Below are positions 1 to 51,943 of a stretch of DNA of 51,943 nt, piece after piece. Numbering within the stretch: position 1 is the first letter of the stretch; every line of letters begins with the position of its first letter. The notes below the pieces were generated by a model. The model was not told the DNA's origin and did not search any database. It worked only from the letters and a program-made list of their open reading frames with translations. This DNA is from Halothiobacillaceae bacterium (GTDB lineage: Bacteria; Pseudomonadota; Gammaproteobacteria; Halothiobacillales; Halothiobacillaceae): positions 1 through 51,943 of the forward strand of contig JAQVHL010000014.1 in assembly GCA_028696185.1 (NCBI GenBank). The letters are read 5' to 3'. The translations under genes were made by a program, and so were the position numbers.

Positions 1-30
1 CAATTGCGATGACTGAAAAGGAGAGTTTGC

Positions 31-291
31 ATGCCCAGTTATGATTACCGCTGCCCCGCCAATGACCGTGTGGTTGAGGTGCGGCACGGCATGAACGACA
101 CGGTGAACACCTGGGGCGAGCTGTGCCAGCTTGCGGGTATCGAGCCGGGCGATACGCCCGCACAGTCGCCGGTGGAGAAGGTTTTTCTCACCGCGGGCGG
201 CATCGTGGGCAGCGCGGCGCTGAAAAACCCCGCTGCGCCGCCGTGCATGAGCGGTGGGGGCTGCGCCGGGGGGATGTGCGGGCTGGGGTGA
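31..291 (+). CDS. Small zinc-ribbon (FmdB-like) protein
   Basis: This 86-residue protein opens with MPSYDYRC, which resembles the start of FmdB-type small zinc-ribbon proteins. It ends in a glycine/cysteine-rich tail (CMSGGGCAGGMCGLG). Five cysteines (one near the N terminus, one mid-protein, three in the tail) could bind a metal, but the canonical CxxC pair of the FmdB ribbon is not obvious, so the zinc assignment is inference. A clear ribosome binding site (AAGGAGAG) sits about 6 bases before the ATG. It is a single short gene in front of the c-di-GMP gene, separated by about 110 bases. Its function is unknown; a regulatory or metal-handling role would fit the family name only loosely. Confidence 0.75.
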   Translation: MPSYDYRCPANDRVVEVRHGMNDTVNTWGELCQLAGIEPGDTPAQSPVEKVFLTAGGIVGSAALKNPAAPPCMSGGGCAGGMCGLG

Positions 292-309
292 ATCCAGCGC
301 CTTGTTTTT
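282..309 (+). terminator. Weak hairpin plus T-run after the first gene
   Basis: A 5-bp stem GCTGG/CCAGC (282-286 with 294-298) overlaps the stop codon and is followed by TTGTTTTT. The geometry fits a weak intrinsic terminator, but the stem is short. Confidence 0.3.
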
Positions 310-403
310 CGTTCGGTTTTTTTGCCAGGGTGCGTCGTTTGTGACTTTGGTGTGTCCGGCGTGGCAGAATGCCGGGCTTGTTCCGTAGTTTCGGTTTTTC
401 GCC

Positions 404-3400
404 ATGCCGGGAGCCGCGTTCACCCTGTCGTCCTGTATGACCGTCGATGTCCGTACGCTCGCGCCCGAGGCGCCGGTGGGGGAGGCGCTGCGGTGCATGG
501 CCGAAGGGCGTTTCAGTTGCATGGTCGCGGTGGAAGGGCGCGTGGCGGTGGGTATTTTCACCGAGCGCGATGCCCTGGACCTGCTCAGCTTGCCGCCGTC
601 CGCACTGAACGAGCCACTGCGTCATTTTATGTCGCGGCATCTGGAGTGTCTGCCCGCCTCCTGCGATGTGCGCGAAGCCTACCAGCACATGAAGGACCGG
701 CGCATCCGTCATCTGGTGGTAAACGATGCGCAGGGCGAGCTGGCCGGGATTGTCAGCGAAACCGATCTTGCGCGCCATCTGGGCGCGGAATTCCTCATTG
801 ACCCCAAACCGGTGTCGTCCATCATGCGCCGCAATGCGGCTTCCCTGCCGCGTCAAAGCAGTGTGGCCGAGGCGCTGCGCGTATTGCGTGCGGGTGGGGA
901 ATCCTGTGTGGTAGTGGTCGAGGGCGTGCGCGCGGTGGGGATTTTGACCGAGCGCGACGTGCTGCGTCTGGTTGGCTGCCGGGAGTCGCTGGAGACGCTT
1001 CCTCTGGACGCGGTGATGAGCGGGGCGCTTTTGACGGTTCGTCCCGACACGCTTTTGCAGGAAGCGGCCTGGATCATGGCGCGTCAGCAGATCCGGCGCC
1101 TGGTGGTGGTGGATGCCGAGGAGCGCTGGGTGGGCGTGCTCGGGCAGCACGAAGTCGTCAGCACGCTGGATGGGCGCTACATTCCCTTTCTGCGCGAGCT
1201 GATCGGTCGCCAGCGTCTGGCCCTCGACGAGGCGCGGGGCCGACTGGCCCAGGCCGAAAGACTGAGCGTGCAGCAGCGTATCCTGCAGCAGATACCCGAT
1301 GCCGTGACGGTGATTGATGCCGACAGCGGGCAGTTCATCGAGGCTAACGATCAGGCCTGCCGGCATTTCGCTCTGGACCGCGAGAGCCTGCTGGGGCGTG
1401 AGGTTTTCGATTTGTGCGATGGGGTGTCGAGCCCGGCGGAGCTGGCCTCACTGCGCCAGCGTCTGCGCGATGTGGAGCGGGTGCGCCTGGAAACCCATCA
1501 TCGGCGCAGCGACGGAACGCGCCTGCCGGTGGAATGCAACCTCAGTCTGGTGATGGGCGAGGGGCGCGAAATGTTCGTTGCCGTTTCGCGCGACATGAGC
1601 GAGCGTCAGGAAATGCTTCAGGCCCTGCGCGCCAGCGAGGCGATGTTCCGCGCCCTGTTCGAGCGTCATGATGCGGTGATGTTATTGATTGAGCCGCAGA
1701 GCGGCGCCATTGTGGATGCCAATTCGGCGGCGGCGCGTTTTTATGGATACGCTCGTGAGCATTTGCGCACCCTGCGCATCGACGAGATGAACGCGCTCAG
1801 CCCGGAGGATGTGCTTGCCGAGCGGTGCAATGCACTTGCCGAGCGGCGTAATCATTTCGTGTTTCCCCACCGTCTGGCCGATGGAAGCTTGCGCACGGTC
1901 GAGGTGCATTCCACGCCGGTTGAGGTGCAGGGGCGCACGCTGCTGTTCTCCATCATTCACGATATCAGCGACCGCCTGCGCGCCGAGCAAGCGCTACGGG
2001 AGCGGGAGCGGGAATGGCAGGCCATTGTCGAAAACCTGCCGAGCATGGTCTTCGTCAAGGACGCGGCCAATCTGCGTTTTTTGAGCGTCAACAGCGCGGG
2101 AGAGCGCGTGCTGGGGCGTTCGCGGCAGGAGCTGATCGGGCGCGACAATCACGAATTGTTCCCGCGGGAGCAGGCGGATTTCTTCGCGTCCAAGGACCGC
2201 GAGGCGCTCTCCAGCGATGCGGTGGTGAGCATCGATGAGGAAACGATACGCACCCCTCATGGCGATCGCATCCTGCGTACCCGCAAGGTGCGTATCCTGG
2301 ACGAGAAGGGCGTGCCGAAGTACCTGCTGGGCATTGCCGAGGACATGACCGAAAGCAAGGCGCAGGAAGAACGCCTGCGTCTGGCGGCAGCCGTGTTCCG
2401 CAGTACGCGCGAAGGGGTGATGGTCACCGATATGCAGCAGCGTATCACCCTCATCAACCAGGCTTTCACCGATCTCACGGGGTATGAGGAAACCGAGGTG
2501 CTCGGATGCACGCCGAACCTCCTCAAATCGGGACGTCACGACGCGCGCTTTTATGCCGAGATGTGGGCCAGCCTGGAGCAGACCGGTCACTGGCAGGGTG
2601 AAATCTGGAACCGGCGTCGCAATGGCGAGGTGTTTCCCGAGTGGATGACCATCAGCGTGGTGCGCGACGAGAGCGGGCGGCCTACGCATTATGTCGGCGT
2701 GTTCTCCGACATCAGCCGGGTCAAGCAATCCGAAGAGCAGATGGAACGCCTGGCGCATTACGATCCGCTGACCGGCCTGCCCAATCGCCTGTTGCTGCAG
2801 TCCCGTCTGGAGCATGCTCTCGAAAAGGCCCGACGGCATCACAGGCGTCTGGCCGTGCTGTTCCTCGATCTGGACCGCTTCAAGAACGTCAACGACAGCC
2901 TGGGGCATCAGGCCGGCGACCAGTTGCTCAAGCTCGTCACCCAGAGACTGGCGCATCGCGTGCGCGGCATGGATACCCTGGGGCGCCTGGGGGGTGACGA
3001 GTTCGTGGCCATCGTGGAGGACATCGGTGAGCCGCGCGATGTTCTGGGGCTGGTGAGCGATCTTCTGGACGAACTGGCGCACCCTTTCCGCCTGATGGGC
3101 GAGATCGAAGTCTACATCGGTGGCAGTATCGGCATCAGTCTGTACCCGGACGATGGCGAGAATGCCCATGTCCTGATCCGCAATGCCGACGCGGCCATGT
3201 ATCAGGCCAAGTCGCGCGGACGGCAGACCTATGCCTTTTACACGGAGTCGCTCACCCGACATGCCGAGGAGCGGCTGCACATCGAATCCGCCTTGCGACG
3301 CGCACTGGAGCGCGACGAACTGGTACTGCATTTTCAGCCCCAGATCGAGCTGTCCAGCGGCGAAATGATCGGTGCCGAGGCTCTGGTGCGCTGGGCGCAC

Positions 3401-4054
3401 CCCGAGCGCGGCTTGCTTGGTCCGGATGTCTTCATCCCGCTCGCGGAAGAAACCGGGCTGATCCTGGCCCTGGGGGACTGGGTGCTGCGTGCCGCCTGCC
3501 AGGCGTGTCGGCACTGGCCGTTGAACCCCCATTCACAACGCCCCTTCGCTGTGGCCATCAATCTTTCCTCCCGCCAGTTCCTGCAACAGGATTTCCCCGG
3601 ACGGATGGCGGCTATCCTGCATGAGTGCGGCATTCCCCCCGAGCAGATTGAGCTTGAACTGACTGAAAGCGCGCTGATGGAGCAGGGCGGTGCGGCCCTG
3701 TCCATGCTGCATGCCCTGAAGTCCCTGGGAGTCTCGCTGGCCCTGGATGATTTCGGCACGGGGTATTCCTCCCTGGCCTATCTCAAGCAGTTGCCCATCG
3801 ATACGCTCAAGATCGACCGCAGCTTTGTGCGCGACATCCCCGGCGATGCCGACGACATGGCGATTGCCGCCACCATCATCGCCATGGCCCGCACCCTGCG
3901 CATGAGCGTCGTGGCCGAGGGGATTGAAACCGAGGAACAGCTGGCCTTTTTGCGCGAGCAGGGCTGTGCCTTCGGGCAGGGGTATCTTTTCAGCGCCGCC
4001 ATGCCCGCAGACGTGTTCCGTCGGCGCCTGCATGCGGTAACGGCCGAGCTCTGA
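404..4054 (+). CDS. CBS-PAS-GGDEF-EAL c-di-GMP signalling protein
   Basis: A 1216-residue, apparently cytoplasmic sensor that could make and/or degrade cyclic di-GMP. By eye it holds two pairs of CBS domains (about residues 8-255), four PAS-like domains (about 280-780; cores such as ANDQACRHF, VDANSAAARFYGY, LINQAFTDLTGYEE), a GGDEF domain with intact GGDEF at 863-867, and an EAL domain with intact EAL at 992-994 and DDFGTGYSSL further on. An RxxD inhibitory site (RGMD) lies five residues before GGDEF. No transmembrane segment is evident. CBS domains usually bind adenine nucleotides and PAS domains bind haem, flavin or small ligands, so the protein may link energy or redox state to c-di-GMP. 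The start at 404 has no clear ribosome binding site; the ATG at 437 would drop 11 residues. Both catalytic motifs look intact, so the net activity cannot be predicted. Confidence 0.93.
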   Translation: MPGAAFTLSSCMTVDVRTLAPEAPVGEALRCMAEGRFSCMVAVEGRVAVGIFTERDALDLLSLPPSALNEPLRHFMSRHLECLPASCDVREAYQHMKDRRIRHLVVNDAQGELAGIVSETDLARHLGAEFLIDPKPVSSIMRRNAASLPRQSSVAEALRVLRAGGESCVVVVEGVRAVGILTERDVLRLVGCRESLETLPLDAVMSGALLTVRPDTLLQEAAWIMARQQIRRLVVVDAEERWVGVLGQHEVVSTLDGRYIPFLRELIGRQRLALDEARGRLAQAERLSVQQRILQQIPDAVTVIDADSGQFIEANDQACRHFALDRESLLGREVFDLCDGVSSPAELASLRQRLRDVERVRLETHHRRSDGTRLPVECNLSLVMGEGREMFVAVSRDMSERQEMLQALRASEAMFRALFERHDAVMLLIEPQSGAIVDANSAAARFYGYAREHLRTLRIDEMNALSPEDVLAERCNALAERRNHFVFPHRLADGSLRTVEVHSTPVEVQGRTLLFSIIHDISDRLRAEQALREREREWQAIVENLPSMVFVKDAANLRFLSVNSAGERVLGRSRQELIGRDNHELFPREQADFFASKDREALSSDAVVSIDEETIRTPHGDRILRTRKVRILDEKGVPKYLLGIAEDMTESKAQEERLRLAAAVFRSTREGVMVTDMQQRITLINQAFTDLTGYEETEVLGCTPNLLKSGRHDARFYAEMWASLEQTGHWQGEIWNRRRNGEVFPEWMTISVVRDESGRPTHYVGVFSDISRVKQSEEQMERLAHYDPLTGLPNRLLLQSRLEHALEKARRHHRRLAVLFLDLDRFKNVNDSLGHQAGDQLLKLVTQRLAHRVRGMDTLGRLGGDEFVAIVEDIGEPRDVLGLVSDLLDELAHPFRLMGEIEVYIGGSIGISLYPDDGENAHVLIRNADAAMYQAKSRGRQTYAFYTESLTRHAEERLHIESALRRALERDELVLHFQPQIELSSGEMIGAEALVRWAHPERGLLGPDVFIPLAEETGLILALGDWVLRAACQACRHWPLNPHSQRPFAVAINLSSRQFLQQDFPGRMAAILHECGIPPEQIELELTESALMEQGGAALSMLHALKSLGVSLALDDFGTGYSSLAYLKQLPIDTLKIDRSFVRDIPGDADDMAIAATIIAMARTLRMSVVAEGIETEEQLAFLREQGCAFGQGYLFSAAMPADVFRRRLHAVTAEL

Positions 4055-4153
4055 AACAGCGCTCCGGACGGGCAACACAGGCATGGCTCTTTCCCGCAAG
4101 CCAAGGCGCAGGTTCCATAAGGCAAACGTCATCGACTCGGGCTACACTTGCCC

Positions 4154-4174
4154 GGGATGGGGTTTTCCCATCCC
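4154..4174 (+). other. Hairpin in the leader of the AhpD-like gene
   Basis: A perfect 8-bp stem, GGGATGGG/CCCATCCC with a GTTTT loop, lies 27 bases before the ATG at 4201. No T-run follows, so it is not a convincing terminator. It could be an mRNA structure or an operator. Confidence 0.4.
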
Positions 4175-4200
4175 ACTTCCACAACTCACGGAGAAATGGC

Positions 4201-4554
4201 ATGAGCAGCGATATGGGTCAGACGATGCACGACTACAAAAGCGGCATGGAAATGATGAGCCGCGAAGCCGGCGACACCATGCAGGCTTTTATGGGCTTCA
4301 TGAATTCCGTACTCTGCGATTGCGTGCTGGATACCAAGACCAAGGAGCTGATTGCTCTGGGCATGGCCATCACCGCACGCTGCACCTACTGCATCGGCAT
4401 TCACGTCAACAAGGCGCTGCATGCCGGTGTGACCCACGCCGAAATCATCGAGGTCTGCAAGGTTGCCATGCTGATGGGCGGCGGCCCGGCCATGACCTAC
4501 ATCGCCGAAGTGCGCAAGGCGCTGGACCTGTTCGAAAAGCAGCAGTCCGCGTAA
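4201..4554 (+). CDS. AhpD-like / carboxymuconolactone decarboxylase family protein
   Basis: This 117-residue all-helical protein carries the family redox signature ARCTYCIGIHVNKAL: a CxxC pair followed by His four residues later, as in AhpD-like alkylhydroperoxidases. Related small proteins act in peroxide reduction or thiol/disulphide exchange, while others decarboxylate lactones; the CxxC favours the redox role. The start is supported by GGAGAAA before the ATG. It stands alone, 146 bases after the c-di-GMP gene and ahead of a hairpin at 4585-4604. The substrate is unknown. Confidence 0.88.
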   Translation: MSSDMGQTMHDYKSGMEMMSREAGDTMQAFMGFMNSVLCDCVLDTKTKELIALGMAITARCTYCIGIHVNKALHAGVTHAEIIEVCKVAMLMGGGPAMTYIAEVRKALDLFEKQQSA

Positions 4555-4584
4555 TTATTGGTTTAATGAGCGCCCTTGTCTTAT

Positions 4585-4604
4585 CGGCCCGCTCAAGCGG
4601 GCCG
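4585..4604 (+). terminator. Hairpin terminator after the AhpD-like gene
   Basis: A perfect 8-bp GC-rich stem, CGGCCCGC/GCGGGCCG, with loop TCAA lies 30 bases after the stop codon. It is followed only by AATTCATT, so termination may be partial. Confidence 0.5.
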
Positions 4605-4626
4605 AATTCATTAGAGCCTGCTGTTC

Positions 4627-5403
4627 ATGAATGTGTCTGTACTGTCATTTACCCTGTTGTTCGCTACACCCGCCCTTGCGGGCGCTCAGGCGCTGGAAAC
4701 GCCCCTGTATGCCCTGCAGACCCCCGGTAGCGAAACACTCGAATTACTGTGGAATGCCGAGGGCCTGGCGCGTCGCGCTACCGCACCGCAGGCGCCGGGG
4801 CCGGTCGAAACCGTACTGCCACTGGATTGCCGCGCCACGCTGGATGCCGACCAGAAATTGGTGCGCTTCACCCCTTACACGGGCGGGCCGCGCTACCGTT
4901 GCGCCGTGGAGTCGCGCATCGTCAATGACGCCCCGCCCATGCGTCTTGAGCGTGAATGCCGCTTGACCGACAACGGCCGGTTTTTCGAGCTGATCTGCGA
5001 AGAGGCTTACGATGGCGGTGCGCACCCGGATAACGGGCGCTTTTACCGCTATGTCACGCACGATGGGCAGGTGCTGGCAGAAGCCGAACAGACACGTCTG
5101 CTGGAGCGCCTGTCCCTGGAGGCGGGGGACAAGAGCCGTCGCCTGGATAAAGCCGTGGACGAATGTGCCCGTGAGCTGAGCATGCCCAAAAACGAAGCGC
5201 GCGAGTTCATCGGCGAGCCAACCCCAACCCGCCTGGGGATCGACGCCGAAGGGCGGGCGCTGGTCGGGCTGGTTCTGTACCTGCCGCGCGTCGCTCGTGG
5301 CGTTTCCTGCGATCAGAAAACCGTCTGGGTGCGTGCCAGTGACCCGCGCGCCCTGGATACCGTGCTGCTGCGCCCTTCCGCCGTGAGACGTCTTGCACCC
5401 TGA
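4627..5403 (+). CDS. Hypothetical protein, probably exported
   Basis: I do not recognise this 258-residue protein. The N terminus (MNVSVLSFTLLFATPALAGA) is hydrophobic and ends in an Ala-x-Ala-like site, which suggests a short signal peptide, although the usual N-terminal Lys/Arg is missing and the true start could lie elsewhere. The mature part is charged, with five cysteines spaced as if for disulphides (DCRATL, YRCAVE, RECRL, LICEEA, DECARE) and a further one near the end (VSCDQK). That is consistent with a periplasmic location. It is followed after 96 bases by the radical SAM methyltransferase gene on the same strand. No function is assigned. Confidence 0.7.
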   Translation: MNVSVLSFTLLFATPALAGAQALETPLYALQTPGSETLELLWNAEGLARRATAPQAPGPVETVLPLDCRATLDADQKLVRFTPYTGGPRYRCAVESRIVNDAPPMRLERECRLTDNGRFFELICEEAYDGGAHPDNGRFYRYVTHDGQVLAEAEQTRLLERLSLEAGDKSRRLDKAVDECARELSMPKNEAREFIGEPTPTRLGIDAEGRALVGLVLYLPRVARGVSCDQKTVWVRASDPRALDTVLLRPSAVRRLAP

Positions 5404-5499
5404 TGCGCCGCCCCGTGAGCGGCAGAACACCGTCGAGGGCTTGAGTCCCCGGCGGGATGCGTTACGCTGGGCGCCCCGTTCCTGCCCGCCACCGAAACC

Positions 5500-6519
5500 A
5501 TGCGTATCGAACATATCCGTCAGCGCCTGCGCGAACATGGCGCGCTGCCCTGCCACGAACAGCGCGTCTTGCAGGCATGGGTGCGGCTGCGCTCGCTGGA
5601 TACCCGTCGCAGCAAGGCCGAGCACTTCTTCCCCAAGGCGGTCCAGGCCGATTTGCCAGGGCTTATGAGCACGCTGGACCGTCTGGCCCGCGTGCGCTCG
5701 CAACACCCGGCCGAGGACGGTGCAGAGCGCCTGCTGGTCGAGCTGCCCGACGGACAGACGGTGGAAAGCGTGCTACTGCCCCGTGAAGGCGTGTGCGTCT
5801 CGACGCAGGTCGGCTGCGCGGTGGGCTGCCGCTTCTGCATGACCGGACGCGAGGGCTTGTTGCGCCAGCTGGGCAGTGCCGAGATCGTCGCTCAGGTCGT
5901 GCTTGCGCGCCAAAGGCGTCCCGTCAAAAAAGTAGTGTTCATGGGCATGGGCGAGCCCGCGCATAACCTCGACAACGTATGCGAGGCCATCGAACTACTG
6001 GGCTGGGAAGGCGCCATCGGCCACAAGAACCTGGTGTTTTCCACGGTGGGCGACCCGCGCGTCTTCGAGCGTCTGCCGCAGGGGACGGTGAAACCCGCGC
6101 TGGCCCTGTCCCTGCATAGCACGCGGGCCGAACTGCGCGCGCAGCTGCTGCCCAGAGCGCCGCGCATGGATCCCGAGGAGCTGGTGGAGCGGGGTGAAAT
6201 CTACGCCCGCACCACCGGCTATCCCATCCAGTACCAGTGGACCTTGCTGGAAGGCATCAACGACAGCGAGGAGGAAATAGAGGGCATCGTCCGTCTGCTA
6301 TCCGGCAAGTACGCGATAATGAACCTGATTCCCTACAACACCGTGGACGCCCTGCCGTACCGTCGTCCCGATCCGGAACGCACGGCCGCAATGGTGCGCA
6401 TCCTGCATCGGCGCGGCATACTCACCAAAATGCGCCACTCCGCCGGGCAGGACATCGACGGCGGTTGCGGGCAGTTGCGGGCGAGGGTGATGCTCCGGCG
6501 GGAGGCGAGCGGCGATTGA
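5500..6519 (+). CDS. RlmN/Cfr family radical SAM RNA methyltransferase
   Basis: A 339-residue enzyme of the family that methylates C2 (RlmN) or C8 (Cfr) of A2503 in 23S rRNA; RlmN also acts on tRNA. The [4Fe-4S] cluster motif CxxxCxxC is at Cys106, Cys110 and Cys113. The two methyl-shuttling cysteines are also present: Cys99 in GVCVS and Cys323 in DIDGGCGQLR. Other family blocks are MGMGEPAHN and the SLHST segment. It is shorter than E. coli RlmN (384 residues), mainly at the N terminus, and is not in the usual rlmN neighbourhood (ndk, ispG, hisS). It may therefore be a paralogue whose target differs. The ATG at 5500 gives the family-like N terminus. Confidence 0.88.
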   Translation: MRIEHIRQRLREHGALPCHEQRVLQAWVRLRSLDTRRSKAEHFFPKAVQADLPGLMSTLDRLARVRSQHPAEDGAERLLVELPDGQTVESVLLPREGVCVSTQVGCAVGCRFCMTGREGLLRQLGSAEIVAQVVLARQRRPVKKVVFMGMGEPAHNLDNVCEAIELLGWEGAIGHKNLVFSTVGDPRVFERLPQGTVKPALALSLHSTRAELRAQLLPRAPRMDPEELVERGEIYARTTGYPIQYQWTLLEGINDSEEEIEGIVRLLSGKYAIMNLIPYNTVDALPYRRPDPERTAAMVRILHRRGILTKMRHSAGQDIDGGCGQLRARVMLRREASGD

Positions 6520-6540
6520 AAACGCTTTGAGAGTGTTTGC

Positions 6541-6751
6541 AAAACGAAGGTTTGTTGGACATTCGTGACCAAGTTGAACGGGGGGCTTCTCCCCCTTGGG
6601 ACCGCCGTGGACTGGCCTGTGGAAGCCGGGTGAAAGGGCCCTCCATGGCCCTTTCACCCGGTCTCCGCAACCCCGTCCATGGCGCCTCCAAGGGGGATCT
6701 GGGAATCCTTAGTTCAGCGTTGTCAAAGGCTGTCCAGAAAACCTTCGTCTG
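6541..6751. repeat. Long imperfect palindrome (fold-back element)
   Basis: Two arms of about 100 bases are inverted around the centre CTCCAT (6641-6646). The inner 15 bp are perfect: 6626-6640 CCGGGTGAAAGGGCC and 6647-6661 its complement. The outer ends match as ACGAAGGTTTGTTGGACA (6544-6561) and the complement of TGTCCAGAAAACCTTCGT (6731-6748). The region between 6520 and 6857 has no supported gene. The form resembles a MITE or other non-autonomous mobile repeat, but no target duplication was identified. Confidence 0.7.
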
Positions 6752-6798
6752 GTAAACCTCTTCTGCGCAGAGGAATACAGGCTTGCGCCGGTATTCTG

Positions 6799-6840
6799 CC
6801 CGGCAGGGGTGGCGCCTTGGAGGGTTCCGCCCCTGCCGGG
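6799..6840 (-). terminator. GC-rich hairpin downstream of the metal-efflux operon
   Basis: A perfect 11-bp stem, CCCGGCAGGGG (6799-6809) with CCCCTGCCGGG (6830-6840), lies just beyond the end of the minus-strand efflux operon. No T-run follows on the minus strand, so it may be a processing or attenuating structure instead. Confidence 0.4.
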
Positions 6841-6857
6841 GTATTCCGGGTGTGTCC

Positions 6858-7211
6858 TTATCCTGGCTCTGCTTCGTCCTCGTCCATGACGGTGATCTGT
6901 TCCGTGAGCTTGATGAGCCGTTCCACCGGCGTGACCCATACCAGGCCGTCGCCGACATTGCCGGTATGCCCCACTTCGACCAGTACCTGCAACATGCCCT
7001 CGACCATGTCGTTGGGGCAGATGATCTCGATGCGCACCTTGGGCGTGTAGTCGGTCAGTTCGTCCTTGATGTTGCGCACCTCGCGTCTGTCGTTGGCCCC
7101 GGCGCCTTCCACCTTGGTCACGGTCATGCCGGGAAAGCCGCGCACATGGCGGAACGCTGCGCGGATCTTTGGCAGGCGGTGCGGCTGGATGATGGCCTTG
7201 ATTTCTTTCAT
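6858..7211 (-). CDS. P-II family regulator linked to metal efflux
   Basis: A 117-residue protein with the P-II fold signature: MKEIKAIIQPHRLPKIRAAF at the start and TPKVRIEIICPND after the T-loop. P-II proteins are trimeric sensors that bind ATP/ADP and 2-oxoglutarate and control partner proteins. The T-loop lacks a tyrosine at the GlnB uridylylation position by eye, and it contains a distinct charged stretch (GANDRREVRN). The gene is the last of the RND efflux operon, 10 bases after the pump gene. A P-II subgroup associated with CusABC/CzcABC-type pumps is known, and this gene fits that group rather than glnB/glnK. A role in sensing metal or nucleotide state for the pump is inference. Confidence 0.88.
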   Translation of the reverse strand: MKEIKAIIQPHRLPKIRAAFRHVRGFPGMTVTKVEGAGANDRREVRNIKDELTDYTPKVRIEIICPNDMVEGMLQVLVEVGHTGNVGDGLVWVTPVERLIKLTEQITVMDEDEAEPG

Positions 7212-7221
7212 GGTTGGCTCC

Positions 7222-10200
7222 TCAGGCTTCGACGCGACGTTCTTCGAAGAAACGGTACAGGGTGGGCAGGACTACCAGGGTCAGCAGGGTGGAGGTGATG
7301 AGGCCGCCGATGACCACGATGGCCAGCGGCTTCTGCACTTCCGAGCCCGGCCCGGTGGCGAACAGGAAGGGAATCAGGCCCAGCAGGGCCACGGTGGCGG
7401 TCATCATCACCGGGCGGAAGCGCTGGCGGCAAGCCTGGGCCACCGATTCGCGCTGGGAGAGCCCTTCATCGCGCAGGCTGCGGATGTAGGACACCAGGAC
7501 TACGCCGTTGAGCACCGCGATGCCCCACAGGGCGATGAAGCCCACCGAGGCCGGTACGGAAAGGTACTCGCCGGTCAGCAGCAGGGCGAGTACGCCGCCG
7601 ATGGAGGCGAAGGGCAGAACCAGCATGATGAGGCTGGCCATGCGCAGCGAGTTGAACAGCAGGAACAGCAGGAAGAAGATCGCCGCCACGGTGGCCGGGA
7701 TGATGACCATCAGATGCTTCATGGCGCGGTCCATATTCTGGAACTGGCCGCCCCATTCCAGGTAATAGCCTTCCGGCAGCGAGACGGATTCGTCCACCTT
7801 TTGCTGCAGTTCGGCGACGAAGCCGCCCAGGTCGCGGTTTTCCACGTTGACGCCAACGACGATGCGCCGCTTGGCATTTTCGCGGCTGATCTGCGCGGGG
7901 CCATCGAGGATTTCGATGCGTGCAACCTCACCCAGCGGCACGCGCGCGCCGTTGGGTGAGACGATCTGGATGTCGCGAATCGCCTCCATGTTGTCACGGT
8001 AGTCGGCAGGATAGCGCAGCAGCACGCCGAAGCGCCGCTCGCCCTCGTAGACTTCCGTGGCCACCCGTCCGCCGATGGCGGTTTCGATCACATCGTTGAC
8101 GTCGCCTACGTTCAGGCCGTGACGGGCCAGCGCCAGACGGTCGATGTCGATGTTCAGGTACTGCTGGCCGGTGAGGCGTTCGACGCGGATGTCCCGCGCG
8201 CCGCTCACTTCACTGGCCGCACGGGCGATTTCTTCCGCCTTGGCCTTGAGCAGTTCCAGGTTGTCGCCGAACACCTTCACCGCCACATCCGAGCGCACGC
8301 CGGTCACCATTTCGTCCACGCGGTCGGAAATGGGCTGGGCCATGACGACCTGTACGCCCGGCAGTACGGAGAGCTTGTCGCGGATGGCTTCGGCGATGTT
8401 GTCCTGGTTCCAGCCTTCCGGCCATTCCTCACGCGGCTTGAGCGAGACGATGGGGGTGGATTCGTTCTGCCCCTGCGGGTCGGCGGGGCTTTCGCCGCGC
8501 CCTACGCCGGAAACGGCCGATTTCACTCCCGGCACTTCCATGACCAGGCGCATGGCCTCGTTTTCCATGCGGACAGATTCTTCCAGGGAAATGTTCGGCA
8601 CGCGCATGATGCCGGGCACCAGCGATCCTTCGCGCATTTCCGGGATGAACGAGGTGCCGAGCATTCCGAACAGCCCCAGGGTCAGCGCGAGCAGCGCGCC
8701 GGCCAGACCGATAACGGTTTTTTCGTTTCCGAGCGCCCAGCCGAGCAGCGCAAGGTAGGGGCGCTTGATGAAGGCGATGAAGCGCGTGTCATGCTCCGCG
8801 CCGCCCTTGAGCAGATAGGACGCCAGCACCGGGGTGAGGGTGAGCGACAGTACCAGCGCCACGGTCAGGGCTATGGCGATGGTGTAGGCCAGCGGGGCGA
8901 ACATCTTGCCTTCCATGCCCTGCAGGGTCATCAGCGGCAGGAAGACGAGGATGATGATGCCCACGCCGAACACCACGGGGGTGCCCACCTCGCGTGCGGC
9001 GTTGAAGATCACGCGCACCCGCGATTCGCCCCGGTTTTCCGGGCGCCCCAGGTGAGCGTAGGCGTTCTCGACCACCACGACGGAGCCGTCCACCATCAGG
9101 CCAATGGCGATGGCCAGACCGCCGAGCGACATCAGGTTGGCGGACAGGCCGACCTCGTTCATCACGATGAAGGTGATGAGCGGCGTGAGCAGCAGGGTGC
9201 CGACCACGATCAGCGAGGAGCGGATGTCCCCGAGGAATACGATCAGGATGATGACGACGAACACGATGGCTTCGAGCAGTACCTTGGTCACGGTGAACAA
9301 GGCGGAATCGACCAGCTCGCTGCGATCGTAGTAGGGCACGACCTTCAGTCCGCCGGGCAGCATGCCCTGGTTGTTGATCTGCGCCACGCGCTGCTGGATG
9401 CGGCTCACCACCTCCTTGGCATTGCCGCCGCGGATCATGAGCACGATGCCGCCGACCGCTTCGGTCACGCCGTTCTTCACCAGCGCCCCGGCGCGCACCT
9501 CGTGGCCCAGTTCCACCCGCGCCACATCGCGCAGGTATACGGGGATGCCGCCCACTTCCTTGAGCACGATGGTTTCAATGTCGTGCGCGTCGCGGATCAG
9601 CCCCACGCCACGCACCAGATACTGTTCGGCGTGATAGGGCAGGATGCCGCCGCCGGCATTGGCGTTGTTGTTTTCCAGCGCCTCGTAGAGCTGGCGCAGG
9701 GTCAGGCCGTGGTGGCGCAGGCGGTCCGGGTCGGCCAGCACCTGGTACTGCTTGACGTAGCCGCCCTGCGAGTTGATTTCCGCCACGCCGGAAATGCCGC
9801 GCAGCAGTGGGCGCAGCACCCAGTCCTGCACGATGCGCCGCTCCATCAGCTCCTCCGGCGTCAGGGTCCGGTTGCCGTCGTCGGGGTGTTCCAGGGTGTA
9901 CTGGTATACCTCGCCCAGTCCGGTGGACACCGGGCCGAGCACCGGAACGACGCCTTCGGGCAGGCGCTCGCCTACCTCCAGCAGGCGCTCCATGACCAGC
10001 TGGCGTGCGAAATACACGTCGGTCTCGTCGCTGAATACCAGGGTGATGAGCGACAGTCCGTTCTTGTTGAGCGAGCGCAGCTCCTCCAGGCCGGGCAGGC
10101 CGGTCATGCCGATTTCCAGCGGCACGGTGACCAGGCGCTCCACCTCGTCGGGCGAACGGCCCGCGGCCTCCGTGGCAATCTGTACCTGAACGTTGGTCAC

Positions 10201-10323
10201 GTCCGGGAAGGCATCGACCGAGAGCTTCTGCACCGACATCAGGCCGGCCAGGAGCAGGACCAGGGCGAGCGCAGCCACTACCACGCGCTGTTTGAGCGCG
10301 ATGCGTAACAATCCGTCAATCAT
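7222..10323 (-). CDS. CusA/CzcA family heavy-metal RND efflux pump
   Basis: A 1033-residue inner-membrane proton/metal antiporter, the full length for the HME-RND family. The first membrane helix is at about residues 13-33. The large periplasmic domains contain the family block LPGLEELRSLNKNGLSL, and a second helix bundle ends near residue 1025. In the fourth helix the sequence AIAIGLMVDGSVVVVENAYA keeps the Asp and Glu used for proton transfer. It has AIG where CzcA has DFG, so metal specificity cannot be read with confidence. It would form a tripartite system with the fusion lipoprotein (4-base gap upstream) and the outer-membrane factor. The ATG at 10323 gives the usual N terminus. Confidence 0.95.
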   Translation of the reverse strand: MIDGLLRIALKQRVVVAALALVLLLAGLMSVQKLSVDAFPDVTNVQVQIATEAAGRSPDEVERLVTVPLEIGMTGLPGLEELRSLNKNGLSLITLVFSDETDVYFARQLVMERLLEVGERLPEGVVPVLGPVSTGLGEVYQYTLEHPDDGNRTLTPEELMERRIVQDWVLRPLLRGISGVAEINSQGGYVKQYQVLADPDRLRHHGLTLRQLYEALENNNANAGGGILPYHAEQYLVRGVGLIRDAHDIETIVLKEVGGIPVYLRDVARVELGHEVRAGALVKNGVTEAVGGIVLMIRGGNAKEVVSRIQQRVAQINNQGMLPGGLKVVPYYDRSELVDSALFTVTKVLLEAIVFVVIILIVFLGDIRSSLIVVGTLLLTPLITFIVMNEVGLSANLMSLGGLAIAIGLMVDGSVVVVENAYAHLGRPENRGESRVRVIFNAAREVGTPVVFGVGIIILVFLPLMTLQGMEGKMFAPLAYTIAIALTVALVLSLTLTPVLASYLLKGGAEHDTRFIAFIKRPYLALLGWALGNEKTVIGLAGALLALTLGLFGMLGTSFIPEMREGSLVPGIMRVPNISLEESVRMENEAMRLVMEVPGVKSAVSGVGRGESPADPQGQNESTPIVSLKPREEWPEGWNQDNIAEAIRDKLSVLPGVQVVMAQPISDRVDEMVTGVRSDVAVKVFGDNLELLKAKAEEIARAASEVSGARDIRVERLTGQQYLNIDIDRLALARHGLNVGDVNDVIETAIGGRVATEVYEGERRFGVLLRYPADYRDNMEAIRDIQIVSPNGARVPLGEVARIEILDGPAQISRENAKRRIVVGVNVENRDLGGFVAELQQKVDESVSLPEGYYLEWGGQFQNMDRAMKHLMVIIPATVAAIFFLLFLLFNSLRMASLIMLVLPFASIGGVLALLLTGEYLSVPASVGFIALWGIAVLNGVVLVSYIRSLRDEGLSQRESVAQACRQRFRPVMMTATVALLGLIPFLFATGPGSEVQKPLAIVVIGGLITSTLLTLVVLPTLYRFFEERRVEA

Positions 10324-10327
10324 GGTT

Positions 10328-11500
10328 TTACTCCAGTTCCTGGCGGCGGCGCTCGTTGTTCAGATGGAAGGCGCCGTCCACCACGATGCGCTCATCGCCC
10401 CGCAGTCCGCTGAGAATCGGGCGCATGTCGGCGGTTTCGGTGTCGAGGGTGACTGGGGTCAGGCGGAAACGCCCCGGTGCCTCCTCGACAAAGACATGCT
10501 CCTGATTGTTCTCGCGCACCACGGCGCGGGCCGGCACGACCCGGCGTTCCTGGGGCGGGGAATGGATGAGCATGACCGCCAGCATGTCCGGCTTCAGGCG
10601 GCGTTCGCTGTTGTCGAGGTCGGTGCGTACCGTGACGGTGCGCGTACTGGGGTTGACGGTATCGCTGATGAAGATCAGTTGCCCGGTCAGGCGCTGCCCG
10701 CCGAGGGCGGGAATCTCGATTTCCACGTCCTGGCCGACGCGCAGCGCGGCCGCGTCCTGTTCGGTGGGTTCGGCCACGACCCAGACATGCGACAGATCGG
10801 CCACGGTGAAGGCATCTTCCGTGGCCTGCAGGACTTCCCCCATGCTGATGCGCCGCTCTATCAGCGAGCCTTCCTGTGTGCTGACGATGTGCGCTTCCGA
10901 GTCGATGCGGCGGTTGCGGGTCAGCGCGTCGATTTCCGTCTTGTTCATGCCCAGTACCCGCAGCTGGTCGGCCAGGGCGGAGACGTCGTAGCCGATTTCC
11001 ACAAAGTCATTGTCGCGGCGCTGCATTTCCGCTTCGGAAATGACGCCGCTCTCGAACAGCGCGCGCGCGCGCTGCGCCTCGCGTTGCTTGAGCTGGTGGG
11101 TGGAGAGCGCCTTGAGATAGGCCAGCTGCGCATGGGCAAGCTCTGTGCTGGACACTGTCGCCAGTACCTGTCCGGCCTGGATGCGTTCGCCGACATTGGC
11201 GCGGATGGAGGTCACGCGCCCGGTCACGGTCGAGCCAATGCGCGCCACGCGGCGCTCGTCCAGGCGCACGGCGCCGGAAACGCGCTGGGTGTCGCGGGTG
11301 ATGCGCGCTTCCACGGGCGCCACCTTAAGGGTTTCCCGCAGGGCCGGTGGCGGCTCGACCACAGCGGCGTCGCGGCTCAGCGGGGCCGTCGTGCTGGCGG
11401 GCGTTGCGGCTTCCGCGGTCTGTACGGGCGAGTCCTTGCAGCCGGTCAGGATCAGTGCGGCGCCCAGGCTGGCGATGAACAGAAGGGGAGAGGATGTCAT
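10328..11500 (-). CDS. Membrane-fusion lipoprotein of the efflux system (CusB/CzcB family)
   Basis: A 390-residue periplasmic adaptor that joins the pump to the outer-membrane channel. The N terminus MTSSPLLFIASLGAALILTGC is a lipoprotein signal with lipobox LTGC, so the protein is probably anchored by a lipidated cysteine. It continues with a barrel-sandwich block (TGRVTSIRANVGERIQAGQ), a helical hairpin (about 130-210), a second lipoyl-like half and a beta-barrel (TVRTDLDNSERRLKPDM). The open frame extends upstream inside the neighbouring gene, but the ATG at 11500 is chosen. It starts the signal peptide and overlaps the stop of the upstream gene by 4 bases (ATGA), implying translational coupling. 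Confidence 0.93.
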   Translation of the reverse strand: MTSSPLLFIASLGAALILTGCKDSPVQTAEAATPASTTAPLSRDAAVVEPPPALRETLKVAPVEARITRDTQRVSGAVRLDERRVARIGSTVTGRVTSIRANVGERIQAGQVLATVSSTELAHAQLAYLKALSTHQLKQREAQRARALFESGVISEAEMQRRDNDFVEIGYDVSALADQLRVLGMNKTEIDALTRNRRIDSEAHIVSTQEGSLIERRISMGEVLQATEDAFTVADLSHVWVVAEPTEQDAAALRVGQDVEIEIPALGGQRLTGQLIFISDTVNPSTRTVTVRTDLDNSERRLKPDMLAVMLIHSPPQERRVVPARAVVRENNQEHVFVEEAPGRFRLTPVTLDTETADMRPILSGLRGDERIVVDGAFHLNNERRRQELE

Positions 11501-12765
11501 GGGGTCACTCCAAGCAGGTTCTCGCCGGTCAGGCGTTCCAGGTCGATCAGCGCGGCATAGATGTCGTAGCGCGCATGCAGCTGATCCTCGCGAACCGCAC
11601 GCAGGGTGCGCTGCGCGTCCAGAACGTCGAGGATGCCGCGCTCGCCCGCGCGATAGGCGATTTCGGCCACGCGCAGGGCCGCTTCGGCCTCTTTGCGCAG
11701 CCCGCCCTCGATCACGCGGAACTGGGCCAGCGAGGTGAGATAACGGTGATGGGCCTGTTCCAGCGCCTGGGTCAGTTCCAGGGCCACCTGACGGGCCTGC
11801 GATTCGCTCAGGGTCAGGCGCGCCTGGGCTTCGGCCAGCGGACCGCGCCGGGTGTCGAACAGCGGGATGGGGATGGACACCCCGAGCCGCCATTCGCGGG
11901 TGTCGGGCGCCTGCTCCGCGCTGGCCTTGAGCGTGGGCGCGGGGATGCGCTCGATGCGTGCCTCTTCCACGCGGGCGAGGGCCGCTGCCATGGCGGATTG
12001 GGCTTCGCGCAGGGCCGGATGCCGCTCGCGCAGGGCCTCGAACAGCGGCGGGAGTGGCAGGGTCTCCGGCAGGCGGGTTTCGGGCAGCTCCAGCTCGGGA
12101 TCGACCGGGGCCTCGGGTCCGATCAGGGTGCGCAGGCGGGCCAGGCCCGAACTGTAGTCAAAGCGCGCGCCTTCCAGACGGCGTGTGGCCGCCAGCATTT
12201 CCGCCTCGGCTTTGACTTGCTCGTAGCGTGGCGCTTCGCCCACGTCGACCATCTTCTGCACCCGCAGGCGGACCTGCTCCAGGTGCTGCTGATCTTCGGT
12301 GGCCAGGCGCAGGGCGACCTGGCGGCGCAGGGTGTCGAAGTACGCTTGTTTGAGGGTGGCGATGAGTTCCTGCCGGGCGCGCTCATCGGCGGCCAGCGCG
12401 CCCTCGATGCCGGCGTCGGCGGCCTTGATCCGCGCTTCGCGTGCGCCGGGCCATTCCAGGGGCTGGGCAAGGCCGAGGCTCTGGAGATTGCCGGTGGTCG
12501 TGTCCTGGGTGCGGGCATGGCTGCGCCCGGCCAGAATTTCGATTTCCGGATTTGGACGGGCCTGGGCGCTCAGGCGCGCGGCATGGGCTTCATCCCGTTG
12601 CGCGCGACTGACATCCAGTGAGGGGTGATGGCGCAGCCCCAGTTCAAGCGCGGTGGACAGGGGCAGGCGCTCGGCGGCGGTGGCCTGCGCTGCAGGCAGG
12701 GTTGCCAGGGCGAGCGCAAGCCCGGCGGCACGCACCGCGCGGGTGCATGTGTGCACGGATTTCAT
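11497..12765 (-). CDS. TolC/CzcC family outer-membrane factor
   Basis: A 422-residue outer-membrane channel protein with a signal peptide (MKSVHTCTRAVRAAGLALALATLPAAQATA). The two repeated helical halves typical of the outer-membrane efflux protein family begin with LPLSTALELGLRHHPSLDVSRAQ. The LSLDxA-type block and ARPNPEIE fit the CzcC/CusC side of the family. It lies between the small exported protein (58 bases upstream) and the fusion protein (4-base overlap), so the operon order is CBA as in metal exporters. A good Shine-Dalgarno-like ACGGAGAAAC precedes the ATG. Confidence 0.92.
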   Translation of the reverse strand: MKSVHTCTRAVRAAGLALALATLPAAQATAAERLPLSTALELGLRHHPSLDVSRAQRDEAHAARLSAQARPNPEIEILAGRSHARTQDTTTGNLQSLGLAQPLEWPGAREARIKAADAGIEGALAADERARQELIATLKQAYFDTLRRQVALRLATEDQQHLEQVRLRVQKMVDVGEAPRYEQVKAEAEMLAATRRLEGARFDYSSGLARLRTLIGPEAPVDPELELPETRLPETLPLPPLFEALRERHPALREAQSAMAAALARVEEARIERIPAPTLKASAEQAPDTREWRLGVSIPIPLFDTRRGPLAEAQARLTLSESQARQVALELTQALEQAHHRYLTSLAQFRVIEGGLRKEAEAALRVAEIAYRAGERGILDVLDAQRTLRAVREDQLHARYDIYAALIDLERLTGENLLGVTP

Positions 12766-12823
12766 GCGTGTTTCTCCGTAGGACCGGACGTTTGATTGAC
12801 AGAACGAGGGAATCAGACGTGGG

Positions 12824-13105
12824 TCAGACGGTGCGCGGTGGGGGCGTGGGCGGGGTGATGGTCAGCGGACGGCGCAGGGGGACGCGACGTTGCAGACGCC
12901 GCCGGGGGCGGGGGCGAAAGGATGGGGGGCGGCTGTGCTGCAGGCCGGTATCGCCCAGGTCGGCGTTCATGGCCTGCACGCTCGGGGCCTCGCTCAGCGC
13001 GCACACGACATCCTCCGCCCCCTGGGCGGTTTGCAGGACGGGCAGGGCCAGCAGCGCGAGCAGCAGGACAAGCCAGTGATGTTTGAATGAGCGTGCGTTA
13101 ATCAT
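12824..13105 (-). CDS. Small exported protein leading the metal-efflux operon
   Basis: A 93-residue protein with a strong signal peptide (hydrophobic run WLVLLLALLALPVL, then a cleavage site near QGA). The mature part has one cysteine (VCALSEAP) and a C-terminal half very rich in Arg and Pro (RPRPRRRLQRR, TPPTPPPRTV). I do not recognise a family. Small hypothetical secreted proteins are common as the first gene of czc/cus-like operons, and this one sits directly behind the promoter at 13125-13153. A periplasmic metal-binding or chaperone role would be speculation, because the mature protein has no histidine or methionine cluster. Confidence 0.7.
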   Translation of the reverse strand: MINARSFKHHWLVLLLALLALPVLQTAQGAEDVVCALSEAPSVQAMNADLGDTGLQHSRPPSFRPRPRRRLQRRVPLRRPLTITPPTPPPRTV

Positions 13106-13114
13106 GAGCAGACC

Positions 13115-13128
13115 TTATGCGCGCATAA
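13115..13128. promoter_or_regulatory. Palindromic operator candidate for the efflux operon
   Basis: The perfect 14-bp palindrome TTATGCGCGCATAA overlaps the downstream side of the -10 element and the likely transcription start of the minus-strand efflux operon. That position suits a repressor. No regulator gene is present nearby, so the cognate protein is unknown. Confidence 0.45.
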
Positions 13129-13153
13129 TCCGGTTTGGAGTGGAAATTGGCAA
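13125..13153 (-). promoter_or_regulatory. Promoter of the metal-efflux operon
   Basis: On the minus strand, TTGCCA (13153-13148; 5 of 6 matches) is followed by a 17-base spacer and GATTAT (13130-13125; 4 of 6), 19 bases ahead of the first start codon. It lies in the 94-base gap after the cardiolipin synthase gene, so the efflux operon is likely a separate transcription unit. Confidence 0.55.
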
Positions 13154-13199
13154 GATGTATTCCCTTGATGGGAAACAACTGTGCGCGGGGGTATGGATG

Positions 13200-14636
13200 T
13201 CAGAGCAGGGGGCTGGCCAGCCGGCATAGATTGGCCAGGAAGCGCCGTCCCGGTGGACGGGTGCGCCATGTTTCAAGTTCCAGCGGGTAGGCGTGCTTGA
13301 GGTAGCCGGCCTGGGCCTGGGTGAGGGCATCGGCCATGGCCGTGTCGTAGAACAAAAGGCCGAATTCGGCATTGAGCTGCCCGGAGCGGATATCGAGATT
13401 GGCGCTGCCGATCAGGCTGATGCGCCCGTCGAAGACGGCGTGCTTGGCGTGCAGGAAGCCGCCCTGGTAGCGATGGATTTCGACGCCTTCTTCCAGAAGC
13501 TCTTCGTACCAGGATTCCTGCGCCCATTGCACCAGCCGGTGATCCAGCGTTTCCGACACGATGAGCCGGACCCGTACGCCGCGCTGGGCGGCGCTTTGCA
13601 GGGCGAGCAGCAGGGATTCGTCGGGGATGAAGTAGGGCGTGGTGAGGGTCACGCAATCGGTGGCGGCGTGCAGCAGGGTCACGATCAGACGTTGCTGGAT
13701 GGCTACGGGATATTCCGGCCCGCTGGGCAGGCCCTGGGCCACGCTTGTTCCGTAAGCGCGGGGCGCGGGGAACAGCTCGGGCGCGGTATGCAGCGCGTCG
13801 GTTTCCAGGAACCAGTCGCCGACGAAAATGTATTGCAGCTCCAGTACGATGGGGCCACGCAGCCGTAGCACGAGTTCCACGTTTTCCAGTCCGCGCCGGA
13901 GGCGTGGGGCGGTCAGGTTCTGCGAACCGGTATAGCCGATGTGTCCGTCGATAATGACCAGCTTGCGGTGATTGCGCAGGTCGAAGCGTGACAGTCCGCG
14001 CCGGGGCCGGGTCAGAGGAAAGGACAGGGCCAGATCGATACCCGGCACATCCAGGGCGCGCTCCAGCGCACGGCGGTCTTTCTTCGCGCCGTAGGCGTCC
14101 AGCAGAACGCGGCAGTGTACGCCCCGGCGCGCGGCGCGCGTCAGGGCCGTGATGACCGGGCGCGTGCTGTCGTCGAGCGTGGCGATGTAAAACGCCATGT
14201 GCACGCTGTGAGCGGCGTTGTCGATGTCTTCGCACAGGCGGGCGAAAACCGCTTCGTACTCCCCGATCAGTTCGGCGTGGTTGCCGCCCAGGGTGGGCAG
14301 GTCGCTCAGGTGGCGTGCCAGCTGCACGGCGGGCAGATGGGCGGTGGGGAAGTCCGGTTCGGCCACCAGCGGGTCGTGTTCGAGGTGGCTCAAGGTCGGC
14401 AGCAGGCGCTCGTTCATTTCCTCCATGCGCCGATGGCGTTCGGGGGAAAGGTGGGGGCGTCCGACGAGCAGATAAAGAGCGAGGGCCGGTATGGGCAGGA
14501 AGAAGATCAGCAACAGCCAGGACTGGCTGACCGCCGGGCTTCGCCGCAGGGGCACCACGGCCAGCATGACGAGGCGCAGAACCCATTCCACGCCGAAGTA
14601 GATCAGCGCCCAGAGCGGCGTTTCCGGCGCGCTCAT
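13200..14636 (-). CDS. cls: Cardiolipin synthase (phospholipase D family)
   Basis: A 478-residue inner-membrane enzyme that condenses phospholipids to cardiolipin. Two N-terminal membrane helices (about residues 8-30 and 39-58) precede two phospholipase D domains. Both HKD motifs are intact: His223/Lys225/Asp230 in NHRKLVIIDG and His396/Lys398/Asp403 in LHAKHAVFDG. The length and the NxxPxF-like block TPYFIPDE fit ClsA-type enzymes. The gene starts 4 bases after the stop of the upstream dehydrogenase gene and is probably co-transcribed with it. Substrate preference (phosphatidylglycerol or phosphatidylethanolamine) cannot be told. Confidence 0.93.
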   Translation of the reverse strand: MSAPETPLWALIYFGVEWVLRLVMLAVVPLRRSPAVSQSWLLLIFFLPIPALALYLLVGRPHLSPERHRRMEEMNERLLPTLSHLEHDPLVAEPDFPTAHLPAVQLARHLSDLPTLGGNHAELIGEYEAVFARLCEDIDNAAHSVHMAFYIATLDDSTRPVITALTRAARRGVHCRVLLDAYGAKKDRRALERALDVPGIDLALSFPLTRPRRGLSRFDLRNHRKLVIIDGHIGYTGSQNLTAPRLRRGLENVELVLRLRGPIVLELQYIFVGDWFLETDALHTAPELFPAPRAYGTSVAQGLPSGPEYPVAIQQRLIVTLLHAATDCVTLTTPYFIPDESLLLALQSAAQRGVRVRLIVSETLDHRLVQWAQESWYEELLEEGVEIHRYQGGFLHAKHAVFDGRISLIGSANLDIRSGQLNAEFGLLFYDTAMADALTQAQAGYLKHAYPLELETWRTRPPGRRFLANLCRLASPLL

Positions 14637-14640
14637 GGGT

Positions 14641-15495
14641 CTAACGCTTCCCGCCGCCGGAAGCGCGGCGCAGCACCCAGTCCATCGCCCGTCCGGGCAG
14701 CAGGCGCTTCAATACGGCAAACAGCCGGGTCGGGACGGTCACCCGGTAGCGCAGGCGGGGGCGCGGGCTTTCCAGCGCGTGGATCACCGCCTGAAGCACG
14801 GCCTCGGGCGGCAGGGTGAAGGGTGCCGCGGGGCCGGGCTTTTGCATGCGGGCCAGCTGGGCGGCGTATTCTTCACGGTGCGCGCTGTGTTCGACGTCGA
14901 TATGGCGCTGGAACATCGCAAGCGCATTGGCGCGGAAGCGGCTGGTAATGGGGCCGGGCTCGATGAGCACGACATGGATGCCGGTGCCGTGAAGCTCCAG
15001 GCGCAGGGTGTCCGACAGCCCTTCCAGCGCAAACTTGCTGGCATTGTAGGCGCCGCGATAGGGCATGGCGGCGAAGCCGAGCACCGAGCTGTTCTGGAGG
15101 ATGCGCCCGTGCCCCTGCCGGCGCATGACGGGGATCACGCGGTTGGTCAGTTCCGCCCAGCCGAACAGGTTGGTTTCGAACTGTGCGCGCAACACCTCAC
15201 GGGAAAGGTCTTCCACCGCGCCGGCCTGCCCGTAGGCGCCGTTGTTGAACAGCGCATCCAGCGTGCCGCCGGTGCGTTCGAGCACCGCATCCACCGCCGC
15301 GTGGAGGGAGGCGCTGTCGTCAAGATCAAGCCGGAATGCCTCGAAACCATCGGCGGCGAGGCGCACAACGTCCTCGTCCTTGCGTGCGGTGGCGAACACA
15401 CGGTGGCCGCGTGCGCGCAAGCCGTCGGCCACGCAGCGGCCGATGCCGGACGAGCAGCCGGTAATGAGGATGGAGCGCGGCCCTGGGGTGTTCAT
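14641..15495 (-). CDS. Short-chain dehydrogenase/reductase
   Basis: A 284-residue NAD(P)-dependent oxidoreductase of the classical SDR type. It has the nucleotide-binding motif ITGCSSGIG (residues 11-19), NNGAYG in place of NNAG, and the catalytic Ser136/137, Tyr150 and Lys154 (NSSVLG and YNASK). A long C-terminal extension with a basic hydrophobic tail (RLFAVLKRLLPGRAMDWVLRR) suggests membrane association. It is divergent from the DUF502 gene and 4 bases upstream of cardiolipin synthase. The substrate is unknown; a lipid or retinol-like substrate would fit the subfamily but is not shown. Confidence 0.9.
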   Translation of the reverse strand: MNTPGPRSILITGCSSGIGRCVADGLRARGHRVFATARKDEDVVRLAADGFEAFRLDLDDSASLHAAVDAVLERTGGTLDALFNNGAYGQAGAVEDLSREVLRAQFETNLFGWAELTNRVIPVMRRQGHGRILQNSSVLGFAAMPYRGAYNASKFALEGLSDTLRLELHGTGIHVVLIEPGPITSRFRANALAMFQRHIDVEHSAHREEYAAQLARMQKPGPAAPFTLPPEAVLQAVIHALESPRPRLRYRVTVPTRLFAVLKRLLPGRAMDWVLRRASGGGKR

Positions 15496-15602
15496 GACGG
15501 ATGCGTGAGCGATTTTTCGTGGATCGGGCCTGCCATGATACGCCAGGGCATCGGCTATGATGTCCCGATTGTCTTCTGGCTTATGGTTTTCGGAGTTGCC
15601 CG

Positions 15603-16289
15603 ATGAGTACTGAAGAGCCTGCCGGCAAAGGGTCCACCCTGCGTCGCTATCTGGTGGCGGGTCTGCTGGTGTGGATGCCGCTTCTGGTCACGTTCTGGGT
15701 GATCGACATCCTGGTCGGTTTCATGGACAAGACCTTGCTGTTGCTGCCGCCGGATTATCGTCCGGAAAATATATTGGGTTTCAAGGTGCCGGGGCTGGGG
15801 GTGGTCCTGGCGCTCAGCGTGCTGTTCCTCACCGGCATGCTCGCGGCCAATTTTGTCGGCCGGCGGCTGGTGATGCTCTGGGAAGGCATCCTGCAGCGCA
15901 TTCCGCTGGTCAACTCGGTATACGGCGCGGTCAAGCAGGTCATGGAGACCTTCCTGTCCAACAACAGCAAGTCCTTCCGCAAGGTGTTGCTTATCGAGTA
16001 CCCGCGCAAGGGGATATGGACCATCGCCCTGTTGTCCGGCGAGCCGGTGGGCGAGGTGCAGGAAAAGACGGACAGGGACGTGCTGACCGTGTTTGTACCC
16101 ACCACGCCCAATCCGACCTCCGGCTTCATCATCCTGGTGCCGCGCGATGAAGTGATAGAGCTCGACATGTCGGTGGAGGAGGGCTTGCGCATGATCGTTT
16201 CCCTGGGAATGGTGACGCCGCGCCCGAAGAACGGCGAGCTTCCCGATGCGGGGGGCGCCCCGGTTGCGCCGCCCGCGGACAGGGCTTAA
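15603..16289 (+). CDS. DUF502 family membrane protein
   Basis: A 228-residue integral membrane protein with two hydrophobic segments (about residues 15-40 and 63-85) and a soluble C-terminal domain containing [20 protein letters not shown], the hallmark of DUF502. The family is uncharacterised in bacteria, and similarity to plant COV proteins is known. Its location just ahead of aspS is common in gammaproteobacteria. The ATG at 15603 is preceded by CGGAG. The C terminus is Pro/Ala-rich and probably disordered. Confidence 0.9.
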
Positions 16290-16329
16290 CATCTTCCCCC
16301 TTTGCCTGATCCGTCCGGACTTTATTTTC

Positions 16330-18120
16330 ATGAGCATGCGCAATCTTTACTGTGGCCAGGTGGATGAAACCCAGATCGACGGGGAAGTCCTGCTGGTGGG
16401 CTGGGTCAATCGTCGCCGCGACCACGGTGGCGTCATCTTTGTCGACCTGCGTGACCGCGAGGGCTTGGTGCAGGTGGTGTTCGATCCCGACCTTCCCGAG
16501 GTGTTCGCGCGCGCCGAGCAGCTGCGCAACGAATTCGTCATTCAGGTGCGCGGCCGCGTGCGGGCGCGTCCGGCGGGTACCGAGAACGCCAATCTTCGCA
16601 GCGGCAAGATCGAAGTGCTCGGGCGCGAGCTGACCATCCTCAACCGCGCCGAGCCCCTGCCTTTTCAGCTCGACGACGATACGGTCTCCGAAGAGCATCG
16701 CCTCAAGCATCGCTATCTCGACCTGCGTCGTCCGGAAATGCAGGCCCGCCTGCGCCTGCGCCACCAGGTGGCTAGCCATCTGCGACGCTTCCTCGACGAT
16801 CAGGGCTTCATCGAGATTGAAACGCCCGTACTCACCCGCGCCACCCCTGAGGGCGCGCGTGATTACCTCGTGCCCTCGCGCACCCATCCGGGCGAGTTCT
16901 TCGCCCTGCCGCAGTCGCCGCAGCTGTTCAAGCAGTTGCTGATGGTGGCGGGTTTCGAGCGCTACTACCAGATCGTCAAGTGCTTCCGTGACGAAGACCT
17001 GCGCGCCGACCGTCAGCCGGAGTTCACCCAGCTCGACATCGAGACCGCCTTCCTCGACGAAGACGAGGTCATGGGCTTGATGGAAGGCATGATCCGCGAG
17101 CTGTTCGCGCGCGTGCTGGGCGTGGCCTTGCCGGATCCCCTGCCGCGCATGAGCTGGCACGAGGCCATGGAGCGCTTCGGCTCCGACAAGCCGGATCTGC
17201 GCATTCCGCTGGAGCTTGTGGATGTGGGCGATCTGATGCGCGAGGTGGAGTTCCAGGTCTTCTCCGCCCCGGCCAAGGCGGCCGACGGGCGCGTTGCCGC
17301 GCTGCGCCTGCCCGGCGGCGGTGAGCTCTCGCGCAAGGAGATTGACGATTACACCCGCTTCGTGGCGATCTATGGTGCCAAGGGGCTGGCGTACATCAAG
17401 GTCAACGATCTCAATGCCGGTCGCGAGGGCCTGCAGTCGCCCATTTTGAAATTCCTGCCGGACGAGGTGGTGGTCGAGATCCTCAACCGCACGAAAGCCG
17501 AGGACGGCGATCTGATCTTCTTCGGCGCCGACAAGACCAAGATCGTCAACGAGGCGCTGGGTGCGCTGCGCGTGCGTCTGGGGCATGACCGCGGGCTGGT
17601 CGAATCCGGCTGGCGGCCGCTGTGGGTGGTCGATTTCCCGATGTTCGAGTGGGACGACAAGGCCGAACGCTGGGTCGCGCTGCACCATCCGTTCACCTCG
17701 CCCAAGCTCGACCAGCTTTCCCTGCTGGGCGACAACCCCGGCCAGTGCCTGTCGCGGGCCTATGATTTCGTGCTCAATGGCGTGGAGATCGGCGGCGGCT
17801 CGATCCGCATCCACCAGGAAGCGGTACAGAACCAGGTGTTCGGTCTGCTGGGTATTGGCGCGGAAGAGGCCGAGGAAAAATTCGGCTTCCTGCTCAACGC
17901 GCTGCGTTACGGCGCGCCGCCGCATGGCGGCCTGGCCTTTGGTCTGGATCGTCTTATCATGCTGATGACCGGCTCCGCGTCCATCCGCGAGGTGATCGCC
18001 TTTCCGAAGACCCAGTCGGCGGCCTGCCCGCTCACCGAAGCGCCGGGCGAGGTGGCCGAGGCGCAGCTGCGCGAGCTGTCCATCCGTGTGCGCAAGCCGG
18101 TAATCGAAGCCGCGTCCTGA
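16330..18120 (+). CDS. aspS: Aspartyl-tRNA synthetase
   Basis: A 596-residue class II synthetase that charges tRNA-Asp. It contains an N-terminal OB-fold anticodon domain ([18 protein letters not shown]), motif 2 ([18 protein letters not shown]), the bacterial GAD insertion (about 280-420) and motif 3 ([13 protein letters not shown]). The open frame runs upstream to 16246 inside the DUF502 gene, but the ATG at 16330 yields the usual N terminus [10 protein letters not shown] second in-frame ATG (16336) is nearly equivalent. It follows DUF502 by 40 bases and precedes nudB by 35. Whether it is discriminating for tRNA-Asp was not judged. Confidence 0.97.
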
Positions 18121-18155
18121 ACCGCGTACTGAAAGCCTCTGGCGGGAGATGGCCG

Positions 18156-18611
18156 ATGGCCTGGAAGCGTCCCGAATCGGTACTGGTCCTGGTCTGCACC
18201 CCGGACGGTCAGGTGCTGATGCTGGAGCGGGCGGCCCAGCCAGGGTTCTGGCAGTCGGTAACCGGCAGCCTGGAGTGGGATGAGGGGCCGGAATCCGCCG
18301 CCCCGCGCGAGCTGTTCGAGGAAACCGGGCTGGACGCGCCGGTGGTGGCCACGGGCGTGGTCAACCGCTACACCATCCATCCCGCCTGGCGTGCGCGTTA
18401 CGCACCGGCGTCCGACGAGAACGTGGAACACGTCTTCCTCGCCCTCCTGCCCGAACCCTGTCCCGTCCGCCTCTCGCCGGGCGAGCACACCAGCTGGCGC
18501 TGGCTGCCTGCGCGTCAGGCCGCCAGCCTGGCTTTTTCCGCCACCAATCGTGAAGCCATACTCCGTCATTGCCTGCCCCCACGCGCGCTCAAGCGAGGAT
18601 CCATGTCATGA
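18156..18611 (+). CDS. nudB: Dihydroneopterin triphosphate diphosphatase
   Basis: A 151-residue Nudix hydrolase that removes pyrophosphate from dihydroneopterin triphosphate in folate synthesis. The Nudix box is intact: it starts at GSLEWDEG and ends with RELFEETGL, giving Gx5Ex7REUxEExGU. The N-terminal [12 protein letters not shown] and [11 protein letters not shown] blocks are typical of NudB. Its place directly after aspS matches many gammaproteobacteria. The stop overlaps the nadA start by 4 bases. Confidence 0.92.
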
Positions 18612-19696
18612 ATCCGCTTTCCACCCGTATTCCTCTGGAACGTGAGCCCCTGATCCAGCGCACCGCGCGTGCCGCGCTCGCGCCGGCCCCGCTGGAGGCG
18701 GGGGAGCGCGAACGGCTTCGGGAACGCATCAAGGCCGCGCTGGTGGCGAAGAACGCCGTGCTGGTGGTGCATTACTACGTCGATGAAGAACTGCAACGGC
18801 TGGCGGAGGAAACCGGCGGACGGGTGTCCGACTCGCTGGACATGGCCGCGTTCGGCAGCGAGAACCCGGCCACCACGCTGGTGGTTTGCGGGGTGCGCTT
18901 CATGGGCGAGACGGCGAAAATCCTGAGTCCGGAAAAGCGCGTGCTGATGCCGGCGCTTTCCGCCGAATGTTCGCTCGATCTGGGCTGCCCCGCCGACGAA
19001 TTCGGCGCGTTCTGCGATGCCCACCCCGATCGCACCGTGGTGGTCTATGCCAACACCTCTGCAGCGGTGAAGGCGCGTGCCGACTGGGTGGTGACCTCCA
19101 GCAACGCCCTGTCCATCGTCGGCCACCTCAAGGAGGAAGGGCACAAGATCCTCTGGGCGCCGGACCGTCATCTGGGGCGCTACATCCAGCAGCAGACCGG
19201 AGCCGACATGCTGCTCTGGCAGGGCTCCTGCGTGGTGCATGACGATTTCCGCGCCGATGCGCTCGAAGCGCTGCGCCGCGAACACCCGGAAGCCGAAGTG
19301 CTGGTGCATCCCGAGTCCCCGGAGGCGGTGGTGGCCCTGGCCGATCATGTCGGCTCCACCAGCCAGCTCATCCGCGCCGCGCAGGCGTCCCAAGCGCCGA
19401 CCCTGATCGTCGCCACCGACCGGGGCATCTTCTACAAGATGCAGCAGGCCGCCCCCGGCAAGCGACTGATCGAAGCCCCCACCGGTGGCCGTGCCGCCAC
19501 CTGCGTCAGTTGTGCGCACTGTCCGTGGATGGCCATGAACGGGCTGGCCAATACCCTGGAGGCGCTGGAGCATCCCGAAGGCCACGAGATCGACGTACCC
19601 GAGGCCGTCCGCGTGCGCGCCGTGCGCTCCATCGAACGCATGCTCGACTTCTCCCGCCGGCATGGCATCGTCACCCGTGGCAATAACGACGCCTGA
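18608..19696 (+). CDS. nadA: Quinolinate synthase
   Basis: A 362-residue [4Fe-4S] enzyme that condenses iminoaspartate with dihydroxyacetone phosphate to quinolinate in NAD synthesis. The three cluster cysteines are visible: Cys121 in AECSLDLGC, Cys208 in GSCVVHDDF, and one in the CVSCAHC block (299/302/305). The [10 protein letters not shown] and [13 protein letters not shown] blocks are typical. An upstream in-frame start (18569) exists, but the ATG at 18608 gives a 4-base overlap with nudB. The polyketide cluster begins 24 bases after its stop with no visible terminator, so read-through transcription is possible. Confidence 0.95.
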
Positions 19697-19720
19697 GGGT
19701 GTGCGATACAGGGGGCGGGC

Positions 19721-20023
19721 GTGACGATCGGCGAATTCTGCGTCTCTGGCACGCATCCCTGCCTGCCGGGCCATTTTCCCGGTCGGCCGGTGGTGCCCGC
19801 TGTGTTGATCCTCGACGCGGTGATCGCCGCCGTGGAGGCCCGGCAGGTCGGCTGGCAGGTGGTGGAGGTCATCGAGGCCAAGTTCCTGGCTCCCCTGGCC
19901 CCGGAGCAGCTTGTGTGCATCGAAATGGATGAAACCCGGGACGCATCGCGCCTGCGCTTTGCCTGTCTGCGCGAGGGCGTGCCGGTCGCGCGTGGTTTGC
20001 TGGCTCTGGAGAGCGTGGTGTGA
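19721..20023 (+). CDS. Hotdog-fold 3-hydroxyacyl dehydratase (ApeI-like)
   Basis: A 100-residue single hotdog domain with the FabA/FabZ-type motif HPCLPGHFPGRPVVPAVL; His12 and His18 are candidate catalytic residues. Proteins of this type dehydrate 3-hydroxyacyl-ACP intermediates, and in aryl polyene clusters one of two such dehydratases (ApeI class) is this short. It starts with GTG, preceded by a G-rich stretch, and its stop overlaps the next start by 4 bases. It is the first gene of the polyketide cluster as read here. Confidence 0.85.
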   Translation: MTIGEFCVSGTHPCLPGHFPGRPVVPAVLILDAVIAAVEARQVGWQVVEVIEAKFLAPLAPEQLVCIEMDETRDASRLRFACLREGVPVARGLLALESVV

Positions 20024-20979
20024 GTCGCGCCTGGATGGGCGAGCGCGAACGCGGGGCCGCCCCTCTGGTGCGCTTCATGCGCTGGATGGCTTTACGTGGT
20101 GGCCGCCGCCGCGTACGCGGTCTGCTTTATCCCATCACCCTGTATTTTCTGCTGGCGGCTTCCGGACCGCGTCGCGCCTCTCGCGCGTATCTGGGGAGGG
20201 TTTTCGGCCGTCCCGCGCGGCTTGTTGAAATCGCCCGCCACATCCATTGCTTCTCTGCCACGATTCTGGACCGGGTGTATTTCCTTTCCGGGCGCGCCGA
20301 GGCCCTGGAAATCCAGTGGCATGGGGTGGAGCATCTGGAAGCCTTGCGCGAGCGGGGCCAGGGCGCCCTGCTGATCGGGGCGCATCTGGGGAGCTTCGAG
20401 GCGCTGCGTGCCCCCGGTGTGCGCTGGGGGCAGGTGCGTGTGCTCATGTATCCCCAGCACAACCGCGTCGTTTCCGAGCTGCTGGACGCGCTCAACCCCG
20501 AGGTGGCGGCCAGTGTCATTCCGCTGGGCGGCTTCGACAGCCTGTTGCGGGTGCGCGAGACCGTGGATGAAGGCGGCTTCGTCGGCATCCTGGGCGACCG
20601 GGTGGCGCAAAGCGACAAGCAGCTGCCGGTGCGCTTTCTGGGCGGCGAGGCGGTTTTTCCAGCCGGGCCGATGATTCTTGCCGCTACCCTGGGCGTGCCG
20701 GCGTATCTGGTGTTCGGCCTGTATCGTGGCGGGGCGCGCTATGATCTGATCGTCGAGCCGTTCACCGACGGCACGCGCGTGCCGCGCGCCGGGCGTGAAC
20801 ACTGGGTGCGCGAGCAGCTGGCGCAGTACGTGGCCCGCCTGGAGCATCATGTCCGGGCCGCGCCCTATAACTGGTTCAACTTCTATGATTTCTGGAATGA
20901 TTTCACCAAGGGGCGTCCTGTCCGTGGCCGTATCGATGGCGCTGCTGAGCACGTCGGGGTGGGCCGCGACACTGGATGA
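20020..20979 (+). CDS. LpxL/HtrB-like lipid acyltransferase
   Basis: A 319-residue membrane-associated acyltransferase of the lysophospholipid/lipid A family. The catalytic HxxxxE-type motif is HLGSFE, followed by YPQHNRVVSELL and a GDRVAQSD block. It begins with GTG overlapping the previous stop (GTGA). In aryl polyene loci such an enzyme is thought to attach or remodel the fatty acyl part of the membrane-anchored pigment; that role is inferred from context. Its 3' end overlaps the likely start of the LolA-like gene by about 80 bases. Confidence 0.88.
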   Translation: MSRAWMGERERGAAPLVRFMRWMALRGGRRRVRGLLYPITLYFLLAASGPRRASRAYLGRVFGRPARLVEIARHIHCFSATILDRVYFLSGRAEALEIQWHGVEHLEALRERGQGALLIGAHLGSFEALRAPGVRWGQVRVLMYPQHNRVVSELLDALNPEVAASVIPLGGFDSLLRVRETVDEGGFVGILGDRVAQSDKQLPVRFLGGEAVFPAGPMILAATLGVPAYLVFGLYRGGARYDLIVEPFTDGTRVPRAGREHWVREQLAQYVARLEHHVRAAPYNWFNFYDFWNDFTKGRPVRGRIDGAAEHVGVGRDTG

Positions 20980-21496
20980 GCGGCTGGCGTCCCTGTCCGC
21001 GCATCCGGTGCTGGAGGCCGCTTACGAGGAAACCCGTCAGATGGCGCTTCTGGATGCGCCGCTTTCATTGCGTGGACGGCTCGTTTTCCGCGCCCCGGAT
21101 TACCTGGCCAAGTCGGTCGAGACCTCCCCGCCGGAGTTGCTCGTCGTCGAGGGCAGTACGGTGCGCCGTCAGCTCGGGGCTCAGGAAATCGCGCGCTTTG
21201 CGCTGGATGCCCATCCGGCGCTGCGTGCTTTTGTTGAGGCGTATCGTGCCACGCTCTCGGGCGACCGGCCGGCGCTGGAGGCGCATTACCGCATTGAATA
21301 CAGCGAGCCCGTCGACGCGCCAGAGCGCGATGACTGGACCCTGGTGCTTATCCCGCGCGATTCCGATCTCGCCGCGCGCGTCGAGCGCATCGTTCTCGAT
21401 GGGCGGGCGGCGCGTCTGCAGCGTATCCGCATCCACGAGCCGGGCGGCGATCTGTCCGATATGCGCGTGATGGCGACGGCGGGCGATGCGCGCTGA
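20897..21496 (+). CDS. LolA-like outer-membrane lipoprotein carrier
   Basis: A 199-residue periplasmic protein. Starting at the ATG at 20897 gives a signal peptide (MISPRGVLSVAVSMALLSTSGWA) followed by LDERLASLSAHPVLEAAYEETRQMALLDAPLSLRG, which fits the LolA-like proteins of aryl polyene clusters. The open frame continues upstream to 20795, but that segment is encoded inside the acyltransferase gene and lacks a signal. It probably carries the lipid-linked pigment across the periplasm together with the MMPL exporter; this is inference from the family. The stop lies within the start region of the exporter gene (11-base overlap). Confidence 0.8.
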   Translation: MISPRGVLSVAVSMALLSTSGWAATLDERLASLSAHPVLEAAYEETRQMALLDAPLSLRGRLVFRAPDYLAKSVETSPPELLVVEGSTVRRQLGAQEIARFALDAHPALRAFVEAYRATLSGDRPALEAHYRIEYSEPVDAPERDDWTLVLIPRDSDLAARVERIVLDGRAARLQRIRIHEPGGDLSDMRVMATAGDAR

Positions 21497-23750
21497 ACGT
21501 CTGTTCATCGGCCTGTGGCTGGCGCTGGTGGTCCTGGCGGTGTTCTGGCTGCTGACGCGACTGCAGGTGGCGCAGGATTTGTCACTGTTCCTGCCCGCCG
21601 GCGCCACCCCCCAGGAGCAGGCGCTGGTTGAGGCCTTGCGGCGCGGTGGCGGAAGCCGACTGGTTCTGGTGGGCCTGGAGGCGCAGGACCGCGACAGCGC
21701 CGCGCGGGCAGGCCGCGCTTTGGCGCAGGCGCTGCGCGAGAGCGCCTTGGCGGACGAGGTGCTCGACGGGCCGCGTGGTCTGGATGCCGCCAGTGAGGCG
21801 CTGTTGTTCACCTACCGCTTTTTGCTCGATCCGGCGGGGAGTGTCGGCTTCGAGGAGGCCGCGCTGAATTCGGCCTTGCTTGAGCTGCGCGAGGCACTGG
21901 CCGCGCCGGTCGCCTTGCTGGACAAAGCCCGTCTGGCGGCCGATCCCACCGGAGCCTATCGGCGCGTGCTGGCGTCCTGGCAAGGTGAGGGCGGGCCGGC
22001 GATACATGACGGCGTCTGGATGGCGGCCGAGGGGCCGCCTACCGCCCTGCTGGTGCTGCGTCTGGCTCCGGGGCAGGGGGATGTGGCGGATGCGCAGGCC
22101 ATTGCCCGCCTGCGTGCGCTGCACGGGCACTATGCCGGAACAACCCGTCTGCACCTGACCGGGCCGGCGGTGTTCGCCACCGATGCCCGTGCCGCGATAC
22201 GTGCCGATGTCACCCGCCTGAGTCTGCTCGGTTCGCTGGCGGTGATCGGGCTGGGATTTCTCGCCTGGCGTTCCCTGCGGCGCGTCGTCCTGATGGTGCT
22301 CCCGCTGGCGAGCGGCCTGTTGTTCGCCCTGTGTGCCACCGGTCTTGTGTTTGGGACCGTGCATGGCATCACCCTGGCCTTTGGCATGGTGCTGATCGGG
22401 GTGGCCGCCGACTATCCTTTGCACCTGTTTGCCCACGGGCGGGCCGCACCGGCGCTGTGGCGGGCGCTGACACTGGGCGTGCTGACCACGGTGCTGGCCT
22501 TTGCCGTGTTGTTGTGGAGCGATTTTGGCGGCCTGAGTCAGTTGGGGCTGTTCGTTGGCGTGGGGCTGATCGCCGCCGCGCTGGTTACGCGGGGGGTGGT
22601 GGCGCCGCTGATGGGGCCGGAGCGTCCGCTGCGCTTGCCGCTGCCGACCGGATTCAAGCCGCTGGCGGCGGGGCCGTGGCTGGTGGGGGGGGCGGCACTG
22701 CTGGCGGCAGCATGGCTGGCGCTTTCGCCACGCGCCTTTGATGCGAGCCTGAGTTCACTGAGCCCGGTGAGCGAGGCGCAGCGTGCGATGGACAAACGCT
22801 TACGCGAGGCGCTGGGCGCGCCGGATGTGCGCCATCTGCTGCGTATCGACGCGCCCGACATGCCGCAGGCCCTGAGGCTTGCGGAGCAGGCCGGGGAGCG
22901 CCTGGACCGTCTGGTTGCCGAAGGGGTGCTGGCCCGTGCGGATAACCCCGCGCGGCGCCTGCCCGCTGAGCAAACCCAGCAGGCACGGCAAGCCGCCCTG
23001 CCGGACGCGTCGATCCTGCGCGCGCGTCTGGAGGCGGCCGCCCGGGCGTCGGGGCTGCGTGCCGCGGTTTTCCAGCCCTGGCTCGATGCCGTGGAGGCGG
23101 CGCGCACGCTGCCCCCCTTACGCCTGGCCGACTTGCCTCCGGCGCTGGCCGAGCGTCTGGCCGCCCAGCTGACACAGGACGCTTCCGGCGCGCATCTGCG
23201 CATCGCTCTTTCGGGGGTGCGCCTGCCCGAGGCCCTTGCCACGGGATGGCCGCCCGGTGTGCTGGCCTTGGACACCCTGGCGCTTTCAGAGCGCATGGTC
23301 GAGCGTTTTCGTGTCGAGGCAGGCAGGCACATGGGGTGGGCGGCGTTGGCCATGCTGCTCGTGCTGGCGCTGAGTCTGCGTCGGGGCGGGCGGCTTCTGG
23401 GGGTGGTCCTGCCGGTATTGGCCGCTGTGTTGGTGACAAGCGCGCTGCTGTCCCTGGGCGCGCATCCGCCGGGCCTGTTTCATTGGGTATCGCTGATTCT
23501 CGTGGCGGGGGTGGCGCTTGACTATGCGGTGTTTTTCCAGATGATGCCTGCCGATGAGCCGACCCGACGGCGGACGCTGGGGGCCGTGTGGATGTGCGCC
23601 CTGTCCACCGTGCTGGTGTTCGGGCTGCTCGCGCTGTCCCGCGTGCCCGTGCTGCAGGCCATCGGCGTCACGGTTACCTTGGGCGTGGCTTGCGCTCTGG
23701 CGTTTTCCCTACTCATGCGGCCCCGGCCTTCGGGTCGTGCCGCTGGATGA
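21486..23750 (+). CDS. MMPL/RND-type exporter of the polyketide cluster
   Basis: A 754-residue inner-membrane transporter. An N-terminal helix (about residues 6-23) is followed by a periplasmic domain, a group of helices at about 240-385 (GFLAWRSLRRVVLMVLPLASG, the block GMVLIGVAADYPLHLFAHG), a second periplasmic domain and a final bundle (about 620-750, with HWVSLILVAGVALDYAVFF). The two GVAxDYxxxx blocks are the family signature with a proton-relay Asp. MMPL exporters in aryl polyene loci are thought to move the pigment lipid out of the inner membrane. The 3' end overlaps the ketosynthase start by 4 bases (ATGA). Confidence 0.92.
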   Translation: MRAERLFIGLWLALVVLAVFWLLTRLQVAQDLSLFLPAGATPQEQALVEALRRGGGSRLVLVGLEAQDRDSAARAGRALAQALRESALADEVLDGPRGLDAASEALLFTYRFLLDPAGSVGFEEAALNSALLELREALAAPVALLDKARLAADPTGAYRRVLASWQGEGGPAIHDGVWMAAEGPPTALLVLRLAPGQGDVADAQAIARLRALHGHYAGTTRLHLTGPAVFATDARAAIRADVTRLSLLGSLAVIGLGFLAWRSLRRVVLMVLPLASGLLFALCATGLVFGTVHGITLAFGMVLIGVAADYPLHLFAHGRAAPALWRALTLGVLTTVLAFAVLLWSDFGGLSQLGLFVGVGLIAAALVTRGVVAPLMGPERPLRLPLPTGFKPLAAGPWLVGGAALLAAAWLALSPRAFDASLSSLSPVSEAQRAMDKRLREALGAPDVRHLLRIDAPDMPQALRLAEQAGERLDRLVAEGVLARADNPARRLPAEQTQQARQAALPDASILRARLEAAARASGLRAAVFQPWLDAVEAARTLPPLRLADLPPALAERLAAQLTQDASGAHLRIALSGVRLPEALATGWPPGVLALDTLALSERMVERFRVEAGRHMGWAALAMLLVLALSLRRGGRLLGVVLPVLAAVLVTSALLSLGAHPPGLFHWVSLILVAGVALDYAVFFQMMPADEPTRRRTLGAVWMCALSTVLVFGLLALSRVPVLQAIGVTVTLGVACALAFSLLMRPRPSGRAAG

Positions 23751-24957
23751 TGTGCATGATTCCGCTGCGGCTGCTTGCGATGACTGTCACCAATGCCTTC
23801 GGGGCGGGCAATGCCGCCTCGGTGCGCGCCCTGCGCGAGGGGCGCAGCGCCCTGCGTGCGCTGGACATCGAGGCAACGAACCTGCCGACCTGGATCGGTC
23901 GGGTGGACGGGCTGGAGTCTGCGCCTCTGGAAGGCGAATTTGCCGCGGCAGATTGCCGCAACAACCGGCTGGCGGCGCTGGGCTTGGAGCAGGACGGCTT
24001 TCTTGATGCCGTACGGCACTGTGTCGCGCGTCACCGCGCCACAAGGGTCGGGCTGTTCGTTGCCACGAGTACATCCGGTATCCAGGTGGCGGAGGCGGCG
24101 TATCTGGCGCGCGGCGCGGGTGGCGGGCCGCTGCCCTGGCGTTATGATTACGCCGCAACCCAGGGCATGTTCTCGTTGGCCCGGTATCTGCGCGCCCGGC
24201 TGGGCTTGCGTGGGCCGGTGCAGGTGGTGTCCACGGCCTGTTCGTCGAGCGCCAAGGTGTTCGCCACGGCGGCGCGGCATATCCGTGCCGGTTTGTGCGA
24301 TGCGGCGCTGGTGGGGGGGTGGACAGCCTGTGTCTGACCACACTGCACGGGTTCCACGCGCTTGAGCTGCTTTCTTCCGAGCCCTGCCGGCCCTGGGATG
24401 TCCACCGGCGCGGCATTTCCATCGGCGAGGCAGCCGCGTTCGCACTGGTTGAGCCGGTGGGCCCGGAGACACCAGCGAGCGGGGATGAACCCTGCGTGCT
24501 GGGGGTGGGCGAAACCAGTGATGCCTGGCACATGTCCTCGCCCCATCCGGATGGAACCTGGGCCGCGCGGGCGATGCGCGAGGCGCTGGCCCAGGCGGGT
24601 ATCGAAGCGTCGGCAGTCGATTACATCAACCTGCACGGCACCGGCACACTGGCCAACGATGCGGCGGAGGACCGCGCGGTACGTGAGGTTTTCGGCGCGG
24701 ACATCGCCTGCAGCTCGACCAAGGGTGGGATCGGGCATACCCTGGGTGCGTCGGGCCTGACGGAGGCCCTGTTTTGCGCCCTGTGCCTGCAGGAGGGTTT
24801 TTTGCCGCCGAATTTCAATCAGGTTGAGGCGGACCCGGCACTGGGTCTGCGTCCACTGGGTGAGGCCGTACCGGTCGCCGCGCGTTATGCGTTAAGCAAC
24901 AGCTTCGGGTTCGGTGGCAGTAACGCCAGCGTTTTGCTGGGGAGGTCGCGTCCATGA
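23747..24957 (+). CDS. Beta-ketoacyl synthase, split by a frameshift at a G7 run
   Basis: A type II ketosynthase that elongates the polyene chain. Reading from the ATG at 23747 (overlapping the exporter stop) gives Cys165 in VSTACSSSAKVF, then runs into a stop at 24340. The correct frame resumes with VDSLCLTTLHGF and continues to 24957. It holds the two catalytic histidines, in INLHGTGT and GGIGHTLGASG. Adding one G to the run at 24313-24319 restores a 403-residue protein of normal family length, so this looks like a one-base deletion, a phase-variable site or a read error. The ATG at 24295 would start a C-terminal fragment only. Its stop overlaps the next start (ATGA). Confidence 0.82.
24313..24319 (+). 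other. Seven-G homopolymer at the frameshift point
   Basis: The run of seven G lies in the codons for the conserved ALVGGVDS block of the ketosynthase. Eight G would keep the reading frame. Slippage during replication or sequencing is the simplest explanation. Confidence 0.75.
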
Positions 24958-25748
24958 ACGCCGCAAGGGTCGGGGGCATCGGTTTTTTCGCGCCGGGCCT
25001 GCCGGACTGGCCGAGCACGCGCGCCTTCCTGCGTGAAGAGGGCCTGCGCATGCCGGGCGTGGAGCGCCCTCCCGCCCCTGCCTGGCTGGCCCCCACCGAG
25101 CGCAGGCGCCTGACGCCGACCCTCAGGCTGGCGCTGGGGGTGGCCGCAGAAGCGATGGGAGGGCTGGCATCGGCCCGTGTTCTGGGTGAGCGGGCGTGCA
25201 GTGTATTCGCCGCGGTCGATGGCGACATGGACATCTTCGATGCCCTTTGCACCGCTCTCGCGCAGCCGGGGCGGCCGGTTTCGCCCACGCAGTTTCATAA
25301 TTCGGTGCATAACGCGCCGGCCGGTTACTGGCATCAGGCCGCCGGCTGGCATGGGGCTTCGGTGAGCCTGTCCGGCGGTGAGGGCAGTTTTGCTCTGGGG
25401 CTGCTCGATGCCCTGACCCGGGTGGACGAAGGGCGGGATTGTCTGCTGGTCTGCTACGACAATGCGTTTCCCGAAATCCTGGACTGGGTCCGTCCTGGCG
25501 CCGGCCCTCTGGGCTGTGCGCTGTGGCTGCGTCCGGTTCGGGATTTACAGGCGGGGCCGATCCTTGAGGGGGCGGCTATCGGGCAGACCGCGCCCGAGCG
25601 GCTGCCTGAGCCGCAAAGGGAGGCCCTGCGTCTGTTGAGCCCCGCCGGAGCGGCTCTGGGCTTGCTGCATCCTCTGGCGACGGGCACGGCGGGCCGGGTG
25701 GCCTTGCCCATGGATGAGGGGCAGTCCCTGTGCCTGAATCTGCGATGA
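24954..25748 (+). CDS. Ketosynthase-like chain length factor
   Basis: A 264-residue protein matching the truncated beta-ketoacyl-synthase-like subunits of aryl polyene clusters (ApeC class, Ketoacyl-synt_2). The block SPTQFHNSVHNAPAGYWHQAAG is characteristic, and the position of the active cysteine reads SLSGGEGSFALGLLDAL, so the protein is expected to be catalytically inactive and to partner the ketosynthase. The start overlaps the ketosynthase stop by 4 bases. The C-terminal half is too short for a full thiolase fold. Confidence 0.85.
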   Translation: MNAARVGGIGFFAPGLPDWPSTRAFLREEGLRMPGVERPPAPAWLAPTERRRLTPTLRLALGVAAEAMGGLASARVLGERACSVFAAVDGDMDIFDALCTALAQPGRPVSPTQFHNSVHNAPAGYWHQAAGWHGASVSLSGGEGSFALGLLDALTRVDEGRDCLLVCYDNAFPEILDWVRPGAGPLGCALWLRPVRDLQAGPILEGAAIGQTAPERLPEPQREALRLLSPAGAALGLLHPLATGTAGRVALPMDEGQSLCLNLR

Positions 25749-26197
25749 ACCTCCCGTGGGCACAGGCGGACATCGAGGTGCTGATTCCACATGCCGCGCC
25801 CATGTGTCTGCTCGACCGGGTGCTGTCCTTCGATGCCGAAGCCATCCTCTGTGAAGCCGACAGCCATCGACGGACAGATCATCCCCTACGCGGTCCTGAA
25901 GGGGTGCACTGGGTTCACGCGCTGGAATACGGCGCTCAGGCGGCAGCGGTGCATGGGGCCCTGCTTGCGCGTGCCGAAGACGCGGCGCCGAATGCAGGAT
26001 TCATCGCTTCGGTTCGCAGCCTGCGCCGGCAGGGGCCGGGGGCGTGGCTGGATCAAGGCGTGGGGCCGCTGCGTGTCCGTGCCCGGCGGCTGATGGGTGG
26101 ATCGGGTGGTTTTATCTACGAGATCGAGGTGAGCGTGGCGTCGTCGTGTCGAGTCGTCGGGCGTGTGAGTGTGATGGCGCCGAGGGGGTGTTCATGA
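25745..26197 (+). CDS. Hotdog dehydratase (ApeP-like)
   Basis: A 150-residue hotdog protein with the block IEVLIPHAAPMCLLDRVLSFD, typical of the second, longer dehydratase of aryl polyene loci. Its partner would be the short dehydratase at 19721, since the two types are reported to act together. A GTG at 25730 is an alternative start. The ATG at 25745 is preferred because it repeats the 4-base overlap (ATGA) with the preceding stop seen throughout the cluster. The reductase start overlaps its stop in the same way. Confidence 0.84.
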   Translation: MNLPWAQADIEVLIPHAAPMCLLDRVLSFDAEAILCEADSHRRTDHPLRGPEGVHWVHALEYGAQAAAVHGALLARAEDAAPNAGFIASVRSLRRQGPGAWLDQGVGPLRVRARRLMGGSGGFIYEIEVSVASSCRVVGRVSVMAPRGCS

Positions 26198-26913
26198 AGC
26201 GTGCGCTGGTGACCGGGGGGACCGGGGACATCGGTGCGGCGGTGTGCCGCCGTCTGGCCGCGCGCGGCCTGCATGTGATCGTGCATACCCATTCGCGTCC
26301 AGAGCAGGCGCAAGCGCTGGTGGAGGACATTCGTGCGCGGGGCGGTTCGGCACAGGTCGTCGTGTTTGATGTCACCGAGGGGGAGACCACGCGCCAGGCC
26401 CTGGAGGTATTGCTGGCCGATGGGCCGATCCAGGTGCTGGTCAGTAATGCCGGACGGCATGCGGATGCGCCCTTGGCGGGGATGTCGCCGCGTGATTGGC
26501 ATGAGGTCATCGATGTATCGCTGAACGGGTTTTACAACGTGACCCAGCCCTTGCTGCTACCGATGATGGGCACGCGCTGGGGACGGGTCATTGCCCTGTC
26601 ATCGGTGGCCGCCATCATGGGCAACCGCGGACAGGCCAATTACGCGGCGGCCAAGGCCGGGTTGCACGGCGCGGTGCGTTCGCTGGCCATCGAGCTGGCT
26701 TCACGCGGGGTGACGGCCAATGCCGTGGCGCCGGGAATCATTGCCGGTCGCATGGCCGATGCCGCTTTCGATGAGGAGCGCATCCGTCAGATTGTACCGA
26801 TGCGGCGTGCGGGGCGTCCGGAAGAGGTGGCCGCGCTGGTCGATTTTCTTGCGTCCGACGAGGCCGGGTACATCTCTGGCCAGATCATTTCCATCAACGG
26901 GGCCATGGCCTGA
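26194..26913 (+). CDS. 3-oxoacyl-ACP reductase (FabG type, ApeQ-like)
   Basis: A 239-residue SDR that reduces the 3-keto group of the growing chain with NADPH. The cofactor motif TGGTGDIG is at residues 7-14, NAG is present as SNAG, and the catalytic residues are Ser136/137, Tyr150 and Lys154 (ALSSVAAIMGNRGQANYAAAKAG). The open frame extends upstream to 26044, but the ATG at 26194 overlaps the dehydratase stop by 4 bases and gives the normal length. It closes the first block of the cluster; a 118-base gap follows. Confidence 0.93.
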   Translation: MKRALVTGGTGDIGAAVCRRLAARGLHVIVHTHSRPEQAQALVEDIRARGGSAQVVVFDVTEGETTRQALEVLLADGPIQVLVSNAGRHADAPLAGMSPRDWHEVIDVSLNGFYNVTQPLLLPMMGTRWGRVIALSSVAAIMGNRGQANYAAAKAGLHGAVRSLAIELASRGVTANAVAPGIIAGRMADAAFDEERIRQIVPMRRAGRPEEVAALVDFLASDEAGYISGQIISINGAMA

Positions 26914-27031
26914 GCGTCTGTTCACCGCTTGTGCTTGCGCGCATCCGCTGACCCGAGTCGTGAGCCGGTTCTGAAACATCACTCGCGCCGCCACTGAGGG
27001 CGGTCGGTAGCGGCGATACGGAGCACCCTGT

Positions 27032-27799
27032 TTGAATTATTGCATCGTCATTCCGGCCTACAACGAGCAGGCGACCCTCCGCGATCTGGTCCAGCGCGTA
27101 CTGGAGCAGCACGAGAAGGTTATTGTGGTGGACGACGGTTCGGTCGATGCCACGGCGGATTGTCTTGAAGGCTTGCCGGTTCGTCTGCTGCGCCATGCGC
27201 AGAATTGTGGCAAGGCGGCCAGTCTGCGCAGTGGCGCGCGGCTGGCTATCGAGGAGGGCGCGCGCTGGGTGGTGACGCTTGATGGCGACGGCCAGCACCG
27301 CCCGGAGGACATTGCCGGCCTGCTGGATGCGGCGCGTCAGCACCCGGATGGTCTGGTCATTGCCGCCCGCCTGCGTGGGCGCGGCAATGTGCCGCCGATG
27401 CGCCGCTTCGCCAATGCCTTTGCCAATTTCTGGATCTCCTGGGCGGCCGGGCAGCGTATCGCCGATACCCAGTCGGGTTTTCGTGTTTATCCGGCCGAGC
27501 TTTTCCGTGAACTGGCGCTGCCCGAAGACCGGCACAGCGGTTTCGTGTTCGAAAGCGAGATACTCATCGAAGCGGCGTGGCGCGGCTATGCGATCCGCGC
27601 CTGGCCCATCGAGGCGCTGTACCCGCCGGGACGGCGTGCCAGCCACTACCGGCCCTGGCGTGATACCTCGCGCATCGTGCGCATGGTGGCTTTGCGGCTG
27701 TGGCGTACCGGCTTTAATCCTCGCGGTTTGTTGTCTATCCTGTCCGGTAGCAAGCCGGGACCAGGCGACGCCGCGCATTGCGCCAGAAAAACACAATGA
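27032..27799 (+). CDS. Family 2 glycosyltransferase
   Basis: A 255-residue GT-A enzyme with the N-terminal block MNYCIVIPAYNEQATL, VVDDGSVD, and a metal-binding DGD at residues 84-86 (TLDGDGQH). The form resembles dolichol-phosphate-mannose-synthase-like transferases (DTQSGFRVYP). No C-terminal membrane helices are present. It starts with TTG, preceded by GGAG. In aryl polyene loci a glycosyltransferase, often fused to an acyltransferase, modifies the pigment; here the two activities would be on separate proteins. The target is inferred from context. Confidence 0.9.
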   Translation: MNYCIVIPAYNEQATLRDLVQRVLEQHEKVIVVDDGSVDATADCLEGLPVRLLRHAQNCGKAASLRSGARLAIEEGARWVVTLDGDGQHRPEDIAGLLDAARQHPDGLVIAARLRGRGNVPPMRRFANAFANFWISWAAGQRIADTQSGFRVYPAELFRELALPEDRHSGFVFESEILIEAAWRGYAIRAWPIEALYPPGRRASHYRPWRDTSRIVRMVALRLWRTGFNPRGLLSILSGSKPGPGDAAHCARKTQ

Positions 27800-27809
27800 C
27801 TTCAATTGG

Positions 27810-28217
27810 ATGGCAATGATGTTCACAAGGTTGTCCAGGGTGGCTCTGGTGCTTGTCGCGGTGGTTTCGATGGCCGCCTGCCGTACGTCCTCTGTGTATA
27901 ACGTGGTCGATGCGCCGGTGACCATCTCCACGACCACGGCATCCGTCCAGGCGGCGGATGTGCGTAATGCCATTGTGCGGGCCGGTGCTGCGCTGGGCTG
28001 GCAGATGAAAGACGACGGTCCGGGGCGCATCGTCGGCACCCTCCATCTGCGCGACCACATGGCGCAGGTGGCCATTACCTACAGTGCGCAGAGCTACAGC
28101 ATCAATTACCTGAACAGCCAGAATCTCAAGTACGACGGCGGTTCTATCCATAGCAATTACAACGGTTGGATTCAGCGTCTGGATGGCCAGATCCGCGCCA
28201 ATCTGTTGGCCATGTGA
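27810..28217 (+). CDS. Putative lipoprotein, uncharacterised family
   Basis: A 135-residue protein with a lipoprotein signal (VALVLVAVVSMAAC, lipobox MAAC). The mature part includes QSYSINYLNSQNLKYDGGSIHSNYNGW, a block I have seen in many small gammaproteobacterial lipoproteins of unknown role. ATGs at 27810, 27816 and 27819 are all possible; 27810 gives the longest product and the signal does not change. It lies between the glycosyltransferase and the DUF218 gene with 10-base gaps, so the three are likely co-transcribed. Confidence 0.78.
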   Translation: MAMMFTRLSRVALVLVAVVSMAACRTSSVYNVVDAPVTISTTTASVQAADVRNAIVRAGAALGWQMKDDGPGRIVGTLHLRDHMAQVAITYSAQSYSINYLNSQNLKYDGGSIHSNYNGWIQRLDGQIRANLLAM

Positions 28218-28227
28218 TGCGGATGTG

Positions 28228-28932
28228 ATGTTTCCTGCGTGGGCCGCGCGCCGGGTGCGTTTTCGGCGGGATATCGGCGTGACGGGGCTGGCCATGCTGG
28301 CCCTTTCTTCATTGGTGCTCCTGGGCAGCGGCACGCTGGCGCTATGGCTGAGCGCACGGCAGGTATGGCGCAGCGCGTGCCGTGCTCCGGTTCGTCCGAT
28401 GCCCGATACGGCGCGGGTTTGTCTGGTGTTCGGGCAGGCGCTGGATGCGCGCGGCGCGATCCGTCCAGCCTATGCCGAGCGTCTGGCGCGCGCGGCCTGG
28501 CTTGCGCAACGGGAGCCCGATCTGCGCTTCGTGCTCCTGGGGGGCATGACGGGCGTGGGCATGCTGTCCGAGGCCGCTGCCGGGGCGGCTCAATTGCAGC
28601 GCCTGGGTGTGGATCCTGCGCGGATGGTGCTTGAGGAATCCTCCCGTCACACCCTGGATAATCTGCACCGTGCCCGCGCCGTGCTGCCCGCCGGTGAGCC
28701 GGTCATCCTGCTGAGCAGCCGTCTGCATCTGGCTCGCTGCGCCGCGATGGCGCGCGAGATGGGGTTCGTTGCACACCCCTGTGCGGCTGAGGCGCAAACC
28801 GGCCCGCTGCATGCCTATCTGCCTACCCTGCTGTTCGAGGGCGGGCTTCTGATGTGGTTTCATACCGGGCGTGTGTGCGGGCGCTGGCTGGGCAGTCGTG
28901 AGATTTGCCGCCGTCTGGGCAGTCGGGTCTGA
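28228..28932 (+). CDS. DUF218/YdcF-like membrane protein
   Basis: A 234-residue protein with one N-terminal membrane helix (about residues 17-44) and a DUF218 fold. The blocks VCLVFGQALDARGAIRPAYAERL, LLGGMTGVG and LEESSRHTLDNLHRA match the YdcF/SanA/ElyC group. SanA and ElyC affect envelope integrity in E. coli. The ATG at 28228 is preferred over 28183 because it gives the N-terminal helix directly. The stop overlaps the next start by one base. Confidence 0.85.
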   Translation: MFPAWAARRVRFRRDIGVTGLAMLALSSLVLLGSGTLALWLSARQVWRSACRAPVRPMPDTARVCLVFGQALDARGAIRPAYAERLARAAWLAQREPDLRFVLLGGMTGVGMLSEAAAGAAQLQRLGVDPARMVLEESSRHTLDNLHRARAVLPAGEPVILLSSRLHLARCAAMAREMGFVAHPCAAEAQTGPLHAYLPTLLFEGGLLMWFHTGRVCGRWLGSREICRRLGSRV

Positions 28933-29705
28933 TGTTTCCCTTGCGCCGCTTCCTGCGTGCCTTGTCCCGGCGGGCCCGTGCGCTTTCCGGTCAGGGCGGG
29001 GTGCTGGCGCTATGGCGCTACTACTCCCCGTTTCGCCCGCTGGGGGTGGTCGAAACGGGGGCGCCCGCGCAGGCGGATACCCTGGTGATTTTCCTGCCGG
29101 GCATAGAGGACAGTGCCGAGGATTTTCATGCGCAGGGGTTTCCTCAGGCGCTGCGCGCGCGCTTTCCCGGTGCGCGCTGCGTGGCCCTGGATGCGCATCT
29201 TGGGTATTACCTCACCCGCCGTATCGTTCGCTGTCTGCACGAGGAGATTGTGCGCCCGGCACGCGCGGCGGGGGTTCGCCGTGTCGTGCTGGTCGGCGTG
29301 TCCATGGGGGCGCTGGGCGCCTTGTTGTATCTGCGCGCCCATCCGCGCGAGGTGCAGGGACTGGTGTTGATGGCGCCGTTTCTGGGGCGTGACTGGCGTA
29401 TCCGCCGCTTTGCCGCCCGCCCGGATCGTCCGCGCGCCGAGGAGGGCTTCGAGCAGAGCCTCTGGGCCTGTCTCCTGGCGCAGGTGGACGCGGGTTTGCC
29501 GGTCTGTCTGGCCTATGGCGGCGAGGATCGCATGCAGGCCGAACAGGGTTTGCTGGCGGCGCGTCTGCCCGAGGCGAGTGTGTGGCGAGCGCAAGGTGGA
29601 CATGCCTGGACGACCTGGGCGGGTTTGTGGTTGCAGTTGCTGACGGATGAACGCGGGCTGGCGCAGGCCTTGTTTTCCGATGAGGGCTGGAGAGGGCTGT
29701 CTTGA
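28932..29705 (+). CDS. Alpha/beta hydrolase
   Basis: A 257-residue hydrolase of unknown substrate. The nucleophile elbow is GVSMG with Ser124, an acid residue may be the Asp in GGEDRM, and a histidine lies in GGHAW, giving a plausible triad. A short basic N terminus (MFPLRRFLRALSRRARAL) has no clear signal. It overlaps the DUF218 gene by one base and is followed by a promoter at 29722-29750. It could act as a thioesterase for the cluster, which otherwise lacks one, but nothing in the sequence proves that. Confidence 0.82.
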   Translation: MFPLRRFLRALSRRARALSGQGGVLALWRYYSPFRPLGVVETGAPAQADTLVIFLPGIEDSAEDFHAQGFPQALRARFPGARCVALDAHLGYYLTRRIVRCLHEEIVRPARAAGVRRVVLVGVSMGALGALLYLRAHPREVQGLVLMAPFLGRDWRIRRFAARPDRPRAEEGFEQSLWACLLAQVDAGLPVCLAYGGEDRMQAEQGLLAARLPEASVWRAQGGHAWTTWAGLWLQLLTDERGLAQALFSDEGWRGLS

Positions 29706-29721
29706 TTCGCGCGGTGCTGGA

Positions 29722-29750
29722 TTGCCTGTGCGGGAAAGGCTTCTTAGAAT
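29722..29750 (+). promoter_or_regulatory. Promoter ahead of the halogenase-ACP-ligase block
   Basis: TTGCCT (29722-29727) and TAGAAT (29745-29750) are separated by 17 bases. It lies in the 90-base gap before the flavoprotein gene and suggests a second transcription start within the cluster. Confidence 0.5.
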
Positions 29751-29795
29751 GACGCGCGACTATCAGGCTTTTGCTTATTTTACGGACATGCCGCT

Positions 29796-31160
29796 TTGAA
29801 CAGGGATACCGATTCGCCCGAGGACGGCTTTGCCGTGGATGAACGCTGTGATGTCGTGGTCATCGGTGGCGGTCCGGCCGGATCGACGGTGGCGCCCTTG
29901 CTGGCCCAGCGTGGCTGGCGCGTGCTGCAGCTTGAAAAGGACCACCACCCGCGCTTTCACATCGGCGAGTCCCTGTTGCCGATGAATCTGGAGATCTTCG
30001 AGCAGCTGGGTGTGCTGGACAAGGTGGCGGCGCTGGGGGTGCTCAAGCCCGGCGCCGAGTTCAACCTGGCGCAGGACGGGCAATCGCATGCGCTGACCTA
30101 TTACTTCCGCGATGCGCTCAACCCGTATGTCGATCATGCCTATCAGGTGCGGCGCTCCGAATTCGATGAGATGCTGTTCCGCAACAGCGCAGAAAAAGGC
30201 GTCGATGCCCGCGAGGGTGTGCAGGTGCTGGATGTCGATTTCCGCCCCGGTCTTCCCAGCCTTGTGCATGTGCGCGACGCGCAGGGACAGCGCCGGGTGA
30301 TCGAGGCCCGCTACCTGGTGGATACCAGCGGTCGCGATACGTTCCTGTCGCGCAAGCTGGGCTTCAAGCGCCGCCACCCACGCCATAACAGCGCGGCGGT
30401 GTTTGGACACTTTACCGATGTGACCCGTCGCCCAGGGGCGGATGCCGGCAATATCAGCATTTACTGGTTTGAGCATGGCTGGTTCTGGATGATCCCCCTG
30501 CGCGACGGCAGCATGAGCGTGGGCGCCGTGTGCTGGCCGGAGTACATCAAGTCCCGTCAGGGCTCGCTGACGGATTTTCTGTGGGATACCATCCGCCAGT
30601 GCGCGCCAGTGTACGAGCGTATGAAGGACGCCACGCTCATCGACAACGAGGCGCGGGCCACAGGCAATTACGCTTATGTTTCCACCCGCATGCACGGGCC
30701 GGGCTATCTGCTGGTGGGCGATGCCTTTGCCTTCGTCGATCCGGTGTTTTCAAGCGGGGTGTATCTTGCGATGAACAGCGCCCGCCTCGCCGTGGACGTG
30801 GTCGATGGAACCCTGCGCGACCCCGCGCGCGAAACCGTGCTGCAGAAGGCCTACGAGAAGCGCGTGCGCACCGCGATCCGCCGTTTTTCCTGGTTCATTT
30901 TCCGCTTCACTTCGCCGGTCATGCGCTGGCTGTTCATGCATCCGAGCCATGCCATGAAAATGCAGTCGGCGGTAATTACCCTACTCGCGGGCGACGTGTT
31001 CGGACGCACCCGCACAACCGTACCCATTCTGGCGTTCCGTTCCATCTATTACGGCTTTTCCGCCTTGCGCCTGCGCCAGACCCTGCCCGCCTGGTGGCGG
31101 CGTGTGCGCAACCGTCGCGAGGCGTTTTCCGGTGGAACAACCTCCCAGGATACGCAATGA
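29796..31160 (+). CDS. Flavin-dependent halogenase-type enzyme
   Basis: A 454-residue FAD enzyme. The FAD motif is VVIGGGPAGST near the N terminus, followed by GESLLPMNLEIFEQLG. The halogenase signature WxWxIP is complete as WFWMIP at residues 229-234, and the second halogenase motif FxxPxxSxG is present as FVDPVFSSG at 313-321. These motifs separate flavin halogenases from monooxygenases, so chlorination or bromination of the carrier-bound aromatic or polyene is likely. Xanthomonadins are brominated aryl polyenes with comparable genes. The start is TTG; no ATG lies in frame near it. A promoter sits just upstream and the ACP gene follows after 22 bases. Confidence 0.87.
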   Translation: MNRDTDSPEDGFAVDERCDVVVIGGGPAGSTVAPLLAQRGWRVLQLEKDHHPRFHIGESLLPMNLEIFEQLGVLDKVAALGVLKPGAEFNLAQDGQSHALTYYFRDALNPYVDHAYQVRRSEFDEMLFRNSAEKGVDAREGVQVLDVDFRPGLPSLVHVRDAQGQRRVIEARYLVDTSGRDTFLSRKLGFKRRHPRHNSAAVFGHFTDVTRRPGADAGNISIYWFEHGWFWMIPLRDGSMSVGAVCWPEYIKSRQGSLTDFLWDTIRQCAPVYERMKDATLIDNEARATGNYAYVSTRMHGPGYLLVGDAFAFVDPVFSSGVYLAMNSARLAVDVVDGTLRDPARETVLQKAYEKRVRTAIRRFSWFIFRFTSPVMRWLFMHPSHAMKMQSAVITLLAGDVFGRTRTTVPILAFRSIYYGFSALRLRQTLPAWWRRVRNRREAFSGGTTSQDTQ

Positions 31161-31182
31161 CTCCACGAACAAGGAACCGCAC

Positions 31183-31452
31183 ATGACCGAAGCCGCCGAA
31201 CTGCGTGACGAGGTGGCCCGCCTCATTATCGACACACTGAACCTGGAGGAGGTGCGCGTCGAGGATATCGACCCTGCCGCGCCCTTGTTCCGCGAAGGAT
31301 TGGGGCTTGACTCCATCGACGCACTCGAACTGGCCCTGGCCATTTCCCGCCGTTACGGTTTCCAGCTGCGCTCCGACGACGAGAACAACATGCGTATTTT
31401 TTCCTCGCTGGATGCGCTTGCCCGGCATATCGCCGCACACCGGGTCGGCTGA
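31183..31452 (+). CDS. Acyl carrier protein
   Basis: An 89-residue acidic carrier protein with the phosphopantetheine serine Ser44 in GLDSIDALEL. It would hold the growing polyene chain or the activated starter. AAGGAACC precedes the ATG at 31183; the upstream open frame to 31102 is within the halogenase gene. Aryl polyene loci usually encode two ACPs; this is the only one found in the window. Confidence 0.93.
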   Translation: MTEAAELRDEVARLIIDTLNLEEVRVEDIDPAAPLFREGLGLDSIDALELALAISRRYGFQLRSDDENNMRIFSSLDALARHIAAHRVG

Positions 31453-32067
31453 ATGCCGGTCCTCGCGGCGCTGCTGGTTTCCTTTCCCATCCTCTCGCAT
31501 CTGGCGGTACTGGGCGGGATGGGGGAGGGGGCGTCGCTGGGGCTGGTGGGACTCGTCACACTGCTGATCGTCCTGCGCCAGTCGCACCTTACTCGCCGTG
31601 TGCTGGTGTTTCTCGCCGGTCTGGGTGTTGGGTATGGCCTTTGGCAGATCGGGCAGGGTGTGTGGGCCATGCAGGCGCTGCCCCTGTTCATCTATGGCGC
31701 GTTGTTCCTGAGCTTTGCCTCCACCCTGCGCCGCGGACAGGAACCCCTGGTTTCCCGGATAGCCCGCGCCATTCGCGGAGAGCTGCCGCCTTCAGCGGCG
31801 CGCTACACGCGAAGGGTAACGCAGCTTTGGGCCGGCTATTTCGTCCTGATGTTCTTTGTTGCGCTGGGGCTGGCCCTGTGGGCGCCCTTGCCTGTCTGGT
31901 CCTGGTTTGCCAATGTGCTTGGCTATGGTTTGACGGCCGCCGTGTTCCTGCTGGAATTTTTCGTGCGCCGCCGTGTACTGCGTGAGCTGTCGCATCCGGA
32001 CCTCAAGGGGTATTTCGTGCAGCTTGCGCGCTGCGACCGCACTATCCTGCGAGGGCGCGAAGGATGA
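31453..32067 (+). CDS. Integral membrane protein (COG4648-like)
   Basis: A 204-residue membrane protein with about six helices by eye (blocks VLAALLVSFPILSHLAVL, LGLVGLVTLLIVL, VLVFLAGLGVGYGLW, ALPLFIYGALFLSF, LWAGYFVLMFFVALGLAL and FANVLGYGLTAAVFLLEFF). Proteins of this kind recur between the ACP and ligase genes of aryl polyene loci, but their role is unknown. The start directly abuts the ACP stop, and the stop overlaps the ligase start by 4 bases. Confidence 0.85.
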   Translation: MPVLAALLVSFPILSHLAVLGGMGEGASLGLVGLVTLLIVLRQSHLTRRVLVFLAGLGVGYGLWQIGQGVWAMQALPLFIYGALFLSFASTLRRGQEPLVSRIARAIRGELPPSAARYTRRVTQLWAGYFVLMFFVALGLALWAPLPVWSWFANVLGYGLTAAVFLLEFFVRRRVLRELSHPDLKGYFVQLARCDRTILRGREG

Positions 32068-33401
32068 ACGGGCCGCTGCTGTTCGGCGTGCGGGGTGTCG
32101 AAAGTCGCGCGCGCTTTTTTCGTCGTGTCCATGCCCTGGCCGCGGGCTTGCCCGAGCTGCCCTGCTGTCTCAATCTCTGCGAGGGGCGCGACAGTTTTAT
32201 GCTGGCCTTTGCTGCCGCCATGACCCGTGGCGTCACGACCCTGCTGCCGCAGGGGCGCGACGCCAGCGCGCTGTCTGGCGTGCTTCGTGAACATCCCCTT
32301 GCGTTTTATTTCGCCGAACAGGCGCTGCCGGGTCTGGATTGCCCCTGGGTGTCTCCCGTGGATTCTCCTTCGTCGGCGGGCGTCCCTGATGGCCAGACAC
32401 AGGACGCGAGTCACTGGCAGGAGCCCCCGTCCGAAACAATCGTCGCGCGGGTATTTACCTCTGGCAGCACCGGGAGCCCCATGGCGCATGACAAACACTG
32501 GGGCAGCCTGCGTGAAGGCGCGCGCCTGACGCGCGAGGCGCTGCAGCTGCAGGGGCACACGCTGGTCGCCACGGTGCCGCCCCAGCATATGTTTGGCCTG
32601 GAGCTGTCGATTATTCAGCCGCTGTGCGGAGGCGTCGCGGTGCATCGGGGGCGGCCTTTTTACCCCGAGGATGTGCAGCAGGCGCTTGCCGAGGTTCCGG
32701 CGCCCCGTGTGCTGGTGACCACACCTTACCATCTGAAAATTCTGCTGGCCTCCGGCCTGAGTTTCCCGCCACTGTCTTGCGTCGTCACGGCTACAGCGCC
32801 CTTGCCCGAGGGGCTTGCATGCGAGGCGGAGGCGTATTTCGCCGCACCACTGCAGGAAATCTACGGGTCTACCGAAACGGGTGCGATAGCCTGTCGCGGC
32901 CCGGTGCGCGACACACGCTGGCACGCCTGGCCAGGGCTTCGGCTGAACGCGCTTGAGGAAGGCACCGGCGTCGCCGGGGCGCATCTTGAAGGCGAAGTGC
33001 GGTTGCCCGACCGCATCCAGTGGCAGGATGAAGGGTGTTTTCACTGGCTGGGACGCTCGTCCGACATGCTGAAGCTCGCCGGTCGCCGTGCCTCGCTGGC
33101 CGAGCTCAACCGGCAGTTGCTCGGTATCGACGGGGTGGATGATGGCGTGATCTTCCTGCCGGACGAGGGGCTGGCCGCCCGTCCTGCGGCTCTTGTCGTG
33201 GCGCCCAGGCTTGCGCGGTCTCAGGTGCTCGACGCGCTCTCCCGCCGTATCGACCCGGTTTTCCTGCCTCGCCCGCTTTACTGTGTGGACCGCCTGCCGC
33301 GCGATGCCAGCGGCAAGCTGCCGCGTGAGCGCCTGCTCAGGCTGTGGCAGGCGCTGCGGCTCAACCCCGCCCGTTTGAAGGAACAGGAGGTATGTGCATG
33401 A
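32064..33401 (+). CDS. AMP-forming acyl-ACP ligase (ApeH-like)
   Basis: A 445-residue adenylate-forming enzyme. It has the P-loop FTSGSTGSP, the block YGSTETGAIAC, the hinge GRSSDMLKLAGRR and the C-terminal catalytic lysine in LPRDASGKLPR. In aryl polyene loci the ligase activates the aromatic starter acid and loads it onto an ACP. The N-terminal domain is shorter than in acyl-CoA synthetases, as in that group. The start overlaps the membrane-protein stop (ATGA), and its own stop overlaps the GNAT start (ATGA). Confidence 0.92.
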   Translation: MNGPLLFGVRGVESRARFFRRVHALAAGLPELPCCLNLCEGRDSFMLAFAAAMTRGVTTLLPQGRDASALSGVLREHPLAFYFAEQALPGLDCPWVSPVDSPSSAGVPDGQTQDASHWQEPPSETIVARVFTSGSTGSPMAHDKHWGSLREGARLTREALQLQGHTLVATVPPQHMFGLELSIIQPLCGGVAVHRGRPFYPEDVQQALAEVPAPRVLVTTPYHLKILLASGLSFPPLSCVVTATAPLPEGLACEAEAYFAAPLQEIYGSTETGAIACRGPVRDTRWHAWPGLRLNALEEGTGVAGAHLEGEVRLPDRIQWQDEGCFHWLGRSSDMLKLAGRRASLAELNRQLLGIDGVDDGVIFLPDEGLAARPAALVVAPRLARSQVLDALSRRIDPVFLPRPLYCVDRLPRDASGKLPRERLLRLWQALRLNPARLKEQEVCA

Positions 33402-33907
33402 ATGATGCGCTTGGAAATCTGTTCGAGGGCGGGCTCTCGATCCGTAGGGCACGACCGTCGGATGAGCCCTTCCTGACCTCGCTGTATCGTGAATCCCGCG
33501 ACGATCTGCGTCTTCTCGATGCGGATGATGAGTTCATCGATGGCCTGATTGACTGGCAGTATGAATGTCAGCGTACCGGGTATGGGGAGATGTTTCCCAA
33601 CGCGTTGTATTTTGTCATTGAGGTGCAGGGTAGTAAGGCGGGGCGTCTGGTGGTCGATTTTGGCACCAACGAAGTCCGTGTCGTCGATCTATGCTTGATC
33701 AGCGCTGCGCGAGGCAGGGGGGTCGGCCGTGCTTTGCTGCAAGGATTGCAGCGCGCCGCGGCAAAGGTGCGGGCGCCTTTGCTCCTGACGGTTGCGCGTG
33801 GCAATCCGGTGGCGAGGATGCTTTACGTTTCATTGGGTTTTCAGAGCATTGAAGTTTCTGCCGGATTTGAGCGTATGGGATGGTTTCCCGGTAGCCCGTC
33901 TGTTTGA
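33398..33907 (+). CDS. GNAT family N-acetyltransferase
   Basis: A 169-residue acetyltransferase with the acetyl-CoA loop AARGRGVGRALLQGLQ, following the V/D-rich strand VRVVDLCLIS. A strong AGGAGG precedes the ATG at 33398, which overlaps the ligase stop by 4 bases. That coupling ties it to the polyketide transcript. GNAT genes of this type also occur beside tail-collar proteins and DUF6916 proteins, as here. The substrate is unknown. Confidence 0.87.
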   Translation: MNDALGNLFEGGLSIRRARPSDEPFLTSLYRESRDDLRLLDADDEFIDGLIDWQYECQRTGYGEMFPNALYFVIEVQGSKAGRLVVDFGTNEVRVVDLCLISAARGRGVGRALLQGLQRAAAKVRAPLLLTVARGNPVARMLYVSLGFQSIEVSAGFERMGWFPGSPSV

Positions 33908-33943
33908 TGGGCGTGTGTCTTCGTGTGCAAATGAGGAAAGCGC

Positions 33944-34279
33944 ATGGTCGTCGATTTGCTGCGTGAGGATGCCTGTGAGCAGCTGGAAGCGTGCGTTGGT
34001 GCTGCCTTCAACGTCATGGGACCGGACGCGTCTTCTTGGCTGGAACTGAAACTGATCCGTGTGGAGCGGCGCCCCGCGCGCAAGCTTGGCGATCAATCGC
34101 GGTCCTTTGTCCGTGTGCGCGAACATCCTTTCCTGGCCGAGTTTCTTGGGCCGTTGCAACCGATCCTGCGTGATGGAAGCGTTGAGTTGCGGGATGCTGA
34201 GGGACGCTTGTGGCCCTTGTTCCTGTCCGCCTACGCGGCAGATCGGGAGGGTGTCTGGTATGAGGCGATCGTGGGGTGA
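33944..34279 (+). CDS. DUF6916-like small protein
   Basis: A 111-residue protein with the ending RLWPLFLSAYAADREGVWYEAIVG and an internal FVRVREHPFLAEFL block, matching small proteins found beside tail-collar genes (DUF6916-like). GAGGAAAG precedes the ATG. It is 36 bases after the GNAT gene and converges on the collar gene. The role is unknown; the family name is from memory of the pattern, so treat it as tentative. Confidence 0.7.
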   Translation: MVVDLLREDACEQLEACVGAAFNVMGPDASSWLELKLIRVERRPARKLGDQSRSFVRVREHPFLAEFLGPLQPILRDGSVELRDAEGRLWPLFLSAYAADREGVWYEAIVG

Positions 34280-34307
34280 GGCATGCGATGCTTGTTCCTC
34301 GCATGCC
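34280..34307. terminator. Hairpin between convergent genes
   Basis: A perfect 9-bp stem, GGCATGCGA/TCGCATGCC, begins right after the DUF6916 stop and ends 10 bases before the collar stop. It suits a bidirectional terminator, although neither side has a long T-run. Confidence 0.5.
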
Positions 34308-34316
34308 CCGGGTCAT

Positions 34317-34856
34317 TTAGTTACGAGATGGATAGATTCCTTCCAGAGCAATGGCGAAATTGAGCGCCAGGTATGGGGCGTGATTGTCGAAGGGAATGCC
34401 CTGGCCTGTCACTGAGGTTTGTCCGAGCATGACCGGAGTCCCTTGAGGGGCGTAACCGTTGACCGGTGGAGGCGGACGTCCCTCTGTGCCGACCAGTCCG
34501 GCCGGCAGGCTGTTCTGGCTGGGCTTTGATGCCGTGCCGTCTTCCGCGTAGGCCATACAGGCGTGACTGTGCGGCGGAAGGTTGGTGCTTTGCAGCGTCA
34601 CGCTTTCTGTTCCTGCCTTTTGCCCGAGTGTATACGGCGAGAGTCCGGGGCCTTGCCCCGCGCCTACCGGGATTCTGCCACGCAGGTCGGGCAGTGCGAA
34701 TGTGGTCTGTCCATTGCCGCCATAGGTTGTCCCCAGCAGGGAGTACAAAGCGGTATTTGTGCCGATGGCAAGAGTCTGTCCTTCGCAGAAGGCCCATCCC
34801 CGTGGGGAGAAGTTGATCGGCCAGATCATGATCGTGCCCAGAAAGGGTTCACTCAT
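34317..34856 (-). CDS. Phage tail-collar domain protein (MdpB-like)
   Basis: A 179-residue protein with the tail-collar fold: N-terminal GTIMIWPINFSPRGWAFCEG, then TTFALPDLRGRIPVGAGQG, as in so-called microcystin-dependent and tail-fibre proteins. No signal peptide is visible. No other phage structural gene is in the window, so this is not part of a prophage. It converges on the DUF6916-like and GNAT genes, a neighbour pattern repeated in other bacteria. The function is unknown. Confidence 0.9.
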   Translation of the reverse strand: MSEPFLGTIMIWPINFSPRGWAFCEGQTLAIGTNTALYSLLGTTYGGNGQTTFALPDLRGRIPVGAGQGPGLSPYTLGQKAGTESVTLQSTNLPPHSHACMAYAEDGTASKPSQNSLPAGLVGTEGRPPPPVNGYAPQGTPVMLGQTSVTGQGIPFDNHAPYLALNFAIALEGIYPSRN

Positions 34857-35116
34857 GACAACGTACCTCCATTTTCCGGTTGTGCGGATGCTTCCGCCGC
34901 TTGTCCATGGTGGATAAGCCTAGTAATGGATGGTTTATCTTTCCTGGGGTGTCAAGGTGTTTTTCGTGGTTGGGTGTTTTTTTGGGTTTGTGTAAGCTTT
35001 TGAATATATATAGAAAAATTTGATGGTAGTTTGGGGGGGAGCGTGTTGTCGAGGTGCAGCCTATGTGAAAGAATCCAAAGGCTTGAATGAAAAAATCCTT
35101 GTCTGGGGAGTGAGCC
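34857..35116. other. AT-rich intergenic region between divergent genes
   Basis: About 260 bases with no supported gene, AT-rich compared with the rest of the window, including a T7 run and TATATATAG. It separates the minus-strand collar gene from the plus-strand surface-protein genes. It holds a candidate promoter for the latter. Confidence 0.6.
34982..35010 (+). promoter_or_regulatory. Candidate promoter for the surface-protein genes
   Basis: TTGGGT and TATATA are separated by 17 bases in the AT-rich gap about 107 bases before the start at 35117. Matches are moderate. Confidence 0.35.
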
Positions 35117-35818
35117 ATGGATGCTCGGATATGGAGGTTCAGGATGCGCGATGCCTTGTTCGCTGGCCTTTTGATGGCGGCGTTCGGCCCGGTATGTGCG
35201 GCGGGCATCCAGCTTCCTGCGGGGGCTGGGTTGAATCTGGGCGATGGGCGACTGGCGATGCCGTGTGGCGATCTGCTCATCGAAGGGAGGCTTGCGGCCG
35301 GTAGCGTTGCCGTCCTGGGGGCGCGTGATGTTTCGATAGGCCCCTCCGGGCTGTTGCAGGGGGCAAGCGCACAGTTGCATGTTTCCGGTAACTGGTCGAA
35401 CCAAGGTGTGTTTGACGCGGGGAGCAGCAGCGTGGTCTTTGAGGATGGTTGTCGCCCCGTTTCCACGCTCAGTGGCGATAATCGGTTTTACGATCTCGTT
35501 TTTGTCAGCACCACTGGGAAAACCTTCTTGCTTGAGTCGGGGCGCACCCAGACGGTTGCACATGGTCTGAGCGTAACGGGCATCCCCGGACAGCCTGTCA
35601 TTCTGGACAGCACAGCGGGCGACATACCCCCAGCCTATCTTTCCCTGGAGCCGGGGGCCGGACATACACTCAGCGATTCCATTGTTCGTGCGGGGCATAT
35701 CGTCATGGGTGGTGCTCCGATTCCAACCTTATCTGCGCTGTCCTTTCTGCTGCTGATTCTCGCTGGCTTGTGGGCGGGCGGGCGTGCCCTGGTACGCCGT
35801 AACTTGGCAATGGCCTGA
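35117..35818 (+). CDS. IPTL-CTERM surface protein
   Basis: A 233-residue exported protein. The signal peptide is MDARIWRFRMRDALFAGLLMAAFGPVCAA. The middle contains beta-rich repeats (GDLLIEGRLAAGS, LHVSGNWSNQGVFDAGSSSVVFEDG), similar in style to adhesin-like filaments. The C terminus reads APIPTLSALSFLLLILAGLWAGGRALVRRN, the IPTL motif followed by a hydrophobic helix and basic residues. That is the IPTL-CTERM protein-sorting tail. Such tails are believed to be processed by an exosortase-like system, none of which is in the window. It is 37 bases before the collagen-like gene. Confidence 0.84.
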   Translation: MDARIWRFRMRDALFAGLLMAAFGPVCAAGIQLPAGAGLNLGDGRLAMPCGDLLIEGRLAAGSVAVLGARDVSIGPSGLLQGASAQLHVSGNWSNQGVFDAGSSSVVFEDGCRPVSTLSGDNRFYDLVFVSTTGKTFLLESGRTQTVAHGLSVTGIPGQPVILDSTAGDIPPAYLSLEPGAGHTLSDSIVRAGHIVMGGAPIPTLSALSFLLLILAGLWAGGRALVRRNLAMA

Positions 35819-35855
35819 ATGCATACCTCATTTTTGCTCATGGAGAGCGTCCGAT

Positions 35856-37022
35856 ATGAAAAAGAACAACATGTCTGCGTCCCAGGTCGTTGCGGTCATG
35901 ACGGCAGCGATGTCAGCGAGCGCCTGTCCGGCGTATGCCGCCGATGTGGTGATTTCCCCACCGGCAGGAGGTGGCGTCTCGATCACCGACAGTAGCGGAG
36001 GTAGTGCGCGTTTGCGGGTGGACGACTCGGGAGCGGTGAGCGTGCCGGGACTGCCGTCCGCAGCCCAGCATGGTAGCGTGGTTTGTTATGGCAGTGGCGG
36101 TGTACTGGGTAACTGCGATCCTGGGGCCATTACCGGTCCACAGGGGCCGCAAGGTGTGGCTGGGGCGCAGGGCGCCCAAGGTGTCGCGGGGCCGCAGGGC
36201 ACGGTAGGCGCGCAGGGAGCCACGGGGGCGATGGGGCCTGCAGGTGTGATGGGGCCGCAAGGTGCGGCGGGCCCCCAGGGCGTCTCCGGTACGGTAGGGG
36301 CGCAAGGGGCCCAGGGCAACACAGGGCCGGGTGTGCTTTCCGGGGCGGCGGATCCGGCGGCAGGGGTGGGTAATGATGGTGATTTCTATCTTAATACCGC
36401 GACATCCACGATGTTCGGCCCGAAAAGTGCGGGCAGCTGGGGAACGGGGTTTTCCCTATTGGGTGCTCAGGGGATTCAGGGGCCACAGGGTGCTCAGGGG
36501 GTTCAAGGGGCGCAGGGAAGTGTTGGGGCGCAAGGGACGACCGGTGCCATCGGGCCTGCCGGTCCTCAGGGGGTACAGGGCGCCCAGGGGGCAACCGGAG
36601 CGACCGGAGCACAAGGGCCTCAGGGCGTCCAGGGTAGTGCGGGGAGCTACACCGCAGCGGCAGGTTCAGGGCTTGAAATCAGTGGCAGCTCTATCCAGGT
36701 GCTGAAAACCGGCTGTTCGGCGGGACAGGTATTGCAGTTTGACGGGACGAACTGGAGCTGCGCGACGCCTTCCGGAGGCGGTTTCACCATCCGTTCTGCT
36801 GTGAATGGCGCCCAGGGGTATAGTGTTGACGCGAGCTGCAATCCTGGCGAGAAGGCCATTGGCGGTTCGTGTTATACCTCGGATACCCAAGGCGGTGTTT
36901 ATGGAGAGGCGTTCTTGTGTGGTGCGGCTCTTTGTTCCAGCGGGGCGACCGCGCCTACCGGGTGGCGCTGTGAATACAACAGTTCAAAGACCAACTGGCA
37001 GGCTTTTGTTTTCTGTCAGTAG
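35856..37022 (+). CDS. Secreted collagen-like protein
   Basis: A 388-residue protein with a signal peptide (MKKNNMSASQ... to PAYA). It has two collagen-type blocks of Gly-x-y triplets: 22 from residue 94 and 21 from residue 203, dominated by GAQ, GPQ and GVQ. A linker of about 43 residues (VLSGAADPAAGVGNDGDFYL...) separates them. The collagen blocks carry no charged residues. A C-terminal domain has eight cysteines and ends FVFCQ, so it is probably disulphide-stabilised. GGAGAG precedes the ATG at 35856; the frame from 35784 is not used. A strong terminator follows at 37048. A triple-helical surface filament is inferred; no anchor motif was seen. Confidence 0.9.
   Translation: MKKNNMSASQVVAVMTAAMSASACPAYAADVVISPPAGGGVSITDSSGGSARLRVDDSGAVSVPGLPSAAQHGSVVCYGSGGVLGNCDPGAITGPQGPQGVAGAQGAQGVAGPQGTVGAQGATGAMGPAGVMGPQGAAGPQGVSGTVGAQGAQGNTGPGVLSGAADPAAGVGNDGDFYLNTATSTMFGPKSAGSWGTGFSLLGAQGIQGPQGAQGVQGAQGSVGAQGTTGAIGPAGPQGVQGAQGATGATGAQGPQGVQGSAGSYTAAAGSGLEISGSSIQVLKTGCSAGQVLQFDGTNWSCATPSGGGFTIRSAVNGAQGYSVDASCNPGEKAIGGSCYTSDTQGGVYGEAFLCGAALCSSGATAPTGWRCEYNSSKTNWQAFVFCQ
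36135..36650 (+). repeat. Collagen-like Gly-x-y coding repeat
   Basis: Imperfect 9-base periodicity (GGN xxx CAG) encodes the two triplet blocks at 36135-36332 and 36462-36650. Such repeats can expand or contract by slippage. Confidence 0.8.
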
Positions 37023-37047
37023 GCGCTGAAAATATGGACGATTTTGC

Positions 37048-37076
37048 CGCTCCCTCTTCGGAGGGAGTGTTTTTTT
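37048..37076 (+). terminator. Strong intrinsic terminator after the collagen-like gene
   Basis: A 9-bp stem around CTCCCTC/GAGGGAG closed by a TTCG tetraloop is followed by a run of seven T, 25 bases after the stop codon. Confidence 0.92.
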
Positions 37077-37092
37077 AACGCCTTTTTTTGTG

Positions 37093-38397
37093 ATGCGTCC
37101 CATGCTGTTCAGTCTGTTTACCCCAACACATCGTCCCGATTTTTTGCTGGAAACCTTCGCGTCCTTGTTGCGACAGTCTGAACGGGATTGGGAGTGGGTC
37201 ATCGTGCCCAATGGCGGGGCACAGATTCCTGAGCCGATCATCCGTCATCCGCAGGTTCGTGTGGTCGTGGCGCCGGAGTATGTCGGGCGCATGGGGGTGG
37301 GGGCGCTCAAGCGGTTTGCCTGCGAGCAGTGTCATGGGCGTTATCTGGTCGAGCTGGATCACGATGATCTGCTGGCCTCGAACGCGCTGGCCCGGATACG
37401 ACAGAGCATCGAGGAGACGGCAGCAGGTTTCTTCTATTCGGACTTCGCCAATTTCTACGCCGATGGGCGTTGCCAGGTGTATGACGCGGCCTACGGCTGG
37501 GAGAGTTATCCGGTGGAAGTCGATGGTCGTCCGTACGTTGCCATGCGTGCCTTCGCCACGAATGCAAGCAGTCTGTCTGCCATCTTCTACGCGCCGAACC
37601 ATGTGCGGGTCTGGGCGCGGGAAGCGTACTTCCAGGCGGGCGGGCACGATCCCCTGCTGCCGGTGTGCGACGATTACGATCTGATCTGCCGCACCTATCT
37701 TGCGGGTGTGCGTTTTGAGCACATCCCGGAATGTCTCTACCTGTATCGCATGCAGCCGGAAGGGACGAACACCTTCCTTGCGCGCAATCAGGAGATTCAG
37801 ACCCGGCAGCAGGAGCTGTCCAACCGCTATATCTACGACCTGATTCGGGAGGAGTGCCGGCGCAGCGGATTGCCGATGCTCGATCTGGGGGGCGCACACG
37901 GTTGCCCGGAGGGGTTTGTCAGTGTTGATGTCGAGGGGGCGGCGGTCAACTGTGATATCCGTCGGGGGCTGCCGTTCGAGGAGGGGACGGTCGGTTGCGT
38001 GCGTGCCTATGATTTTTTGGAGCATGTGCCGGGCTGTGGCAGCGTGAGCTGCCGCCATGGCGCGGACGGCGCACCGCGTTGCACGGTAGGCATGATGAAC
38101 GAGATTTACCGTGTGCTTGCGCCGGGGGGCTGGCTGATTACCCGCACGCCCTCGACCGACGGACGTGGTGCGTTCCAGGATCCGACGCATGTCTCGTTCT
38201 GGAATCCGAATTCCTTCTGGTATTACACACGGCGAGCCCAGGCCGCTTATGTGCGTGGCATCGACTGTCGCTTTCAGGCGCCGCGCTTGTGGCAGGCCTA
38301 CCCGAGCCCCTGGCATGAGGAGAACCGGATTCTCTATGTTTTTGCGGATCTGGTGGCCCTGAAAGGGCAGCGTCAGCCGGGTATCTGCGAAATCTGA
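37093..38397 (+). CDS. Glycosyltransferase family 2 fused to a methyltransferase
   Basis: A 434-residue two-domain protein. Residues 1-250 form a GT-A domain (MLFSLFTPTHRPDFL, DHDD at 89-92, GGHDPLLPVCDDYDLICR). Residues about 255-430 form a class I SAM methyltransferase with MLDLGGAHGCPEGFVSVDVEG and AYDFLEHVPG. A GTG at 37090 is directly before the chosen ATG. It lies just past the collagen-like gene's terminator and so probably has its own promoter, which I did not find. Modification of the nearby collagen-like protein or a surface glycan is possible but unproven. Confidence 0.85.
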   Translation: MRPMLFSLFTPTHRPDFLLETFASLLRQSERDWEWVIVPNGGAQIPEPIIRHPQVRVVVAPEYVGRMGVGALKRFACEQCHGRYLVELDHDDLLASNALARIRQSIEETAAGFFYSDFANFYADGRCQVYDAAYGWESYPVEVDGRPYVAMRAFATNASSLSAIFYAPNHVRVWAREAYFQAGGHDPLLPVCDDYDLICRTYLAGVRFEHIPECLYLYRMQPEGTNTFLARNQEIQTRQQELSNRYIYDLIREECRRSGLPMLDLGGAHGCPEGFVSVDVEGAAVNCDIRRGLPFEEGTVGCVRAYDFLEHVPGCGSVSCRHGADGAPRCTVGMMNEIYRVLAPGGWLITRTPSTDGRGAFQDPTHVSFWNPNSFWYYTRRAQAAYVRGIDCRFQAPRLWQAYPSPWHEENRILYVFADLVALKGQRQPGICEI

Positions 38398-38509
38398 AGT
38401 AAGCGCATCGTATTCCTGCCGGGCTCGATGCGCGCGAAGGGTGTCGGGTCCAATTTCAGCGTGCTTTGCGGTAAGGTGGCTTGGGTCAGTCACCGACGGA
38501 AGCGCCCCC

Positions 38510-41215
38510 ATGACGGAAAATCCCCCCGATCATCGCGCCTGGCATGCCTTGCCCGTGGAGGAGGCGCTGTCTGCCTTCGATAGTACGGCGGAGGGGTTGT
38601 CCTCGAAGGAGGCGGGCGAGCGTCTGGAGCGCTTCGGACCAAATCGGCTGACCCCGCCCGCGCGACGCGGGCCCTGGCTGCGTTTTTTGCTGCAATTCCA
38701 CAATGTACTGATCTACGCCCTGCTGGTGGCCGCTTTGGTGACGGGTTTGCTGGGGGAGTGGGTGGATACTGGCGTGATTCTGGGCGTGGTGGTCATCAAC
38801 GCGCTGATCGGCTTCATCCAGGAAGGCAAGGCAGAGCAGGCGCTGGAGGCGATACGCGCCATGCTTTCGCTGCGCGCGATGGTGCTGCGCGACGGTCAGC
38901 GGCGCGAGATCGACGCGCAATCGCTGGTGGTGGGCGACCAGGTCTGGTTACAGTCGGGCGACAAGGTGCCGGCGGATCTGCGGCTCATCCAGGTGCGCAA
39001 CCTGTCGATTCAGGAGGCGGTGCTGACCGGCGAGTCTGTGTCAGTGGAGAAATCCATAACGCCGGTGGCGCAAGAGGCCCCTCTCGGGGACCGGCGATCA
39101 ATGGCCTATTCCGGCACGCTGGTCAGTCAGGGGCAGGGGCTGGGCGTGGTCGTGGCCACCGGGGATGCGACGCAGATCGGGCGGATCAGCACCTTGCTGC
39201 GCGAGGTTGAGACGCTGGAAACCCCCTTGCTGCGCAAGATGGCCACGTTTGCGCGCCTGTTGACCGGGGCAATCATCGCCCTGGCGGCGCTGGTTTTCGC
39301 CTATGGTGTTCTATGGCAGGGGTTTTCCCCGGCGGAGATGTTTTTTTCCGCCGTCGGCCTGGCCGTGGCGGCCATCCCCGAGGGGCTGCCGGCGATCATG
39401 ACCATCACCCTGGCCATCGGCGTACAGCGGATGTCGCGCCGCAATGCGATCATCCGTCGTCTGCCTGCGGTGGAAACCCTGGGTTCGGTGACGGTTATCT
39501 GCTCGGACAAGACCGGCACGCTTACCCGCAACGAAATGAGTGTGCGGCGTATCGTCACCACCGAGTCGGTCTGTGTGGTCGAAGGGGTGGGGTACGGGCC
39601 GGAGGGGGGCTTTTTCATCGGGGGGCAGCCCTTTCAGGCGCGTGAGAACCCCCTGCTGCTGGAAATCGGCCGGGCGGGGCTGCTGTGCAACGAGGCCAGC
39701 CTGATCGAGGATGCGGGCCAATGGCGCGTCGATGGCGACCCGACCGAAGGCGCCTTGCTTGCGCTGGCCCTGCGCATGGGGCTGGACCGGGCCTTCGAGC
39801 AGGCCGAGCGTCCGCGTACCGATGTGATTCCCTTCGAATCCGAGCATCGCTTCATGGCCACCCTGCATCACGATCATGCCGGGCATGGCTTCGTCTACCT
39901 CAAGGGCGCTCCCGAGGCGGTGCTGGCCATCTGTACCCAGGAGCGCTTCGAGGGGGTGGACCGGCCGCTTGCCCCCGGTTTCTGGCATGCGGCAATGGAG
40001 CGGGCGGCTTCCGATGGCTTGCGGGTGCTGGCGGTGGCATTTCGTTCGGCATCACTGCAGATGCGCACGCTGAGCTTTGTCGATGTGGATGAGGGCTACA
40101 CCTTGCTGGGGCTGGTGTGCATGGCCGATCCACCGCGACCGGAGGCCATCGAGGCGGTCGCCCGCTGCCATGCGGCGGGGGTTCGGGTGAAGATGATTAC
40201 CGGCGACCATGCGGTGACGGCCCGCGCGATTGGCGAGCAGCTCGGGCTTGCGACACGCGCGGGTGTGCTGACCGGCAGCGAGGTGGAGGCGCTGGACGAC
40301 GCGCGCCTGCGCGAGGTGGTCCGCGATTGCGAGCTTTTCGCGCGCGCCAGCCCCGAGCACAAGTTGCGACTGGTCGAAGCCTTGCAGGCCAACGGGGCCA
40401 TCGTGGCCATGACGGGCGATGGCGTGAACGACGCGCCGGCCCTGAAGCGCGCGGATGTCGGTGTGGCCATGGGGCAGAAAGGCACCGAAGCGGCAAAGGA
40501 GGCGGCCGAGATGGTGCTGGCGGACGATAATTTTGCCTCCATTACCGATGCAGTCGAAGAGGGGCGCACGGTCTACGACAATCTGCGCAAGTCGATTGCC
40601 TTCATCCTGCCCACCAATATCGGGCAGGCGATGGTGATCGTGGCGGCCATCCTGATGGGGCTGACCCTGCCGATCCTGCCGGCGCAGATTCTGTGGGTGA
40701 ACATGGTCACGGCGGTCACACTGGCGATGGCGCTGGCATTCGAGCCAGCGGAGTCGGATGTCATGCAGCGGCCGCCCCGCGCGCCGGACGAGCCCCTGCT
40801 GTCGCGCTTTCTTCTCTGGCGTACCTTGTTTGTTTCCGTTCTCCTGGTCGTCGGCTCCCTGGGGCTATTCCTGTGGATGTCCGGGCGTGGCGAGGCATTG
40901 GAAGTGGCGCGCACGGCGGCAGTCAATGCGCTGATCGTGGGCGAGATTTTCTATCTGTTCAATTGCCGCTATCTTTTGCGCTCCTCCTTTTCCATCGAGG
41001 GCCTGTCCGGCAATCGCTATGTGTTGGTGGCCATCACATTCATGATCGTGCTGCAGGCCGCCTTCACCTATGCCCCGTTCATGAACCTGTGGTTCCGCAC
41101 GGCGCCCCTGCCGGCGGATGCCTGGGGCGGAATCCTCTTCTTCGGCCTGGCCGTCTATGTGATTCTCGAACTGGAAAAATGGCTGGCGCGCAAGCGCAGG
41201 GCGGGTGCGGGATGA
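38510..41215 (+). CDS. P-type cation-transporting ATPase
   Basis: A 901-residue membrane pump with all core motifs: TGESVSVEK (actuator), DKTGTLT with phosphorylated Asp333, KGAPEAVL (nucleotide binding) and [10 protein letters not shown] (hinge). The fourth-helix block is [11 protein letters not shown], as in P2-type Ca or Na/K pumps. In the sixth helix [16 protein letters not shown] has Ala where SERCA has the Ca-binding Asp800, so the ion cannot be assigned. It is often called PMA1- or Ca-ATPase-like. The open frame begins at 38441, but the ATG at 38510 gives the usual N terminus ([18 protein letters not shown]). Confidence 0.93.
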
Positions 41216-41261
41216 TAAACTTCCCGCCTTTCAACCAGGGCAAGAAACGGGTGGGGTAGGC

Positions 41262-42008
41262 ATGGCCGGTCATTCCAAATGGGCAAACATCAAGCACCGC
41301 AAGGATCGCCAGGACAAGAAGCGCGGCAAGCTGTGGACCAAGATCATTCGCGAGATCACCATCGCTGCGCGCGAGGGTAAGACCGCCGATCCCTCCGCAC
41401 ACCCGCGCCTGCGTCTTGCGTGGGACAAGGCGCTCGGCGCCAACATGCCCAAGGACACCATGGAACGTGCCGCCAAGCGCGGCGCGGGCGCCATGGAAGG
41501 GGACAACTACGAAGAACTCCGCTATGAAGGCTATGGCCCCGGCGGCGTGGCGGTGCTGGTGGAATGCCAGACCGACAACAAGGTCCGCACCGTTTCCGAA
41601 GTGCGACATGCCTTCTCCAAGTGCGGCGGTAACCTGGGAACCGACGGTTCGGTGGCCTTCCTGTTCAGCAAGATCGGCTCCTTGCTGTTCGAGCCGGGCG
41701 TGTCCGAAGACGCGCTGATGGAGGCCGCGCTGGAAGCCGGCGCGGATGACGTGCTCGTCGAAGAAGACGGCTCCATCGAAGTCATCACCACCCCGGAAAA
41801 CTTCATGGCCGTCAAGGACAGCCTGAGCGCAAGCGGTTTCGTTCCGGTGGAGGCCGAGGTCACGATGCGCGCCTCCACCAGCGCCCCGGTCGAGGGCGAG
41901 ACAGCGGAAAAAATGGTCAAGCTCATCGACATGCTCGAAGACCTCGACGATGTGCAGGAAGTGCATCACAACGCCGAGATTCCCGAGGAGGCGCTGGGCG
42001 GCGCGTGA
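41262..42008 (+). CDS. yebC: YebC/PmpR family translation factor/regulator
   Basis: A 248-residue protein with the signature [18 protein letters not shown] and [21 protein letters not shown]. YebC proteins were described as transcriptional regulators and more recently as helping ribosomes through proline-rich stretches. The ATG at 41262 gives the conserved N terminus; the longer frame from 41205 is rejected. Its stop overlaps the GTG start of ruvC by 4 bases, the normal arrangement. Confidence 0.95.
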
Positions 42009-42583
42009 GCAAGGTGCGCATTCTTGGCATCGACCCCGGCTCGGTCACCACCGGCGTGGCCGTCATCGAACTCCGGGGGCGGGAGCCGGAATGTCTTTAC
42101 CTGGACAGCCTGCGCCTGAACGACGAGAGCGGCTTCACCGGGCGTCTGGGCGATGTGTTCACCCGCGTCTCTTCTCTGGTGGAAAGCTACGTTCCCAACG
42201 AAGTCGCCATCGAACAGGTCTTCATGTTCCGCAGTCCCGAGTCCTCGCTCAAGCTGGCCCAGGCCCGTGGCGCCGCGATAGCCGCCTGCGTTACCCGGGG
42301 CTTGCCCGTGCATGAATACATGCCCGCCGAGGTCAAACAGTCCGTGGTGGGTACGGGGCGCGCGGCCAAGGAACAGGTGCAGCACATGGTGCGCCAGCTT
42401 CTCAAGCTGAGCGCCCCGCCACCGGCCGACGGCGCCGATGCCGCGGCCATCGCCCTCTGCCACGCCTTCCGGCGTAGCGCTTTTTCCGGCGCACGTCAGG
42501 CCCTCGACAAGGAGGCCGACGGGCTGCGCGCCGAGAACCTGCGCCTGCTGGCACAATCCCGTTTCCGGAGACGTAGCCGATGA
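42005..42583 (+). CDS. ruvC: Crossover junction endodeoxyribonuclease RuvC
   Basis: A 192-residue Holliday-junction resolvase. The acidic active site is visible: Asp in GIDPGS, Glu in VAIEQVF, and two Asp in [17 protein letters not shown] starts within the yebC stop, and the ruvA start overlaps its own stop (ATGA). The C-terminal 30 residues form a basic extension beyond the usual end. Confidence 0.95.
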
Positions 42584-43182
42584 TCGGTCGCCTGCGCGGC
42601 ATTCTCGCCGCCAAATACCCCCCGCAACTGCTGGTGGACGTCAACGGCATCGGCTACGAAGTCGAAGCCCCGATGTCCACCGTCTTCGACCTGCCGGCCA
42701 CTGGAGCGGAAGTCACCCTGCTCATCCATACCGTGGTGCGCGAGGATGCCTTCCTGCTGTATGGCTTCCTGCGCGAGGCGGAGCGCCATTTGTTCCGCGA
42801 CCTGCTCAAGGTCAGTGGCGTGGGCGCCAAACTCGCGCTTGCCATCCTCTCCGGCATGAACGCCCAGGAATTCGCCGACGCCGTGCGCCGCAACGACGTC
42901 TCCACCCTCATCCGCCTGCCGGGCATCGGTCGCAAGACCGCCGAACGCCTCATCATCGAAATGCGTGACCGCCTGGGCGAAGACCTTGAAGGCGCCGCCC
43001 TGCCCGGCGCGCCGGGTGCGGGCGGCGCCGGGCGAGGCGCGATGGACGAGGCCATCACTGCCCTCGAAGCCCTGGGCTACAAACCCGCCGAAGCCGCCCG
43101 CATGGCCCGCGCCGTGCCGGATGCCGCCGGGCTGGAAGCAGGCGAGATCATCCGCGCGGCGTTGAAACAGGCGGTGAAGTGA
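42580..43182 (+). CDS. ruvA: Holliday junction branch-migration protein RuvA
   Basis: A 200-residue protein that holds the junction for RuvB. It has the OB-fold N terminus ([29 protein letters not shown]), tandem helix-hairpin-helix motifs (LLKVSGVGAKLALAIL, LIRLPGIGRKTAERLI) and a C-terminal domain that binds RuvB after a Gly/Ala/Pro linker. In most relatives ruvB follows directly; here a toxin-antitoxin pair and a repeat intervene. Confidence 0.96.
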   Translation: MIGRLRGILAAKYPPQLLVDVNGIGYEVEAPMSTVFDLPATGAEVTLLIHTVVREDAFLLYGFLREAERHLFRDLLKVSGVGAKLALAILSGMNAQEFADAVRRNDVSTLIRLPGIGRKTAERLIIEMRDRLGEDLEGAALPGAPGAGGAGRGAMDEAITALEALGYKPAEAARMARAVPDAAGLEAGEIIRAALKQAVK

Positions 43183-43217
43183 TTTTTTTGAACCTCTCTG
43201 GCGCACAAGCGTCAACG

Positions 43218-43242
43218 TGTCATACTTGTATAGCACTTGACA
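43218..43242. promoter_or_regulatory. Possible operator of the toxin-antitoxin operon
   Basis: An inverted repeat TGTCA...TGACA with 15 bases between lies 15 bases before the antitoxin start. Autoregulation through such sites is usual for this class; the arms are short. Confidence 0.35.
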
Positions 43243-43257
43243 GGCAGGAGCCAGAAT

Positions 43258-43482
43258 ATGCTCGCCATCCGTTTGCCCGCCGAAATTGAAAGCCGTCTTG
43301 ACGCCCTGGCAAAAGCCACCGGTCGCACCAAAACCTACTATGCGCGTGAAGCCATCCTGGAATATCTGGATGACATGGAAGATTTGTATCTGGCTGAGCA
43401 GCGCCTGGCGGATATCCGTGCCGGGCGCAGCCTGACCTTGCCGCTGGACGATGTGATGAAGCAGTATGGCCTGGCGGATTGA
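43258..43482 (+). CDS. RelB-type antitoxin
   Basis: A 74-residue protein with a ribbon-helix-helix N terminus (MLAIRLPAEIESRLDALAKATGRTKTYYAREAILEYL) and a C-terminal part that would wrap the toxin. AGGAG precedes the ATG at 43258; a TTG at 43237 would give a longer product but has no better site. The toxin gene overlaps its end by 17 bases. It probably represses its own promoter with the toxin. Confidence 0.9.
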   Translation: MLAIRLPAEIESRLDALAKATGRTKTYYAREAILEYLDDMEDLYLAEQRLADIRAGRSLTLPLDDVMKQYGLAD

Positions 43483-43777
43483 GCTTGACCCTGCCGCCCA
43501 ACGGGAGCTTTCCAAGCTTGATCCTCAAATAGCCAAGCGTGTACTCGTCTTCCTGCATGGGCGGGTTGCCCTGCTCGATGACCCGCGCAGCATCGGCGAG
43601 GCGCTCAAAGGCTCCCGTCTGGGCGAACTCTGGAAATACCGCGTCGGCGACTATCGAATCATTGCCAGCACCGAAGACGGCGCTTTGCGCATTCTTGTGG
43701 TGCGGGTGGGAAATTGCCGCGAGGTTTACAGAAAAGCAAGGAAGCCAATAGGCGCACGGCCTGGATGTGGCTGCTAA
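43466..43777 (+). CDS. RelE-type toxin
   Basis: A 103-residue protein of the RelE/ParE fold (MAWRIELDPAAQRELSKLD, GELWKYRVGDYRIIAS, RVGNCREVYRK). RelE toxins cleave mRNA on the ribosome, whereas ParE inhibits gyrase; the WKYRVGDYRI block favours RelE. The final IGARPGCGC is longer than typical and may be read from the edge of the following repeat. It completes a type II toxin-antitoxin pair with the preceding gene. Confidence 0.9.
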   Translation: MAWRIELDPAAQRELSKLDPQIAKRVLVFLHGRVALLDDPRSIGEALKGSRLGELWKYRVGDYRIIASTEDGALRILVVRVGNCREVYRKARKPIGARPGCGC

Positions 43778-43805
43778 AGTGGCACGTTGGCACCGCAGGA
43801 GCGGT

Positions 43806-43991
43806 GCTAGCTCACATTTCTCACACTGGCACGTCACGAGGGGGCCGAGGCGCCGTCGTGGTGCGCCGCACGGAGCGAGCGGCGCCGAAGGCGTAGCTGA
43901 CACTACGTCGAGGCGGCGCGAGCGAGTACGGCGTGCCACGGCGAGCGTATCGGCACCCGCAGCAGGGACGGTGTGAGAAATGCGGGCTAGC
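43806..43991. repeat. Fold-back repeat between the toxin and ruvB
   Basis: Perfect 12-bp inverted repeats CATTTCTCACAC (43815-43826) and GTGTGAGAAATG (43971-43982) bracket about 145 bases. Flanking GCTAG (43806) and CTAGC (43987) extend the symmetry, and the interior is itself palindromic in part. The 334 bases between the toxin and ruvB otherwise hold no gene. A MITE-like or REP-like unit is likely. Confidence 0.65.
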
Positions 43992-43993
43992 GG

Positions 43994-44019
43994 CATTCCC
44001 ACGCTCCAGCGTGGGAATG
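43994..44019. repeat. 12-bp stem hairpin CATTCCCACGCT
   Basis: CATTCCCACGCT, a CC spacer and its exact complement form a near-perfect hairpin just beyond the fold-back element and 92 bases before ruvB. I have met the same motif as a dispersed repeat in other gammaproteobacteria. It may be the remnant of a mobile repeat. Confidence 0.6.
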
Positions 44020-44111
44020 ATCAACATCCCGCTAAAGGGCGGGGACAGGTTTCCTCTTCTCCTTTCAATGATGGCCTGAATTTATAAGCGCTTCGGGCGC
44101 AGGATGATTTG

Positions 44112-45161
44112 ATGAACGAAGACCGTATTGTCACCCCCCAGGTCGATCAGGGCGAGGAAGCCATCGACCGGGCCATTCGGCCACGGCGGCTGGCGGATTA
44201 TGTCGGGCAGCCGGCGGTGCGCGAGCAGATGGACGTGTTCATTCCGGCGGCGCGGGGGCGTGGCGAGGCGCTGGATCATGTGCTGATCTTCGGGCCGCCG
44301 GGGCTGGGCAAGACCACGCTGGCGAATATCATCGCGCACGAGATGGGGGTGGGCCTGCGTCAAAGCTCGGGCCCCGTGCTGGAGCGTCCGGGGGATCTGG
44401 CAGCCTTGCTGACCAATCTGGAGCCGAACGATGTGCTGTTCATCGATGAGATTCATCGTCTTTCGCCGGTGGTGGAGGAGATTCTCTACCCGGCGATGGA
44501 GGATTATCAGATCGATATCATGATCGGCGAGGGGCCGGCGGCGCGTTCGATCAAGCTGGACTTGCCGCCTTTCACCCTGGTGGGGGCGACGACGCGGGCG
44601 GGGATGCTGACCAATCCCCTGCGCGACCGCTTCGGCATCATTCAGCGCCTGGAGTTTTATTCGACGGCGGATTTGACCCTGATCGTGGATCGCTCCGCGC
44701 GGCTTCTGGGCATTCCGATGGACGCCGGCGGAGCGGAGGAAATCGCGCGTCGTTCGCGTGGCACGCCGCGTATTGCCAATCGCCTGTTGCGCCGGGTGCG
44801 TGATTACGCGCAGGTAAAGGCGGATGGGCATATCAGCCGGGAGGTGGCGGATGCGGCGCTGGCGATGCTCAAGGTGGATCGTGTCGGTTTCGATCATCAG
44901 GATCGACGCCTTTTGCAGACCCTGATCGAGAAGTTCGACGGGGGGCCGGTGGGGCTGGATAATCTCGCGGCGGCGATTGGCGAGTCGCGCGATACCATCG
45001 AGGACGTGCTGGAGCCTTTCCTGATCCAGCAGGGTTTCATCATGCGTACGCCGCGCGGGCGTATCGCGACACGTACCGCCTACGCGCATTTCGGTCTGAA
45101 GCCTTCGCGCGGTCTGGAGGCCCTGCAGGGTGAATTCGAGGAGTTTGTCGGGGATGAGTGA
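44112..45161 (+). CDS. ruvB: Holliday junction ATPase RuvB
   Basis: A 349-residue hexameric AAA+ motor for branch migration. It has Walker [10 protein letters not shown], Walker [11 protein letters not shown], sensor 1 GATTRAG and a C-terminal winged helix. The ATG at 44112 is used; a TTG at 44109 lies directly before it. The ruvB transcript is probably separated from ruvCA by the toxin-antitoxin insertion. Its last 8 bases overlap ybgC. Confidence 0.96.
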
Positions 45162-45573
45162 ATTCTCCTGGCCGGTTCGCGTCTACTACGAGGATACCGA
45201 TGCCGGTGGCGTGGTTTTTTACGCCAATTATCTGAAGTTTTACGAACGGGCGCGCACGGAATACCTGCGCACGCTGGGGTTCGAGCAGGATAGGCTGGCG
45301 GCCGATGACGGGGTGTTATTCGTGGTGAGCCGGGTCGTTGTAGAATACAAGCGTCCGGCGCGCTTCAACGACCTGCTCCAGGTCACGGCCCGGCCCCTGT
45401 CGGTGGGGCGGGCCAGTCTCCAGTTCGAACAAGAAATCCTGCGTGGCGATGCTGCAACTGCGAACGATGGGCCGCGAGTTCTGTCCACCGCTTCGGTGCG
45501 TATTGCGTGTGTGGATGCGTTGACGTTGCGCCCCCGTCCGATGCCCGTTTCGATGCAGGAGTTGTTGTCTTGA
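45154..45573 (+). CDS. ybgC: Acyl-CoA thioesterase YbgC
   Basis: A 139-residue hotdog thioesterase. It has [32 protein letters not shown] with the catalytic Asp in YEDTDAGG. It is the first gene of the Tol-Pal operon, overlapping the ruvB stop by 8 bases; its stop overlaps the tolQ start by 4. YbgC hydrolyses short- or long-chain acyl-CoA. The open frame from 45130 is longer, but the ATG at 45154 fits the family start. Confidence 0.93.
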
Positions 45574-46253
45574 CGCACGATACGTCGATTGTCGCCCTTA
45601 TTGGTCAAGCCAGTCTGCTGGTCCAGTTCGTCATGCTGTTGTTGCTGCTGGCGTCCGTTTTTTCCTGGGCGATCATTTTTCACAAGGGAAACCTGATGCG
45701 CCGCGCCAAGGCGGATTCCGAGCGTTTTGAGCACCTGTTCTGGTCCGGGGGCAGCGTGGCCGAGTTATACAACCGCGTCACTCAGGGGCCGGGCCCGCGT
45801 ACCGGGATGCCAGCGATTTTCGAGGTGGGTTTCCGCGAATACACCCGCCTGCGCCACAAGGACAGCGCCCAGCCGATAGAGACGATCCTGGATGGCGTGG
45901 AGCGCAGCATGCGCGTTGCCCTGACCCGTGAGATGGACCGTCTGGAAGAAGCCCTGCCGTTTCTGGCTACCGTGGGTTCGATCAGTCCGTATATCGGCCT
46001 GTTCGGAACCGTGTGGGGGATCATGAGTGCCTTTATCGGGCTGTCGCATGTGCAGAACGCCACCTTGCAGGTGGTGGCTCCGTCCATCGCCGAAGCCTTG
46101 ATCGCCACCGCGATGGGGCTGTTCGCCGCGATTCCGGCGGTGGTGGGGTATAACCGCTACACCGATCAGGCCGATCGTCTGTTCAACCGCTACGACAACT
46201 TCCTTGGCGAGTTCGTCAGCCTGCTGCATCGGCAGGGCAGCGCGGCACGCTAA
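45570..46253 (+). CDS. tolQ: Tol-Pal system inner-membrane protein TolQ
   Basis: A 227-residue inner-membrane protein (MotA/TolQ/ExbB family). Three helices are visible (LLVQFVMLLLLLASVFSWAIIF, SPYIGLFGTVWGIMSAFIGL, SIAEALIATAMGLFAAIPAVVGY). With TolR it forms the proton channel that energises TolA. It starts with TTG overlapping the ybgC stop (TTGA). The upstream frame belongs to ybgC and is rejected. Confidence 0.95.
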   Translation: MTHDTSIVALIGQASLLVQFVMLLLLLASVFSWAIIFHKGNLMRRAKADSERFEHLFWSGGSVAELYNRVTQGPGPRTGMPAIFEVGFREYTRLRHKDSAQPIETILDGVERSMRVALTREMDRLEEALPFLATVGSISPYIGLFGTVWGIMSAFIGLSHVQNATLQVVAPSIAEALIATAMGLFAAIPAVVGYNRYTDQADRLFNRYDNFLGEFVSLLHRQGSAAR

Positions 46254-46265
46254 GGGGCGCAGGCA

Positions 46266-46736
46266 ATGGCCGGAACAGTCAAACGGGGTCGCCGGGGGCG
46301 GCGCATGGTGGCGGAGATCAACGTCGTACCTTATATCGACGTGATGCTCGTGCTGCTCATCATTTTCATGGTGACCGCGCCGATGTTGCAGCAGGGTATT
46401 GAGGTTGAGCCGCCCAAGGCGGCCTCTCAGGCGCTGGCTGCCGATGGCGATCCGCCGGTGGTGGTGAGTGTCAATACCGAAGGGCAGTTGTTCGTCAATA
46501 TCGCGGAAAACCCCAATGCGCCGGTCGAACCCGGTTCGGTCACCGCCCTGGTGGCGGCGGCCCGCTCGTTGAAACCCGAGCGGCCCGTGCTGGTCAAGGG
46601 CGATGCCAAGGCGTCCTACGAGCATGTGGTGCGTGCCATGTCGCTGGTACAGCAGGCCGGGGTGCAGAAGGTCGGCTTGATTACGACGCCCGATGAGCGC
46701 GCTGCCACGCCAGTTGGCGGAGGGCGGTCGCGATGA
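46266..46736 (+). CDS. tolR: Tol-Pal system protein TolR
   Basis: A 156-residue protein with one N-terminal helix (VPYIDVMLVLLIIFMVTAPML) carrying the channel Asp of the VPYIDVML block, and a periplasmic domain ending in KVGLITTPDE. It works with TolQ as the motor of the envelope-constriction system. The start follows tolQ by 12 bases, and its stop overlaps the tolA start by 4. Confidence 0.95.
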   Translation: MAGTVKRGRRGRRMVAEINVVPYIDVMLVLLIIFMVTAPMLQQGIEVEPPKAASQALAADGDPPVVVSVNTEGQLFVNIAENPNAPVEPGSVTALVAAARSLKPERPVLVKGDAKASYEHVVRAMSLVQQAGVQKVGLITTPDERAATPVGGGRSR

Positions 46737-47806
46737 TGCAGTTGATCCGCCGTATGCCGGTGGCCTTTGGCATTGCCGTCTTCCTGCATCTTCTGCTGCT
46801 GGCCGCCATCCTGTTTTCCATCGACTGGAAGGATGAGAGTGCTTCCCAGGCGGCAGCGCCCCCGGTGGAAACCATTCAGGCGGTGACGGTCGATGCAGCG
46901 ACGATTGAGGCGCAGGCGGCGCGCCTGCGTCAGGAGGAAGCCAGGGCGCGTCAGGTAGAGGCCGACCGTCAGCGCAAGCTCGATGAGCAGGCACGGCGGG
47001 CCGAGGAAAAGCGACGCACGGAAGAGCAGCGCGTGCAGGAGATCAAGCAGCGTCAGGTGGAAGAACAAAAACGCCTGGAAGAACAAACCCGCAAGGCGGA
47101 GGCCGAGCGCAAGACGGAGGAAATCCGTCTGGCGGAAATCCGCAAGCGTCAGGAAGAAGAAAAAAACCGCGCTGAAGCCGAGCGCAAGAAACTCGAAGAA
47201 CAGAAAAAACTCGAAGAGGCGCAGGCGCGCGAGGCATCTGAGAAGCGCAAGCAGGAAGAGCAGCGTCTTGCCGAACTGCGTGAGAAACAGGCCGAGGAAA
47301 AGGCCCGGTCCGAGGCAGAGTTGAAACGCCTGCAGGCCGAAGCGGACGCGCGCAAGAAAGCCGAGGAGGAGGCAAAGAAAAAAGCCGAAGCCGAGGCGCG
47401 CAAGAAGGCGGAAGCTGAAGCGAAGAAGAAAGCCGAGGAGGAGGCCAAGCGCCGCGCGGCCGATGAACTGCGCAAACAGCTTGCCGCCGAAGAAAATGCT
47501 CGCGCCACGGCAGAGCGCAATCGTCAGCTCGATTCCCTGCGCGCCCTTTGGGGGAGCCAGATTCGGGCGCGGGTGGAGAACAACTGGTTGCGGCCTCCTT
47601 CTTCACGCCCCGGTCAGAGCGCCCGTGTACGTGTGACGCAGACGCGAGGCGGCATCATCGAAAGCGTCAAGATCGAAAACTGCGACGGAGACGAAATGTT
47701 CTGCCGTTCGGTGGAGCAGGCCGTGTGGAAATCCGATCCGCTGCCCCCGCCGCCGGACGCACAAATCTTCGAACGCGAAATCGTTTTTACATTCAAACCG
47801 GACTGA
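46733..47806 (+). CDS. tolA: Tol-Pal system protein TolA
   Basis: A 357-residue protein that links the TolQR motor to TolB/Pal. An N-terminal helix (about residues 11-27) is followed by a long, charged, alanine-rich coiled coil (about 60-260) with repeated KKAEAEA and KKAEEEA units. A globular C-terminal domain (VRVTQTRGGIIESVKIENCDGDEMFC) has two cysteines. ATGA overlap with tolR. The repeats make this stretch prone to length variation. Confidence 0.94.
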   Translation: MMQLIRRMPVAFGIAVFLHLLLLAAILFSIDWKDESASQAAAPPVETIQAVTVDAATIEAQAARLRQEEARARQVEADRQRKLDEQARRAEEKRRTEEQRVQEIKQRQVEEQKRLEEQTRKAEAERKTEEIRLAEIRKRQEEEKNRAEAERKKLEEQKKLEEAQAREASEKRKQEEQRLAELREKQAEEKARSEAELKRLQAEADARKKAEEEAKKKAEAEARKKAEAEAKKKAEEEAKRRAADELRKQLAAEENARATAERNRQLDSLRALWGSQIRARVENNWLRPPSSRPGQSARVRVTQTRGGIIESVKIENCDGDEMFCRSVEQAVWKSDPLPPPPDAQIFEREIVFTFKPD

Positions 47807-47819
47807 GGCTGGGTAAACC

Positions 47820-49121
47820 ATGCGCATGAAAATCCAGGGCTCGCTGCGCGCCATCGGGTGGGCCTTCTCGTTGTACCTGTTCGCCGGGACGGCGCTTGCC
47901 GCCCTGCAGATTGAAATCAGCCAGGGGGGCGAAGGGGCCATTCCTGTCGCGGTGGTGCCGTTTGCCGGCAATGCGCCGCAGATGCTCAATGAGGTCATTG
48001 CTGGCGATCTGGCGCGCAGCGGTCAGTTCTCGCCCATGCCGGACAGCAAGATGCCCGAGCGCCCGACACGTCCGGATTATGTCGGCTTTCCGGCATGGCG
48101 CGCGGTGGGGACGGATTATCTGGTGATTGGCGACGTTCAACCCGCCGGCGCGGGGCAGTGGCGCGTCGAGTTTCACCTGTTCGATGTGTACAAGGGCGTG
48201 CAGATGACGGGCCTTTCCATCAACGCGCGTACCGAGGACCTGCGCATGGCGGGGCACCGGATTGCCGATATCGTTTACGAGGCCATTCTGGGCATCAAGG
48301 GCGCATTCAATACGCGCATCGCGTATGTCACGGAAACCAAGGGTGCGGATGGAAAGGCGCGTTACAACCTCGAAGTGGCGGACAGCGATGGTTACAACCC
48401 GCAGGTGGTGCTGGAGTCCATCCATCCGATCATGAGTCCGAGCTGGTCGCCTGATGGTGGGCGCATTGCCTATGTTTCCTTCGAGGGGCGCCGTTCGGGT
48501 ATCTACATTCAGGATCTTGCTTCCGGTCGCCGTGAGCGTGTCGCAAGCTTTCCGGGTATCAATGGGGCGCCGGCCTGGTCGCCCCGCGGTGATCGGCTCG
48601 CGCTGACCCTGTCCAAGGACGGTAACCCGGAAATCTACGTGCTCGATCTGGCTACCCGTCAGGAACGTCGCCTGACGCAGAGCGGCGCCATCGATACCGA
48701 ATCGGCATGGAGCGCGGACAGCAGCAGCGTGATTTTCACTTCAGACCGTAGCGGCCAGCCCCAAATCTACCAGGTGGATGCTTCGGGAGGCCCCGCTAGG
48801 CGCCTGACCTTCGAAGGCAGTTACAATGCCGGGGGGAACCTCTCCCCCGATGGACGCTGGCTGGCTACGGTACACGGTGGTGGCGGCGGTTTCCGTATCG
48901 GGGTTCAGGATTTGGCCAGCGGTGGTTTTCGCGCGATTTCCCAGGGGCGCAACGACGAGCGGCCAAGTTTCGCACCGAACAGCGCCATGATTCTGCACGC
49001 AGCACAGGAAGGTGGACGTTCGGTACTCAAGGTGGTTTCCGTCGACGGGCGTTCCAGCCAGCGGCTTTCCCTGCAGAAGGGCAAGGTGCGCGATCCTGCC
49101 TGGGGCCCCTACCGGCAGTGA
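47820..49121 (+). CDS. tolB: Tol-Pal system protein TolB
   Basis: A 433-residue periplasmic beta-propeller. A signal peptide (MRMKIQGSLRAIGWAFSLYLFAGTALA) is followed by the TolB N-terminal domain, and then repeats such as SPSWSPDGGRIAYVSFE and GAPAWSPRGDRLALTLSKDG. It normally binds Pal and TolA. The start is 13 bases after tolA; a second ATG at 47826 is possible. Unusually, cpoB rather than pal comes next. Confidence 0.95.
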   Translation: MRMKIQGSLRAIGWAFSLYLFAGTALAALQIEISQGGEGAIPVAVVPFAGNAPQMLNEVIAGDLARSGQFSPMPDSKMPERPTRPDYVGFPAWRAVGTDYLVIGDVQPAGAGQWRVEFHLFDVYKGVQMTGLSINARTEDLRMAGHRIADIVYEAILGIKGAFNTRIAYVTETKGADGKARYNLEVADSDGYNPQVVLESIHPIMSPSWSPDGGRIAYVSFEGRRSGIYIQDLASGRRERVASFPGINGAPAWSPRGDRLALTLSKDGNPEIYVLDLATRQERRLTQSGAIDTESAWSADSSSVIFTSDRSGQPQIYQVDASGGPARRLTFEGSYNAGGNLSPDGRWLATVHGGGGGFRIGVQDLASGGFRAISQGRNDERPSFAPNSAMILHAAQEGGRSVLKVVSVDGRSSQRLSLQKGKVRDPAWGPYRQ

Positions 49122-49169
49122 CTGGTGAACGCCCTTTCCGAATCCAGGATTTGGGCATGAACGACTTGA

Positions 49170-49191
49170 AAATGGGCGGTATCGCCCATTT
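49170..49191 (+). other. Hairpin between tolB and cpoB
   Basis: A perfect 9-bp stem, AAATGGGCG/CGCCCATTT with loop GTAT, lies in the 99-base gap. It has no T-run and may be a processing site or attenuator. Confidence 0.4.
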
Positions 49192-49220
49192 CTCCATTAC
49201 GGTTGCCATAGGAGGCCATC

Positions 49221-50162
49221 ATGTACCGCTTTCGCCCTAACCGCATGTTCGCGCCCTCGGTGCTGAGTCTCTGCCTGTTTGCCGCCCCGCTGGGGCTGTC
49301 CTCAGTCGCTCAGGCTGCGCCGGAATGGCGTACCTGGGGCAGCGGCACGCCCGCGACGGCTAACCCTGCACCGGCCTCGGAGCCGGCACAGGCGACACCC
49401 CTGGCCCCGGCCACGGACCCCATGAGTCAGGGCGGCATGACCGGCGAATTGCTGCGCCGCATTCAGCAGCTGGAAGCCGAGGTGCGCGACTTGCGGGGTC
49501 AGGTCGAGGTGCAGGGCAATCAGATGGAAACCATGAAGCGCAGTCAGCGGCAGACGTTGCTGGACATGGAAAAGCGTCTGGAACGTCTGGAGGGGGGGGC
49601 ATCTGCGTCTGTCCAGGCGCCCATCGTCGCGCCGCCGGCTGCGCCAGCGCCCGTAACACCTCCTCCGGTGGTCGCGGCTCCCGCCCCGGCTTCATCACCG
49701 GCGCCCGCTGCTGCCCCCATCCAGGCGGCTCCTTCTCCCGCTCTCAGTGCGGCGCCCGCGCCCGCGGGGCAGGCGGATGTAGAACGGCAGGCTTACGACC
49801 AGGCTTTCGCCTTGCTCAAGGACGGCCAGTACGACGTGGCAAGCAAGGCGTTCGGGGAATTTGTGCAGAAAACCCCCAATAGCACGTATGCCGCTAACGC
49901 ACTTTACTGGCAGGGTGAGGCACTGTACGTGCAGCGCAACTTGAAAGCTGCGTTGGAGAGTTTCGATCAGGTGCTCAAGCGTTATCCCGCCAGCGCCAAG
50001 GCCGCTGATGCACTGCTGAAAACCGGTTATATCCAGTACGACCTGGCTGATTTTCGCAAGGCGCGTGAGACATTGTCGGCCGTGGTCAATAAATACCCGG
50101 GTACCCAGGCCGCCGGATTGGCCGAGCAGCGCATGAAGCGCATGCAGCAGGAAGGCCTGTAA
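49221..50162 (+). CDS. cpoB: Cell division coordinator CpoB (YbgF)
   Basis: A 313-residue periplasmic protein. It has a signal peptide (MYRFRPNRMF to VAQA), a coiled coil (LLRRIQQLEAEVRDLRGQVEVQGNQ), a long Pro/Ala linker (about 133-190) and TPR repeats (AYDQAFALLKDGQYDVASKAF, YPASAKAADALLKTGYIQYDLADF). CpoB coordinates outer-membrane constriction with septal peptidoglycan synthesis. GGAGG precedes the ATG. The stop overlaps the queE start by one base (TAATG). Confidence 0.94.
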   Translation: MYRFRPNRMFAPSVLSLCLFAAPLGLSSVAQAAPEWRTWGSGTPATANPAPASEPAQATPLAPATDPMSQGGMTGELLRRIQQLEAEVRDLRGQVEVQGNQMETMKRSQRQTLLDMEKRLERLEGGASASVQAPIVAPPAAPAPVTPPPVVAAPAPASSPAPAAAPIQAAPSPALSAAPAPAGQADVERQAYDQAFALLKDGQYDVASKAFGEFVQKTPNSTYAANALYWQGEALYVQRNLKAALESFDQVLKRYPASAKAADALLKTGYIQYDLADFRKARETLSAVVNKYPGTQAAGLAEQRMKRMQQEGL

Positions 50163-50854
50163 TGGAAGTAACGCTGCAGCCCGCAGCCGTTCCGTCCACA
50201 TCGGGGCGGGTGGATGGCGCCCTGCGCATTACCGAGATTTTCCTTTCCCTGCAGGGTGAGTCTTCGACAATCGGCATGCCTACCACCTTCGTCCGCCTCA
50301 CAGGCTGCCCCTTGCGCTGCGTATATTGCGATACCGCATACGCCTTCAAGGGGGGGCGGATGATGACGCGGGATGAAGTACTTTCCGCCGTGGCGGGACA
50401 GGGCGTACCCCATGTCTGCGTGACCGGAGGGGAGCCTCTGGCGCAACCGGGCTGCAATGCTCTATTGCAGGCCCTGGTTGAAGAAGGCTATCTCGTCAGC
50501 CTGGAGACCAGTGGTGCGTTTCCCATAGGAAGTGTTCCAGTCGAAGTCACCGTGGTGATGGATCTCAAGACGCCCAGTTCCGGCGAGATGCACCGCAACC
50601 TCATGAACAACATTGCCGCACTGCGCCCCCATCATGAAGTGAAATTCGTCATCGGTGGAGCGGAGGATTACGCCTGGGCGGTTGCTCAGCTGCGTGAGCA
50701 CCGGCTGAGCGAACGGGTTCAGGTGCTTTTTTCCCCGATCAAAGGGGCACAGGATCCCACCGAGCTTGCCGACTGGATCGTACGGGATCGCTTGCCGGTC
50801 CGCTTTCAGGTGCAGTTGCACAAAATCCTCTGGGCAGACGAGGCCGGTCGATGA
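50162..50854 (+). CDS. queE: 7-carboxy-7-deazaguanine synthase
   Basis: A 230-residue radical SAM enzyme of queuosine synthesis. The cluster motif is CPLRCVYC (CxxxCxxC) in [20 protein letters not shown]. It also has [12 protein letters not shown] and [13 protein letters not shown]. It makes CDG from carboxytetrahydropterin. The start overlaps the cpoB stop, and the stop overlaps queC (ATGA), so the two que genes are likely on the Tol transcript. Confidence 0.95.
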
Positions 50855-51534
50855 ACGAGAAGAAAAAAGCCGTGGTACTGGTGTCGGGAGGACTGGATTC
50901 GGCAACCGTACTGGCTATCGCGGCGCAGCAGGGCTATGCCCTATATGCGTTGAGTTTCGATTATGGTCAGCGACACCAATCGGAGCTGCACGCCGCGGCG
51001 CGCGTTGCTAAACAGGCGGACGTCCGTGAGCACCGCTGCCTGCATATCGATCTGGGTCAGCTCGGTGGCTCCGCGTTGACCGATACACAAATTGCCATAC
51101 CCACCGAACCGGCAGAGGGTATCCCAGTAACCTACGTTCCGGCTCGCAACACCATTTTCCTCTCCTATGGATTGGCCTGGATGGAAGTCATGGGCGCCAG
51201 CGACCTGTTCATAGGCGTCAATGCCGTCGACTATTCTGGCTATCCGGATTGCCGGCCGGAGTTCATTGCAGCATTCGAACATATGGCCAATCTGGCCACC
51301 AAAACCGCCATCGAAGGCATGCCGATACGCATCCATGCGCCACTTCAGCATCTCAGCAAGGCCGAAATTATCCGGGAAGGGCATCGTCTGGGGGTGAACT
51401 ATGGTCTGACCGTCTCCTGTTATGCTGCAGACGAGCAGGGTCGCGCCTGCGGGGTTTGCGATGCGTGCCGCCTTCGCCGTCAAGGGTTTATCGAGGCCGG
51501 TGTCGCCGATCCAACGCATTATCAGGTGGCATGA
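50851..51534 (+). CDS. queC: 7-cyano-7-deazaguanine synthase
   Basis: A 227-residue ATP-dependent enzyme that makes preQ0. The PP-loop SGGLDS is near the N terminus ([14 protein letters not shown]), followed by FDYGQRH. The C-terminal zinc site is in [21 protein letters not shown]. Overlaps queE by 4 bases. It is the last gene before the tRNA. Confidence 0.96.
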
Positions 51535-51544
51535 TCCGCTGCAG

Positions 51545-51560
51545 GCGAAAATATTTTCGC
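51545..51560. other. Palindrome after queC
   Basis: The 16-base perfect palindrome GCGAAAATATTTTCGC lies 10 bases after the queC stop and just ahead of the tRNA promoter. It could be part of a terminator, though no T-run follows. Confidence 0.35.
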
Positions 51561-51567
51561 TTGGCGC

Positions 51568-51595
51568 TTGCGCAGGGTTCTGAAGTCTGTATAAT
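51568..51595 (+). promoter_or_regulatory. tRNA-Lys promoter
   Basis: TTGCGC (51568-51573) and a perfect TATAAT (51590-51595) are separated by 16 bases, ending 16 bases before the tRNA. A GC-rich discriminator follows. Confidence 0.6.
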
Positions 51596-51611
51596 GCGCA
51601 GCTCTCGACGG

Positions 51612-51687
51612 GGGTCGTTAGCTCAGTCGGTAGAGCAGTTGGCTTTTAACCAATTGGTCGCAGGTTCGAATCCTGCACGACCCACCA
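51612..51687 (+). tRNA. tRNA-Lys (anticodon TTT)
   Basis: 76 bases with the encoded CCA end. The acceptor stem GGGTCGT pairs with ACGACCC. D arm GCTC/GAGC, anticodon arm GTTGG-CTTTTAA-CCAAT with TTT as the anticodon, and T arm GCAGG-TTCGAAT-CCTGC all fold. The discriminator base is A. Confidence 0.97.
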
Positions 51688-51709
51688 CGAACAAGGCGTA
51701 TTTGTGAGC

Positions 51710-51737
51710 TTGACATGAAAGTTTCACAAGTTATAAT
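51710..51737 (+). promoter_or_regulatory. rRNA promoter P1
   Basis: Consensus TTGACA (51710-51715) and consensus TATAAT (51732-51737) with 16 bases between, followed by a GC-rich discriminator (GCGCAGCC) typical of stringently controlled rRNA promoters. Confidence 0.85.
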
Positions 51738-51790
51738 GCGCAGCCTCTTTGGCCGCACTACTTGGCGCGGCGAAAGAGTGAAAAAGAAAG

Positions 51791-51818
51791 TTGACGGCTT
51801 GGCTGGTAAGTGTATAAT
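51791..51818 (+). promoter_or_regulatory. rRNA promoter P2
   Basis: TTGACG (51791-51796) and consensus TATAAT (51813-51818) with 16 bases between, 81 bases after P1. Tandem promoters are the rule for rRNA operons. Confidence 0.85.
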
Positions 51819-51888
51819 ACGCCACCTCGCTTGAGACGAAGCGACCTGATGACCTGGATAAGGTTGGTTGGGGTCCCTGGTAGGGGAT

Positions 51889-51943
51889 TGATCTTTAAGA
51901 AAACGGTTTGAATGATTTGTGCGGGTGCTTGCTGATTGCTGGG
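51889..51943 (+). other. rRNA leader with boxA and boxC-like sequences
   Basis: TGATCTTTAAGAA (51889-51901) matches the antitermination boxA at 11 of 13 positions, and TGTGCGGGT (51918-51926) resembles boxC. The 16S rRNA gene should begin just beyond the window end. Confidence 0.8.

Follow-up and report, generated by a model that had tools for sequence, protein, structure and literature searches.

A collagen-like gene paired with a glycosyltransferase-methyltransferase fusion in a Halothiobacillaceae bacterium, other bacteria and phages: a likely collagen-decorating enzyme

Two neighbouring genes encode a collagen-like protein and a fused enzyme

The window analysed here is a stretch of 51,943 nucleotides from a Halothiobacillaceae bacterium (contig JAQVHL010000014.1 of assembly GCA_028696185.1). 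It holds a gene for a collagen-like protein followed, on the same strand, by a gene for a fused glycosyltransferase (GT) and methyltransferase (MT). The original prediction placed the pair at 35856-38397, which proved correct: the first gene runs from an ATG at 35856 to a stop at 37022, and the second ends at 38397.

35856..37022, forward strand: collagen-like protein gene, 388 aa, ATG at 35856 and stop at 37022; product predicted to be exported
Residues about 1-28: Sec-type signal peptide, judged by eye
Residues 29-93: Cys-containing head
36135..36332, forward strand: Gly-X-Y block 1, uncharged and Gln-rich (residues 94-159, 22 triplets)
36333-36461: short interruption between the blocks (residues 160-202, 43 residues, GNDGDFYLNTATSTMFGPKSAGSW)
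36462..36650, forward strand: Gly-X-Y block 2, uncharged and Gln-rich (residues 203-265, 21 triplets)
Residues about 269-388: Cys-rich C-terminal domain
37048-37076, forward strand: intrinsic terminator between the two genes, CGCTCCCTC-TTCG-GAGGGAGTG-TTTTTTT
37102..38397, forward strand: GT2-methyltransferase fusion, 431 aa, assigned from profiles, motifs and AlphaFold
Fusion residues 86-89 and 190-191: GT motifs DHDD and DD
Fusion residues 261-264, 276, 307-308 and 354-363: MT motifs DLGG, D276, EH and GRGAxQDPTH

The collagen-like protein matches the Pfam Collagen model PF01391 in two stretches (59 bits against a cut-off of 27.2, E 3.8e-16), and both Gly-X-Y blocks are perfect. None of the 43 triplets contains a charged residue (0%), Lys included, and the Y positions are occupied by Gln (53%), Ala (14%) and Thr (12%), in line with the original description of the blocks as uncharged and Gln-rich. 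The Thr sites of that description are indeed present, with GAT counted 3 times in the 43 triplets, but they are scarce, Ser and Thr together reaching 0.28 per triplet. The Cys-rich head that had also been proposed was mostly a misreading: eight of the 11 Cys lie in the tail (287-387), two (77 and 87) around the start of the helix and one (24) in the signal peptide. The C-terminal domain is 56% identical to its counterpart in the L010 partner collagen, and a PDB search with the domain, using a query inexact in its first residues, returned no useful match. Stretches resembling the interruption module occur in the bacterial L061 and viral L283 collagens; as a link to the enzyme the module was rejected, being rare and without any tie to it.

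The fusion joins a GT2 domain to a class I methyltransferase domain

The ATG at 37102 agrees with the starts of homologues, and a GTG at 37090 is also possible. PF00535 matches the fusion with 34 bits (cut-off 23.3), and Methyltransf_11 reaches 18 bits, under its cut-off of 21.2, yet 14 of the 23 family members do match; the domain profile search found GT2 and MT domains only, and no lysyl hydroxylase domain. AlphaFold, given a 23-sequence alignment, returned a confident model with two domains (pLDDT 92.6, pTM 0.90). Among solved structures the best match to the GT half is the chondroitin polymerase K4CP (Z 22.8, rmsd 2.8, 223 aligned), with polypeptide GalNAc-transferases (ppGalNAc-transferases) also matching at Z about 17. 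For the MT half, modelled separately (pLDDT 92.5), the matches are class I SAM methyltransferases, with Z up to 13.7 (rmsd 2.6, 145 aligned). The profiles and the model together bear out the two-domain sugar/methyl transferase of the original prediction.

The catalytic motifs are strongly conserved. D86, D88, D89 and D191 are invariant in the 23 sequences and D190 is kept in at least 90%, giving the DxD metal site and downstream acidic residue of GT2/GT-A enzymes. In the MT domain G263 is invariant and D261, L262 and D276 nearly so across the same sequences, which, with the Rossmann-like fold, corresponds to the glycine-rich motif I and the acidic residue after strand 2 of class I SAM enzymes. 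A block GRGAxQDPTHxSFWNxNSFWY is likewise invariant or nearly so, as are DHDD, DD 190-191 and DLGG. The MT domain also has a C-x4-C-x-H-x7-C loop (codons 312-327 from the ATG), a possible metal site, which is found in bacterial and some phage members and missing in others. We considered this knuckle (Cys314, Cys319, His321 and Cys329 in another numbering) as an essential element and rejected it; since many phage members are without it, it must be optional.

The fusion begins straight at the GT domain and its sequence has neither a signal peptide nor a membrane segment; it would therefore act in the cytoplasm, ahead of export. Every close full-length relative has the GT and the MT in one protein, and this fusion together with the joint model fits sequential action on one glycan. 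An alternative is that the MT acts directly on protein (on Gln, Asn, another side chain or a terminus), so that the two domains mark the chain independently. The MT fold is of a generic class I kind from which the substrate cannot be read, and relatives consisting of the MT without a GT exist (L017, L038-L041), as this alternative would have it. It is nevertheless improbable in our estimate, given the constant fusion in close full-length relatives, the confidence of the joint model and the precedent of a methylated sugar, 2-O-methyl anthrose, on the bacterial collagen BclA (PMC6222408).

The enzyme is sporadic and shared with phages

We searched for the fusion in 56 relatives, including genomes of the same family, and found it in none, whereas it is present in 2 of 369 genomes of the class; it is thus a sporadic gene. 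Collagens occur in 96 of the 369. Close homologues (60-79% identity) are found in eight scattered MAGs, in one of them as the MT alone, and in 9 of 63 genomes of G100's order (Thiotrichaceae-like where named). Further homologues are carried by 24 IMG/VR contigs, some of them MT-only, and by the cultured cyanophage S-CRM01 (38% identity over the full length). In the tree, bacterial enzymes lie among phage enzymes and neither group forms a single clade; the direction of transfer is not settled by it. In four viral contigs (L038, L039, L040 and L041) the MT half stands alone, directly after a ribonucleotide-reductase-like gene of 641-642 aa (TPPWGFNGMGEIVFLRTYSR).

The enzyme gene is paired with collagen genes across lineages

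In 14 bacterial genomes the flank could be tested, and 11 of these have a collagen gene upstream of the enzyme on the same strand. It lies directly upstream of the fusion in this genome (G000) and in L010, L012, L013, L105, L106, L107, L108 and L110, and one 164-aa ORF separates the two in L020 and L109. The collagen gene of L014 is 0.8 kb downstream of the enzyme; in L011, L015 and L016 the flanks were examined and no collagen gene was nearby, and neither G397 nor G398 yielded a collagen. The flank of L111 is cut by the contig end, and several other contigs end inside repeats. In L106 and L107, by contrast, contigs of more than 3.5 Mb give an uncut flank with an entire collagen gene, the fusion and then another GT2 (6077-7162 in L106, 4900-5985 in L107), possibly a three-gene cassette in which the last enzyme extends the glycan.

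Phages show the same association. In 12 phage contigs (L021-L026, L028, L031, L032, L034, L036 and L042) the enzyme has a collagen-like gene as its neighbour or only a few genes away, and the pairing is almost gapless in L032, L034 and L036; in S-CRM01 and in the 190-kb contig L037 the collagens are elsewhere in the same genome and not beside the enzyme. On a Peribacillus plasmid, a GT with 32% identity sits between two collagen-like genes. A scan of non-partner collagen loci, which extended about 1.5 kb beyond the match, showed none flanked by a related GT or MT. In viral contigs, 115 collagen-like loci were picked out with a codon pattern in which Gly alone is fixed, and only 1 of them had a related GT. 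The pairing is specific to this enzyme and is not a general feature of collagens. Conserved gene pairing, the absence of which the original prediction had named as evidence against itself, holds across unrelated proteobacteria and phages. The N- and C-terminal parts of the partners are mostly unrelated between lineages, so the natural substrate would be the Gly-X-Y chain.

The two genes are separated here by 79 nt containing the terminator at 37048-37076, which has nine pairs, a UUCG loop and seven U; the RNA fold of the gap has an energy of -25.9 kcal/mol (z -2.6). With so strong a terminator between the genes, simple co-transcription is not assured, and this counts against the idea of an operon. 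A 14-pair terminator-like hairpin also lies between the two genes of L012, and none was seen in L010 or L106, so such hairpins are not in every relative. One reading of the terminator would be much fibre and little enzyme. It could also be taken to mean that the two neighbours share no function, the enzyme being one for surface sugars that is unrelated to the collagen; the absence of the enzyme from all 56 relatives searched could be read likewise. Such chance adjacency is largely refuted, since 11 bacterial genomes and also phages retain the pair, and we give it very little credence. Prophage origin of the locus was considered as well and is not favoured, the flanks being housekeeping genes both here and in L106 and L107.

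Partner collagens are rich in Gln at the Y position

In a wide comparison, the rows of which are not fully independent, Gln at Y was much more frequent in partner collagens than in controls, both in bacteria (0.45 vs 0.09, p 9e-6) and in phages (0.61 vs 0.13, p 2e-7). Because of this dependence, we repeated the test inside three genera with one collagen per genome, and the enzyme-bearing genomes ranked above all others in each genus (stratified permutation p 5e-5). Partner collagens were also less charged than controls (p 3e-4 in bacteria, 0.04 in phages). Thr at Y was higher with the enzyme within genera (p 0.009), and Thr-rich repeats were tried as a signature and rejected, as in the wide samples Y-Thr did not differ (p 0.23 and 0.16) whereas Gln did in both. 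The S-CRM01 collagen has 0.67 Gln at Y, and the two Peribacillus collagens have 0.75 and 0.90. As exceptions, Thr and Ser together make up 0.06 per triplet in L034, and Gln at Y is 0.06 in L107; with one partner nearly free of Thr/Ser and another poor in Gln, no one residue that could serve as acceptor is plentiful in every partner. This genome has a second collagen-like gene (L018, contig C55, 4758-6203) with 0.39 Gln at Y, and no GT gene was recognised among its neighbours; its product could be a second substrate of the fusion.

The association with collagen also bears on the main rival explanation, namely that the enzyme makes or modifies a surface polysaccharide (LPS, capsule or exopolysaccharide) and joins collagen-like adhesins as one of a set of exchangeable genes for the surface or for host recognition. 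The nearest solved structures include the polysaccharide enzymes K4CP, WrtF and SpsA, the enzymes of L011, L015 and L016 have no adjacent collagen, and phage GTs encoded close to tail genes are frequently credited with modifying the host envelope (PMC7029224). A link that is specific to collagen, has a single orientation in bacteria and follows repeat composition within genera would be unexpected for such an enzyme, and apart from the one further GT2 in L106 and L107 we saw no polysaccharide cluster around the pair here or in those two genomes. On balance, we regard a role in polysaccharide synthesis as a minority possibility.

A proposed route of collagen modification

The collagen-like protein is probably a fibre, secreted or on the cell surface, and the fusion its dedicated enzyme, which would glycosylate the unfolded Gly-X-Y chain in the cytoplasm and then methylate the sugar. 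The original suggestion of the fused enzyme as a plausible collagen modifier has gained support from the pairing, its specificity to this enzyme and the composition within genera, and the modification itself is a prediction. In the proposed route, the soluble fusion would act on the chain before export: its N-terminal inverting GT2 (GT-A) domain would take a sugar from a nucleotide donor and attach it to side chains of the unfolded Gly-X-Y region, and the C-terminal class I SAM domain would next methylate the transferred sugar. The modified chain would then leave through Sec and trimerise. In phages, the same kind of enzyme may decorate collagen-like tail fibres inside the host cytoplasm. The glycan might serve hydration or stability, protection, or recognition by host or phage. 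What counts against this explanation are the terminator here and the terminator-like hairpin in L012, the enzymes without an adjacent collagen, the envelope role often assigned to phage GTs and the uneven Thr/Ser and Gln content of the partners.

The acceptors would likely be Ser/Thr at X or Y, Thr/Ser being the conservative choice, with Gln at Y, the feature that tracks the enzyme, serving for recognition or, less likely, as the acceptor. In a bolder version, GT2-methyltransferases would form a mobile family that passes between phages and bacteria, reads Gly-X-Gln and places a methylated glycan on Gln itself. Besides Gly, only Gln at Y is enriched across partners, including phage fibres poor in Ser/Thr, and at the same time it reaches only 0.06 in L107; we consider this version a long shot.

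Comparison with known collagen-modifying systems

Glycosylation of bacterial collagens has been demonstrated in only a few spore formers (PMC8968730). In C. difficile, sgtA lies immediately upstream of bclA3, and SgtA adds beta-O-GlcNAc to Thr of collagen-repeat peptides in vitro (PMC7157674). As in that exosporium system, a GT gene adjoins a collagen-like gene here and the neighbourhood is conserved, and the fusion would act much as SgtA does on the Gly-X-Y repeats of BclA3, with a methyltransferase in addition. In contrast, SgtA is a GlcNAc transferase for which methylation is unmentioned (PMC7157674), its target is a spore protein, and its gene is upstream of the collagen gene whereas the enzyme here is downstream. 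The two systems are likened by gene neighbourhood and description.

BclA of the B. anthracis exosporium is, like the protein proposed here, a collagen-like glycoprotein with a methylated sugar in its glycan; it is a spore-coat protein whose tetrasaccharide requires several sugar enzymes, whereas here there is one fused enzyme in a Gram-negative genome. The methylated sugar of Bacillus anthracis BclA is 2-O-methylated (PMC6222408). Mimivirus L230, a bifunctional collagen lysyl hydroxylase/glucosyltransferase (PMC9614988), is similarly a viral enzyme of two domains, specialised for collagen-like proteins. The GT of L230 is similar to human GLT25D1, and the lysyl hydroxylase joined to it acts on Lys, whereas here a GT2 is joined to an MT and the repeats are Lys-free; with no lysyl hydroxylase domain and no charged residue in 43 triplets, we rejected an L230-type enzyme. 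SCRM01_090c of the Synechococcus phage S-CRM01 is a full-length relative (38%) from a genome that also encodes Gly-X-Gln collagen-like proteins; it is annotated as a glycosyl transferase or methyltransferase with no specific function, and is not beside its collagen genes.

GTs that serve the collagen encoded next to them are already known as a kind. In the literature that we searched we found neither the fusion of a GT2 with a methyltransferase, nor such a system in Gram-negative bacteria and phages, nor the link to Gly-X-Gln. No description of this pairing turned up there, which does not prove that none exists, and the enzyme is likely a collagen decorator not described before. If so, a portable two-gene system for glycosylated collagen would be spread over Gram-negative bacteria and the fibres of phages, and a GT related to it is carried by a Bacillus-type plasmid; some phage 'glycosyltransferases' now placed in envelope or DNA modification would turn out to modify fibres instead. 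The reading also yields a testable prediction about the repeat sequence that is recognised.

Neighbouring genes

Lastly, three genes lie upstream of the pair.

33944-34279, forward strand: DUF6916 gene, near the collagen region
34317-34856, reverse strand: phage tail collar-domain protein gene, convergent to the DUF6916 gene
35117-35818, forward strand: gene for an exported 233-aa protein

A profile search recognised no other phage genes near the DUF6916 and tail collar genes. By eye, the C-terminus of the 233-aa protein (APIPTLSALSFLLLILAGLWAGGRALVRR) resembles an IPTL-CTERM sorting tail; with the TIGR04174 model, 5 other proteins of the genome exceed the cut-off, this one not being listed. 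Elsewhere in the same genome (G000:C96:205188-205736), which retains several IPTL-CTERM proteins, an exosortase-like match contains one in-frame TGA and may be a broken gene.
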